This document shows, one piece after another, positions 1 through 64,000 of a DNA stretch of 64,000 nt. The notes below the pieces were generated by a model that was given only the letters and a program-made list of their open reading frames with translations, was not told the origin of the DNA and did no database searches. The stretch covers positions 76,132,120 through 76,196,119 of the forward strand of contig NC_060259.1 in NCBI RefSeq assembly GCF_921293095.1, written 5' to 3'. Origin of the DNA: Ischnura elegans. Lineage: Eukaryota > Arthropoda > Insecta > Odonata > Coenagrionidae. A program made the position numbers and the translations under genes. The first letter of the stretch is position 1; the number at the start of each line of letters is the position of its first letter.

Positions 1-1235
1 CCATTGTTCACTTGATTTTTACTCCGTATGGCCCTATAAAAATCACCTTTTACTGCTGAACAATTGCAGCTATGTATTCCTGAGATGCAGAGGGCCTACT
101 GCTACTGAGAAGGAATGAAGCCATTGTGTTTGAGACTCTATCTCAGACCCTTTTACGCATTGATGCTATTCATATGCAACTGGGCCTCCTCTCCCCGATG
201 ACCTTGAATGCTGGATGGGTGGACCCCTTACGTAGTAGTCAATTCGCCCAATAATCTATGACAGCAAAAGTTACGCCTCAAACTGTATTGCTTTAAAAAA
301 ACTCATTTCTACTTGCTCCAAACTTAATCAATGATCTAAATTAACCGATGTTATTCAGTTAAGGGGACGAGAAAAATTACTTCGGTAGGCCGGCTGTCCA
401 GATGCATGACGAGTTATGTTTTTGCCCATTGCGCAGCAATGGATTTTGATGAATATATAAACAAAGAATAAAATATGAGGCAAGCAACACTATCAATATG
501 CGTAAAATGAGTGTAACTTCGTGTGTACTCAGCGCAAGTTCACATTTTATCAAGATAGTATTAAAGGTTATTTGATTAGGCTAAGCGTTGAATGTTTCCC
601 CAAGGAACGAATTTGCGCTATATCAACATTGTGCTGATCGAAATTGCGTTAAGCGAGGCATGGGTGTATTGGTCCATAAGATTGATTTGAAATTTTCCTC
701 TTTTATAAAATTAAGACATTCTGACTAGATGAAGAGAGCTTAAATTTACTCCATAAATTTCTTGTGAGTAAGTTGACTATATTTGGACCTATGAGATTGA
801 TTGAAAATTTTTTCTCTGACATCGCATTAAGCCAATTTTTCATGAAGCTACATCAATTTAAAATGCAAAAAATAGCCATATTGGCAGGTGATGAGAAAAT
901 TGTCAATTAAAAAAATCTTGTATCTTGATTGGACTGCAGGTTATGAAAAACATTTTCTCAAGAAGAATTCACACCCATTTAAATAACACCAAAATCTTAA
1001 GAAGATGAAAGTGATGCATTTTTAAATCACTCTTATTGGCTTAAAAATAAATTTCCGTGGAAAATGACCTTTGATTTTTACCCCAGCAGTGATTTGAGAT
1101 GACATCCTCAACTAGCCATGCTCTTTGGTCTGAATATACATTGCTCATTACTGCAGGAGTGTATCATTGATGATTTTTATTCCATCATTAAAAAATAAAC
1201 ATTGTTTTTTATTGTCATGATGAATTTTTTTTCAG
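1..1235. other. Intron of the CDK gene, 3' part
   Basis: I see no coding exon or recognisable element here. It is AT-rich single-copy-looking sequence that ends in a polypyrimidine tract and a CAG acceptor directly before the kinase exon at 1236, so it is best read as the distal part of an intron whose upstream exon lies left of the window. Confidence 0.6.
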
Positions 1236-1326
1236 TATGAAGCAAAGAAAAGAATTTCTGCTGCTGATGCCATGAGACACAAGTACTTTGAGTCTTTAGG
1301 CCAGAGGGTTCACCGTTTACCTGATG
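1236..1326 (+). CDS. PCTAIRE-type cyclin-dependent kinase, penultimate coding exon
   Basis: This exon encodes the end of a CDK catalytic domain. It lies between a TTCAG acceptor and a GTAAGT donor; its 91 nt give 30 codons and end in phase 1. The translation contains [17 protein letters not shown] followed by HRLPD. The arginine starting RISA is the conserved kinase subdomain XI arginine, and the following text matches the CDK16/CDK17/CDK18 pattern (R-[IV]-S-A-x-x-A-M-x-H-x-[FY]-F-x-S-L-G) better than the PFTAIRE (CDK14, Eip63E) pattern. Upstream exons with the ATP site and activation loop are outside the window. PCTAIRE kinases are cytoplasmic or membrane-associated Ser/Thr kinases in post-mitotic and vesicle-traffic roles. 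The assignment rests on family knowledge and motif reading. Confidence 0.88.
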
Positions 1327-1957
1327 GTAAGTGAGGAATGCATTGCTGAGTCTGAATTTAATTCATACTTATTGCTTCTGCTCAGTGTCTGAGGGCCTTG
1401 CTCATGTATCCCTTCTCATGCATTGACTTTTGTTCGTAGTGTATGATCAAAAGTGTTCTATTGGCTTCAAGGAAGCAACTTATGAATGGAAAATGAAGTC
1501 TGTACATATTTTGTTAGAAATGGTGGAACCAAATAAGTGAATGTTGTGGCAATTCTCTACCTTGGTATTTTTTTATTGCCAACTGTTTTTGACTCTACAC
1601 TACTACACATCCCCACAAATACCTACCTTTTGTAGGGTTTGCCTATGATGCTCGTAAATTATGATGACAGGCTATTGCCGGGAACAATCGTTATTCTCAT
1701 ATGCTCAATGCAAAACTGACTGCACACTTTGACAATGAGTGTCTATATTCCTTGTTTACCTCTCGCCCCCACCGTTTCACTCTGCAGAATTGTCTCCCAC
1801 TTATGGAGTAGGTGAAGTGGGAAGATTAGGATGATGAGGGCAGAGGGGGCTACAATGTATCCCATGCACTTCATGGGGCCGCCGGGCTTAGTGACTGGGG
1901 AGAGAGGTTAAGTCTAGAATTTTTTTATAGGGTCAGTACCTGCATTAACGACCCATA

Positions 1958-2241
1958 CATAGACAGATTAAGGGGGGGCATGGGGACACGTTCCCCCCAA
2001 ATGCTTTAAAAAATTGACCAAATTTTTAATATTGTTATCATTACATTCATTTTGTTTTGTGCATTACGGGGCCATGATCATTTGATTTCAATTTCATATT
2101 AATAACTCTCATATTAAAATAAAGACTGTGTATTTTGTATAGTAATTGTTGTATCTTTTAATTAATCTCTAGCATGAAAAGATCGTTTGCCTGTCAGACA
2201 TTTGTGCCCCTCCCTGAAAAAAATCCTGGATCCGCCCGTAG
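1958..2241. mobile_element. Miniature DNA element, GGCGGATCCAGG-end family, copy 1
   Basis: This is a non-coding element inside the CDK intron. The left end resembles CATAGACAGATTAAGGGGG and the right end is TCCTGGATCCGCCCGTAG, an imperfect inverted repeat with G-rich and C-rich subterminal runs. Flanking octamers ACCCATAC and ACACATAT match at 6 of 8 positions, suggesting an old 8-bp target duplication. A second copy lies at 63267-63466. The internal AATTTTTAATATTGTTATCATTACATT stretch is partly shared with that copy. Boundaries are approximate by a few bases. Confidence 0.5.
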
Positions 2242-2641
2242 ACACATATATGTATAAATAAGAATTTTGGCATAATCCTGAACATATCTGATAATTTTTA
2301 GGTAACACTGCCTTGGAATCCCCAAACTCTCAAGTTTTAAATGATGAATGAGAAAGCTCTGCTCTCTGGAGGTGGGACCAGGTTCAGTGATAGTGCAAGG
2401 ATGAATTATTTTCATAGTATCCATGTAGCTTCTCTTATGTGGAAACCTACAGTGTACTCGTGTTTTTATATGTTTTCCTCAGTATAAGTCATAAACTGAA
2501 AAATATGGGTGTCTTTATTTTTCAAACTGTGATAGAAGGGACAGTAAAATAAAATTAGGTCACCAGTCCATCCTTTTCTTCAACTTATCAGCCTGTTTTA
2601 TTTCCATGTATTGAATTATTTATTTTATTTTCATTTCACAG

Positions 2642-2763
2642 TGGCGTCAATCTTCTCTGTCCCAGGAATACATTTGGGGAAAGACCCAGGTTGCAGACCG
2701 TCTTTAGGGTTTCTTCGAAATAATGGTGGCAGTCGTCTGAGGCGGCAAAGCATGCTTCTATGA
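2642..2763 (+). CDS. PCTAIRE-type cyclin-dependent kinase, last coding exon with stop
   Basis: This exon follows an intron of 1315 bp and a CACAG acceptor. It starts in phase 1, matching the previous donor (G joined to TG gives Val), and ends at TGA 2761-2763. The peptide reads VASIFSVPGIHLGKDPGCR, then a short linker, and ends RLRRQSMLL. Vertebrate CDK17 (PCTAIRE-2) ends similarly, with a SIFxLKEIQLQKDPG-like stretch and RRQSMLF at the C-terminus, so the basic R-R-Q-S-M-L-hydrophobic end is the strongest argument for the PCTAIRE subfamily. The RRQS serine fits a basophilic kinase site. The 3' untranslated region must follow 2763; I could not fix its end because no clear AATAAA lies close by. 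Confidence 0.88.
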
Positions 2764-4080
2764 TGGAGGAGTGCACTGAGAGACTCAATCAGTGTCAATT
2801 GTGTGATATATTGCCAAATGAAGTTATTAATGAGTGTAGATCAAAATTTCTATGCTGCAATGAGTGCATGACAGATTTTCGTTAGGATTCTGTAATAGCG
2901 TGAAAGAGCGTGTAAGTGTGAAGGAATGTATGTCTGAGGTATTAGGAAACTCTGTTGTTATCTTTGTGAACATGTAATTCATATGTTAAAAATTGTGCAT
3001 TTCCCAGTGTTTTCTCAAAATTATAGGTCCATATTTTATTTTCATTTGGCAAGAAACATGATAGCATATTTACCCCTCGTATAACATCTTATTCTACAAG
3101 GAAGGGGTAAAAATGGTACAATCTGAAATCATTAAATGATGTCTATGTTTAGGATTTTCTAGTTCCCAAAATTTTGAATTCTGTGGCTTGGTTTGACCCT
3201 GGGCTGCAAGATGGTGACCATATGTAAGTATTTATTGTTTTGCCTTGAGACGTATTGTGTTAGCCTATAGAATTGAGGTAGAATGTAAAATCCAATTTTG
3301 ATATTGGAGATAGTAGTGCCCAGGGTGACATGAGCCTCCTTTGAAAAAAAAAAACTACTGACCGAACTTCTTGGTGGCATTACCTCCACCATGGAAATTA
3401 TTTTTTTTGTTCCAATTTTTGTGAATTCACATTTAGCTCCGAATTCCTACCCTGTGATTGCTTTCTTCTTTTGCTATTAAGTCTTTTGTTACATTTTAAA
3501 ACTGAAACCAATTGTTAGTGATATTAAACAAGGTGTTTTGCCTTGGTGATTCCTTGTTTCTATGTTTAATTATTATCCAAGAGAAAGGAACTAGTGGCTG
3601 GTGAGGAGAATTCATATTTTGAAATCATTTGGTGCCAAAGAGGTAACCATTAACTCCTCTTGTTCATAAGGAGCCATCTGACTGCAATCAATAATGTAAA
3701 TTGCAACAAATAAGTTAACACCAGGTAATTTTAAAAATTGCTTTTTTTTAAAGCCAGAAGACATGAAATTTACATATTGTTGTAAAATTTTAATTAGTTG
3801 AGTCTGAAAACAGTCTCTTATCTTAGAATGAAGCTGATGCATAGAGGAATTTGGCATCACTTAAAAAAAATATTATGTTTCAATGCTTGTAACTAGCATT
3901 ATTTATGATCTCAATCTAATGTTAAGCTTATATGTTGCAATGTATTGCATGTGTTAGTGAATAAGTATTATGCCAAAAATGTGACAAGTGACCTTTGGAT
4001 CAAGTACCTTTATGATTGAAAGTTTCTGATTATGTATGGCATAGATTTTTAAAAGAGAAATAGTCAAAGGCTGAATTCCA
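2764..4080. other. 3' UTR of CDK gene and intergenic DNA
   Basis: This holds the untranslated end of the CDK transcript and then sequence with no recognised feature. ATTAAA occurs near 3133 and 3519 but neither is convincing as the cleavage signal. Short open frames here have no family signature and lack codon structure. Confidence 0.4.
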
Positions 4081-4277
4081 ATCCACTATGGGTATGCTAG
4101 GCTTACTTGATTTTCCCCAGTTTCTGGAAGTGATGCCACGTTTTTTTAATTTGGGCAAACTTCACAACCATAACAAGAGGTGGTGCAGCTGAAGGCATAC
4201 TGTGGAGCTGTATCGGCCTTACTAAAGAGACATGCCGGACACGGACCAAACATGTGACCGTATTATTTATTCTTAAC

Positions 4278-4981
4278 CAGTGGCGGCTGGTGGTAATTTA
4301 TCTAGGGTGTGCATTAGAGCAGATCAAGGATGATTTAATTATATTATGTTAATCCTAATCCATGAGCGTCATATTTCGTCGTAATAGAATACATAGCAAG
4401 CAAAACATATCACTGGTACACTCTACCCTTAAAATTGCATGAACAGAAATAATATTAGCATGTATGAAAATAATTATTCTCAACACACCTTTACAAGTGA
4501 CGGTAGTTGAAATTCATTCTCTTTTCCTCACACCCTATGAGGAAGTAGTGTAGAAAACAGCTATACAGATGGCTCTGTAGACGGACTAGGATCCTGGGCG
4601 CAGGTAGTGTAGGTGGCGGCTACACCACTACACTACCTGCTAGTAAGTCACCAAAAACATGCGCGTGCGCATTCGCATGGTTTTGAGTCTGCTCCCATCG
4701 CCCCTTTGAACAGCACATACCCCCCCGCTTACCTCGTCCCGCCAGAGCTCCCTCAAGCGATCGCACAGACCGAAAATGCGCCCGGCATGATGCCACGGGA
4801 TCGCACACTTGTAGAGCGGTGAATTCGAAAAGGAGATACCTGTAGCGTTCGGAGGCTCATGTTTCTTGCATATGCAGACAGTACTTTTATCCTTCGCGTT
4901 GCAAAGGAATAGTTTTCTTTAAAATTTATTCATCTTTGGGTGTGCACTTGCGAACATGCGTATACGCACGCGCCGCCACTG
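4278..4981. mobile_element. hAT-like miniature element D (704 bp)
   Basis: The ends are CAGTGGCGGCTGG on the left and GCGCCGCCACTG on the right, a terminal inverted repeat beginning CAGTGGCGGC. The flanking octamers TTCTTAAC (4270-4277) and TTCATAAC (4982-4989) differ at one base, consistent with the 8-bp duplication of hAT-superfamily transposons. The interior is CpG-rich with no transposase frame; small open frames in it are incidental. It is inserted in dispersed repeat R copy 1. Confidence 0.7.
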
Positions 4982-5002
4982 TTCATAACATATTATTTTA
5001 AT

Positions 5003-5259
5003 CAGTGGCGTAACTAGGAATATGCTTTGGGGGAGCATTGGATGGAGGCCTCCCCAAGCAATGGGGTTTCCGGGAAAATTTTTGAAAAATGATATGCCTG
5101 GAAATACATTTTACATCATTTTGGCACTTAAAATTCAACTTAAAGCAGATGCAGTTATTACATGTCAAAATAGACATAAGTTTTAAATATTTTTTTATTT
5201 CTCTGAGGCTTTGGGGGGGGGGGATCTGTCCCCTCATCCCCCCCATAGTTACGTCACTG
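5003..5259. mobile_element. hAT-like miniature element E (257 bp)
   Basis: Left end CAGTGGCGTAACTAGG and right end CATAGTTACGTCACTG are inverted repeats. A perfect 8-bp direct repeat, ATTTTAAT, flanks it at 4995-5002 and 5260-5267. The interior has a long G run near 5213 and no coding capacity. It sits 21 bp to the right of element D. Confidence 0.8.
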
Positions 5260-5711
5260 ATTTTAATCAACCTAAGCTAACTTCTTGGTGATAAATGGTT
5301 TTTAAAGATAGTGCACTTATGTTTAAAAGCCTCTTATAGGAAACTGATCACCTTATTTTTGACTGTTATGTTTTTTTAAAGTGTCTTCATGAGCTTCCAA
5401 AATTTTTGACTAGCTATATGATGCTTTGGTTGAATTTCATGCATTTGTTTATGTTCACATCCAGCTGATAATTTATTACAGTGTTTCAAAATTAAATTGA
5501 GAATAGTCTCTTTAAGTATTCTGTTTTTCATGCATTAAAAAATGTAATGTTATATGGAAAAAGTTGAAGCACTTGGTTGACAGTTTCATCCTCCATTCTG
5601 CTGCCTAATTAATTGCTCCAACCTTCCTATCGTGGGCAAAGTTTTGTGGGGGCCAGGGGGAGTTACTTAAATGGTAATTTTTCCTTAAAAAGAGTGAAAC
5701 CTGTTGAAATT

Positions 5712-5946
5712 GCTGGCCTTGGTGGTGATATGGTTAAGTCCTAGACTTCTTAGTCTAAGGTCCCACATGGTTAAGTTGCACTTATGTTCCTGGTTAAGTT
5801 CTGGAAGGGTCGAGTCCCGCCTGGATAAGTTGCACTTATCCAGGGCATGGGCGTTTGGGAATGTCCTTCCTTGTTGATTGTTGATTCCCCATTGTAAAGA
5901 CTGTAAATGTGCTGTTTATGGGGATATGAAAATAAATAAAAATGCC
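5712..5946 (+). mobile_element. tRNA-derived SINE, family A, copy 1
   Basis: The head reads GCTGGCCTTGGTGGTGATAT, and a B-box-like GGGTCGAGTCCCGCCTGG lies about 100 bp in. The body CCAGGGCATGGGCGTTTGGG matches that of the copy at 32940-33139, and the 3' end is an A-rich AAATAAATAAAAATG tail. The spacing between A and B boxes is enlarged by a partial internal duplication (GGTTAAGTTGCACTTATG-like text occurs twice), so this copy is degenerate. It is non-autonomous and needs a LINE reverse transcriptase in trans. Confidence 0.65.
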
Positions 5947-6302
5947 AAAACATTTTAGTCACAGATAGTCCTTAAAATACAGTTTTCAGAGTCTAATTTG
6001 AACAAATTTTCCTGGGAAGGGCCCCAAGGGAATGGGGGGGGGGGGGGGTATTCAATAGCCCCTATACCCCCTGCAGGATTACTGGCCCACCCAACATAAA
6101 ACTCTAAACTGTGCCCATTCTTCTTAGTGATGCAATGACCCTTAAGCAATGCTAAAATATTCTAAGAGAGTCATTTTTACACAAATTATGGTTGTAAACC
6201 TTATAATTGAAGCATATTCTTTGAGCACAGTACTAAGTGATTTGTTTTGGTTCCTAGATCATGGACCCCTGCAACAGTGTACAGGCCCTTGAATCGTACA
6301 TA

Positions 6303-6671
6303 CCGCATTTACTCGTGTAAGCTGTGCCCTCCTGTATCCCGCCCACCTCCATTTTTGGGCTGGGTTGTGAAGAAAAAAATACTTCGTAATGCTTTTTGGG
6401 TGGGGTCTAATGTAGGAACTCGTGATTCGTTACTAAATCGATAAATTTACTTTTCCGTGATTTATAAGGTTAAATAATGTTAGAGATGTAATTCCTGCGA
6501 AAGTTTCCTAGTTTCAATGCTAAACTTAGGAGAAGTAAATGATAAGAATTTTGGGGGAAAATGGAACATGGCTTGCATTAATATTTGGAGGATTCGTGTA
6601 AGCCACGAACCCCCATTTTTTTCACCGGCATTTTCGGAACAAAGGTGTGCGGCTTCTACGGCTAAATACGG
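6303..6671. mobile_element. mariner-like miniature element (CCGTATTTA ends)
   Basis: Left CCGCATTTACTCGTGTAAGC and right GGCTTCTACGGCTAAATACG are imperfect inverted repeats, and TA dinucleotides flank both sides (6301-6302 and 6672-6673), as expected for Tc1/mariner-type insertion. A second copy of the GATTCGTGTAAGCCACGAAC subterminal motif lies inside. Open frames here show no protein family, so I treat them as chance. Confidence 0.55.
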
Positions 6672-8234
6672 TACTTACTACGCTCCGGTTTGTTTGTATG
6701 CCCCCAAGATGTATTTGAGTTGGTACATTGTATTTACTAAGGTGGTATACTTGGATTGGAATTCAGCCAAAATAATATTGTGGATCTTTTCTGGCCTCTC
6801 ACTAATTATTCATTTATTCACTTTTAAGCAGAGTTTAGGTAACAATTGCAATTCTAACTAATTTTTGCGGACACAGAGGCCATAAGGTTATCATTCATCA
6901 GTTCAATCAATGATTAAATTCTCATCAAAGTTGCTGATGTTTCTCATGCATTGCATGGTATGGAAGTAAGTTTAGTATGGTGCTACTCTTGTTCAAAAGA
7001 GATACCTATCCAGTCATAACATTTGGTTTGAAGCAATTGAAGAAGTGGATGAAAACAACTTGTAGCTGACAGAAAAATTTGATATATTCAGGTACCTAAT
7101 TATAATGGTTATTCTGCCATTGACATTCTTAAAATTATTATGTGATTCAAGTATGTTTTGAAAACATTCTTGAAAATTTATGGTTACCCTTGATGATATT
7201 AATTTTTCACATATGTAGAGGAATTAATAATTGTTTTAACATGTGGAATTTTATGTCATTATAAGTCACTTAGAAGTGAAATGTTTAGTGAAAGAGTTGA
7301 TTCTGTATGAAATTGAGAAATAAAGTCCATTTCCTCATATTTGATCCTGTTAATCTACTATCAAGAGTAATATTTTCAGAAGTATGCAACTAGGTAGCTC
7401 CGTCTCTTTGTTTTTCCTTCATGTGTAGACATTTTCTTTGAATTAATCCTGAACTTATCCAAGGGAAGATTCAGACTGTTATTAACACTCTCGGGAGGGA
7501 GAGGGTGGTAAACGTTAGCTTTAAAGTATATGCTGTTCACTGTGGTGAGATTTTATTTTTTCTGAAATGACTCCTCCTTAAAGCAGGATTGAGCAGGAGC
7601 AAAGAGTGTTCTTGGTTATGTTGAGTAGATCTGAATAATAATGGAAAACTGAACTGAAAATGGGGAAGGCAACTTAGTTGTTTGTGCCAGATGTTCAAGC
7701 AGATCTAGCTAACCTTAAACAGGAAAAATACTCTCAATTTGAGTGCTTTACGGAGGTTTGATTATTTTGTCCTTCCTTTTCAGAATGGCTACTGTAGAAC
7801 TCTTTCATATAGCTTAGTTTTAACCATTGGAACAATCCCGCACAATAAAGCATTCATTCACTTCATATATTGAAAAGCTTCTTTGCTGCATAAACCTCTA
7901 AATGAAGTCTAAATTCTTTCATTCATCGTGTAATTCAGGGAAAATGAATGCACCTGCACAAACAAACCCAAGACATATATCGCTGCACTTGGAGAAACTT
8001 GGAAAACTTTCTCTTATGATATCTTAATGTTAGTGGATGCGAACTTTGCTGAAGATATCTGTAACTCAGAACTGGGACTTCATGGCTATAATATCTATAT
8101 ATGTGACAGACAAAAGTCTCACAGTTCAAAATCTATATATGTAGTTGGTGGCATTTTGATTGCCATATGTTTGCCATTAACATGATACCATTTATGCCTG
8201 AATGTGCCATAGTTTTTATTCATTTCTTGTTCAT
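6672..8234. other. Intergenic DNA without recognised features
   Basis: I see no exon, RNA gene or bounded repeat in this AT-rich segment between the mariner-like element and the LINE fragment. Confidence 0.4.
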
Positions 8235-9945
8235 TTTCTTCCTGCAGCATCTTTGCTGGCTGTGTTTACATTCTGCCCAGTCAGCCTGCGACTATTTACT
8301 CGGATTTCTGCTTTATTGCTGATGAGGCTATTACTTGCTCTGGCTTACCTGAAAAATTGTTATTGTTGGTCAATTTCAACCTTCCTGAAGCTGTCTGCAC
8401 TAACAATCCTGGCATCTGGCACGAAGCTAACCTGGCTACCATATATGCTCTTTAGCTACTTAACTGTGTCCGAAACTATTGGGGAGTTATTCTGGAGTAA
8501 GTTTTTCTTCCATTTTGTCCATTGAACTGTCTCCTCAAGTTGGAGCAGTATATGATCTATTTTTACCTGAGGGCCAACACCGTCCTGGTTTATCTGTGTG
8601 GCTAACACTTCTAAAATCCATTTTCTTGAGCAAGGAGAAATATGTACATGGTTATCAGAAGTATAATTTTGATGCCATTTTTCACAGACTTCTTCTCTTA
8701 CCCTCATCAAAAGTTGAACCTGCTTGTAATGAGTTTTGCCATAATACATAAACATAACATACATAATGTATAAACTTAATCATCAGTGACAATAAACCTA
8801 CCTAATGAGAGTGTTGTCTGCAATTTTTCCGGAGTGGTTTTCTAAGGAACTTAAACAACTACTGATAAGAAAGGAAATTGCCCATAAACTATGTAAATAA
8901 TCATTGAGGTTAAGGAAACTATAACAGCTCTTTATTAGTTTTTAAAATTATTTGCTAGAAAAAGAGTTATCTCCTTCAAATGTGGATCTGAAATCACAAC
9001 ACACGATTACATACTCAACAACACTGTTTTAAATAGAATCTCTAAAGCCAAGAACCTAGGAGTTTTTATAACATCATCGCTCTGTCCCATGGAGCACATC
9101 ACTGCAAGGGCAAACTAATGGGAGTCATCCTTAGATCCACAAAGGCCTTCAACTGCCGCCACACTCCTGTGATCTGGCATAAATTACTGTCTGTCCAGTA
9201 CTGGAGTAAGGGTCCACAATATGATCTCTTCATTAGCTAAATCACATTGGCCAGCTTGAAAGCATCTAGTGCCACTTCATCTGGTTACTTGGCTGCAGAC
9301 TTGGAATTAGTTATTCACACACTCCTGTGAATGAAGTGGCAGGGGCACAGCTAGGATTTAAGGCTGGGGGGGAGGGGGTTAAGGTGCAACTAATCCCGGG
9401 GTGTGTGGGAGTATGGAATACCCACCAGGATAAGCGGTTGGTGCGAGATTAATAAATTGTGGAAATTATAAGATAAATGGTTCAAAATGTTGAGTTTTAC
9501 GGCTTTCTGAGGGATATTTTATTAATCCTTATTCATTTCTATTAGTAATATCAATCCAATTAAGTAAAATGGATTAAACTTATAAATTTCTCTGAGCTCT
9601 GGGGGGGGGTTTACCCCCCAAAACCCCCTCTCACTGTGCCACTGTGAAGTGGCACCCATCTTTGGCCTCTCCCATTTACATCTCAGGGGGTAACATGCAG
9701 ATTTGACGACTCTCTTCAAGCTGGTGAATGCCTTCATGGTCTGCCCAGATCTCAACAGAATTCACTTTCAGATTCCAACCATGGGAACCCGATCCTAGAT
9801 GATGTTCTGTAGATGCTGCCAACATACCTACCACACTTACAACAGCAGACTCTCAAGGCTAATGTACACCGGAAATGGAACCGCTACTCACCTAGACTTC
9901 TTCAATGAGTCATTGTCATCGTTGCAGAGAAAGGTCGGCACCCAG
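8235..9945 (+). mobile_element. Decayed non-LTR retrotransposon fragment (endonuclease, linker and RT C-terminus)
   Basis: Reading the + strand across frameshifts and stops reveals LINE protein remnants in the right order. Near 8254-8460 is endonuclease text (CVYILPS, YSDF, then LLLVNFNLPE, the usual GDFNLP strand). Near 8537-8620 is VGAVYDLFLPEGQHRPGLSV, like the end of the endonuclease domain. Near 8835-8885 is the linker (FSKELKQLLIRKE). Near 9010-9230 is the RT thumb (YILNNTVLNRISKAKNLGVF and MGVILRSTKAFN). Near 9650-9940 is the C-terminal region. Most of the RT palm is missing, so there is a large internal deletion. It is a dead Jockey/CR1-like copy. A hAT-like element (9340-9644) is inserted in it. 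Confidence 0.65.
9340..9644 (+). mobile_element. hAT-like miniature element, family M, copy A (305 bp)
   Basis: It begins CAGGGGCACAGCTAGG and ends TCACTGTGCCACTG. Perfect 8-bp repeats TGAAGTGG flank it at 9332-9339 and 9645-9652, and removing the element and one repeat restores the LINE fragment. It is about as long as copy B (57118-57422, opposite orientation) and closely related to copy C (57441-58033). It contains CCAATTAAGTAAAATGG near 9556, the empty version of the site that carries a TTAA insertion in copy C. There is no transposase. Confidence 0.85.
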
Positions 9946-10489
9946 CTAAAGTGATCTAATCTTTTTACGTTTTATTTTTATGAAATTTTTTAAGGGTTGA
10001 GCAGTGGTTGGACCTCCTTCCCGTGGTGCTGTTAGAGGGCCACTTTTCTTTGTGATTTGGTGCATATATGCGACACATGGTTGTATGATGTATCATTTCC
10101 TTCTCTTTTTTTATCAAGCCGAATATTCTCGTGTTTCTCATGAAAATTGTTATCTGTTATACAATACAATTATGATCTACGGAACAAAATTATTGTTCAG
10201 CCAAATCACTATACTATTTTAGTCTAAAATTACTGTCAAATTTTATTGTTAACTTTTCATATTTATTAGTATTATTTCGAAATGTATATTATTTATTAAT
10301 TAATTATATTATTATGATACTCAAATCTCTCACCCAAGGCCAATGATTTTTTAAAACTGGAATGTCTAAATTGTTGTTATAGCATCACTATTATAATATA
10401 ACAATTTATTCATCTTTTTGTCATTTACATTACACAATAATTGCTAAATTCTGTTATTTATATTGGTGCCTTGTTTATTTTCTCATAAT

Positions 10490-10802
10490 TGTGTCCTGTT
10501 TTGTTGTTTTTACAGAATTTGCACTTCCTCCACACTCAATTTTCTTTCAATGCCGTCGCGCCGTAGGACCGCCAATCGCCGCGGCGATTGAAGATGAGTT
10601 ACTATGCGTTACTTTGAGTACCTCACCACCTCACGTTCCTTTGCGGCATTCGCGTTACTTGGTGTGCTTGGCGTTACTATTGTTGCTACTGCTGCGGTCT
10701 GCGATGGCGTGTTGTTTATCATAGCGTAACAGGTTGTTGCTCGTTTTACCTGTCAAATTCGAAAGTAATTATGTTGGATGCTCTAATAATGGATAGTTTG
10801 CG
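10490..10802 (+). promoter_or_regulatory. Putative 5' UTR / CpG-rich promoter region of the phosphatase gene
   Basis: Directly upstream of the start codon lies a C/G- and CpG-rich island (about 10545-10700) in otherwise AT-rich surroundings, including an 18-bp perfect palindrome CAATCGCCGCGGCGATTG at 10573-10590. No TATA box is obvious. A short upstream reading frame (ATG at 10790, stop overlapping the main start) precedes the coding start and could modulate translation. The promoter assignment is inferred from base composition and position. Confidence 0.3.
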
Positions 10803-10916
10803 ATGAAAGAAGAACGAGAAAGGCCTCCTCTAAGAGTCATATTACAGAATTTTATTAATCACGTGGAAAATTTGGAGACTTATAGGAGAGAAAATAGTTA
10901 CGAGAAAGAATTCCAG
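10803..10916 (+). CDS. PTP-PEST-type protein tyrosine phosphatase, exon 1 (start)
   Basis: This is the first coding exon of a non-receptor tyrosine phosphatase of the PTPN12/PTPN22/PTPN18 family, which removes phosphate from tyrosines of adhesion and immune signalling proteins in the cytoplasm. The ATG at 10803 is the first after an in-frame TAG at 10794. The 38 residues include LRVILQNFINHVENLE and end YEKEFQ, the same layout as the N-terminus of PTPN12/PTPN22 (hydrophobic helix, then an F-x-x-E-F-like segment). It ends at a GTATT donor in phase 0, consistent with exon 2. The complete model spans 13 exons to about 49981, with introns from 110 bp to nearly 8 kb and an estimated 1,400 residues, much longer than the roughly 800 of vertebrate PTPN12. 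Confidence 0.82.
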
Positions 10917-11026
10917 GTATTAAGTCATTTTGCTGTCATGAATTAAGTCTTTTTACATGTATAAACTTAATGAAATTGATAATCCGTGATGTTATTGTGG
11001 TTGTAATTACTTCATGTTTTGTGCAG

Positions 11027-11135
11027 GATCTGAAGTTGTTCAGTGAAAACTTGAAAACAGTTGGGGAGTACTCGTGTAGAGAAGGGGAGAAGGAGATAAA
11101 CAGAAAAAAGAATCGTTACAAGGATATTTTGCCAT
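11027..11135 (+). CDS. PTP-PEST-type phosphatase, exon 2 (phosphotyrosine loop)
   Basis: It starts after a GTGCAG acceptor in phase 0 and ends before GTGAG in phase 1. It encodes residues about 39-74, ending INRKKNRYKDILP. KNRYKDILP is the phosphotyrosine-recognition loop of classical tyrosine phosphatases, and its Tyr (about residue 69) sets pocket depth and specificity for pTyr. Vertebrate PTPN12 and PTPN22 have KKNRYKDILP at the same place. The intron before it is only 110 bp. Confidence 0.9.
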
Positions 11136-11990
11136 GTGAGTTCAGTAAAAATTGCTGTTATGTCAACATTTAAAGGATACTCATCTTTTGTTTCCTATTT
11201 TAGTTTTAAACGCCGTGGGCATTAAAACGGTGATATTTTTAGCATTATTTTTCCAATATGCCTTTTATCATGCCCACATTTCTCGCCGCAGCCCACAGAA
11301 ACTATGCAATTGTGTCATTTTTCATTTAAGTATGCAAAAATGGTATTAAAATTAAGACTTACGTATTTTTTGACAGTAGAATGTCACTGTAGCCACATGC
11401 CTTAGCACAACAATACTATGTTTAGAAATAGTATTAAGGGTAAAAAAAAGGTTTGCCGTTAAAATGTTATATTTTGGACGAATCCTGCCCCACTCATGGT
11501 ATTGTTTTTATGCCCACCGGAATTTAACTAATCGAAACAATCTCAAGGTTCTTGCCTGTAATCATTACTTCTGCTCATCAAGTACTCATTTATGGAATTT
11601 GAATGTATTACACCTAAATTCAGCGATTGACCCGTGAGGTATCCGATTCTAGTCAAACATTTTGCAAGTATATAGTACCCTAAGGCCCCTTTACCTGTTC
11701 TCTTTTGCCAAACACATCAGGACTGATGTGTGAGCATTAAATTTTTTTCGCTATTGCTTCCAAAATAAAGTGATTCGAATCATTTTGTCTTCATGAAAAG
11801 CATTCACACACTCTTGTGCCTAGCTAACTGATTCATTAATTCAGCAATGCATGGACCAAACAGCATCTGAAACAGTCATGAAATTGGGATAGAAAATACT
11901 CAGAATATGTGGTCAGTGTGATGCAACAAGCTCTAGGACTTTGAATGGATTATGTTGATTAATATGATGTAATGCCAAAAGTAATTCTTA
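11136..11990. other. Intron 2 of the phosphatase gene, 5' part
   Basis: Non-coding intron sequence with no recognised repeat or exon before the palindromic element at 11991. Confidence 0.6.
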
Positions 11991-12225
11991 AGGCCTGGTT
12001 ACACGGTACATTAACACATACAAGTTAATGTACGTTTGCATGAATGATTTTGGTGGACCGGAACGGAACATGTATGAATGCATGAATCAAATTAGAACAG
12101 GTTCTATTTTCTGTGCATGCATTCGCACAAGTTGGGTGGTTACATGGTGCATTTTGGCGTTCATTCACGCGTTCATACATTTAGACATTAACCCGTACTT
12201 GTTAATGTATCGTGTAACCAGGCCT
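11991..12225. mobile_element. PIF/Harbinger-like miniature element (235 bp)
   Basis: The ends AGGCCTGGTTACACGGTACA and GTATCGTGTAACCAGGCCT are near-perfect inverted repeats. A 3-bp TTA lies on both sides (11988-11990 and 12226-12228), the target preference of PIF/Harbinger transposons (TTA/TAA). Subterminal palindromes (CATTAACACATACAAGTTAATG) follow. A longer relative occupies 24096-25695. The open frame across this element is a by-product of its palindromic content. Confidence 0.75.
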
Positions 12226-12228
12226 TTA

Positions 12229-14850
12229 GGATTAGTTTTACTGCATTTAGGTTTTGAGTTCATCCTATTCAGGGAAAGAAATTTACCTCTTTTTGATGAA
12301 AACTATAAAATTTTGATTGCCAGTACATTTACCGAAAAACTATAAAATTATTTGCTCTAGATTCAGTTAGTGGGGTTGTTTTAATCATATTGAAAATTAC
12401 ATGTAATGTAATAAAAGCGTACTTATTTGAGATACATAACCATGATGAAATATTTAGAACAAATCCTCACTCTGGCACTCTACAGGCACATAGGAAAATT
12501 GATTTGTCAGGTAGTACTGTTTGGGATTGTTTTTATCGTGACAGTTGTACTTTACTGTCAAAAGAAGTACATTAAAATTTATGTTGTGGTTTCTTTCACA
12601 CGTTTTAAAAATTTCCCTGGCTCATAATACTGGGTTCAAGTTAATGTTATTGAAAACCTAAAAGTAATAAGCAGTTTTATTGTCATTTCAATTTAATATT
12701 TTCCTTTCTCTTGCTGTATAGCAGCATCAGAAATGGGCAAAAAAGCTCCAGAAGTGCGAGTTGAGGTTGTAATAACCAGTTCGCCACTTTTTTCTGGCAT
12801 CATAACATTATTATATATGCTTAGTTCTTGACATTTATTTATTTATTTCCACACCTTGGAAAACAGTACTATTTGGCCTTTACATCAGGGTTTATGATAA
12901 CATGTAACAATCACCTAGGTCGGCAATGACATGCGATTTTTAGGAGATACATATTTCCCTTGATGGAATCGTGAAGAATTACTACACACACTCAAAAGCT
13001 AATGCAAAGGTTCTTCAAAGGAAACTTGCTGCTCTGATGTTGCAACATAAAGAGCACTTATCTGCTGCATGTTTGGGAGTGTAACAGTTGAGGCCTAATA
13101 AGACTTGTCAAATTTTTTTAGATTGAAACAAGGTCCCTGGGAAATCATGTGAAAATGGGCCGTGGGAGATCAAGATTTGGCTTACAATATTAGGAAAATA
13201 AAGAAGGGGGGTGAATAACAGAAAAAGAAATCAAGTAATCATAATGATAGTTTTGTAAGGATAGAGTTACAAAAAGATGTTATGGGTATACAGCAAGACG
13301 TAGAGAGAGGTTGGGGAAGTGGGAGAGATGTATATATATTCAGAATGTATATTATGGGATGGATACTGGTTACATGATCAACCGGAAATGTAACACTATA
13401 GCAAATGCCTTGGAAACAGAGGTTGGATATTTCCCATGAAAGGTTGTACATTTTAGAACATACTTCTGTAGATGATGAGAAAATTTCGATTCCACTATAG
13501 CCTGCTGAATGTAATGGAAAATCAAGGAAAATAATTTCTGATCCTGTTTTTTGTTCACTTCATATCAGAAATTAAGTTTTGAAATTTTTTCCTGGATCAA
13601 ATTTGCTCTCTTCATTGAAATCTGATTTCACAGCACTGAATTTTCTGAATCAGCACTGATTTCAGGGATGTGAAACTATGTTAAAACCTTGAAATATTAT
13701 TAACTGCCAACAAAGCCCTTAGTAATTTTTTTTTCAAATTCAGATGACTTTCTAAAATAATCACTTATAGAGATGAAGTCATTTACACTGCAGCCATCTC
13801 AGTTGTGACTGACAGTGACTATAACTTTGAAAATAATAATAAGGAAATTTAAAGCTTCTTTGAATCTGTAGGTATAATGCATAATACGTGTATGATGTAT
13901 GTATTTACTATAACTGTTGAGTGAATACAACCCATAAACCACCAATAATTTTTGGTCATGTCTTCACATATTGCCTTTCAGAAGTCAAATTTGGTTCAAT
14001 TGAATATTTTCTTAAATTTTATTCTGCATTATTCCATCTCTGATTGTCAGAAAAAATTATCCTCTTAATGCAGCCCTCAAAAGTATACATTTTGTAATTA
14101 TTGTAAATTTCATTGAGGATATATGTGCCCAAATTTCAGTGCTCGCACGTTATTATTAGAGTTCAATTCTGGTGACACCTTTGAAGAGATTGTGGTGTTG
14201 GTCTGGTCTCCAGAGAAGATTACTATGTGCCTTGTGTTAACAAAAGTGGCAATATGCTCAGTAAACAGTATCACAGTTATTCAGGCTTTCTTATCCCTAT
14301 TGTAATTTCCCTCATCTCTATCAAAAAGCCATCCTTATGATATTATTAAGCCACGATAGTTAAAGTGACCATACGTCGTAGCTTGGATGGGACAGTCCCA
14401 GTTTATGAGGGTCCCATCAGTTTCTAAGAATTCTCTACAATGTCCCCGTTTGGTTTAAAAATAATGGGAATTATGTTTTTATAATTAACAGAGAGTGTAA
14501 CACAATATGACAACAAGTGTAGAATAAAATTTAACTAGCAACTTCAACATACAATAATGAAATAGCAATTATTTAAGAACACTATCAGTTTGGAGCTGAA
14601 TAAAATCTCAACCACCATTGTAATGTTCTTTACTTTTGCTGTTCATAATTATTGTGCTATGTGTATTCATAACTTCTTTTTGACAGGTCTTACGTATGTA
14701 TGTATCAACGTATCTACTGGAATCAAAAAGCTTTTATTATCATCATGTTTTATGTGTAATGCAATATCCATTTTCACGCATGCTAGTCAATGATTAAATG
14801 TCAAGTGGCAATCTTCTGTACTAAAATAACTAAATTCTTGTTCATTGCAG
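12229..14850. other. Intron 2 of the phosphatase gene, 3' part
   Basis: No exon is supported here. A stretch near 12721-12766 has an AG acceptor-like start and a GTTGT-like end, but no insertion is expected between exons 2 and 3 of this family. Around 14364-14440 the text AGTGACCATACGTCGTAGC resembles the end of a known type of dispersed DNA element; only one end is visible. Confidence 0.5.
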
Positions 14851-15062
14851 TTGATTATACTCGTGTAACTCTCTCTGAATATGTTGGAGTTCCTGGCAGT
14901 GATTACATTAATGCCAACTACATCAAAGGTGCCAGTGGCTCTCCTGCCTACATTGCTAGCCAGGGTCCTCTGCCGCACACCGTCAATGATTTCTGGAGAA
15001 TGGTTGTTGAATGTGAGGTACAGGTCATTGTTATGGCATGCAATGAAGAGGAGTCTGGGAAG
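14851..15062 (+). CDS. PTP-PEST-type phosphatase, exon 3
   Basis: It starts after TTGCAG in phase 1 (T joined to TT gives Phe, restoring ILPFDYTRV) and ends GGGAAG before GTGAG in phase 0. It encodes residues about 75-145. DYINANYIKG (about 92-101) and SQGPLPHTVNDFWRM (about 111-125) are classical conserved PTP motifs (D-Y-I-N-A-N and Q-G-P-L-x-x-T-x-x-D-F-W-x-M), followed by VIVMAC. These form the core sheet beneath the active site. Spacing equals that of PTPN12 to within a residue or two. Confidence 0.95.
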
Positions 15063-15757
15063 GTGAGATTTCTTTCTGCCTTATGACGTTGAAGTAGCAT
15101 TATAAACATGAAGTGCCAGCAGTGAGAATGAACTAGGTGAGGGTACATAAAGGGAAAAAGAGTAGCATTTATTTTTAAAAGGTCACTAGTAATAAGCATG
15201 GAAAATATTTTGTCTGCGTTAATGAAAAACTGAACTTAGTGATTTGACCTAATATCAGTTCATTGCAATGAATCATGTGCAGTTTTCAGGGATATGCTCT
15301 TCAATAAGTGTGAGCCATCCTCAGACGACTTACGAAAGGTTTATGAAGGATTTACATGCAACCTACTGACTCAAACATACTCAGCATCAATAAATACATA
15401 GTGATTGATTATGAACTCTTTGAGTGATTCAATTTAGTACTATTGATTCATTCTCATAGCAACTACTTAGCTTTTTTTGTTCATTCTCATATCTATTTTT
15501 GTTAAAAATTAAGTCCTCTGTTGTGAATTGATTCCAAATGAATATGCTTGTGCAAATTTTGCTTCTGAAAAGAATTCTTGTAGCTTCGTCTGTTGATGAA
15601 ATCATATTTTTTAATGCCATCTCTTTCACCCTCCAACTTCTGTCGTATTTATTATCTATTACCAATTTTGGTTTTCATAAAATTGCGTTCAATATATCTT
15701 AGCCATGTGTATCATATATCCTATCTAATGTTTTTTTTTTCATTCATCCACTTCTAG
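15063..15757. other. Intron 3 of the phosphatase gene
   Basis: Plain intron, 695 bp, ending in a strong polypyrimidine tract. No repeat was recognised. Confidence 0.8.
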
Positions 15758-15908
15758 CATAAATGTGAAAACTATTGGGTGGAAAAGGAAGGCGAAGAAA
15801 AGAAATTTGGAATGGCCACCATTCGTCTTCTCAAAGCTTCAACCATTTGCCCTGATTTTTTAGTGAGGACAATGCAGTTGAAGTATATGAATGCACAGTC
15901 CATTATTG
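15758..15908 (+). CDS. PTP-PEST-type phosphatase, exon 4
   Basis: It follows CTTCTAG in phase 0 and ends in phase 1 at a GTAAGT donor. It encodes residues about 146-195, starting HKCENYWVEKEGEEKKFG; KCExYW is the conserved segment after the V-I-V-M-A-C strand in PTPN12 and PTPN22 (KKCERYW). The second half (LLKASTICPDFLVRTMQLKYM) corresponds to the strands that in vertebrates read F-x-x-S-C-E-x-E then R-T-L. Divergence is higher here than in the catalytic exons, as usual for this surface. Confidence 0.92.
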
Positions 15909-18900
15909 GTAAGTCAATAGTGATATTTGCTATTACTAAGTACATACTTAAGATTAACCAGTACTTCAGTTTTATTAATACTGGTTCCTATCTATTAAGG
16001 TTGTTCTATACAACTAATTCCTTGAATGATTGCATAAAACAAGTCTGCAGTGTCCATCTCGTGAACTGCCTCCACATCGGAATTTAATACCTAATAGTAA
16101 AATTTTGTGAGAGTCCCATTTAATGGCAAAATCTCTCTTTATATAGTGAGCACATTTGACGAAAATGAGCTATTCGATCATGTTGGCCTGACATTTTTGA
16201 CTATATGTAGGGTCATACCGCATCAACTCAACCAATTTTTGGGGGGTCCCACTCCCACCGTCTTAGATTTTGATTATTTTTTCCCTGTTGTTAATTTCAA
16301 CATTAGTTAAGAAAAATCCAAAATATTAAATGCCCATTGCAAGTATTTTCCAAGATATGAGTGTTTGAAGTCATACATATTGCTAAACTTCCTTAAGTCA
16401 AGGGGCAAACCCCTTGAACTTAGCCCATGAATGTCACAATCTGTTTTCTTCTCTTGCATTGATAGTTCAACAATATTAAATCATCAGAGGTGACTAATTG
16501 CGGTAGGCACTTGAAAATGTTTTACTACAATTGCACGTAATTTCTCAAGATATATCTTGAGATCATTTGTAGCCTCGCGGGCTTATTTTTACTGACAGAA
16601 ATGCGGAAGTTTCAAGCATTTAGATAGCAAACTTAATGGTAGAAAGAATGCTACTCTCCACTGCTGTGGAAATAGAGCAGGCCCCTTCCTTTCTTCCCTT
16701 TCTGGTATTTTTCTTCTCTTGCTCAGGAATGACCCTTGTTTGACTGCTTTCCAGATCACCTCCCCTGACGGCACCCCAAACTTAAAAATTCCTCTTTTTT
16801 ATACAGTTTTAACCCAATTATCGTATGCTGTGAAATGCAGTGTACCAGTAAAATTCTTTTGTAAATGGAACATCGGGATCTTGTCTCACAAGTGGGTGAT
16901 TTGTCTTCATGCAATGCTTTGCTAGTCCCCTTCCCATCCCAACACCAGGCACTTTTTGTATTAAAGGCAATCTAATGGTGCTAAGTCATTCCTAAATCAC
17001 CAGTGACTACCATCTTTTACTTCTTGAATTGGACTTCAATGATTATATGATGACTGACAACATGAGTAATTCTCCGAGTGCAGCTACTATTATGGCTTTC
17101 TGAGAATGTTTTTCATTGATGGCTTACAATACCCTCCCATTCAACTTTACTCTTAGTGGGCAATCTAACCCAATAGTTACCCATTCCACTACTTTCCCTT
17201 TTCAAAAGAGGAGGCTCAATATTTATTTTGATGTTTACCGAAAGATCCTGTTATCCATTCCAAGGTCAGTATCCATGGAGGAACAGTGAAAGAACAGAGG
17301 AAGTGCTTCCCCTGACATGTCTGTGATTGGTGAGTGGGAATAATCTTCCTGTGCGGAAAATCATCATGTGACATCGTGCTGTAGATATCGTGGATTCCAT
17401 ATGATATGAGAATAAGTGTTTAATGAAGGATACTTATCAGCTGTTATTTTATGTCAATAGAGAATCACAATTGAAGTTTTGATGACTGAATCACCCAAAA
17501 TCAAGGGCCTTCAATCAACCTGCGGCTCCTTGAGGCTAAAGAAAATATTTTATCATGAACCAAATATCGACACATTCGTAAAAAAGAAATATGTAATTTC
17601 AAAAATCGCATTGATTGATTGCACTTTTTAACCCATAAAGAATAATGCACTTTGAAATGATACGGTTTTTTTATTCAATTGTTGTGCTGGTGAAGTGATG
17701 TGGAGCATTTGGCCTTCTGAACGATGTGAAATCGATTTTTGGCCCTTGCATTAAAAAAGTTTGAAGATCCCTGCTCTAAATCGATCGCTCAAAGTAAAAA
17801 AAATCTCCATACTTCACAATTAATAATTGTTTCTCACAAGTGACACCTCTAAATGACTTAAAATTACATTTTTTTCATAGAAAGCTATTAAAATCATTAC
17901 AGATTCAAAAATGGCAGGTTATTATATACTTAGGATATTTCCTCATTTAGTGTTAAAAATTTTGTCCCCTCTGGAAAACCTTAAATCAAGATTCTACTCT
18001 TTTATTAACGCTCAAATGAATTTCGTTGTGCCTGGAAAGTTGCGGAATGTCAGGGGAAATGACAGATAAGTCGGGAACAATTATTTTTATTATCAGCCTC
18101 TGTCTTGTGATAATATGTATGCATTTTCCAAAATAATTTCGAACTTAGGTAGAATGTTGGATATAAATTACATTTTAAAACATTTCATTTTATTTCCCAT
18201 GTTCATATCGCTATGATTATCTCCCCTCTTCATACCAGACTTGAAAGAATATATGTATAAATTAGAACACATCATTATTCATCTACATATCTATAATTTA
18301 ATTACCTGCATCGATTTATTAATTGCTGTCCATGCATTGATCCATGCGTTCACTCAAAATGGCTAGTGTGCAGTGAATGTAGTTGGTGTAGGTTATGATC
18401 TTGCCTTCTCCCCTGTACTTGGTGATTTTTCTTTTTAGATATTCTTGCGTCAATAATTGGATGTCAATCTATTCTGCCAGGAATTTGGACTCCTCTTCTA
18501 CTTTTCCATCTGCTTTGGTAAATGTGAAATACAAATTAGAAATGTGAATATTTAATGCATAATGATATGAATTAACAGCAATCCTTATTTTTAAATCACT
18601 GTTGTTATTTTAATTTGTCATACATAATTATGTATGTAGACATTTATAAAATTAAGCATTAAAAATGGTATCAGCTTCACTACCATACGTATCTGAATCC
18701 AACTATTTGTCTTCTGGGAATAAAGGCACGTCCTTTGCGCTGAGAAATTAATATTTTCCCAGATTTTTGGCAGCAATGCTGTCAATGCAGCATTTTGAGC
18801 ATTCCTCTTCACACCAATTGAAATTGTTCACTGTTCTTCGCACGACTCTGGTATCGAAATCTTTATCTTTGGTCGTGGAGTTCCTTTTTTTCCTTATTTT

Positions 18901-20129
18901 ATGTGGCAATGAAAAGGAAGGTTTTCTTAAAGATGCCCCTTCAACACTCTCCTATGTAATTCAGCACAGAGTTCTCAAAGATATTCCACAAGTTCAACTT
19001 GCTTTTGTATTTTTTTCTCTGCTAAGAGGAATAGTATGTAATTCCATTCTCCCCTTCTTGCTTCATGAAATTTGAAACATTTCCAGTAATCACCTGGCTA
19101 GAATTCTCTACACATGCAATACAAACGTTTGATCCATTTGCTAGTTGGCTCCTCTACTTGTAGGTTACTGATTAGATTACATCACAATTATCAATCAAGA
19201 TTGTTTCACAAATAGGTGGAAAAGAGAACAAACAGTTTACTTAAATGAATCTGTTTGAAAATTAACTGTTCCCTAAAATTTCCTGTTCCCATGACATTGT
19301 GAATGTTTTGACTGCACTCACTCGGCATACTTGGGCCAGTTGGCAATCCTCACAAAGGGGTATTTCAAACAGGAACACTATCACTGACTTTGTTTAGTAT
19401 AAGTGATAGAGTAACAACCTAAGGCGGTAACGATACAGACCATTCAAGGGTGTGGAAGTAATGCCACACCATCTCCCCATACCACACCCTCTCCATTTTT
19501 TCCTCTCGTCTACCCATCTGTCTTCCCTTGAGCCAGCAGGAATATAGAACTCCCAGACAAATGGGAACTGTCAAAGTGTAAAATCTTATCAGGCTTGACT
19601 TGGAAATGCGATATGTCAATGATATAAACTGCAAATGTTAATTTCGATACTTAAACATGAAGCTCCGCTACCAACCATGGTTTTATATTAAAGTGTGTAA
19701 ATAATCATATGTAGTTTTTATCATGATACTGCCAATGCCCTGATGAATTGGAGTCGTGAATGGAACCGGGGGTTCTTCTTCAAGATTTGTTTTGCTGCTT
19801 GCGTTCATGTAGTTGTTCAGTGTTCAATGAACAGCACTGAGAACCATGAACAGGATCATCTTTGTGGTCATTTTATGGTTCATATATCTGTTCTGGTTTT
19901 TGCTACCATTCGAGGTTTTTTTAAACATTATATGCTAAGCTAAACAAAATTGCTTTTGATTACTTATGTCTGTGCAAAAAACTGGTGGATGAGATATTTA
20001 TCTCCCATATAATATACAATGCTAAATATTACACTTGTGCCATTGTGGATGGTGAATTTTTTACAATCCAAATGCCATTTAGAGTGAACACTCAGGCCAT
20101 TGTCAGTGTCCTCTGTTGAATCATTTCAG
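15909..20129. other. Intron 4 of the phosphatase gene
   Basis: A 4.2 kb intron. It contains a 20-bp perfect palindrome, TCTCAAGATATATCTTGAGA, at 16543-16562. TTCCCCTGACATGTCTGT near 17311 and its rough inverse near 18046 could be worn ends of an old element, too weak to call. No exon was recognised among the short open frames. Confidence 0.6.
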
Positions 20130-20338
20130 AGGAGCGAGTGGTGTGCCAGTTTCACTATGGAGCATGGCCAGACCATGGTGTTCCTGGCCTTGTGCGCCCT
20201 CTTCTAGACATGGTGCGCCTGGTTCGTGACACGCAAGCGTCAGAAACATTGCCCGTGTTGGTGCACTGCTCAGCTGGTTGTGGCCGCACAGGCACCATTT
20301 GTGCCATCGACTATGTGTGGGGTTTACTCCGTGCTGGG
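20130..20338 (+). CDS. PTP-PEST-type phosphatase, exon 5 (WPD loop and catalytic Cys)
   Basis: It begins after TTTCAG in phase 1 and ends GCTGGG before GTAAGT in phase 0. It encodes residues about 196-265. It carries FHYGAWPDHGVP, the WPD loop whose Asp (about 210) is the general acid, and VLVHCSAGCGRTG, the signature HCx5R with the nucleophilic Cys (about 242) and phosphate-binding Arg (about 248). CAIDYVWGLLRAG follows, as in PTPN12 (CAIDYTWNLLKAG). All catalytic residues are intact, so an active phosphatase is expected. An open frame on the opposite strand is only a shadow. Confidence 0.97.
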
Positions 20339-20821
20339 GTAAGTGTGGATTTTTGTGCTCTTTAGTTCCCAAATGTAGGAAGCCGACTTATGAGCTCAAA
20401 CTTGGGCGAAACATTTGAACCCTCCTCACAAGTCCTATTGATGTGAGGTTGCCTAGGAGTTTTCCACGTCGAAATAGTTAGTGAGTGGTTTTTGGTAGAA
20501 GTGCAGAGTTTTTCTATAATTCCGACAAGTTGATGGTTTGATGCATTACTTTATGGAATTAATTCATATTGAATGAAAATTAAACTATGTTGTTCCACAT
20601 AAAATATTTATTAGATCACTACCATGGTTTAAACGCACTGCGTCATCCTCGCGCCTGGTTTAATTTTCATTCAATCCCTACAAAATTGCAAATTAGCAAG
20701 AAACTATCATTAAATATTTTTTCTAGGAATTCGCCCTATGCTGGCAAGGATATAACTGTATAAAGTGGAATAATTCAGACGAATGCTTTTTTAAAGGATC
20801 ACAATCCTTTTTCCGCTCTGG
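20339..20821. repeat. Intron 5 start, with an 18-bp inverted repeat
   Basis: ATTGAATGAAAATTAAAC at 20568-20585 is matched in inverse by GTTTAATTTTCATTCAAT at 20658-20675, with a 72-bp spacer that includes CATGGTTTAAACGC. This is probably the remains of a short foldback or miniature element. Its superfamily is unknown and no target duplication is evident. Confidence 0.4.
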
Positions 20822-21013
20822 TGGGAGCATGGTAGCCTACTGGGTAAAGTGTAGCTGGTGATTGAGGGGTCTTGAGTTTGAATCCTGGGTGATTCCTTTG
20901 GGCACCCCAAATCGAAATCCTCATACATACTGCAAAGTCGCCCAGGGAAAGGAACTGTTCCCCTACCATACATGTGCATAATTCACATGCCTGTGGCTCA
21001 GTGTGGGGTGGGC
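20822..21013 (+). mobile_element. tRNA-derived SINE, family B, copy 1
   Basis: The tRNA-like head has an A-box region GGTAGCCTACTGGGTAAAGT and a B box GAGTTTGAATCCTGGGTG about 40 bp downstream. The body CCCAGGGAAAGGAACTGTTC and GTGTGGGGTGGGCTCTA is shared with the copy at 45290-45500. There is no coding capacity. The 3' end abuts the mariner-like element at 21027. Confidence 0.7.
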
Positions 21014-21026
21014 TCTATACTACCTA

Positions 21027-21183
21027 CCGTATTTGTCTGAATATAGTCCCCCCTTTTTTTCGATAACTGCTCATGGTAAAAGGAAATTATTCAAATCCAT
21101 TTGTTTATTTTTCCTGATGCTCAAGCCTCAAAATTAGGGGGGGGGACTTTATTCAGAGGGGGACTATATTCGGAGAAATACGG
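21027..21183. mobile_element. mariner-like miniature element, CCGTATTTGTC family, copy 1
   Basis: The terminal inverted repeat starts CCGTATTTGTCTGAATATAG and ends in the matching CTATATTCGGAGAAATACGG, flanked by TA on both sides (21025-21026, 21184-21185). C-rich and G-rich subterminal runs pair with each other, so the element can fold into a long hairpin. A sister copy lies at 32353-32495. It has no transposase. Confidence 0.8.
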
Positions 21184-22034
21184 TATCTCTGCCAACCAGG
21201 TTGAGCCACTGAGTAGGTGAATCCTTTTTACCCCCCAAAAATCGTGAAAATGTCAATGATCTTTATTGAATCATCCCTGTTGGTGCAGTCATACTCCATG
21301 GTGCTTCCATTTATCTTGTGACCATAAAAGCTTGCTTACTTACTTTGTCTTTATTTTACCTGGCCCAGATGAGGCCACATTCCGGCCCCCTCTTCCCCTA
21401 GGCCAGCTATGCTATGCAAGTTATGCATTCAACAACGGTTGGACTGAGCAAATTGGCCCAGTTAATTTGCTGCCCAGTTGAGGAGGTACAGAATCAAGAC
21501 AGCTGACCCGATCAGCCTGCCTTCCTTTCAAAAGCCCTTCTTTCCGCCCTTCTTGGTGGACAATGACATTCGCATCCATCTTGCCCCAAGCATTGATTAT
21601 GATAATTAATGTGAATATATAATGAGACCATAATAACTAGGAAAATCATATAACAGGGAATTTTATCTAATAAGTACCATCTTAGTTGCCATATTAGTTT
21701 TTGTTGAGTTTAAACAATTTTGGAATAATTAGGTGGAAGCAATTTCTCAAAGATTTTTAAAGAATTCGCAATCACTCATGCTTCAAGTTGGAAGTGACAT
21801 TAATGTCTAATATTTTGTGTTATATTTTGATTGATCAAGAGAAGCAAAGAAAATGACATACAATCACACTATTGGTGTGGACTATCTAAGTTTGGAGTTC
21901 ATTCAGGTTCCTATAATCTTTAGATGAAAAAAAATTCTTTCTCCATCAGTCAATGCAGGGGTAGCTCTGTTTGTTGTTGGATTGATTAAATTATTGATTG
22001 CTAAATGCAAGCAAGAACATTGTTGATTAGTGGG

Positions 22035-22165
22035 GAGATTGCTTAATTGCTGATGAAAGGGTCCCAGTTTCAAATTCTGGGTGAAGCCTTCGGACACTCC
22101 CAGACAAAGTCCTTGCAGTGCAAGGAGGTCCAAGAAAGGAACTGGCCTCCCTATTCTGAATTTGT
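22035..22165 (+). mobile_element. tRNA-derived SINE, family B, degenerate copy
   Basis: The B-box region CAGTTTCAAATTCTGGGTGA, followed by AGCCTTCGGACACTCCC and CAAGAAAGGAACTGG, parallels the copy at 20822. The head is eroded and the 3' end is uncertain. Confidence 0.45.
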
Positions 22166-22660
22166 GAATGATGAAATGGAGTGTTGGATTTCCCTCATGA
22201 ATTCAATTGCTCTGCTTCATGACATTTTGCTTCAAAATTATAAAAAATAATCAGATGGAAAAATTCAGCTCTCTCCAAAATACTGTTTAAAATAAAACAA
22301 GGACTGAATGGTATAAAAAAAGAAAAGGCAAATGCCCTTATCAAGGCTTTAACTTTGTATCTTGTCCTTCTACTTACAGGACAATGGTTGTAGTGAACCT
22401 TGACATCCACCTCAGAAAATTTTTATGTCTAATTCCATGTTCAATTATATAAGTATAAGTGAACTCACAATTATTTTGCATGAAAATTCCACATAGAAAA
22501 AATTATTCACCTTAACCACGATGGTTAGCGTTGACCAGGCAAATGATTTTTTTCCCTGTGGCATTTTCACATAATTCGTGCATTGCGGGTGACTCCGTAT
22601 AGTTATCTCCGTGGCTAGTCCTGGTACACTTAAAATTACATATTCATTTATCAAGAGATA

Positions 22661-23803
22661 CTTACTTACTCTTACTTACTCCCAGGGCCATACATATCTA
22701 AGTAGATATTTGGCCGCACCAACAATCCTCTTCCATCTATCTCTATTTCCTGCGTCCTCCTCGGTCGCTCCTAATCGCTCCAGGTCTACCTTCACTTGGT
22801 CCCACCACCTTCGCCTTGGTCTTCCTCTTGGCCTTCTTCCTTCAGGATTCCTCATTATAACTTGTTTTAAATGATTAGTGTCCTCTCTTCTCAAAATGTG
22901 CCCAGCCCATCTAATTCTTCTACATTTAAACTCGCACACTACATCTGGATCCTTGTATAGCTCTCTTAATTCTCTATTGTGTTTTCTCCTCCACTCTCCT
23001 CCTTCAGAGATTGGTCCATATATTTTCCTAAGGATCTTATTTTCAAAAACAATTAATTTTCTTTCTTCCTTTTTATCCAGTTTCCAAGTTTCACTTCCAT
23101 ATAACAGTACGGGTCTTATGATTGTTTTATATATTCTGATTTTAGTAGTGTGTGATAGTAATTTTGAGGACATGAGTTTGTTGCAGGCGTAGAAGCATCT
23201 GTTAGCCAGATTTAGCCTGTTTTGTATTTCTATTGCTTCTTTGTTTTCTCTTGAAATAAAAATGCCTAAATACTTAAAGGAGTCCACTTTTTCAAATTTG
23301 TGGTTGTCTATGTAGAGAGGATTTTGATTTCTGTTCATTTCATTTCTTGTAAAGTGTATATATTTAGTTTTTCCATCATTTACTTTTAGTCCTAGATTAG
23401 CTGTTTCTTCCATGAAAAGTTTTGTAAGCCGGCGTATGTCGTCTAAATTTTCTGCTAAAATTACCACATCGTCTGCAAAAGCAAGTATATTTATTCTGGA
23501 GCCAATTGTTACGCCTTCGTCCATTTTTGCTACTTTTTGAAGAGCTTCTTCTATTGCTAAGTTGAATAGGATTGGGGATAGTCCATCACCCTGTCTTACG
23601 CCTGCCTTTATCCTGAAAGGTTCCGACACCCGTGCATTTATTCGTACTGAGCATGTGGAGTCTGTCATACTTGTTTTAGCAAGGTTTATTAGCTTTTTTG
23701 GAATTCCGAACTTGTCCAACTTTTCCCACAGTCTCTCTCTATTAATCACTAAAAACTAGTTAACTAGTTAAAACTAATCTATTAATAATTATTTATCTAT
23801 TAA
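22661..23803 (-). mobile_element. 5'-truncated non-LTR retrotransposon with 17-bp target duplication
   Basis: A perfect 17-bp direct repeat, TCATTTATCAAGAGATA, flanks the insertion at 22644-22660 and 23804-23820, the signature of target-primed reverse transcription. On the minus strand the element starts inside the reverse transcriptase (near 23755) and ends in a short tandem tail of AAGTAAGTAAG-type repeats (22661-22680). About 48 bp of extra AT-rich text (23756-23803) separates the truncated coding end from the duplication; it repeats pieces of nearby sequence (TCTATTAAT, ACTAGTTA), as seen at imprecise 5' junctions. The insertion lies in intron 5 of the phosphatase gene, antisense to it. 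Confidence 0.9.
22676..23749 (-). CDS. Non-LTR retrotransposon reverse transcriptase (partial, 357 aa)
   Basis: This is the C-terminal half of a reverse transcriptase that copies element RNA at a nicked chromosomal target. Visible motifs are GVRQGDGLSPILFNL (RT motif B), FADDVVIL (motif C with both catalytic Asp), KYLGIFIS (motif E) and LLYGSETW (thumb). The C-terminal WAGHILRRED and RRPRGRPRRRWWDQV are characteristic of the endonuclease-RT proteins common in insect genomes. Motif A and the endonuclease are lost by 5' truncation, so it cannot be functional alone. The frame is open to its stop, which argues for a recent insertion. The clade (RTE-like or a relative) is not resolved. Confidence 0.85.
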   Translation of the reverse strand: MINRERLWEKLDKFGIPKKLINLAKTSMTDSTCSVRINARVSEPFRIKAGVRQGDGLSPILFNLAIEEALQKVAKMDEGVTIGSRINILAFADDVVILAENLDDIRRLTKLFMEETANLGLKVNDGKTKYIHFTRNEMNRNQNPLYIDNHKFEKVDSFKYLGIFISRENKEAIEIQNRLNLANRCFYACNKLMSSKLLSHTTKIRIYKTIIRPVLLYGSETWKLDKKEERKLIVFENKILRKIYGPISEGGEWRRKHNRELRELYKDPDVVCEFKCRRIRWAGHILRREDTNHLKQVIMRNPEGRRPRGRPRRRWWDQVKVDLERLGATEEDAGNRDRWKRIVGAAKYLLRYVWPWE

Positions 23804-24095
23804 TCATTTATCAAGAGATAATAGTTAAAAATAAAGGTCCTCCTACATAGTTACCTAAAGTTAATCGTGTTGGTTAGATTAATGTATGTTAAATTATGTC
23901 AATGAGTGATTATAAACATTATTATTTCCATGACCCTAATTAATAGTGGTGGACAGCTATTGTAACATCCTTGCTCAAATATTATTATAGTAGCGAGCAT
24001 GACTTGGTAGAAATCCTTATATCATGGGAATGGAAGGAATCAAAAATTTGCTGTTTCTGCATGGTGTTTTATTCTTTCTGATCATGGTTTTGTAA

Positions 24096-25695
24096 AGGTC
24101 TGGTTACACGGTACATTAGAATGTACAAGATTCTGTACATTTTTCTGAATGGTTTTATGTACAGATTCTTGTACATTTGCATGAACAAGATCCATGAAGA
24201 GGTGGGTACGTGATATATTTATTCGGACAAGTTTTCGAACATTTTTTTAGCATTTTCGTTTGTTTTTCCCCATTATTTTAACCAAGGGTGCCTTAACTTG
24301 AACCAATGGAGGAAAGCCATAGACTTTTAGCAAGCAGATGAAAGCTGCTTAATCACCTATTCTTTCCGCCTGGTTGTAGGAACTGGAAATGGCACATTCA
24401 GTTGTCTTCATCTTGCTTGTGTTGGTAGTTTCCTTAAGTATGTGTGCTCAATTTTTTTTTTTTTTTAAATCTCTTGCTTGTCTTGGAGTTTTCTCTACTG
24501 GATTGATCTTCACTTCGTTTGGCCCTTAACTCTCCTATTTTGACTACCCAAACGGAACTGTATTAAAATAGTGAATATTGGACCATACTCTCCCGATTTT
24601 GATCCTCGCACTGCATGGACTATTCTTGCAGTTCACATATTCGGTCCCTTTCCTTCATATCCTTCCTTTTACCCATCCCCTTTTCTTCTGTTCCTTCCTT
24701 TCGCTACCCGTAACCCATTAGTATTAAATCCTAGACAAGCATGAGGTCAAAATCAAAATAACAATCAGAGCCGCATGTAAACAAAGTAGTCATAAATACA
24801 AGCCAGATGAACTGAATGTGTCATTTACATAGTCTACCACCAGGTAGCTCTGTTTTGAGTTCAACTTGTACGATTGTCTGAGCAAAATTAGTACATGTTC
24901 TATTTTATGTTGAAAAAGTCATACATTTTTACGTGATTAGGAGAGAGTGGGGCAAAACCGACTGGGCGGGTCAAACCGACCCCTTTAAAATCACCCGGTA
25001 GTTTTTGCTTTCAAGCAGCAACATTATGAATTAGTTGAAGTGGCCGCCAATACCAGCAGATAGAGCTCGTTTCCATTTGCATAGTGGCCGCCGTTTAGTT
25101 TCTGTGAATTTTTAAAATTTTATACAGTTTTCTTAAGGATTTTTATAACGTTTGTTTTGGATCTGACAGCTATAACGCCAATCTGATTTACCAACGGTAA
25201 GTTGATATGATAATTTAGTGTTTTTAGCTGTGTTTTAAGCCCGAGTAGCCGAGTAGTTGATTATGGATATGCTTGTATTGCCATATTTCTGATGTTGTGT
25301 GTCGAGGGGCAAAACCGTCACCGGAGAGTGGGGCAGGACCGGCAGAGAATGGATATTCTTAAAGATAGGGATGATTGTAATGAAAGAGATGAGGAGGCTT
25401 GCAAATTTTGCATTTAGTTGTATTCCAGTTCCAAGAATAAAGTGGGTTGAATACAATGTTTGAACTGCAAAGGATGGGCTCACGAGGCGTGTTCAAATTG
25501 TGAAGAAGAAGATGACAATGTCATTTGCAATTTATGTACTTAAGTTCATATCCAATCTCACATATTGTTAATTTACTAATTCATGTTGAGAAATATCACA
25601 CACATGTTATCACACAGTGAATTTTCGTGTTTATTTTGAGATTCAGACATTCTCACATTACCTTGTACATTCTAATGTACCATGTAACCAAGCCT
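24096..25695. mobile_element. PIF/Harbinger-like element, 1.6 kb copy
   Basis: The ends AGGTCTGGTTACACGGTACA and TGTACCATGTAACCAAGCCT match those of the 235-bp copy at 11991-12225. TAA flanks both sides (24093-24095, 25696-25698). Subterminal hairpins of TGTACAAGATTCTGTACA and its inverse lie just inside the left end. The interior holds no intact transposase; instead it contains a decayed zinc-finger coding remnant (25305-25543) and two GAGAGTGGGGCA motifs (24953, 25323), perhaps from a further nested transposon. Confidence 0.7.
25305..25543 (+). pseudogene. Decayed C-terminal zinc finger of a DDE transposase
   Basis: Read on the + strand, this encodes DILKDRDDCNERDEEACKFC, then after two stop codons CLNCKGWAHEACSNCEEEDD and VICNLCT before TAA. 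The C-x2-C..C-x2-C..H-x2-C..C-x2-C arrangement with W-x-H-E-x-C matches the PHD-like finger at the C-terminus of many insect pogo-type transposases. The in-frame stops mark it as dead. It lies inside the 1.6 kb PIF-like element and probably came from another transposon; the upstream catalytic part is not visible. Confidence 0.5.
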
Positions 25696-25931
25696 TAACA
25701 AAGTAACATTATCAAGACTTTTTTATTTATTTTTTTGATAATGTTACTCTGTAATGAAACTATGGTCGGAAAGAATAAAAATCATGTGGGAACAGCAAAG
25801 TATTGATGCCTTCAATTCCTACTAATATTACAGATTTTGGATTTTCTGGATATTGACATAAAGGATTTGGATTCTATAGTGGACAAAATGAATTCATACT
25901 AAATGATATTAAATGATTTTTCTATCTACAG

Positions 25932-26178
25932 AAGTTGAAGTTAGACTTCAGCCTTTTCCAGCTGGTTCGTGATATGAGGAAGCAGCGTATAGCAATGGTG
26001 CAAACCAAGGATCAATATATTCTTGTTCATCAGGCAGTGAAGGAACTCTTTCAAGATCAGCTACGAATGATCAACTCGCATCCATACGAAAATATTGATA
26101 TTAGGGGCCTTCCTATTGTGCCAATCTTGTCTTCCAAAGCAGCTATTCTCTATCCTGGTCAATCTTCTCCTCTTGAAG
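25932..26178 (+). CDS. PTP-PEST-type phosphatase, exon 6 (Q-loop, end of catalytic domain)
   Basis: It follows CTACAG in phase 0 and ends in phase 1 before GTATGT. It encodes residues about 266-347. LFQLVRDMRKQRIAMVQTKDQY matches the vertebrate F-x-L-I-x-E-M-R-x-Q-R-x-x-x-V-Q-T-x-E-Q-Y segment; the two Gln of VQTKDQY (about 289 and 293) are the Q-loop that positions the hydrolytic water. The domain closes with HQAVKELFQDQL. The remaining residues (IDIRGLPIVPILSSKA and so on) begin the linker to the tail. Confidence 0.95.
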
Positions 26179-26750
26179 GTATGTCACATTTCTCTCATCG
26201 TTACATATTTTTTGGATGGAATGTTTGGTATGTAATTAAAATGCCTTGTCACTCTTTTAATGGCTTATTCACAGTTACTGGAAGGTTTGAGGGTGTACAT
26301 TTTAATATTTAAGGCATAATAGAAAAAATTGACAAGGTAGGGATGAGAGCCACATTACGTAAGGATAAGATGTATGTATTGTTTTCTGGGAGACAAAACT
26401 TATGTAATGTGATAATTAGAAGTGTGGAATTTTGTGTATTAAATCATGCCTAAAGACTCAGGGAAAGGAATAACCAGTGTGTTCACTGGCATAAGAAAAT
26501 CGTAATATTTTTTTTGTTTCTCTACTGCCCTTTCAGATAGTGTTTCAATGGCAAACAAATCAACTTGCTCTTCACAGTAACCCCTTCCACTCCCTATCGA
26601 TAAGGCCCTTGGCTTCTGGCTTCGGAATCTCAACGCTTACCAAATCTAGAAGGTCCGAATGCCAAGGCACTGTTCCATTTTCTAGGGTGGTATGAATGTG
26701 CGGTTAATGGGCAGCATTCTAATCATTTTGTGGTATAATAATAATAATAA
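26179..26750. other. Intron 6 of the phosphatase gene, 5' end
   Basis: No exon or complete repeat is seen. The last 20 bases are ATA repeats that belong to the tail of the LINE interrupted by the adjoining Tigger element. Confidence 0.5.
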
Positions 26751-27297
26751 TACAGTAAAACCTCTTTACATCGTAATGGAGGGGACCAAAATTTGGGCAT
26801 TTTGATGTATGGAGGTTCACTATAGAGAGGTTTTGGTGATAGGCACCATTTTATTGATAAACCATAATATTAATATATTTAAACATACACGCATGCATTA
26901 GTGAACATATATTTACAATTTAATGATTACACAAAGGTAAAAGTAACTTGTTCAAGAGAGCTTTTTAGGAAAGAAATTAGTTATTGGGTTTGCTTTAACC
27001 TTTTTAAAACTCTTTCGATATAATGTTTCTAATTCTATTGAATACAATCATATTATGATCGCATTCCTCCATGCTTAATAAAAACAATTTAATTATGTTC
27101 AATAATTCCTCAACCTATGTTTTGGTGGGAACTGTAACTGATTCCTCATTACTAACATCTTCCTCTAAATCCATCTCTTACTGTATCCTGCAAGATATAT
27201 ACATCTCCTTCACCACTATCTTCCAACTCATGTGAGGAACAAATGAATAAATCATTATCAACATTTACAAAGTCTTCAAATGTTGAATTTGTGTCAA

Positions 27298-27612
27298 CTA
27301 TTTTGTTGATTTTATCGTACTCTGTAGGTTCATTCTCAAATATCTCACTTTCCTCCTGTTTGCTACCACCCATAATCCCAGCCTTGATGAAGCATTTCTC
27401 AAAAATTGAGGAAAGGCACAGCCTGTGCATGGACTGAAGGATGTTCCATGAGCACTTTTAATGTCGTTTTCACTATTCACTCTCCATAAAAAATAAATCA
27501 CTAGCTGTTTTCGATAATGCCTTTTGACCAAAGAAATAATTCCCTGGTCTAAGGGTCGTAATTTATTAGTAGTGTTTGGAGGGAAGTACACAACTTTTAT
27601 ACTTCTTAACAT
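27298..27612 (-). pseudogene. Tigger-type transposase, C-terminal catalytic fragment
   Basis: The text VVYFPPNTTNKLRPLDQGII followed by SLVKRHYRKQ matches the DDE_1 transposase region (F-P-P-N-T-T-x-x-x-Q-P-L-D-Q-G-V-I-x-x-[FL]-K) around the last catalytic acidic residue. Later text (about 27150-27430) continues as a decayed acidic tail (SKQEESEIFENEPTEYDKIN). The first two catalytic aspartates are absent because of the internal deletion, so no activity is expected. Confidence 0.7.
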
Positions 27613-27632
27613 AATTCCTTCATCCTCTTATT

Positions 27633-27866
27633 TCACTGCCCGCGTTTTTTATTTGTGCAGCCTAGATATACAGTTTCTTCTGTTTTTCCTCGGTTGTTTA
27701 AAATAGATGGTATTCCAAAGGTCACTGCTACATCTTTCTTCTGCCTGCCCTCGTCGATGGCTTGGAAAAATCCTCGGAATGCGGTAATGTCAAGCAGCCG
27801 CCTTGCTTTATTTGTTGAATCCATCATCAACTTATAATTAATTAAGTAATTTTCGTATGTTTTCAT
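27633..27866 (-). pseudogene. Tigger-type transposase, N-terminal DNA-binding fragment
   Basis: The segment RRLLDITAFRGFFQAIDEGR then KKDVAVTFGIPSILNNRGKT corresponds to the first helix-turn-helix of CENP-B/Tigger proteins (x-x-K-x-x-I-I-x-x-x-[ED]-x-G-x-x-x-x-x-V-A-x-x-F-[GN]-I-x-x-S-T-[IL]-x-x-I-x-K-N). It stops soon after, where the homologous copy 2 shows the same junction. Confidence 0.6.
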
Positions 27867-29139
27867 ATTTTATGGCAAATAATTGAAAATACTCCTTAAA
27901 ATATATTTTAGAAAATTGATTTATCATTCTTACAACGTATGACATGTTTAAGATTATAAAAAATAAATAAACACGTGACTATTGCAAAAAATAAACAAGA
28001 AATTGAGCGTAATTTTGAAAATTTTGTTAAATTCCCTCTCTCCAAAATACAATGCACGTAGCGTTCCGAAGAAAAACTCTGTCGAGGGCACACAGTAACG
28101 CTAGGTCTGCGAAAGGACGTGATTTCCCGGTGAGAATGCTGGGCGTACTACTGCAGAATGCGGCGGCGACGGTAAAAAATTTCATTACTCTACCGCGTGT
28201 CAACTAATTAGCTGTCTCCTTCACCTAACATTGTCGCGCATGGAGTGATGTTCGTCAGTATTGCTAGAAATTGACGTCCCGGACTCCTGATGGAAGAGTC
28301 AGATTTCGCGGCATAAATACGCACGCAAGACAGATGACTGTCGCTAAGCGCAATAAATTGTAAACTACGATCGTTCATGAAAGCATCGAAAAATTACCAA
28401 GGCGGCAGTGAGAAAGTGCTACACCGGGAAATATGGGAATAAAATAATTGCAAAATTGTATTTGATTTATTTCGAGTCGCAGTAAATTCATGAAATATTT
28501 TCATTTTAGAAACAGTAGCAATGCGGTTGAGTAATTCTGTCTCCATAAATGGGAGTGAAGTTAGTTGAAATATTTCCGCCGGCAAGGGATTATAGGCTGC
28601 GCTGGTCGCCTCTTTTATTAACTGAACATAGTATGTAAGCACTTACAGGAAAATAAAGCCATAAGTAATAGAAAGCGAGTGCTATCGCGCAATTTTTACC
28701 ATGATTCGAGAGAAAACGATGCGTTCTGTCTTCATTTACTGTTACTTAAAATGATTAGGATAGTTCGTTGCCTTTTTCTTATTTACCGTTAGGTATGCTC
28801 TCGTATCGAACAAAATGGTTAACATGAAAATTGCAGTAAAGTAAAGGTGTAAAAGAGAAGAATAAGCGTGAAACATTTATCGCTGAAAATGTCATTCCAT
28901 GTTCGTTATCGCGGCTGCATTAATGGTCTCTAGTTGTCTCGGTACGAAATGCAGAGGTAGTTAGGCCGTCTCGGGGGTCTCTCGTTGCTATGATATATAG
29001 AGGTTTTACGATATAAAGAGGTTCACTATAGAGAGGTTTGCCTATAAATTTACATGTAAATCTGACGGGACCAGAGGGTTGGTACGATGTATAGAGGTTT
29101 ACGATGTAAAGAGGTTCACTACATAGAGGTTTTACTGTA

Positions 29140-31290
29140 ATAATTTATTTGTCCGGCGATTTGTTCTCACAAATATAGGACACGTCAATTATGGTACAAA
29201 AATACATAGATACAAAAAACTACAAGGTATTACCATACATCATGTAAAAAGCAAGGTGTTATGGATGAAGAAAAGCATCCACAGAATAAAATAACTTTTT
29301 CAAAAGAAACTCATGAAGCTTTGATTTGAAGAGATATATGTTTTTGACTCCCTTCACTTCTGGTGGGAGTTTGTTAAATAGCAGTAGGCCCATGTGCCAA
29401 GGTGCATAACTTGAGTTCTTGGTTCTTGTAAATGTTTGATGGAGGCTTGTAGAACTCCTTGTATAATGACAGTGGTAATCACTATTTGTTGCATAATTCG
29501 AAAGATTCTTTTTTGCACAGACAATTACAGCATACATATATACACAGGGGAGAGGTAAAATGTTGAATTTCTTAAAAAGAGGGCGACATGGAGCATAAAC
29601 AGGCACCTTGCCGATAATACGGAGTATCCTCTTTTGAATTTTGAAGATTATTTTGGAATTGGGTCTAGGGCCCCAGAAGAGTATACTAAACATTACATGT
29701 GAGTAGAATTCACCATAATAAATTGATAATAGTACATCAATATCTACAGTTTTTCGGATAGACAGGATCAAAAAACAGACAGAACTCAATTTACTGCGAA
29801 GCTTCTGAATATGTTCCTCCCAAGATATTTGATTATCAAGAGTTACACCCAGGAAAGAGGAACTGAGGTTTTGTGGAATAGGTTTACCATCAGTCTTGAC
29901 AGAGATCTGTGATTGCTGTTTATTCTTGTTGCAAAAGTAAATTAAATTAGATTTCTCCACATTGAGGAGGAGAGAATTTTGATTACACCACTCTTGTAAG
30001 ACACGTGCTGCATCATTAGATTTTAAGGTCAGGCTTTCCATTGATGTGGCAGACACTAAAACATTGGTATCATCAGTGTACAATACTGGAAGTACACCTG
30101 GTACATATTTAAACATATCTGGGAGGTCATTTATAAATAAAAGGAACAGAACTGGTCCCAGGACTGAGCCCTGGGGAACGCCCATGACAATTTTTTTCTC
30201 AGGGGACATAAAATTGGTTCCATCCCTTCTAAGGACAACACTTTGTCGCCTATCACTCAGGTAAGACTCAATCCACTTGTAGCCTGCACCTCTAATTCCA
30301 AACATTTCAAGTTTTTGCAGTAATAGACCGTGATTGACACAGTCAAACGCTTTAGAAAAGTCAAAGGAGAGAATAAGTGATTCTAGTCTGTTATCCAGAT
30401 CATCTAATATTTTATTCACAACCTGGTAAGTGGCAGTAGTAGTAGACCTTGATTTCCTAAAGCCATGTTGGGCGGTGGATAATAATTTTTGAGATTCCAA
30501 ATAAGCTATGAGACGTGAATAAAATACTACCTCAAAAATCTTACTGAACTGATTCAGTAGAGAGATTGGACGATATGAATTCATCCTCTGTCGACTGCCC
30601 TTACCTTTGTATAGAGGGATGATCTTTGCTACTTTGAGTGGACCTGGAAAAATGCCTAACCGTAAAGATTCATTGATCAAGAATAATAATGGGGACATGA
30701 TTGCATGGAAAGAACGCTTTATTACAACCATTGGAATCTCATCAAGGCCAGCAGTAAACTTATTGCTTAGTTTCCGGATAACATTCCTTAATTCTGAATC
30801 AGAACAAGGCTGAAGAAATAAGGAATTACAAGGTGTTACTGTTCGGGAATATTTAGTATGTTGATTCAATTTGGGTAGTTGATGTGACAGGAAAAAATCA
30901 TTGAGGGCAGAGGCCATTTGAAAATTATCATCCAAAATGGTATTGTCCTGGGAGTTCAAGAGTTTAAAGTCTGACCTATTACTCTTGCTATGTTTCGATT
31001 CTTTAACAATTTTCCAAATTTCTTTAGTTTTATTTGCTGCATTATTAATTCTTTGGTTATTGTATGTCTTCTTGGCATTCTGAAGGATATACCTATAATT
31101 CTTTTTCAAGACAGTATACTCGCGTCTATCAGTGGGGTCCGTTTTACCATTGAAGTACAGAGCCAAATCTTTCATGTACCTCGATAAGTTACGAATTTCT
31201 TGCGAGACCCAAGGTTTTTTGTAGCTTGTCCTTGAATAACTTCTACTTTTTACTGGCAAGATGGGAAAGCAATAGTCGAAGTACTCTAGG
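29140..31290 (-). mobile_element. 5'-truncated non-LTR retrotransposon, Jockey/CR1-like
   Basis: On the minus strand this element starts at about 31290 in the segment between endonuclease and RT (EYFDYCFPILPVKSR), continues through an open RT of about 666 codons, and ends in a short 3' UTR with AAATAAATTATTA-type tail. The tail is split by the Tigger element: matching ATA repeats resume at about 26734-26750. The 5' junction adjoins the dispersed repeat R copy 2. It lies in intron 6 of the phosphatase gene, antisense to it. Confidence 0.8.
29259..31259 (-). CDS. Non-LTR retrotransposon reverse transcriptase (666 aa)
   Basis: An uninterrupted RT frame. In order: KVAKIIPLYKGKG and NSYRPISLLNQFSKIFE (RT motifs 1 and 2), AQHGFRKSRSTTTA, LILSFDFSKAFDCVNH (motif A, first catalytic Asp), GVPQGSVLGPVLFLLFINDL (motif B), LYTDDTNVL (motif C; YTDD in place of the usual YADD, both Asp kept), FLGVTLDNQISWEEHI (motif E), and a thumb with FWGPRPNSKIIFKIQKRILR. 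The N-terminal endonuclease is missing through 5' truncation; translation from the displayed start is hypothetical since the frame is open further upstream to about 31310. With no stop or frameshift in about 2 kb, the insertion looks fairly young. Function: copying element RNA into DNA at the target site. Confidence 0.88.
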   Translation of the reverse strand: MPVKSRSYSRTSYKKPWVSQEIRNLSRYMKDLALYFNGKTDPTDRREYTVLKKNYRYILQNAKKTYNNQRINNAANKTKEIWKIVKESKHSKSNRSDFKLLNSQDNTILDDNFQMASALNDFFLSHQLPKLNQHTKYSRTVTPCNSLFLQPCSDSELRNVIRKLSNKFTAGLDEIPMVVIKRSFHAIMSPLLFLINESLRLGIFPGPLKVAKIIPLYKGKGSRQRMNSYRPISLLNQFSKIFEVVFYSRLIAYLESQKLLSTAQHGFRKSRSTTTATYQVVNKILDDLDNRLESLILSFDFSKAFDCVNHGLLLQKLEMFGIRGAGYKWIESYLSDRRQSVVLRRDGTNFMSPEKKIVMGVPQGSVLGPVLFLLFINDLPDMFKYVPGVLPVLYTDDTNVLVSATSMESLTLKSNDAARVLQEWCNQNSLLLNVEKSNLIYFCNKNKQQSQISVKTDGKPIPQNLSSSFLGVTLDNQISWEEHIQKLRSKLSSVCFLILSIRKTVDIDVLLSIYYGEFYSHVMFSILFWGPRPNSKIIFKIQKRILRIIGKVPVYAPCRPLFKKFNILPLPCVYMYAVIVCAKKNLSNYATNSDYHCHYTRSSTSLHQTFTRTKNSSYAPWHMGLLLFNKLPPEVKGVKNIYLFKSKLHEFLLKKLFYSVDAFLHP

Positions 31291-31293
31291 TAT

Positions 31294-31980
31294 GATGAGT
31301 ATACTTGGCATACTTAAATTTACCCAGTTCCCATAGAAGTCATATCACATTTTTCGACTTATGGCAAACTTCACAATCAAAAAAAGATGTGGTACAGCTA
31401 GTGCAGCTGAAGTCATACTACGGAGTTGTACTGGTCGTACTTAAGAAACATGGTGAACATGGGCAAAATGGATGGCTTTATCATTTTTTGGTAAAAGTAT
31501 TATTATTATAGCGACCTTGGCTACACTTTTAGGTTAAGTGTTTTTTTTAAGATAATGCATTTGTGTTTAAAAGCCTCACAAAGGAAACTTATCACCTAAT
31601 TTTTGACTCCAATGTTTACGTTTGCTTTTGAAGTTGTAAAAGTTTTGACTAGATGTGTGATGTTTTGGTAAAATTTCATGCATTTGTTTATGTTCACACC
31701 CAGCTGATAATTTAAAATAGTGTTTCAAAATTAAAGACTGTCTCTATTAGTATTTTTGTTTCTTAGTAGATTGATAATGTATGCAACGTAACATACTACA
31801 GCAAAATTTAAGCACCTCATGGACCCATTTCAGTCTCCATCCCATTGCCAAATGAGTTCCTCACACCTTCCCAGGACAAAAATTATTCTCCAAGGCACAC
31901 TTAAATATTCTAAGACGGTCATTTTTTATACAAATCATCACTTTTATCTGTAAAATTTATCTTTCAGTACTATACATACA
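31294..31980 (+). repeat. Dispersed repeat R, copy 2
   Basis: This is collinear with 4085-6215 minus the insertions of that copy. The identity is moderate, so both are old. There is no coding capacity or recognised family. It lies beside the 5' end of the LINE. Confidence 0.6.
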
Positions 31981-32352
31981 GTCTTGTCCTCACCATCTGT
32001 TTTTGTATCCTCCCTCCTCAAGTCCCTTCTGCCAATATGACCCCTTTTTTCTGCATTCCATTGATTCGTATTAGAAATGAAGGTATTTTGTCAATCTCAA
32101 TAATTTATTTTTGTATTTTATCCATTAGAAATAGCCCTTGTCCCTCTTTATGGGACGTTCAAGATTAATAAAATTTCCCCTCTTTATCTCTCAAGGCCCT
32201 TCTTTTTCTTGAATTCCTTCTTTGTTTAACTCCCTGGCCTGAAAATAACCTTTGCTGGACCACACCTAATGTGCCACATTTTCAAATTCTCCCTAAAATT
32301 CCACCCAAGTGCTGCTCACTAACCTCTAAGTCCCTTTCTTTGATTTGATGTA

Positions 32353-32495
32353 CCGTATATGTCTGAATATGGTCCCCCCTTTTTTTCCAAAAATGCCTGT
32401 GGTAAAAGTAAATTATATTCAAATGCATTTTTTTTTAACTTTTCCAGAAACTGAAGCCTCAAAATTAGGGGGGGACTATATTCTGAGAAATACGG
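32353..32495. mobile_element. mariner-like miniature element, CCGTATTTGTC family, copy 2
   Basis: Ends CCGTATATGTCTGAATATGG and CTATATTCTGAGAAATACGG, flanked by TA (32351-32352, 32496-32497). Sequence and layout match the copy at 21027-21183, including ACTGAAGCCTCAAAATTAGG in the right half. Confidence 0.8.
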
Positions 32496-32939
32496 TATTT
32501 ATGTGTATGTTTTTCTTCAATTTTTTTCTCTGTAAGTTTTTGTCTATTTATTGAGGTCAGGCAATGTAAAATCATAAGTGCATTTTTTGGCGGTGAAAGT
32601 TAATAAACAGATAAATTACTCACAGGTGCCCGAAAAATTGAGGAATCATAATATCTCTGGATTTACTTGTTTAAAATTATGCTTTTACTCTGTTCTGTAG
32701 AACCTTGAGGAATTTGACCTTAAAAATAGATAGAAAAGAGCACATGCTGGGATACAAAGTGCACGCCGCTGACGCTTAGGGGCACTGAAGCAGGGCTATG
32801 CACAATCTGATCAATAGCTTGAATGATTATGCTCAGTAGGAGTTGAATTTTAGTGAGAAGTAGGTGCAATTCCAATCCTAATATGTTGTCATCGGACATC
32901 TCCGATTCAAACGCCAGCAAAAAAACAAAATATTTAAAT

Positions 32940-33139
32940 GCCGGCCTCGGTGGCGTCGGGGTAAAGTCCCCGGCTGCTAACCTAGAGGTCGCGGGTTCGA
33001 ATCCCGCCTGGGTGGATTGATCACCATCCAGGGCATGGATGTTTGTGATTGTCCATCAAGTTAATTGGAAGAGAGGACAACAATGTCCTAAAATTCGCTT
33101 GATAAAATAAGACGAAATAATAATAATAATAATAATAAT
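32940..33139 (+). mobile_element. tRNA-derived SINE, family A, copy 2
   Basis: The head GCCGGCCTCGGTGGCGTCGG holds the A-box region, and GCGGGTTCGAATCCCGCC (32991-33008) is a near-perfect tRNA B box with its T stem. The body CCAGGGCATGGATGTTTG matches copy 1 (5712-5946), and the 3' end is an (AAT)n tail at 33115-33139. RNA polymerase III transcription from these boxes is expected from the family. Confidence 0.8.
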
Positions 33140-34156
33140 CTCCTGCTCTCTTCTGCTAAGACCAGAAAAACTGTCAAGGTTACGAGTGCAGCATCCAAAC
33201 AGCAATCACTTAGTGTACTTCTCTGTTCCTTAGTTTTATAGCCAGATCCTTTATCCACCTCTGAAACAATTGTACATTCAGTTAGCATCAATATGATTTT
33301 TGATTTCATATCATTGTAGTATCAATAATGTTGGCTGCAGTTATAGATATCCTTACTGCAGCCAGTCACATTCCAATCTTGTTCCTAACTGATAAAAGGA
33401 TATTTTCTGGGAAATTTTTCTCAGTAATACTTCATTGGATAAAGGTCAAGGCAATAGGGTAGTTTCCTTCATCAAAGAAAACAAAAGGCATTGATTGCGA
33501 TTTGTTACCCACCATTAGTATATTCATAATATACAAATTATTCTGTTTTAGAAATTCCAGTTTAGACGAATGTTAAGGGTCAATTTTAACCTCATTTGAA
33601 AAAGGCCAGATTGGCGGACATGCGATGCCGCTCCACATGACGTCACAGGGGTCCGGATGCTATACGAGTAATCAAGAATTTTACATCTTCTGAGATTACC
33701 AATGCATGCATGAGGCACAGAGCTCAGGGAAAGATCTCTTAATAATCACCTATTAAAATTGCCTATGGTCGGAAAGTTTCCTTTGTTTGATAGAGTATTA
33801 ATAATCCTTATTAAAGTCGAGCGCTACCTGCTAGCAGGGTACTCTGCTACCTGCTAGCAGCCTACATCATAGCGGCACTCACAGCCTCACACCCAGGTGG
33901 GCTTACACAGATGCAGCCATGACCAGAATGATGTCACACAGGCCTTTCCCAGCATTCATACTTAGCCATTGTGTTTTTGTGTGCTTGAAAATTTTCACTT
34001 TTCATTTAATCGCAAAAAATAGAAATCGTCATTTAAAAATCTAAAAGCATGAAATACGTACTTCAGGAGTAATAATCATTTGATTTTGGCAATAAAAAAA
34101 TAGGAAATCATCCTATTGTTGGTGTTTCTAATGTATATATATTTTTTTATTTCCAG
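33140..34156. other. Intron 6 of the phosphatase gene, 3' end
   Basis: Non-coding. CTACCTGCTAGCAG occurs twice (about 33826 and 33849), with the palindrome CTGCTAGCAG in each. Text around 33600-33650 (GCGATGCCGCTCCACATGAC) looks like part of a dispersed element but has no visible ends. It ends in a TTTATTTCCAG acceptor. Confidence 0.5.
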
Positions 34157-36586
34157 AAAAACAGGATAGCAGAGAGAAGGAGAGCAGTATTACATCGAGT
34201 TCTGTGTCCACAGAAGAAGCCGTTGCGATAACTATGCCAGGTGTATCAGATGCCCCGCCCTTGCCACATAAGAAAAGAATTCATGCAATTTCTTCGAAAC
34301 AAGAGAAAGAAGTTGAAAATCTAACTCAAAGGCAGCTAGCAATGGCCAGTGCATGTGGAAAGGTGTGTCAACAGCCGTTCCCCGGGAAACTTTTAGGAGC
34401 AAATGATCTGGATACGATTGAGCAAAGTGAAAAAATTCTATCGAGTGCAAAACGTGTCCCAACGCCTGCCCCTCTCACTGCAACAATGAGTGATTGTGCC
34501 TTTGGCCTCCCTCGGACCTCGTCTTCAGGGCAAGAAGACTGTGGTGAAGTGCAGAAACCATCGATTGCCAGACTGAAAGCCCTCTTTGAGAGTAATTCAG
34601 GAGTCAGGGAAGTCAAACAGATGAATGCGGGGAGCATATTGGCCAAGCCACGCTGTCCGCAGGGGGTCACTCGGAGTCACTCTTTGGGAGCGGTGAGGAA
34701 GCCGCAGAAATTCTCTCAATTTACTGCATCGGGGGCCAGTGAGGAGGAAGTACAGCCTCCCCTCTCGTCAGACTTGAGTGAAAGTGAGAGATTCAAAAGT
34801 GCATCGAATAATCACGTTGACAGGTCATGCTCAATCTACCAGGGTCCAGAGGTGAATGTGGATTCCTTTCCTGTTGAAAGGGAAGGTGTGGAAGACTTGA
34901 AGCGTTCTGTTTTTTGTGATCCTAAAGCTTCTCTCTACTGCGAAATGAAGTCACGTGACCAAGCTACAAATGTGCCAATTATTCAAAGGAAACCTGTGCC
35001 AGATAGTTTTATGTTATCACCTTTGCTGAAGAATAAAAATTCCTCTAAATCTTCTGTAGAACTTCCGCCTGTATCTCACGTCTCCCTAGAACCCCTACGT
35101 CCGGCTCTTCCAATTAAGAGAAGTAAATCGTTGAAAGCCAAAATGAGTGGGGAAACTTTTAAGCTCTCTCTCTCGAAAAAGGATGCAGTTCAGACCCAGG
35201 ATTTGCCTGCCGAAGGAGTTGCCTCTTCTGCCCATCCGCCATGCATTGCTGAACGGAAATCTGAGTCCTTGTCAAAGGCATCCAGAGGTTATGACATTTT
35301 TGTTCCAGCAGGTGATAACTTCTCTAAAGATAACATGCCACTGAAAGTTCGCTCTATTTCAAGTACTAAACCAGTGAAATTGACTGATACCAGTATTTCA
35401 TCCACAAAAAGGACTGATGTTAGGGAAGCATGTTCAGCTAAAGTAAGTATAAATAGTGGAGCACCTAACCCAGAAGTTGGACTTCCATCTGTTTCTAGTG
35501 CAAATAAATCTGGCTCAGACACTGAGCAGTTTCCTCGAAGTTTAGAAGGGAAGAGGACTGATCAAATGGTCAAGCCAAACTGTGATGTTTGCAGAGCACA
35601 AAACTTCAATTTGAGAAGGGAAAAGAGCTTTCATGCTTTAAAAGCTTTCTCTCAAGATGTTCAGTATTCAGATCTGAAAAAGTTTGATGTTACTGATAGC
35701 ACCAAACTTGTGAAGGAGCCGTTCAAGTATAAATCAATACCTGATAAGATAGGGGGAGCAAAAACTCTCTTGCAGAAACAAAAATCCTTACAGATTGATT
35801 CAAGCAAAGTGTACGACCATTCTACAAAGTATTTAATGGCTGAAGGGATGGAAAATTCTGATTCGGGCGATTGCCAGCGAAGTGCTGCTGTTAGTGCCCG
35901 CCACAAAGTGGACACAGTTGTTGGTGGACTTGGTATTAGAGAAAGACGGAATAGTTTTAGACGAGCAGTTGGTCAAAGTGTTGATGATAAGAGTAGCTCG
36001 ATAAAAACTAGCAAAGTCAATAAGTGGCCTCCAAGTAGTAATGAGTCATATTCCTTGTCTCATCCTGATGGAGGTCCACTGAAAAAACAGTTTGAGAATC
36101 AACCGACGAGTAGTCAAGTGATATGTGGAGAGAGTCTTCCTGTTAGAGAATTGAGTGAAAGTAATAAGGCTGGTGATGGCAATGTGACCACTAAGAGTCC
36201 TCCTGGTGTTCAGAAGTTGCCAATTGTAAGTAAATGTAAATATTTGAAAGGTGTTCCAAAAACTAGTGAAAATTTTTGTGAGGCAAGTGAGTTGCAGAAA
36301 CAGAAAGTACTTAAAATGCCTGAAACCTTACCCAGTCCCAGTGATCTAGCCCATAAAAGTTTGAGATCAACAAAGATAACTGTTAGTGATTCTAATTCGT
36401 TTCAACCTTCAAGTACTCCATGGATGCACTCTGTGGCAAGTGGTGACAGCAAAGTGCTTCATAATCCTGCTAACCCACGCTCTCCAAATTCTAATGATGC
36501 ATTGAGCCCACTGAAGAGAAGCACCACCAATAATGAGGCTCGTCCTTGGCCCACTCAGCTGTACAGTAACGTTCCTCTTGATAAAG
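34157..36586 (+). CDS. PTP-PEST-type phosphatase, exon 7 (large tail exon)
   Basis: A 2430-nt exon in phase 1 at both ends, open throughout, encoding residues about 348-1157. It is Ser-, Lys- and Pro-rich with no recognisable folded domain, as in the long non-catalytic tails of PTPN12 and PTPN22, which recruit partners. Candidate docking sites are two class II SH3-like motifs, APPLPHKKR (about 380-388) and RPALPIKRSK (about 662-671). There are repeated basic-x-x-Ser motifs: TRSHSLGAVRK, KRSKSLKAK, RREKSFHALKAF, KQKSLQI and RERRNSFRRAVG (Ser about 947), which suit basophilic kinases and 14-3-3-type readers. Open frames on the other strand are shadows. The exon joins upstream (G|AA) and downstream (G|GT) in frame. 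Confidence 0.93.
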
Positions 36587-37281
36587 GTGAGTGGTTTTTG
36601 ATTTATCAGGGTATTTTTTTTCAAAATGCATTCCAGTGAAGTAAACTGAGGGGGCTAGCTACTCAGAGCGGTGGCGTGGCAATGGATTCTTGTTTTGCTA
36701 ATTCTTTCGGTAAGGAAAATGAACATCATGTAGTCATAGCATAAAGTAAGATGATGCAAAAAAAATTGAAAAGGCAGGGATTAGAACCCCTAACAAATGA
36801 GCATTTTAGCTTCTTACCCGAACATTGATGGAATCAATTGAGTTACTCACTCTAATTAAAAGTGAGCCAGAATCTAGCTTTCTGCATCCAAAAAAATTAA
36901 GTTGAATTCCTACAAAAATCCAGCTGGTATACTGGATAAACTTCCTAAATGTGGCTGGAACCATCTAAAGCAAATGGCTGGAGAGAATAGATTTTGGATT
37001 CTGGTAATTGGTTATCTACCTCCTCCTTTCTGAAGTGCTGGAAGTGCACTAGTTCCTGTGAAACATAGCTGTTGTCTACCTATTTCCAGGGTGCTTAGCA
37101 CACTGTTAGTCGGTCAGTTGACCAGTTTCAATATTAGCATCATTAGAATGCATTCCAGTGGTAGTTTGTTGGCACTGTGCATATCTGGCCAACCTGTGTA
37201 GCATGTTTGTTAGATTTTGGCTGGATGCCTGTGCGTTGATTCCTGGAGAATGGTGACTACTTGAATGGGTGGCTTGGTAAG
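36587..37281. other. Intron 7 of the phosphatase gene, 5' end
   Basis: No feature was recognised up to the piggyBac-like element. Confidence 0.5.
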
Positions 37282-37285
37282 ATAA

Positions 37286-39057
37286 CCCTTCAAGCGCGGC
37301 GGGCATTTAATTAAATCCCATCCCAGCGGCTGGATGAGATTTAAATGACTTCACCTTTTGGCATGCTATCATTCAATAATTTATAGCTTTCATAATATAC
37401 AGTCAGTATCGTTGAAAATTTTTGTAAACCTGCATAATATAATGCACTACTATATGATAGTTTTTCAACCGATTTGAACAAATATTTATTGTTTTATGTA
37501 TCTTGTTCTATGAACATATGAATAAATTTTCAGTTTTCAAATATTTAAATTTTGTTTCGAATTAGTTTCGAGATCTCTAACATTCCATGCATTTCTTAAA
37601 CACAATTACATGATGTATTTAAGTGATTTGGGGTTGAAAATGTCATAGCCGATGGGATACTTTCAATAGGATTACCTGTTTCACCTACTTGAGAATTCAT
37701 CACTTCGCCCATTTCTCCGACTTTGTTTTATTATTACAGAATCATTTCAGATAGGCACTCACGTGCTAATGTTTCAAACGTCAATATATAAATATACAAT
37801 TGACTTTACCTTTGTAATTCTGCTTTATGTGAAATGATTTGAAGCAATCCAAGCATAAGCCCACTGCACATTTTTCACACCAGTACATCTCTCTTCATTG
37901 CCTACACTAGGCGCAAACTGCACACCTCCTTTGAGGCTTTGTTTTCTTCGTATTTGTAGTAATTTTCTTTAGGAAATGTATTTCTTTGAGTTTTGATACT
38001 AAATTGTCTAAGGAGTGACGGCCATGTCCAAACAGCCCATATGGAGTTGGATATTTCAAAAATATTACTTCGACCAATTGCATGCAAAATGATAACTGAG
38101 TCAATTTTTTATACGTGTTTTCCTGTGAACAACATATGAATTTAGGACTGCGGCATTCAATAGTCTCCTAAATAACTTCATCCACCACATGTTACGGCAT
38201 TTTTTTTCAATTAGATACGAATGCAATATCAGGTCCTTGAAATTCACCCCACCTATGAATTCATTATAACCTAATGCACAAACAGACTTCCGAGTCTCTT
38301 TTTTGCCTTTCAATTATTCCAATTTCGTAGAATCCCCAATTTATAAATTAAAATAACCACACACAGGAAGTACACCCGATGAGAATTTCAACACACTGCC
38401 TGAAAGAACACCACACAGCATGAATGGCTCTAGAGAACTGAAGCGCGTGGTTTCGTAGCTCCATCAAGAGACGAGAGAATATCTCAAAGGGGCCCTGATA
38501 TACGCTGACTGTTTAGAAGGAATCTTATCTTCGTTGATTACTGTCTACAAAAGTAAAGAAAAGATAAATGCAAAGTGAAGCACATGGCCCCTTTGCTTAG
38601 GACTAATGCTGTGGACCAAACACACTTGGGGCTCGAGGTGATGAAACACAAGGAGAAGACGGAGAGAAGGCAGTGAGCTTATGAAGATACCGTATCTCGA
38701 GCTAAAGTAGCTGACCCTTCTTGACATCTCACAAGCAGAATAGGCAGCAGTTTTCAAGATAGTATAGTTGAAGGAAAGCATTGATTTTTTAGGCCGAATT
38801 CGTCAACTCGCTTGTTCAAAACGGAATTTCGTTGAAACATTAAAAAAAACCTGAAGGTATAAAGTTGCTATGAATATTTTATTGGAAAGAAAAAAAAATT
38901 TCTTCCAAATGTGGAGTAATTATTTTTAATTTAAAATACAATATCTAACGGAGAAAATATATTAGATTCAGAAGTTCAGGAAGCGTACAGGTACGCATGA
39001 TGGCGGCATACGAAATTTAAAGGGCGCGTACTGGGTACGCATGACGGCGTTGAGGGG
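37286..39057 (-). mobile_element. piggyBac-like transposon, degenerate (1772 bp)
   Basis: The right end GACGGCGTTGAGGGG is followed by TTAA (39058-39061), and the left end CCCTTCAAGCGCGGCGG is preceded by ATAA (37282-37285), probably a mutated TTAA. The ends are imperfect inverted repeats starting CCC[TC]TCAA. Near the right end GGTACGCATGA occurs twice as a subterminal repeat. The minus strand carries recognisable piggyBac transposase text (37770-38320), supporting the class. The rest of the interior is too decayed to assign. Confidence 0.7.
37770..38320 (-). pseudogene. piggyBac-type transposase, C-terminal remnant
   Basis: On the minus strand YNEFIGGVNFKDLILHSYLI followed by MWWMKLFRRLLNAAVLNSYV matches the DDE_Tnp_1_7 pattern (Y-N-x-x-M-G-G-V-D-x-x-D-Q, then W-x-x-x-x-F-x-x-L-[LD]-x-x-x-x-N-[AS]-Y). 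Further on are LVEVIFLKYPTPYG and RRCAVCA, and in a shifted frame YWCEKCAVGLCLDCFKSFH, the C-terminal cysteine-rich finger of piggyBac proteins. The acidic residue normally in GGVD is Asn here, and frameshifts separate the pieces, so it is inactive. Confidence 0.7.
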
Positions 39058-39061
39058 TTAA

Positions 39062-42000
39062 GCTTAATACCTGTTAAAATTAGATGAGATGTGATTCTTG
39101 ATATTTACCTGGATTTGGCAAGCCTGGTTCCCGAAGCTGGATCATCGGACATTTTAAGATCCAAATGCATTTTCTAATTCCTGCTGTAAAACAAATCCAT
39201 TATTTAAGTTTCGTCTAGGTACATGCAATCAAAGAAATGCTTTAGATTTACATACACATTTTAATATTTAACTGATTAAAAATATTTTTATAAGCTTTCA
39301 AATTATTTTTAAAAACAATAAAATCTTTACACGCTCAGGATCTTAACTGTCATGCTTGCATTTGGAAATGAAAATAGGTTTCAATCTTTGGATAAACCAT
39401 TTACTGAATTGTAATATTCCACACACAAATTTCCTCCGAATTTTGTCACTTTCTCATCGCATACTGACTTGTGTTTCACCCGCGAATGCTTCTGTTGCAG
39501 TGAGGTGGATTTTGTACTTCCACGTGATAGTTTCACATCACAGTGCATGCACATAATTCTCTTTATGTCAATAAAATTTTTTTTTGCACAATGAAATACA
39601 TTTTTAATCAGTATATCATTAAATTAAATTGCAATTATGTAATCTGCAACACAATTAACAATGTTTAGAACAACATCAGCGTAAAGTGCGACGAGTTGCA
39701 GGAACAGAACAAGACAACCACTCAGCTAGAGGAAAGGGTGGGCAGCATAAGTGCATAAAGGATAGGTGAAGGAGAAGGAATGCACTCCCTGCATCTTTCA
39801 AGCAATTAGGCTACGAATGAGTTAGTCAAGGGCGCACATGTCAGGTGCTATTTTGTGACATCGTTGCCTTCAATGGCTTCAAAGCGAAGCTGGGCGAACT
39901 ATGTGATACTTACAGTTGGCGTTTCCAGGCCATATCTTCTTGTTTGACAGTAATGATGCCACACCTGTTTCTTTGAAAATTGTTCTGTTTGGACTTTTTT
40001 TTAATATCGTTATAGTCTTGTTATAACTAACAAAACTTTGTTTCAATCGATTTGAGCTTAAAGAAACCTAGATATGTTAGAAATGCGACGCATTTGGTCT
40101 CATTCTTTTTTTAATCCCATGCATGACATCCAATTGCCAAAAACTATCGAGACATCTTTGGGTCGACAGTAAGTCGCTCACCTAGCATTTGTTCTCTAGA
40201 AATGGAGAATTGAAGCAGGTAAGATAATAAAGGTCAGTGGGTGAGATGGGGTAGGGATGAAAGATGCTTCCATTGTTCTCGTGTAACTTGATATTTTCCT
40301 TTGAAGATAATGATTAATTGACTATTTGACCTCGGAAAGGAAAAAAAAATATCAGAGGCATGGGGTGATGGAGGGCCAAGGGTTTTTTTTATTTGCGACG
40401 TAGTAACTTATGACATGGTTGTTATCCTATGGCATTGAGATTTTCGCGAAGGTCGTTCAATCCCTTTGTAAGAGTCACACTATGTGCCTGTCGTATTTTG
40501 CCGTAAAAATTTTTGTGGTTGACACTGTTGCATAACCCCTGTGAGAATTTTTGGACAAAACTGTTCGTGAGTAGGGCAAGCATTGCAGTGCAACAGCGCA
40601 TGGGAAGGTAGGGTCGGAACACTTTCCACTCCCTCGTATGGGACGCTACATTCACTGAAGCAAAAATTTAATTTCGGATCCAGATCTGATGCCTTCTGCG
40701 AATTTGGATCCAAAGTATCTGATGAAGGACAATAGCCGCAGATATTTGGATCTGAGGTATCCAATCCGACCATCCCTAGTGGTATTCCAAAATCAGCTCT
40801 CATATCCGAGAATTATGTTTTTGCATTTTCTCCATGATAGTCAAGTTCTACTAGCTTTTTTTTTTCAAAATTTAATGTTCCAGACTCTGAATGCACTTCA
40901 TTTATGCTCTGTGTAACTCTGCACCTAATTGTTCAATGTTTTTAACCACATAGAGCAACTTGAGGCAAGTATTATCAGTGTTACCTTCTCAGAATATTGA
41001 TATTTTTCTTAATTCTTAGGTACCAATAAACATCAAGCTATTAAATTTATTAATGTGGAATTAAATATTTTGCTTGGTTAAGTTGAAAAAATATTCACAC
41101 AGGTATTTGTTTATTTATGATTTACATATCATATCTTTCCGATAGTTTTCATTTCCTAGGCATATGGCTGTGGTCAGTTGAATTTACCCGCCACCAACTA
41201 CTGGTGTAGTAATCCACTGCACTGATACCAGTTGTGCTCAAGACACAAACTGATTGGTCTCGACCTTCTTTCTTAAGGTTTATTGATCATCAAAAAATAT
41301 GGCACCTAGTTTGAGATTCCTACACAGATTATGGCTCATTTCTATTGTGGAATAGCATTTTGGTTTGGCTTCTCCCGGCACGCGCTGCCGAGCTCTGGCC
41401 TCACGATCAAAAGTCAACTTAAAGCTCAGCATCGCATGCAGATTTTTTATTTTTCTTCAAATATGCCTTGAAAAATCTTAAGTGTATCCCTGCTATGAAT
41501 TAATTGATGGATGGACTTTTTAAATGGTACTTTTATCATATTTGATATAAAAAGATGCATGAAATTGACGCCCAGCCTTTAGTAATGTAAGGACATCAAA
41601 ACCAGTGCATATAAGTCTCCGAAACTTAGTTAAAAAAGACACAGTATCATATTAATAGGTGATGCCATTTTTCTGCCCATTCAAATATTCCAGTTATGTC
41701 ACCGGCTACACAATCTGTAAGACTTTTCAAGAGAGTTGAGAACAACAAAACGATCCTTAGGAAGAATTGAAAGTCGAGACTCACTCAGCCCTAGTGGCAA
41801 AAAAGGCAATCAGAGCATGCTGAGTCGAAGGAGAAATCCACTTTGATATGTGTATTATCAATTGCACTAGGGACACCATGGGTGCAAATGAAAAATAAAT
41901 ACAGACAGATGGTGAAACGAAGGGATTGTGAATGTGCATAAAACATGGAACTCTATGTTGGTGTGGAGCTGGAGTAATGACCAAAATCACATGGTAAAAG

Positions 42001-42106
42001 TTTCACCTGAAGCAGTAAGGTTAACTGTTATTGATGGATTCTCTAAGTGAGAATTATCAAGGGGTCGATTTGGAAAACACTTTTCTCGCTCTTCATACCA
42101 TTTCAT
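39062..42106. other. Intron 7 of the phosphatase gene, middle
   Basis: No exon was found. About 40660-40790 (GGATCCAGATCTGATGCC... ending CCGACCATCCCTAG) resembles one end of a dispersed DNA element rich in GGATC words. The remainder is unassigned single-copy-like DNA. Confidence 0.4.
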
Positions 42107-42184
42107 TTGGGTTTAGGATGTCCGAATATGTATGTTCCTGTCTGTATGTGTGGGCCCAGTTCATATATTGATTAAATTCTGATA
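42107..42184 (+). repeat. Fragment of SINE-like family C
   Basis: CATTTGGGTTTAGGATGTCC followed by AATATGT matches CATTTGGGTTTTGGATGCCC at about 43048-43080, the 3' part of the tandem family C units. It is the piece left of the foldback insertion. Confidence 0.35.
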
Positions 42185-42197
42185 CTGAGGCCCCATG

Positions 42198-42776
42198 CTA
42201 AATGCGATGGTGGTTGGCGTAACATGGTGAAACTCCTTCATGATGCACAAAGGTTAAGAAAACACTTCGCTGTTTCACAAAATAAAATATATTTGCGACC
42301 GGTTTTGATACAGTGTATCATCATCTGGCAATTACAAGTATCAGTACATCGAATTTATACCCTTGAAGGCGTAAGAGGGGCGGTGGAGTGGAGGTGGAGA
42401 AAGGGGGGGGAATGGGGGAGGGGGTAAGGGAAGGGAAGGTAGGTTTGGGAAGTACATCGCTGATGGGTCACTGCACAGGGTAGCCGAGGGTTGGTGTATG
42501 ATCCCGTATTTCGTCATCATACACCAACCCTCGGCTACCCCGTGCAGTGACCCATCAGCGACGTACTTCCCCAACCTACCTTCCCTTCCCTTACCCCCTC
42601 CCCCATTCCCCCCCCTTTCTCCACCTCCACTCCACTGCCCCTCTAACACCTTCAAGGGTATAAATTCGATGTACTGATACTTGTAATTGCCAGATGATGA
42701 TACGCTGTATCAAAACCGGTCGCAAATATATTTTATTTTGTGAAACAGCGAAGTCTTTTCTTAAACTTTGTGCATC
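42198..42776. mobile_element. Foldback element Q: 261-bp inverted repeat with 13-nt loop
   Basis: Arms 42242-42502 and 42516-42776 are inverted copies of each other with only scattered mismatches, separated by 13 nt. The arms include GCGACCGGTTTTGATACAG, a purine-rich run (42375-42445) and CGAGGGTTGGTGTATGAT at the centre. A 44-bp leader (42198-42241) lies only on the left and contains GGCGTAACATGGTGAAACTCC. The direct repeat CTGAGGCCCCATG occurs at 42185-42197 and 42777-42789, consistent with a 13-bp target duplication around leader plus hairpin. The open frames on both strands are consequences of the palindrome. Confidence 0.75.
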
Positions 42777-42819
42777 CTGAGGCCCCATGTTGATGAGACA
42801 CTCTTAAATGTCCTTGTAG

Positions 42820-43600
42820 CACTATTCGTAGAGTACCTGCTACATTTGGAGGTTCTTGGTTCGAGTCCCACTCATTTTACCCTCTGATTTGTGACTTCTA
42901 CTATGTTATACCTCACCATTACCCGTGTCTATTTTGTATTATGCACGTCTTCCTATCCCTTTCTTTTCTCTTCTGTCAATTCCTATGGATTTTTGTGCTC
43001 ATGGTATTTTTTGAATGGATTAATAACTTAATGGCCATATTTTCTTTTTTCATTTGGGTTTTGGATGCCCCAATATGTCAATTTTCTACTATCATATGAG
43101 TGTGTATATCTTTGCATCCTGTTTTTCTGTTGGCGAGTGGTGAGTTGCATTGGTGCCGTGTATATTGGTCACTCCTTTGGGCCAATGGGGTGTTCTTTTT
43201 TATAAACCCTCAAAATTTGACGATTATGTGCTGTTTTCGGTGGTATGGGAATAAAAAAAAAATCGCTGTGAGCATGTATCCTGGTAGTGCTACTGGTAAG
43301 CTCCTAGTGCATCATGGGGAGGTTCTGGGTTTGAGTTTCAATCAGGCTATATTGTAACCCTCTGATTTCTGGGTTCCACTCTCTTCTACTTCACTGTTGT
43401 CCTTATCAATTTTGTATTATGCATTCCTACCCCTTTATTTCCACTTCTATCAATTTATATATATATATTCAAAGTGATTAGTGGATGCCTTCCTATGTCA
43501 TCTATGGGTTGAGAAAGGCATTAGCTAAAGCCAAAATGTACCATCTCTTTCATCTCATTGATTCTCTCTCCTAGTCTGTGTATGTGAGTCAACATGTGTC
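42820..43600 (+). repeat. Two tandem units of a tRNA-headed SINE-like family C
   Basis: Unit 1 (about 42820-43282) and unit 2 (about 43283-43600) align. Each starts with a tRNA-like head (TAGAGTACCTGCTACATTTG; GTAAGCTCCTAGTGCATCAT) and a B-box-like GGTTCTTGGTTCGAGTCCCA or GGTTCTGGGTTTGAGTTTCA. This is followed by TACCCTCTGATTT or TAACCCTCTGATTT, then TTTTGTATTATGCA and C/T-rich text. They have no coding capacity. The head suggests a polymerase III origin. Confidence 0.5.
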
Positions 43601-43907
43601 TTTTGTTTGTAATTTGCTGAGAACTTATACCTGCTCCTCTGAGCTACTATCTGTTGAATGTATAATGATGTTATGTAACATAAATAGGTGAAGATGATTG
43701 GTGAATTTGAAATTTTAAAATGCACTCATTCAGATCAGATGGTCAAAGAGAATCTGTCATCAAATGAACCCATCACAAAGTTGGTTGCCAGTGTAATTAT
43801 TTGTTAGTTAAATGCCAAATATTTTGAAGTAAATTGAAAATATTTTCAGTTGAATTCTTATTGTGGTCCAGTGGTTAACAACTCAAGGAAAATTTTTCTA
43901 TTTTCAG

Positions 43908-43945
43908 GTAAAGTAAGTGATGCTCCTTGTCCAGTAGACATGTTG
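43908..43945 (+). CDS. PTP-PEST-type phosphatase, exon 8
   Basis: A 38-nt exon between TTTTCAG and GTAAGC, phase 1 in and phase 0 out. It encodes KVSDAPCPVDML after the shared Gly codon. The sequence alone is too short to be diagnostic; support is the exact phase match to exon 7 and exon 9 and the strong splice sites. Confidence 0.65.
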
Positions 43946-44029
43946 GTAAGCATTAAATATACATCTTTAATATTTTTGTTGTTTATTTCTATGAAGCAAT
44001 ATTTGATAGTAGATTTTATTTAATTACAG

Positions 44030-44120
44030 GGGTCCCAAATTAACTCCAATATTGTGGTGCCTTTAGAAGTTGATGTGGACCAAGTTGGTGCAAGTATGAA
44101 TTTCCAGGGAAAATCAGAAG
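44030..44120 (+). CDS. PTP-PEST-type phosphatase, exon 9
   Basis: A 91-nt exon after TTACAG, phase 0 in and phase 1 out at GTACAT. The peptide is GSQINSNIVVPLEVDVDQ followed by VGASMNFQGKSE. No domain is recognised; phase continuity with exons 8 and 10 supports it. Confidence 0.65.
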
Positions 44121-45289
44121 GTACATATTTCATGTGCTCTCCAAGTCAATCCTTTTACTATTTGGAAAAAATGTCTTTGACTGTATAGTACAGTAGAAGT
44201 CCATTATATTAAGTTTGAAGGTCCCTGGATAATCATTAGTTGTAGTGCAAAGTCATTATAGCTGATTTATATTTTTTTAATCGCAGATTTTTAGTACTAT
44301 ATATGGCAGGAAAAATAAAAACTTTTGCTTTTTTACATTTTTATTTATTCAGAAGTAAATACATAAATATTTCAATGTTAATTTTAAAATAAATTACGTT
44401 AGAACAATAAATAAAGACAATGTCTAGCAAAAATTTCCTCATTAGTCAGATATATCGTTGCGAAAAGACAAAATTCGATTTATTAATGCACTGATATTGA
44501 TCAATCCATGGATAATTGATCAGTAAATGGTTTGAAATTCCAATTTTTATGTAATAATGATCAAGCAGCTGCTACATTATTTAACTTTCGGCAATCAGCG
44601 ACAAGGTCTCAGGAATTTAACTGTCAAGATTGCTCTGAAAATTTTCTGAACACATATATATATTGAACATCTGCAGAGTGGCCAAATCATGGGAACAGGC
44701 TGCTATGCAGCATACCCTCAGCCTCCCTGAATGGGAAAAGTTCTTTGGGTGCTATGGTTTAGCTTTTGGATCATTTAGCAATACACCATTGGCCTCCTTT
44801 ATCCATTATTTGAACTGACAGGCAGGCAAGTAGCGACTGAAAAGACCCTTCCAAGAGATGATGGAGTGCTGACAAGTTTTGAATTGCTAGTTGCTACGTG
44901 GCGGTCTCACTTGGAGGGATATTGCACTGCTGTTGTGAGCTCTCTCTCCCAAATGAGCCCATTGTCGTCTTGCATGGGTGGACACCCAAGCTCCCGTTAA
45001 TCCTTGTGGATTATTACCTCTTCCAATTCTCATTTGGACTCATTTCTCATTCACTCGCTGGTAAATTTTTAATTCTGTTATCATGTGGAAATTAGATGGT
45101 AACAGTGAAAATTTGTTGTTGAAGAGAGCTCTCTATGAAGCAAATCTAGCAAAATAACACATTGTGGTCCTTGCCCACTCTATTTAGCTACAGATTGTGC
45201 CAGAATACTTACTTTGCCTGTCCCTGTCATCTAGGCTGCAAAGGATGCACCTGTTGGGCATAGCATAACCAAACGCCAACTTCTACTGC

Positions 45290-45500
45290 CGAAGTAGATG
45301 TAGCCTAGTGGGTAAAGTGCTTGGTTGCCGATCGTATGGTCGTGGGTTACTGGCAAAACCTTTGGACACCACCTGGATAAAATCCTCAAAGTGTGAGGTG
45401 GCCCAGGGAAAGGATCTAAACCCTTACCCAAAATATGTGACTTTGACATGCCTGAGTTAAAGTCTGGGGTGAGCTCTACCTTCGCTGATCTTATCCAACC
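45290..45500 (+). mobile_element. tRNA-derived SINE, family B, copy 3
   Basis: Head GTAGCCTAGTGGGTAAAGTG, then TCGTGGGTTACTGGCAAAAC at the B-box position (B box degraded), and body GGCCCAGGGAAAGGATCTAA and AAGTCTGGGGTGAGCTCTAC. Aligned along its length with the copy at 20822-21013. Confidence 0.65.
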
Positions 45501-45623
45501 TTCACGTTGAATCAGTGTTTGAGTGGTTCAACCTTATTGAGTAGAGTTATCTTGCTATTGCCTTGTTTTTTGATGGATTTCAAAACTTATGCTGTCATAC
45601 TGAAATTTTCAGGGCATATAGAG

Positions 45624-45671
45624 ATATATATCACCTCAATATTTATGAGGAAATACTGAGGTGATATATAT
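45624..45671. repeat. Short hairpin, 21-bp stem
   Basis: ATATATATCACCTCAATATTT and AAATACTGAGGTGATATATAT pair at 20 of 21 positions around a 6-nt loop. It could be a palindromic repeat scar. A microRNA precursor would normally have a longer, bulged stem, so I do not call it an RNA gene. Confidence 0.5.
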
Positions 45672-46031
45672 GTAAATTTTAGGTATAAGCAAATGTTAAA
45701 TACAGTCCACTCTAGATTCATTGAAAGTTTCAAGAGGACAGTTTGAGTACATGTTGAGTTATTAATATGTGAGGAAAAAGAGACTGGATCGTCTTATAGT
45801 TTGGCGATTGGACCAACTTAACCAGTCTGAATGGTTAATGCATAAGGCTAACCAGCTCAGTTGCACTATGTGCTCCAGCTGCAGTGCTTTGAATTTTCAA
45901 AGTTGAAATAGGTAATCACTGTAATTGATGTATCCATGAGTGTATGTCTTAAGAATTGCTTAAAGTGCCAAATTAATACATATTCACCTTTCATTTGGGA
46001 CACTTTTTCCTGTCTTCATTCCATCCATTAG

Positions 46032-46256
46032 TTGGCAAGACGGTGAATGTGCCGGACAATCCAAACCCCGGAAACAGTGGAGCTTCTGCTCATTTTACCA
46101 GAGCATTGGAAGTTTTCCAGCAAACAGCAGCTAGTATACGCACTAAATTTTCATGGTCTGGAGGAACGGGAAGCACATCGCCCAAATCATCAGAAACTAG
46201 CCCTAAAGCATCAGTGAGTCCAAGTCAGCGCCAGAGTCCGAAAGTGCGTCCAAATG
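46032..46256 (+). CDS. PTP-PEST-type phosphatase, exon 10
   Basis: A 225-nt exon, phase 1 at both ends (CCATTAG acceptor, GTAAGA donor). It encodes GKTVNVPDNPNPGNSG, then HFTRALEVFQQTAASIRTKF, a likely amphipathic helix, followed by a Ser/Pro/Lys-rich stretch (SPKSSETSPKASVSPSQRQS) with several SP sites fit for proline-directed kinases. No vertebrate CTH-type motif is visible. Confidence 0.75.
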
Positions 46257-46338
46257 GTAAGAGCTCCAATAAATTTCTTGTTGTTTGTCATCTTTTAGGC
46301 ATTCACAGTTGCTTAATTACTATCTTTTCTATCAGCAG

Positions 46339-46391
46339 GTGTCCTCAAAAAAGGGGAAAGAAGTATTCCAAGTGTTAGTGATCAACCCAAG
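46339..46391 (+). CDS. PTP-PEST-type phosphatase, exon 11
   Basis: A 53-nt exon, acceptor ATCAGCAG, donor AAG|GTATTA, phase 1 in and phase 0 out. The peptide is VLKKGERSIPSVSDQPK. The 82-bp intron before it is one of the shortest in the gene. Support is from phase and splice sites only. Confidence 0.6.
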
Positions 46392-47216
46392 GTATTAAAA
46401 AAACAACAGCAGTACTTATGATTTTTTATGAATGAGACCATGTATGTTCCTTCTGAGATATCATTGAAAATAAATTCTTTTTTATTATTGCTGTTTTTCT
46501 TTCTAATAGCTCCAATTTCCAAAGTCCTCATAATTTTTCATAATATTTTTCCTTCGATATAACTTTATCTATTTATTTCCTTAGTAGTCATTGGGTCATT
46601 TTTGCAGATAAAACCAGGGATTTCATTTGCTGTGCTGCTTTTCCGCAGTAGGAAAGGGGGCATTCAACGGTTTTAACCATCATTTTTTTTTAAATTTTGT
46701 TGCAGATTATTTAAATAACTTATAATAACTTCTCTCATGTTTGTTGTCCTTATTTCATGAACACCCACGTTTGTTGTTACATAGCCTATTTATTTTAATG
46801 GGATGTCACATAAATTGTGACCATTCAATGGCAGGATAAAGAATGGTATTGAGTGCTTGAAAGAGAAATATGAAGTACTCTTGTTTACACTATCTCTGAA
46901 AATTGTGACTTCACTGCTTTGGGAATGGCATGAGTTTTCTATTCAGAGTCCATGGTAGAGGGGTCCGAAGTTTTCAGGATCAAATTAGGAAAGGGGTAAA
47001 CCAAAAGTAATTAAGGAGGAGTCAGTAAATAATTGTGAAAAATACTAGAGAGATGGTGACATGTTATAATAAGATGATAATATAATTGGAGAAATGTGTT
47101 TTCTTTTAATTCTTCAATTAGCTATAACTGATACATAGGTTAGCACAAATCTTTATTTTGCACTGGTGTCTCTCATGCTTTTGAAAATATTGCCCAATAT
47201 ACTCTTTCCCATGCAG
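46392..47216. other. Intron 11 of the phosphatase gene
   Basis: No repeat or exon was recognised. It ends CTTTCCCATGCAG before exon 12. Confidence 0.5.
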
Positions 47217-47250
47217 GTGTTTACCCATGCTAAGAAGTTCATGGCTCTTG
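47217..47250 (+). CDS. PTP-PEST-type phosphatase, exon 12 (preferred model)
   Basis: After CATGCAG the phase-0 frame reads VFTHAKKFMAL and reaches a CTTG|GTAATA donor in phase 1, which fits the acceptor at 49701. The alternative is that this exon continues past 47250 (GNKKEYWLKKATT) up to and into the Tigger element at 47287, where the frame stays open to a stop at 47649. Without the Tigger the same frame would stop soon after the junction (near 49311). I prefer the spliced model because phases match, but transcript data are needed. Confidence 0.45.
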
Positions 47251-47286
47251 GTAATAAAAAAGAGTACTGGTTGAAAAAGGCAACTA

Positions 47287-49283
47287 CAGTAAAACCTCTA
47301 TGTAGTGAACCTCTCTACATCGAAAACCTCTATACATCATACCAACCCTCTGGTCCCGTCAGTTTTACATGTAAATTTATAGGCAAACCTCTCTATAGTG
47401 AACCTCTTTATACCGTAAAACCTCTATATATCATAGCAACGAGACACCCCCGAGACGGCCTAACTACCTCCGCATTTCGTACCGAGACAACTAGAGACCA
47501 TCAATGCAGCCGCGATTACGAACATGGAATGACATTATCAGCGATAAATGTTTCACGCTTATTTTTTTCTTATACACCTTTAATAATTTTCACGTTAACC
47601 ATTAGTTTGGGCCATTTTGTTCCATATGAGAGCATACCTAACAGTAAATAAGAAAAAGGCATCCAACTCTCCTAATCATGTTAAGTGGCAGTTAATGATG
47701 ATGATGACAGAAGACATTGTTTTCTCTCAAAATCTTCAAAATCTTGCGATAGCAATCGCTTTCATTTACTTATGGCTTTATTTTCTTGTAAGTGCCTACA
47801 TACAATGTTCAGTTAATAAAAGAGGCGACCAGCGCAGCTTATAATCACTTGCTGGCGGAAATATTTCAACCAACTTCACTCCCATCCATGGAGACAGAAT
47901 TACTCGACCGCATTGCTACTTCTGCTTCTAAAATGAAAATATTTCATGAATATACTGCGACTTGAAATAAATCAAATACAATTTTGTAATTATTTCATTC
48001 CCACATTTTGCGGTATAGCACTTTCTTACTACCGCCTTGGTAATTTTTTCGATGCTTTCGTGAACGATCGTAGTTTATAATTTATTGCGGTTAGCGACAT
48101 ATGTCTTGCCTGCGTATTTATGCCGCAAAATCTTCCATCGGGAGTCCGGGATGTCAATTTCTAGCAATACTGACGAACATCAATCCATGCGCAACAATGT
48201 GAGGTGAAGGAGAAAGCTAATTAGCTGATATGCGGTCGGGCAAGGAAATTTCTTACAGTCGCCGCCGCATTCTAAAGTAGTTCGCCCAGCATTCTCGCCG
48301 GGAAATCACGTCCTTTCGCAGACCTAGCATTTTTGTGTGCCCCTGACAGATTTTTTCTTCGGAACACTACTTGCATTATATTTTGGAGAGAGAGAATTCA
48401 ATGAACTTTTCAAAATTGTGCTCAATTTCTTGTCTATTTTTTGCAGTAGTCACATGTTTATTTATATTTTTATAATTTTTAACAAGTCAAATGTTATAAG
48501 AATGATAAATCAGTTCTCTAAAAGATATTATCAGGAGTATTTTCAATTATTGCCCATAAAATATAAAAATTACTTAATTAATCATAGGCTGATGATGGAT
48601 TCGAGAAATAAAAGAAGGCGACTACTTGACATTACCACATAATTAGCTATTTCTCTAGCCATCAACGAGGGCTGGCAGAAGGATGATGTAGCAGTGACCT
48701 TTGGAAAGCCATCATTCACCCTGACATCTATTTTAAACAACCAAGGAAAAACATAAGAAACTGTCTATCTAGGCTGCACAATTAAAATACTCAGGCAGTG
48801 AAATACGAGGATGAAGAAATTATGTTGAGAAATATAAAACTATTGTACTCTCCTCCGAACACTATTAGTAAATTGAATAATTTCTTAGGTCAAAAGGCAT
48901 TAACGAAAACAGCTAGTGATTTATTTATAGTGAAAATGACATTAAAAAGTGCTCATGTAATTGAAAACATTATTTCAAAAGAGTTTGGAAAAAATTTTAA
49001 GCAAAACCAATAACTAATTTATTTTCTAAAAAGGCCTCTTTAACTAGTTACTTTACCTTTGTGTAATCCTTTTCCTAATGTATAACTGTAAATATATGTT
49101 CACTTATGCATGCATATATGTTTAAATATAGTTATTTAATGATTAAAAAGACAGTAGCACCTTTCATTTCCCAACGATATGAAAAAATGGTGCCTTCCAC
49201 TAAAACCTCTCTATAGTGAACCTCCATACATCAAATTGCCCAAATTTTGGTCCCCTCCATTACGATGTAAAGAGGTTTTACTG
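47287..49283 (+). mobile_element. Tigger/pogo-type DNA transposon, internally deleted, copy 2 (1997 bp)
   Basis: CAGTAAAACCTCT at the left and its inverse at the right, flanked by TA (47285-47286, 49284-49285). The subterminal AACCTCTCTATAGTGAACCTC repeats, the non-coding 5' part (for example TTAATAAAAGAGGCGACCAG near 47813) and the transposase fragments align with copy 1 (26753-29137) in the opposite orientation. It is about 390 bp shorter than copy 1 and lies 36 bp after the proposed end of phosphatase exon 12. Confidence 0.88.
48565..49010 (+). pseudogene. Tigger-type transposase remnants in copy 2
   Basis: NYLINHRLMMDSRNKRRRLL followed by DITT corresponds to the N-terminal DNA-binding fragment of copy 1, then stops. 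MLRNIKLLYSPPNTISKLN matches the F-P-P-N-T-T catalytic segment with mutations (the PLDQG is lost). The same junction between the two fragments (GGCTGCACA.. to ..GCAGTGAAATA) occurs in both copies. Confidence 0.65.
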
Positions 49284-49700
49284 TATCATTTTTTACCATC
49301 CCTGCAGTCCCTGAAAAATGTGCAAAATGTGGGCTGTTGTTCTAAAGAAAGATTTTGTTTTTAGGGTGAAAAAAAGGTTGTTAGTTACCATTTGAGACTT
49401 CTTGGGACATAGAAAGGAAAAATATTTTTGAGGACCGTGATGCAGAGGTTATAGAGACGGCACTGAACATCACTTGTTGCTCATAAATGAGATTTTCTCC
49501 AGCATCATAATATTTATTTTGTTTTTATTGTATCCAATTTGTCTTCAGTAGAGCAACCTTTTAAATTTGTTCTGCTTTCAATAGGATTCAGTTTATAACA
49601 TAATGCAATAATTGTTAAAAAAAGTGATATTTTTTATCTGCACATCGGTAATCCGGAACCATTGGTGTACATAACGTTTTTCATAGTCATTTGGTTTCAG

Positions 49701-49981
49701 TTCCCAAGCTATTTATTGCAAGTTCAGAAAGGAATGCATCTACTACTCATACAGATTCTATAGATATACATCCTTCTGCTCATATTAATTTTACTTACCC
49801 CTTCTGCAACCATATTGGTATACTTCACAAAAGAATTCAACTCAAGGTATTTTTGATGAGACAGAATGATTCTGTTGTTCTTTCTGCTTTCATTAGGAAG
49901 ATTAAAACGAAGCAGTCATATTCTGGGATTGGAATATGTTGCTCATCAAAATATGCAGGGCTTATCACAAACCTTAAGTGA
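49701..49981 (+). CDS. PTP-PEST-type phosphatase, terminal exon 13 (tentative)
   Basis: A strong TTGGTTTCAG acceptor opens a phase-1 frame (G|TT gives Val) reading PKLFIASSERNASTTHTDSI then DIHPSAHINFTYPFCNHIG, ending at TGA 49979-49981. Only this frame is open from the acceptor. A possible 50-bp intron (49847-49896, GTATTT..CATTAG) inside would shift phase, so I leave it unspliced. No domain is recognisable; support is the phase match to exon 12 and lack of another candidate before the adenylate kinase gene. Confidence 0.4.
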
Positions 49982-50462
49982 AAGGCCTGTGCGGCCCATT
50001 TTCTGCTATAATTGTGTTATGTTGAGGCTTCAATTTCCATTGAGTGTTGATTTGAAAGTTTGCAATTGCTAATGAATATTTTTTTTCAATGTCATACTGT
50101 TTTTTCAATAATTTCACACTAGTTTAGCTATTATTCCAGTTCACCATTTTTACTCGCTCTTGGTGTTCCAAACTTTATATAATTAAGACTTGTGCAATGG
50201 GTACTCTGCTTGGCAGCAATTTCATGTTTTTCCTTACCACCGCAATTAGGAGGAGTAGGCGTGGCAATTAATTTTTGCGTGGCATTATTAATTAATCTAT
50301 CTGATATTCTGGCCACAGCATTTGGACATGGTTTTATATACTTAAATGATCTCGAATTTCTTCTTCTGTTCAACCGCTTATCTTTGTGAATTCTTTCAGT
50401 TTTGCATTCACTTTGAGTGATAGGGATTACTCCAACTACTCTGCATCTACATCATTATATGT
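49982..50462. other. Probable 3' UTR / intergenic DNA
   Basis: No recognised feature. A minus-strand frame of 80 codons (50131-50373) has no family signature. AATAAATAATAA near 50755, after the hAT-like element, is the nearest strong poly(A)-signal-like text. Confidence 0.35.
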
Positions 50463-50470
50463 GACACCAT

Positions 50471-50720
50471 CAGTGGGGTAGCCAGGAATTTTGTTCGGGG
50501 CCTAAAATCAGGGGGGAAATTTTTGATAAACAGGTAGATAAGTGGAGGATTTTAAACTAATTTTAATACATTTCATAATCGGAAAAACTTTATTTTTTAA
50601 AGAAATCTTTTGTAAATTCATTATTTTTCAATATTTCGTTTTCTCTTATGAAGCAAAGTAATTGTGTTTTTATATATTCGGGGTGGGTCCGCACCCCAAT
50701 CCCCCTCTGCTGCGCCACCG
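50471..50720. mobile_element. hAT-like miniature element H (250 bp)
   Basis: Begins CAGTGGGGTAGCCAGG and ends GCTGCGCCACCG, flanked by perfect octamers GACACCAT (50463-50470 and 50721-50728). Its core (AGAAATCTTTTGTAAATTCA, GCAAAGTAATTGTGTTTTTA) is shared with element I at 59430-59693. Confidence 0.85.
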
Positions 50721-51099
50721 GACACCATTGAGATGTATAAATGAAATAATGTTCAATAAATAATAATTTTGGGAGAGGGCACTCACGCTAGTTAATTTTA
50801 AAAAATTCTTGTATTACAGGTCACAATTTCCGCTATTTCTAAAGATTTCAATGGTTTCAATACTTGTGTAATAAAAATTGCTAAGGACAAAATTGTCAGA
50901 TCGCAGAGGGTACCTACACATGGTACCTACTTAGGATTACGTTAATGTCTTCCTAGCCTCCTCTTGCAGCCACACTGATAGCTATCTGTCATTAAATTTC
51001 CTAAATGGTTTCTTGATTCAATGGTTATTTTCATATTTGGGTCATTTTTACTCAAATAATTAATGTAACGGAAAGATTTACGGTTGACGAAGGAAGATA

Positions 51100-51684
51100 C
51101 GGACTCTTCTGCAGTGGCGCGGCGTAGCGGACTTTTCTCGCGACGGAGTCGTTACTAACGTTCTTTTCTCAATTCGGGGCGGCTATTCGGGAATCTCGAT
51201 GAATCTTCTATGCTTATATTTATCCCACCTGCGCTTGCATTGGCTGCACACTTTCCGTAAGCTGAGGAAAACCAAAACTTCAGCTTTTACTATGGGAAAT
51301 GGAGAAGTAGAACATTAAATATAAATATTTATTAAGAGATTTAATCTAAAGTCTCATTCGTTCAAACGTATTATGAAAGATTTTCGTAATGTTGTTACCG
51401 GGACAATGTTTGGCAACAACGCTTTTTACTTTTTAATTCCGTTTGAAATGGAATGTATCCTTGAGTTTAGCAGAAACATCAGTCTTTTCGTGTTTGTTTC
51501 ATTTATGGAATTGAAAATGGCTAAGCATATAATTTCTTGTTACTTTTTTGTTCTAGTTTTATGTTTTTTCTGTATTAAGCCTCGCAATTTTGAAAAGTTA
51601 TCGTTAGAATTTTAAAAATGAACTTGGTTTTTTAGAATAGAACTATTGTGTAATACTACTATCTCGTTCCGAACAGTATTTAAA
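51100..51684 (+). promoter_or_regulatory. Putative promoter and 5' region of the adenylate kinase gene
   Basis: A CpG-containing, less AT-rich stretch (about 51110-51200) lies some 500 bp upstream of the start codon; the intervening DNA could be 5' UTR or hold a non-coding first exon. No TATA box or initiator is convincing. The call rests on base composition and position. Confidence 0.25.
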
Positions 51685-51826
51685 ATGGCAAAGTTATTAC
51701 GAGCTATTATTATAGGTCCCCCTGCATCTGGCAAGGGTACTATTTCATCCAAAATTGTGAAATCTTTCGACATAGTACACGTTAGTACTGGGAATATACT
51801 TAGGTTGAATAGTGATCTCACAACAG
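51685..51826 (+). CDS. Adenylate kinase, AK3/AK4 type, exon 1
   Basis: The start ATG at 51685 (context AAAATGGCA) opens MAKLLRAIIIGPPASGKGT followed by ISSKIVKSFDIVHVSTGNIL. GPPASGKGT (residues 11-19) is the P-loop that binds the nucleotide triphosphate, with invariant Lys17. HVSTGNILR contains the Arg40 that contacts AMP; the residue usually Asp in SSGDLLR is Asn37 here. The layout and the LLRAIIIGPP start match mitochondrial AK3 (GTP:AMP phosphotransferase) and AK4 more closely than cytosolic AK1 or AK2. The enzyme transfers phosphate from NTP to AMP in the mitochondrial matrix. Donor GTATGT in phase 1. Confidence 0.9.
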
Positions 51827-51947
51827 GTATGTAGTACTTAACGCAATAATGATTACCGTCACCGAGAACATTGCACCATAAGATAGATGGCTGATCGCAA
51901 TCAATTTTTCCTATTAGTGTTACTTATTGTCTGTTTTCGATTTTTAG

Positions 51948-52067
51948 AAAATGGTTGTAAAGTAAAATCTTTGATGGATAAAGGATTACTTGTTCCTGAT
52001 GACATAATGATGACCATAATTCAAAAAGAACTGAATGGACTTCATCATAAAAGTTGGCTGCTTGATG
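51948..52067 (+). CDS. Adenylate kinase, AK3/AK4 type, exon 2
   Basis: After a 121-bp intron (TTTTTAG acceptor) the phase-1 frame gives ENGCKVKSLMDKGLLVPDDI followed by MMTIIQKEL and SWLLDG at a GTAATA donor. This matches the AK3/AK4 segment (x-x-G-x-x-x-K-x-x-[IM]-[DE]-x-G-x-L-[VI]-P-D-D-x-[MV]..W-L-L-D-G) that precedes F-P-R-T. The exon after it should begin with that F-P-R-T, but I could not find it in the rest of the window, so about 60% of the protein (central and LID regions) is missing here. Frames and splice sites are intact, so I regard this as a real gene with a long next intron rather than a pseudogene. Confidence 0.88.
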
Positions 52068-53546
52068 GTAATAGTATACGTGTTTGAAGTTATTAATATC
52101 AAACAATTTACCTTAGTGGAACCCCCGTTGACATGAACGCATTGTTATCATGTGCGGCGGACGGAGTGAATATTCTTAGTATTGCAAATTTTTTTTTACT
52201 TTTACTGTAGTAGAATTCAGATGAAGGCAAGATATTCTGACTAGTGAATAACATTTATTCTATCTTTGCACGAATTTTAGTAAGGGGTTAAATACAAATG
52301 TGCAACTTTTCCGTAGTAATCGGATCAAAACTAAGTCAACTAAGACACTCCGACCCACACCTTTCAAAAATATTGATTTTCAAGATTGCCTTGCTTAATA
52401 AATACTGTATTTTGTTGGCTATATTTGAAAACACTCCGGTGTATGAAACCTCGGTTTGCTCTGACAGTTAAACTCCAAACCAACACAAGTCTCTATCATA
52501 AAATTTTAGGATACACTGTTTTCTCTGTAGATCATCAAAGTTTCCTAAGTAATTACTTCGATTTTTCCCTTTGAAAAGCCACACAACTCTCAGTAAATCC
52601 CTTTAATAGAAAAATGGAAGCTTCAACTCTAATAATATCTAAGATTAACAAAAAAAATGCTCATCCTATATTCCCACTTAGTGGACTTGTGTCGTTTTGG
52701 AATTGATTGTTTCAGTCAGTTACCATGTGCACGTTTTTGCTAAAAATTTGGAATAAGAGGTAGTGAACCTATACCCTTTTTGATAAGTTCTATTCCTCTC
52801 TCACAAGTAATTTTAGTTACTTCCAAAACCTCTCTAATTCAATTGAAACTTCCCCTCAGGAAGCTTAAAATTTTCAGGTATGAAATTGTGCAATTTTTTT
52901 CTCGTGGCTGTAAATGACAATGGTGATTGAACTACTAATATTTGTGGGTATGAACGGAAAGGGACTCAGTTGCTGAATGCAATTATGTATTTCAGTAAAA
53001 TTCTGAACCCATCCAGTAGGAATTTTTCTGGTTTGAAGGATTGCATTCGAAATAATTCATACTGCAGTGCATACATTTCTAATTACTGTGATGATTGGGA
53101 CAGGTTTTTTTGTGATTTAAAAAGTTGCCTAGGAATTTCATCAGGAAATCAAAGAAATTTTATTTTGGCATTCCAATACTGTGGCTGTGTCTGATAATGA
53201 TTTGTTAAGTGTCAGATCAGAGGAAAAGGGTTTCCAAGAGCTAGGAAAGGACTGAGAAATGGGTTAAGAGCCAGGCTGAAGTTTGGATGGAGGTTGGGAG
53301 ATCACAGTTAGGGAAGTTGTGAATGCAGAGTAATATATATATAATTCAGTATATATTAAAAGCCATTTATGGCTGAGTAATTAATGCATGGGAAATTAAG
53401 GGTTGAATAAAATTATGGAATGTCTTCTTCAAAAGTAGCATGGGTTAGTCTCACTTTGGTCAAAATTTGACGGCTCTCTTCAGAAGTTTGGAGTAATGAA
53501 CATTACTTGATAAGGTCAAGTCTTCAGGGCGATGAAAAGGTGTGTG
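52068..53546. other. Intron 2 of the adenylate kinase gene, 5' part
   Basis: No exon or bounded repeat was recognised. GGTTTCCAAGAGC near 53230 is not the missing exon, since it leads to a stop and lacks the F-P-R-T context. Confidence 0.4.
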
Positions 53547-53554
53547 AAGTACAC

Positions 53555-53803
53555 CATGGGCATACCCAGCGAGGAGTAGGAAGGGGCAGCTGCCCCCCCC
53601 CCCCCCCCCCTCATAGAAGCAAAAATTGCAAATTTCCTCAAAGGAAACAATACTTTTCCAAGCAAATAATTTAAAAAATATTAAATAGCTGTTACAGTTT
53701 CCTTAAAATGTTGATTTCATTCACCTTTTTCATGCTTAAATCTTACCTACAACAACCATGTCTTGCCCCCCCTCCCCCAGTTTTGATCCTGGGTACGCCC
53801 TTG
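53555..53803. mobile_element. hAT-like miniature element J (249 bp)
   Basis: Ends CATGGGCATACCCAGCGAGG and CCTGGGTACGCCCTTG are inverted repeats; perfect octamers AAGTACAC flank at 53547-53554 and 53804-53811. A 20-base C run (about 53590-53610) and a second C-rich run lie near the ends. Confidence 0.8.
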
Positions 53804-53811
53804 AAGTACAC

Positions 53812-56263
53812 TAAGGTGAAAACTATCTCTGGTGGAAAAAGAAGACAAATAATGCCAATAAGATAAGACTAGAAAGGTAAGATAGCACAGGAGGTGGAAT
53901 AGAATATGAAGGAGAACTCAATGGAAGAGTTGATGAATGGGCGAGCTTTCTGATATGGAAAGTACTTAAATGTATGTGAAAGTGAAAGAAATTTATCCGA
54001 CTATCTGTAGATGAGGTACTCAGGATGCTGAAACAGGAAAGTAAAAACAAGATAGAAGGAAAGAGTGGCATGGAGATTGATTTTATTGCTTTGGTGTTTT
54101 AGAAGTATTTCAGAAAAATGGGAGGTGGAAGTTTTTTTTGCAGTATCCTTTATTAAGAGAATAGGTACTGATTTAAGGGATAATAATTTTTGGAAAAGGT
54201 CTGTTATAAATCACAAACAAACTTCCATTAAGGTCAGGATATAAATATCTATGTATAAGGTTGAAGTTTCATCTTCGTATTACATTTATAAACTAAGAGG
54301 TTAATGCATAAAATTTTATGGTTCTATAATCCCTACAAGTCGTTAAAAAATTATATCATAGGTAACGTACACACTGCATAAATTTGTTGTGTAGGGATTC
54401 ACATATGACTGTGTGTCAGTTATTTTTCTATTAGAATTCATATGGGTAATATTCCTTATTCCTTAAATTATGCTAACGATAAGTCTTACGAAAATCATGA
54501 ATAATGAAATAATTCATGGAAACACTAAAAAATCTGAATAAACTTGAAATTGAGATACCTATTTTTGATGCAGAATATTAGGAATATCTGATGATTTATT
54601 ATGGCTAAAAGAATATTTAGCATGCATGGTTGTTGGCAAGTAAAATTTAGTCAATAGTTAGTTATTTTCTATCTGGTAGTTTTTGCAGCTTAACATTCCA
54701 GAACACATCCCCTCCAGTAGAATTTTTCAGTGAGGCACGTAAGCATGTACATTGTATATACAATTAGGTACATACCTAATTTTGAGAGTTATACTCAACT
54801 ACACCACAATTGGCTATGTTAACCTATATTTCCCCAATCTACGGCTTATTATCTTTGTAATAAAAGCAAGTATTTAAATTTTAATTTCCAAAAATATTGG
54901 CCAAATATACATCCAAAACTCACATTGGAAGCTATTCAATGGTTTCAATTATCAAACTTTCAAAGATAGTTACTAGAGCCAGCTCCATGTTTGGTAGTTA
55001 ATATATTAAAATTAAAATATCCTGAGTGGGATTTATGGTTAATGGGAATCAGGGGCATATTTAATGGAGGTGTAGGGGGCTAGTACACTTGAGAAATGAG
55101 GATAATGCAACTACGGTCTGAATTGTTTACGAATCATATGTAAGATAATGGCCATAGTATGCAGTTACACTTTGTCAAATATATTATTCTTCGCAATTGA
55201 TCGAGTATAAAATATCATGGGATAGCCCTAGTTAAATTCCCTCATCCAACCTGACATATATCATCACCCCTTAAAATATCGATCCATCATCTGATGCAAT
55301 CACTAAGCCCTGAGTACTCGCAAGATATAGAGGCGAAGTCAGAGAAACAAAACTTTATTTGACGGACAGTTCTGAAGGCACGTTTGCCTCTTGTCACCTG
55401 GTTAAATGCTGCATTGGGGATTAAGCAAATGGTAATAGTTATCTCCCCAAGGCTTAATATAAGGGTCCCCCTCAACCCTCTGAAAGGAAGATCTGTATGC
55501 ACCACTGCTGGAAATAGTCAATTATGACAGTCTTGCTTTTAAAGTGGCACAAACTTCACGCCTAAAGTTGGTAGAGTTCACAAGTCATAGTCTTTAATGA
55601 ATTTTAAATGTACTGGGGGAAAAGAGAATCCTGACAAATAACTACTGCTATCTGTGCATGGGGAATTGATTTCCTTTAAGATTTCTATATATTTTAAAAA
55701 TATAAATTAGGCCAGGAAAATTCAAGGGCAGTATGTATTCATTACTTTTATATTCTATGAACAAATACAGAGTTTACATTTTCGGTATCATATTTTCCAA
55801 ATTTCCCTTTCCTACCGGCATCCACATTTCTGACCTTCAGTCATTTACACATAAAGATAGTCGTCCTCTATTATTCATCCCCAATCTCTTCCCTGGAAAG
55901 TCTATGCATGAGAGCCTGAACCAATAATAATACAATAAATTCCTTAATATTTTTCTTACTTCTACAGCTGCTTTATATCAGTAAAATAACAAATATGCCC
56001 AAAATATCTGGATTACTCTAGTTATAATCCTAAGTCTGTTTCATTTAAACCAATAGATCTTTTTCCAGGCTACTTGCTTTTGTGTTCCCCAATGTCTGGG
56101 CCTGCTGCTGGCCTGAGTCTCTCATAGTGTTCTTGCGTGACTAATAATAACATATGGCCGTTAATGTTTTACCCTGATAGGTGTCAAATGTTAGTGATAT
56201 CTTAGAAGATTGAAAAAGAATGAGTATGATCTTGATGCATGTATGATATTATTTCAAAGTTTG
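53812..56263. other. Non-coding DNA between elements
   Basis: No exon, RNA gene or bounded repeat was recognised. If the adenylate kinase gene continues beyond the window, this is intron. Confidence 0.4.
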
Positions 56264-56267
56264 TTAA

Positions 56268-56859
56268 CCCTTTACCGGTGACGTGCGGTCTGAGAGACCA
56301 CTGCGTTTCTAAAATTATGAATATTTTCAAAATTAAGATTTCACAATATCTATAATTCTCGTTAGCTTCATATTTTTGCATAACAAGGACATCCCACTCT
56401 TTAAATTTAACGCTCCTTTTATTAATTTCTGTAAATTTGCAATTGAACTCGATTAACGATCTGTGAGACCGCACGTCACTTACTAATAATGCATCAAGAA
56501 AAAGAATAAGCGGGATAAATTTCATGGCTACTTACTACTTAGCCTTCCAACTTTAACATTTAAGGCCTTTTTTTGAATCTGGCGAAATATTGATACATAA
56601 ATATAATAATTATAACTCAAGTGTTTTTGGCATCAGTTTTTTGATCCTGCTTCAAATCACAATTTTTTATGACAAATTGGTTGGTATTGGGAGTGTAAAA
56701 ATTTTAATACAAGTTTTAGAAAAGTTAAGCATTCAAAGAAAAATTAAACAAAGCAATAAAAATGGCGTAGCAATATTTTATGAATTTTTGATTTATTGCG
56801 GTCTCCCAGACCGCACGTCACTGGTACTGTAACAAGAATTGCACGTCACTGGTTAAGAG
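56268..56859. mobile_element. TTAA-flanked piggyBac-like miniature element (592 bp)
   Basis: TTAA lies at 56264-56267 and 56860-56863. The ends CCCTTTACCGGTGACGTGC (left) and GCACGTCACTGGTTAAGAG (right) are imperfect inverted repeats. The word GACCGCACGTCACT or its inverse occurs near 56277, 56467 and 56807, twice as part of a hairpin (GCGGTCTCCCAGACCGC). No transposase frame is present; it would need a piggyBac enzyme in trans. Confidence 0.7.
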
Positions 56860-57117
56860 TTAAGCATGGCCAGTGTCGTATTTTACGGTCTACGAGGTAA
56901 ACGGGTGCTCGTGCTGAGCGTAATAACCGAGCTCTAAATATAAATGGAACACGTTTATAACAGAGTCGCACTTGACAAACTAGTAAATAAAAGCATTGAT
57001 GGCCACGGATTCTGCACACCTTCGCACATTAGCCTTCCAGCTCTCGCCAAGTCATGGACGGCACTTCTAAGCTAAGAGCGCCAAATTTATGGTCCCTATA
57101 TCTTACGGCTCCTAGGG

Positions 57118-57422
57118 CAGTGGCGCAGCGAGGGGGGGTTTTGGGGGATTAAACCCCCCCCCCCCCCCAGAGCTCAGAGAAATTTTTGAGTTTAATCCAT
57201 TTTACTTAATTGGATTGATATTACTAATATAATATTGTAAGGATTAATAAAATATCCCTTAAAAAGCTGTAAAACTCACCATTTTTAACCGTTTATCTTA
57301 AAATTCCGCAAGTTATTAATCTTGCATCTACCTCTTATCCTGGTGGGTATTCCATACCCCCACACACCCCGGTATTAGTTGCCCCTAAACCCCCCCAGCC
57401 TTAATTCCAAGCTGCGCCCCTG
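57118..57422 (-). mobile_element. hAT-like miniature element, family M, copy B (305 bp)
   Basis: The reverse-orientation sister of copy A (9340-9644), about the same length. Ends CAGTGGCGCAGCGAGG and GCTGCGCCCCTG; flanking octamers TCCTAGGG (57110-57117) and TCCCAGGG (57423-57430) differ at one base. It retains the uninterrupted CCATTTTACTTAATTGG site (about 57199-57215). Confidence 0.85.
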
Positions 57423-57440
57423 TCCCAGGGTACTCCGCTT

Positions 57441-58033
57441 CAGGGGCGTAGCTAGGAATTAAGGCTGGGGGGGGTTTAGGTGCAACTACCCACCAGGATA
57501 AGCGGTTGGTGCGAGATTAATTAATTGCGGAATTTTAAGATATATAGTTCAAAATGGTGAGTTTTACGGCTTTCTGAGGGATATTTTATTAATCCTTACA
57601 CTATTTTATTAGTAATATCAATCCAATTAACCCTCTTAGTGCTATTCTTCTTCCTGGGGTACTGGCGAGAAACGCGGAGGGTATTTTTATAAAATGTAGC
57701 TATAAGGAAAAAAAACATTACGAAGATATTTTATTACATGTCCATAAGCGGTTTTTTAAATTATTGAGGTTAAACTGGCTAACATTGACAAAATATTTTT
57801 GGATTTACTGAAATAAAATATAGCAATGTAATAAGTTATATGAAATTATATAATGTACTACGTAAGAGCCGATATATCGGCCCGCCGCACTTTTTGCCCG
57901 AGCTGCAAAAGCCGATATATCGGCCAGCCGCACTAAAAGGGTTAAGTAAAATGGATCAAACTTAAACATTTCCATGAGCTCTGTGGGGGGGGGGGGGTTT
58001 ACCCCCCAAATCCCCCCCCTCGCTGCGCCACTG
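57441..58033 (+). mobile_element. hAT-like miniature element, family M, copy C, with nested insertion
   Basis: Begins CAGGGGCGTAGCTAGG and ends CGCTGCGCCACTG; perfect octamers CTCCGCTT flank at 57433-57440 and 58034-58041. It is split by a TTAA element at 57631-57941; without it the length is 278 bp. It lies 18 bp from copy B in the opposite orientation. Confidence 0.88.
57631..57941. mobile_element. TTAA-inserted piggyBac-like miniature element (311 bp)
   Basis: Bounded by TTAA at 57627-57630 and 57942-57945, with terminal inverted repeats CCCTCTTAGTGC and GCACTAAAAGGG (11 of 12 paired). The right half contains the perfect palindrome GCCGATATATCGGC twice (57868-57881 and 57911-57924). It interrupts family M copy C; copies A and B show the same site with one TTAA. 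Confidence 0.9.
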
Positions 58034-58811
58034 CTCCGCTTGTCTCCTTCCGGGCGGTTACTTTCAGCGGCGCTTTGGTGATATGCAGTCATTCTTAGTG
58101 ATGATGCGTCCGTAGTTTGATTTTCATAGACATGATACTTGTTGGTAGATATTCATCAATAATTTTCAAGCATTGTTTTTTTTAGCTGGTGCAGTAAACA
58201 TTTCATTGGGGGACAAGCGAAAGATTGCCAATTTTCCGTATTTTTCAGAAATTTCAGGAGCCGTCCTACTCGTTATCCGCCACTTTTGCCTTGGAACCTA
58301 TTATTTTTATTAGTTTTTTTGCATTACTAATTTTGAACTTAATGTGGTAAAAGGTAAGATTCCAAATGGTTCAGGCGTTCATACTGGTCATTATTAGCGG
58401 TTTCTAACTCAAGTTAGCGTAGAAAGCGAATTTCGCTACAATTTTGGTACTATCTTTTCATGGTTCGCTAGCATTAGCTGTATCTAACCCTTTGCGTCTA
58501 ATGAACATGAATGTATGCTCAGTTGTGCTTTTCCAATGCGTAACCTATGTTTCGTAACCCAGTTAAGATAAATGGCTGTGCCCCCTGCCAATACTGCCTG
58601 CGCACTTAAACGGATGTATCAATCAGTCGGTAGGGACATCTCACTCACAATCTGTGGCAGCGTTACTTTTTTTCGCCAATGTCATCACGGATCGTCTGCC
58701 GATCGCGAACTCATTTATTTTGCCTCATCCAAAAGTGCTGCATTAGTTCTGACTTCAGTAACACCGTCCTGGCATGCCCTTCTCGATTTACTGGGACGAT
58801 CGATATCATAT

Positions 58812-59061
58812 CAGTGGCGCGGACTCCATGGGGCCTGAGGGTGCCCGAGCCCCCTCAAAAATTCGTTATGGGTGTGATGAACAAATGTGCCAGGCTTGTC
58901 GATTTTCCCCGGAGTGTCCAGATATCGATATTCGAGTTATCAGGGCTCTAATGTTGATCATATGACTTCTAAAAAACTAAAAACTCATTACTTATAAAAT
59001 TTTTCGGTGCAAGATCCCCGGTTTGGGCCCCCCCAATATTTTTTGTAAGTCGGCACCCCTG
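58812..59061 (+). mobile_element. hAT-like miniature element, family F, copy 1 (250 bp)
   Basis: Ends CAGTGGCGCGGACTCCATGG and AGTCGGCACCCCTG; perfect octamers TATCATAT at 58804-58811 and 59062-59069. Its body (CCCCTCAAAAATTCGTTATG, GGAGTGTCCAGATATCGATA) is shared, inverted, with 60971-61228. Confidence 0.85.
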
Positions 59062-59429
59062 TATCATATATTCAGTTCGCCACATGTAATCCACTGGTGA
59101 TCGTGACCATGGTGTGACCAATTTACGGAGAGTATCTGTAACATTATCTGAAGAAAAATCTTTGAATCATTCTTCTCATGGGACGGTCTCCCATTACTTT
59201 AGAAACACCGAACTCGGTCTCGGTAGTGGTAGGCCGCGTCACCCAATGATGACGTCAGGATTCCCCATCCCTTTGTATCCTTATCCCTAGAGGCTTCAGC
59301 AGGCTCCCTGTCGCCACGGCGCGGCGCCTCCTTCCTTCGTCCTCCCTCCTCCTGGGGTCCGGGAAGAAGTTAGGACTTAACGCGCATGGCCCGAGAAGTT
59401 TATCCCCGCGGGCTAGCCACGAGTTTTCT

Positions 59430-59693
59430 CTACGGCATAGCCAAGAATTTCTTTCGACGGGGTGTCCAAAACCAGGGGGGTCCGGGTGAATTTTTTTCAA
59501 AATCAGGGTACAAAGGAGAGAGTTCTAAACTAAATTTAACATTTTTTATAATCGAAAAAACTTCATTTTTCCAAGAAATCTTTTGTAAATTCATGATTTT
59601 TCAATATTTTATTTTCTTTTATGATGGAGCAAAGTAATTATGTTTTTATATTTCCTGGGGGGGGGTCCGGACCTCCCCCTGCCTGCGCCACTG
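59430..59693 (+). mobile_element. hAT-like miniature element I, relative of element H
   Basis: The right end GCCTGCGCCACTG is clear; the left end CTACGGCATAGCCAAG is worn. The interior aligns with element H (50471-50720) over AGAAATCTTTTGTAAATTCA and GCAAAGTAATTATGTTTTTA. No convincing target duplication remains. Confidence 0.6.
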
Positions 59694-60876
59694 TTAATTT
59701 CTTTACCGTCGTCTGTAACACTCCTTCAAATGGACACATTATCAGATGAGTATTGTCGAATATGTAATATTATAATGAAAAATGATAATTTTATGGCTTA
59801 TTTTGGATAAATATATGGGAAGCGCGAAGTAGAGAATGAGTGAGTGAATTTAATCGATTGAAATTTAAATATTCACTAATTTATTAAATCTTTACAGTGG
59901 AAATTTAGGCTAATTTTGTTAATATTAATTAGTTATTTAGGAGTAAATTAGTCGCATCTGGTAACCTCTTCAGAATAGTCGGTGGAGGCACTGAGATTTT
60001 GTAGGGACAGAAAATAATCCCCAACCATCAAATTATTGCATTGAGGCTCAGAAGTTTGCTGGATTAAAACCTTAGGCGTGAAATATGATGGAGATTTGTG
60101 TCCTTTTGTTATTAGCTCGGAAGTTATTTTCTAAAAGTAAATACTTTCCAAATTCTAAGGAAAAATACCGAAATTGAACGTTTAACCTGTTACTACATAT
60201 TCCATCCTTAAAGCTGGTTGATAAAAATTCATTCATGGAAGCTGCTAAATGTCTCAGGTGATAGATGGGTGTTTCTATCCTACATAATGCTTCGCATTTG
60301 TGGAGGAGTTTTTTGTCCCGAACCACAGGATTTGTCATGCAATGTTCTATGTAAGGGCCATCATTACGTGGCTATAAAACGCCCCTCCAGATGCTTTACT
60401 GAAGCCCAATTTCTACCGTACTTTTAAATCTACACCATTGTATTTATATTTGTAATGTGACGAAAGACTAATTCAAATGATGAATCAGAGAACTTCACGT
60501 TAACATCATTTATAAAAGAATACGCAACTCCCATTTTCCGTAATTTTTTACGGGAACTAGGAAAGTATTGAAGAGAAACTGATTTTTTCCATTTGGCCCC
60601 ACGAATTCAATCCTTAATTTACTTGTTAAAATAATGGCCATTGATCTTATTTAAAAAATCAGTGTCATAGCAGAGAACAGACGGTTCTATATTCTATGTT
60701 TTTTTGCCTGCCTTCAAAGTGAGAATTCTTTTTGTAACGGCTCCACCCCCACCTACTGCCTACGGATCCAACCACCCTCCTGTGGTACCCCAACAGCTCG
60801 TAACTGGAATGCTCCTTCAGTAACTTGAAACTTTCAGTTAGTTGGCGTGAGTGACTACGTATGAGACGAGCTGAAA
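59694..60876. other. Non-coding DNA without recognised features
   Basis: No exon or bounded element was seen. Short open frames lack family signatures. Confidence 0.4.
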
Positions 60877-60888
60877 TGATAGGAGGTC

Positions 60889-61345
60889 ATTAATCGTAGC
60901 GGGCGTAACTTGGTGGAAATCCATAATCGCAGGAATAGAAGGATCAACAACTTTGCTGTTTCCACATAGTCAGGGGTGCCGACTTAGAAAAAATATTGGG
61001 GGGCCCAAACCAGGGATCTTGCCCCGGGAAATTTTTTAAGTATTGAGTTTGAAGTTTTTTAGGTATTTTAGAAGTCATATGATCGGCATTAGAACCCTAA
61101 TAACTTTAATCTCGATATCTGGACACTCCGGGGAAAATCGACAAGCCTGACATATTTTTTTCTCACACCCATAACGAATTTTTGAGGGGGCTCGGGCCCC
61201 CTCAGGCCCCATGGAGTCGGCGCCGCTGCGCATAGTAATTTATTTACACCGACCATGGTTTCGTTACAGAGTAACATTATCAACACCTTGTAAATTAATA
61301 AATTACTATGTGGAAACAGCAAAGTTGTTGATCCTTCTATTCCTG
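60889..61345. mobile_element. Foldback-type element P with nested hAT-like insertion
   Basis: Direct repeats TGATAGGAGGTC at 60877-60888 and 61346-61357 flank it. A left leader (GCGGGCGTAACTTGGTGGAA) is followed by the arm GGAATAGAAGGATCAACAAC with TTTGCTGTTTCCACATAG. The right arm is its inverse (CTATGTGGAAACAGCAAAG, about 61308-61345). The arms are nearly perfect. A family F element (60971-61228) is inserted next to the left arm. Closely related to element O (23985-25826). Confidence 0.7.
60971..61228 (-). mobile_element. hAT-like miniature element, family F, copy 2 (258 bp)
   Basis: Ends CAGGGGTGCCGACTTAG and GAGTCGGCGCCGCTG; octamers CACATAGT (60963-60970) and CGCATAGT (61229-61236) differ at one base. 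It is the inverted sister of 58812-59061 and is nested in foldback element P. Confidence 0.8.
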
Positions 61346-61410
61346 TGATAGGAGGTCGATCAGACTGATCCACTTCCAGAGCGACAATTTCTCGGAAGAA
61401 AAACCATTAT

Positions 61411-61480
61411 CCTCCACCGGGATTCCAACCCGAATATTCCGATTTTAAGGCAGTTGCTCTACCACTTGAACTACCGAGGC
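61411..61480 (-). repeat. tRNA-like sequence (pseudo-tRNA or SINE head)
   Basis: On the minus strand the text GCCTCGGTAGTTCAAGTGGT then AGAGCAACTGCCTTAAAATC can form a D arm (GTTC/GAGC), and TCGGGTTGGAATCCCGG forms a good T arm with a B box. The acceptor ends (CCTCGGT with GTGGAGG) pair imperfectly and the anticodon stem is poor. I therefore call it a tRNA-derived remnant, not a functional tRNA gene. Confidence 0.5.
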
Positions 61481-63266
61481 ATCTGTTTTTCCCTTGCTGA
61501 GGTTAATGGTTCCTCCTCAGTGGGATTTTTGCTCTTATGCTTTTGCGGGTGGGTCCACAAATGTACGCCGCTGGCTAATCCGCGTTTATTCCTTGAATAA
61601 GTGTGATCCCCCCTTCGAATCTCTCATCAATCGGCAATCCCAAACAGCCGGTTGCTAATCAAGTAAGAACAAGGACGAGAAAATATTACATATAATTTAC
61701 CATGCGTTACACCTACTGATCCTAAAATAACTGCTGTGAGAAAAATTTATTTCTCCTCGACTGGTTCAAAAATATTTTCTGTAGCAGTGTTAATCATGAG
61801 TATGTTGCAGTCATTTTGGTCGCCAAATATCACCGTTACTGTTAGTTGTAAACAATTATTGATGCTTTATAAGAGAAATTCGGCGGTATTCTCTCAAGCG
61901 GAATGCTTATCGGCGCAAGTTTAGTTCCTTATTTAATTGAAAATGTGCGATAGAGAGGGCTCCGTTCGTTGCCAGCATCCACGGGAAGGCCTACGTTACA
62001 TGTTCCTTTAGATCCGGAATCGGTATTTCTTTAACAATTTCGGTTGATGTAAGGGAAAGAGAAGTTACAGCGAAAAAATCTTCCTCGTGCAGTCATTCAT
62101 TTAAAAATTTAAAAAAACGCGAAATCAGCCGCCCACTTTTTATAATTCTGCGGCCGCATGGAAGTTCTGGTTCATTAACTTGCTACTGGAGAACTGCTCA
62201 TTGCAGGAAAATGGCTCACAAGAGTGTTAACAACATCGAGCCATGCGAGGAAGGGAGTAGCTGATTAGTACATACCCACTCGACGAGAACACATGACGTC
62301 ATCAACGTATTTGCGCGAGGGCCAGAGCCGTCGATTTTATCCGCGAATAGCTCTAGAAATAGCCTAAGAAACTAAAATTGGAAGGATAAGGATAACTTTA
62401 TTTTTCAAACTATCGCAAATGATTTTTACAAGTAGGCGAACCTGGCCCATGATTTAGATTGGTCGGTGAGCGTATAGATGAGGGTTTTTAAATGCCTCTC
62501 ACGAAACACAACATTCATTTATCTTGAAAATGCACCACTTCCGGCATCGATTTCAGATTCGAGCATGAGTCTGTAATTTTTAGCGTTACGTACCGTTGAA
62601 CTGATTAGAAATAATTTTTTACAGTCATCCAGGAATATGCGTTGGAGATCACCGAAGAATTGATTTGATGTATTTTTGGTATTGCATGCCACCCTCTATT
62701 CTGTTCACAAAGTACCGCAGCGTGAAGATGAAAATATTAATTTAGCGTCCGTATTAATCGGAATGATAATTAGGGAAGTGACGAACTTAAAATTAGCTAT
62801 TACTATGTACTTATAGTTGGAGGTTCTGTCAACATGAACCTACAATTCTTTTTCTGATAGAAAATAAAAATAGTTGAACTCTTTAGCGTTTCTATTATAG
62901 ATTTTCTGCCGATGTGTTCCCGATGCAACTCGATTTACCCATTGGCGCCTGCTAAAGAAATCATTGATTTTATGGTGAAGCCTCGAGCATTACATTCACT
63001 ATCGAATAAACTGAAAACATCGATGGCTCATATTGTCGTCCTTACCATCTACCGATTCGATCGATGGATTTTTCTTCCTCATAGGACCATCCTATACCAT
63101 TGCCAGTACAGCATAAAAGTTTTCATCGACATGGACTTTGCTATTTCTAGTAATGAAATCGCATTTGGATAGTTGGCCTCAAACGTGCAGCGCAACACTT
63201 GTTGTGGCCTTTCTTCTTATTAACAAACTATTGCGATAAGGCTTTTAAAGCCGTGGTTAATCGGTC
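61481..63266. other. Non-coding DNA without recognised features
   Basis: No exon of adenylate kinase or any other gene was recognised. An open frame of 86 codons at 62912-63172 begins after an AG dinucleotide but has no family signature. Confidence 0.4.
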
Positions 63267-63466
63267 CATAGGCGGATCTGGGGGGGGGGGGGGACACGTG
63301 CCCCCACGAGACCCTTAAAAAAAGATGCAAGATTTTTAATACGGTCCCATTATCATTGCGTTCGTTTTGTATTACAGGGTATCCTTGTGCCCCCCCCCCC
63401 TGAACAAAATCCTGGATACGGCCTTGCTTGTGCCTCCCCCAGAAATAAATCCTGGATTCACCCCTG
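63267..63466. mobile_element. Miniature DNA element, GGCGGATCCAGG-end family, copy 2
   Basis: Left end CATAGGCGGATCTGGGGG, right end AATCCTGGATTCACCCCTG; flanking octamers AATCGGTC and AGTTGGTC match at 6 of 8. The right end is duplicated inside (AAATCCTGGATACGGCC, then AAATCCTGGATTCACCC), suggesting two overlapping insertions or a terminal duplication. Related to 1958-2241. Confidence 0.5.
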
Positions 63467-64000
63467 AGTTGGTCTACGAATTGATTAAAGCCTAGGTCAA
63501 CAAGACTTTTAAAGCCTTTGTTATTAGTGATGTGATATGAAACGTATTCCCTTCGCCCGCAAAAGAGTTAAGCTAGAAAGTCATTATCTTAGTGTCAAGG
63601 GTCTTCAAAGTTCCGTTTATGGAAAGGTAGAGACAATTTGAGTTGAACTAAAAATCAAAAACCTTAACCAATAACTTTAAAAATAGTGCAAGGATTCTGA
63701 AGGAATGTATTTGTGAGGATTTTTTTTTCTAATCAATAACTGGTGTTCCGCAGCCATGACGTAAAAAAAGAACCCTTAAAATAGAACGGGTGAATTAGGC
63801 CAAGGTTTCAGAATAAATTATTGCTAATATGCCCTCGTGAAAATATTTCAACCATTTCTTCCTCCGTTCCAAATTAGATGAGGAAAGTGGACAGCATTTG
63901 AATTCTCTACCTAGAATATTTTTTCCTTAAAGTTTTCTTAATAAATTTTCCTGAAAAAATGAAACACTCGTGGAATTATCAACTATTCACGTCTTTTTCC

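Follow-up and report, generated by a model that had tools for sequence, protein, structure and literature searches.

One copy, C, of a short repeat of the hAT type in the window (the whole 64-kb stretch of Ischnura elegans DNA that was analysed) carries a 311-bp insert at 57631-57941, which we assign, with a probability of about 0.88, to the piggyBac superfamily as a MITE-sized, non-coding, non-autonomous element. The insertion into copy C is real beyond reasonable doubt, because two sister copies of the same repeat, A and B, have the site empty, besides the chance figures for TTAA-flanked ends given below. Taken as an insertion, the element is ordinary; its value lies in its ends.

The host of the insert, copy C, lies on the plus strand at 57441-58033 and has the ends CAGGGGCGTAGC and CAGTGGCGCAGC; the whole 593 bp sits inside an intact 8-bp target-site duplication (TSD), CTCCGCTT at 57433-57440 and 58034-58041. 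Copy A (9340-9644, plus strand) is flanked by TGAAGTGG twice, and copy B (57118-57422, minus strand) by TCCTAGGG and TCCCAGGG, two TSD copies that differ by one base. Elements of the hAT type are marked by a TSD of 8 bp and by short inverted ends of the form CAG...CTG, and both features occur in A, B and C. The empty site, CCAATTAAGTAAAATGG, contains one TTAA and was located at 9556-9572 in A and at 57197-57213 on the minus strand in B. Joining the flanks of the insert in C by script gave the same string as the empty site. The TTAA target therefore stands once in each of the two empty sister copies and twice in C, the one filled site: the left copy at 57627-57630, matched in place by the single TTAA of A and B, and the right copy at 57942-57945. 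The original prediction had described an element with matching ends between two TTAA copies in C, and two sister copies with a single TTAA and no insert, all of which is present in the sequence; its empty-site position near 9556 in A was right, and the one in B (57199-57215, minus strand) was 2 bp off.

Since each copy has its own 8-bp duplication, A, B and C are independent hAT-type insertions rather than one duplicated block. Their pairwise identities were 88.9% for A-B (298 aligned bases), 89.3% for A-C (271) and 89.5% for B-C (277), so that neither of the empty copies is a particularly close relative of C. A stretch of 28 bp common to A and B is missing from C. Copies B and C (57118-58033) are inverted to each other, with 18 bp between them, and each has an 8-bp duplication to itself. 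By eye, another short hAT-like element was recognised at 5005-5259; it reads CAGTGGCGTAACTAGG...GTTACGTCACTG, has the 8-bp duplication ATTTTAAT and matches copy C in short stretches only.

The age of the insert relative to its host needs separate treatment. It had been predicted that the insert came later than the burst of the hAT-like family, a date that goes beyond what the empty sites in A and B can give. They place the insert after the point at which C's source lineage parted from A and B, not necessarily after C's own landing. The insert may already have been inside a larger C-type hAT copy that jumped, in which case it would be older than C's insertion here, a difference of timing only. 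The intact TSD of C, which encloses the entire 593 bp, agrees with such a composite jump, and C, the only copy without the 28 bp common to A and B, may stem from a distinct source subfamily. The composite jump needs a mobile 593-bp hAT derivative; nothing direct speaks against it, and we consider it unlikely while granting it an appreciable share of the probability. Far less credible is an insert that was ancestral to the hAT family and was lost from A and B by seamless excision. Excision of the piggyBac type is described as scarless (PMC13405395), but this history needs two independent losses where one gain suffices, and the three copies are about equally distant from one another at the identities given above.

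The two ends of the element are CCCTCTTAGTGC at 57631-57642 (plus strand) and CCCTTTTAGTGC, read inward on the minus strand, at 57930-57941. These terminal inverted repeats (TIRs) are alike at 11 of 12 bases, with base 5 as the sole mismatch, and the 12-bp tip is all that the left and right ends have in common. From base composition alone, the chance of at least 11 of 12 matching bases at this fixed TTAA pair is 4.5e-6. In 60 first-order Markov runs, we counted 12-bp TIRs with at most one mismatch that abut two TTAA 80-3000 bp apart. The simulations gave a mean of 0.067 such pairs per 64 kb (maximum 2), against six observed in the window, the element among them. Three of the other five come from the inverted pair of hAT copies B and C (57206, 57244 and 57298), and the remaining two lie in a fold-back at 42254 and at 14012. 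Under a stricter criterion of eight exact bases, the window contained five pairs against a simulated mean of 0.32; the element is not one of the five, because its mismatch falls at base 5. The fold-back is a long one (42238-42780), with two 265-nt arms that are 96% complementary and 13 nt between them. At 14012-14534, a TTAA pair 515 bp apart has the inverted ends ATTTTATTCTGC and ATTTTATTCTAC, which match over about 12 bp and could be chance.

The letters of the ends point to piggyBac. The piggyBac hallmark is described as a CC[C/T]T start of the ends, in inverted repeats of about 12-19 bp (PMC2872659), and the ends of the element, alike at 11 of 12 bp, begin with CCCT. In beetle piggyBac elements, CCCT is the most prevalent end motif (PMC12732532); many bee piggyBac elements start with CAC, so that CCC ends are not universal (PMC10140906). 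The original prediction had read piggyBac-type transposition from the TTAA duplication, which is not unique to this superfamily, as Kolobok elements have it too; the CCCT ends and the palindrome layout described below add to it. At 311 bp, the element is short and non-coding and has terminal inverted repeats, as expected of a MITE. Only one stop-to-stop ORF that reaches 110 aa overlaps the insert (57805-58152, minus strand); it runs out of the element and had no Pfam match at E 0.001. Among the 14 ORFs of at least 110 aa in the window, the Pfam scan returned no piggyBac domain; a Head_binding match on ORF 47139-47648 (E 0.015) was below the cut-off and was disregarded. No second copy of the element was found within the 64-kb window.

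The right end carries the same 14-bp palindrome, GCCGATATATCGGC, twice, which bears out the predicted double occurrence of a sequence in the right half. Counted from the right tip, the outer copy takes up bp 18-31 (57911-57924), with its centre at 24.5, and the inner copy bp 61-74 (57868-57881); they are candidate binding sites 1 and 2, respectively, of the C-terminal cysteine-rich domain (CRD) of the transposase. Each is preceded by a GCGG-type motif, AGTGCGGC, on the minus strand, with the outer copy at 57927-57934 (bp 8-15 from the right tip) and the inner copy at 57884-57891 (bp 51-58). Read inward, the right end runs CCCTTTT, AGTGCGGC, TG and the palindrome, followed later by AGTGCGGC, GG and the palindrome again. 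The two 24-bp units of motif plus palindrome are identical at 23 of 24 bases and lie 43 bp apart. No such palindrome was found at the left end. At the left end, a GCGG stands at bp 44-47 (57674-57677, plus strand), the position of the truncated G3RE motif (bp 44-48) in the right end of the bat element piggyBat (PMC11707139); we give this coincidence little weight, as it consists of four letters and was noticed after the fact.

We quantified the chance of such palindromes with 200,000 simulated sequences of 311 bp, generated from the element's own neighbour frequencies. Any 14-bp palindrome was present in 12,780 of the 200,000, one with its centre 23.5-25.5 bp away from an end in 250, and two identical 14-bp palindromes anywhere in 10. 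These figures are somewhat too small, because the whole window is richer in 14-bp palindromes than simulated: it contains 14 perfect ones, including the two of the element, against a mean of 5.9 and a maximum of 12 in 60 simulations. We rejected the idea that the palindrome pair is a separate folded-strand feature; the DNA fold had a z of -2.58 against 100 shuffles, and we think that this signal follows from the palindromes. Sub-terminal palindromes are present at the distance expected for piggyBac, on one end only, where they are candidates for CRD binding.

The palindrome letters and the tip of the element presumably differ from those of piggyBat, and the likeness concerns position, not sequence. 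By position, the right-end layout fits a piggyBac-type transposase, with piggyBat of Myotis lucifugus as the nearest case; what we note as new is that the right end is laid out much like the piggyBat left end. In that left end, GCGGGA stands at 11-16, 55-60 and 99-104, each time followed by an imperfect palindrome, with the P3 palindrome at 107-120; the unit recurs every 44 bp, and the right end is described as being without palindromes (PMC11707139). Common to both systems are a GCGG-type motif near bp 11 and a palindrome just inside it, the innermost in piggyBat being 14 bp long; the unit repeats at 44 bp in piggyBat and at 43 bp here, and the opposite end is palindrome-free in both. On the other hand, piggyBat has three units and imperfect palindromes, whereas the element has two units and perfect ones. 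The naming of left and right ends is arbitrary for the element, which, unlike piggyBat, is without a transposase.

Other members of the superfamily share parts of this picture. In piggyBac (IFP2) of Trichoplusia ni, the left end has a palindrome at bp 17-33 to which a CRD dimer binds (PMC7351741); piggyBac and the element share the TTAA target, and this palindrome compares by position with the outer one here, centred at 24.5. The 19-bp palindrome of piggyBac is on both ends (PMC11707139), whereas the palindromes of the element are on one end only. Coral CMITEs resemble the element in being small, in their TTAA duplication, in their CCC-type ends of 13-14 bp and in having an empty allele; they differ in their size of about 100 bp and their shared internal region, and the passages on them mention no one-sided repeated palindrome unit (PMC2872659). 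The human piggyBac-like element MER75B, likened here by its description, has sub-terminal inverted repeats at one end only (PMC12324416).

Two further identities have to be weighed against piggyBac. Kolobok elements also target and duplicate TTAA and have MITEs (T2-MITE), and the insert might be a non-autonomous member of that superfamily (PMC6004289). Their ends, however, are given as RR, with AG at the start of the ten Xenopus rows of Table 5 and AGGRR as the terminal letters of T2-MITEs (PMC6004289). The element begins with CCCT beside its TTAA, neither RR nor AG, and its palindrome layout matches piggyBac and piggyBat by position, which makes Kolobok membership very improbable. The TTAA length of the duplication is itself inferred, not proven, because a TA-targeting Tc1/mariner-like element with true ends ACCC...GGGT would leave identical joined letters at this one site. 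Such an element needs a T and an A flanking the TA by chance, and it leaves the CCCT ends and the palindromes at piggyBac positions unexplained; we give it hardly any credence.

Relatives were searched for with exact-match patterns. The genome contig collection gave 0 matches, and the viral contig collection gave 0 stretches for the palindrome unit or the end plus palindrome, and 0 for the empty hAT site. The short end TTAACCCTYTTAGTGC matched 18 viral stretches. In 17 of the 18, no partner end beside TTAA (at most 4 of 12 mismatches) was found up to 4 kb downstream; one stretch (L003) had such a partner end with 4 mismatches. We read these viral matches as chance rather than as relatives. The collections are made up of viral and prokaryotic sequences, so that an absence of matches in them is hardly informative for an animal transposon. 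No transposon paper was found for the end and palindrome letters by title or abstract start in open-licence PMC texts, a scope outside which Repbase and Dfam lie.

Elsewhere in the window, two minus-strand frames at 22676-23755 and 29259-31313 matched reverse transcriptase (Pfam RVT_1, E 2.2e-21 and 5.5e-32, respectively) and are by our judgement of the non-LTR type. A piece of a protein-tyrosine phosphatase domain on the plus strand at 25917-26309 (Pfam, E 1.5e-06) is possibly a host exon. The window gave no Rfam match at the gathering score and no tRNA.

The piggyBat transpososome offers a model of how the ends might work. It is described as a tetramer of asymmetric build, in which one dimer sits on the outside, at the tips, while the inner dimer, inactive in catalysis, promotes synapsis and is bound to the second palindrome of the left end. 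The DNA of that end is bent around bp 25, and activity is best with the innermost site deleted and falls on further deletion (PMC13405395). For the element, a piggyBac-type transposase encoded elsewhere would act in trans, cutting it from a donor site, and the excised element would be joined into the single TTAA of the hAT-type repeat, so that TTAA stands on both sides. The core of the transposase dimer would grip the tip and the AGTGCGGC motif, and its C-terminal cysteine-rich domains, acting in pairs, would recognise the GCCGATATATCGGC palindromes, at the right end alone. As in piggyBat, an outer catalytic dimer would then be accompanied by an inner dimer serving synapsis.

We tentatively propose, at somewhat less than even odds, that the element represents a minimal piggyBat-type arrangement, in which one end has exactly two core-plus-palindrome transposase sites, spaced by 43 bp, and the opposite end has none. 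In MER75, MER85, Looper and invertebrate piggyBac-like elements, both ends are described as sharing repeats of a sub-terminal or inner kind, and MER75B as having them at one (PMC12324416); the both-end repeats of the invertebrate elements count against the one-sided proposal. The left end may also have lost its palindromes by decay. If the one-sided arrangement is true, the asymmetric four-subunit synapse whose structure was solved for bat piggyBat would be at work in a separate lineage that has a recognition palindrome of its own, and a small element would have retained just the two-site end that is reported as optimal for piggyBat. A compact natural element whose perfect palindrome lies at the piggyBac/piggyBat distance and is doubled, at a piggyBat-like spacing, on one end only is a clean case on which to test if end asymmetry is general in the superfamily, and if its copies are many, their ages and end variants would reveal which sites are kept by selection on mobility.
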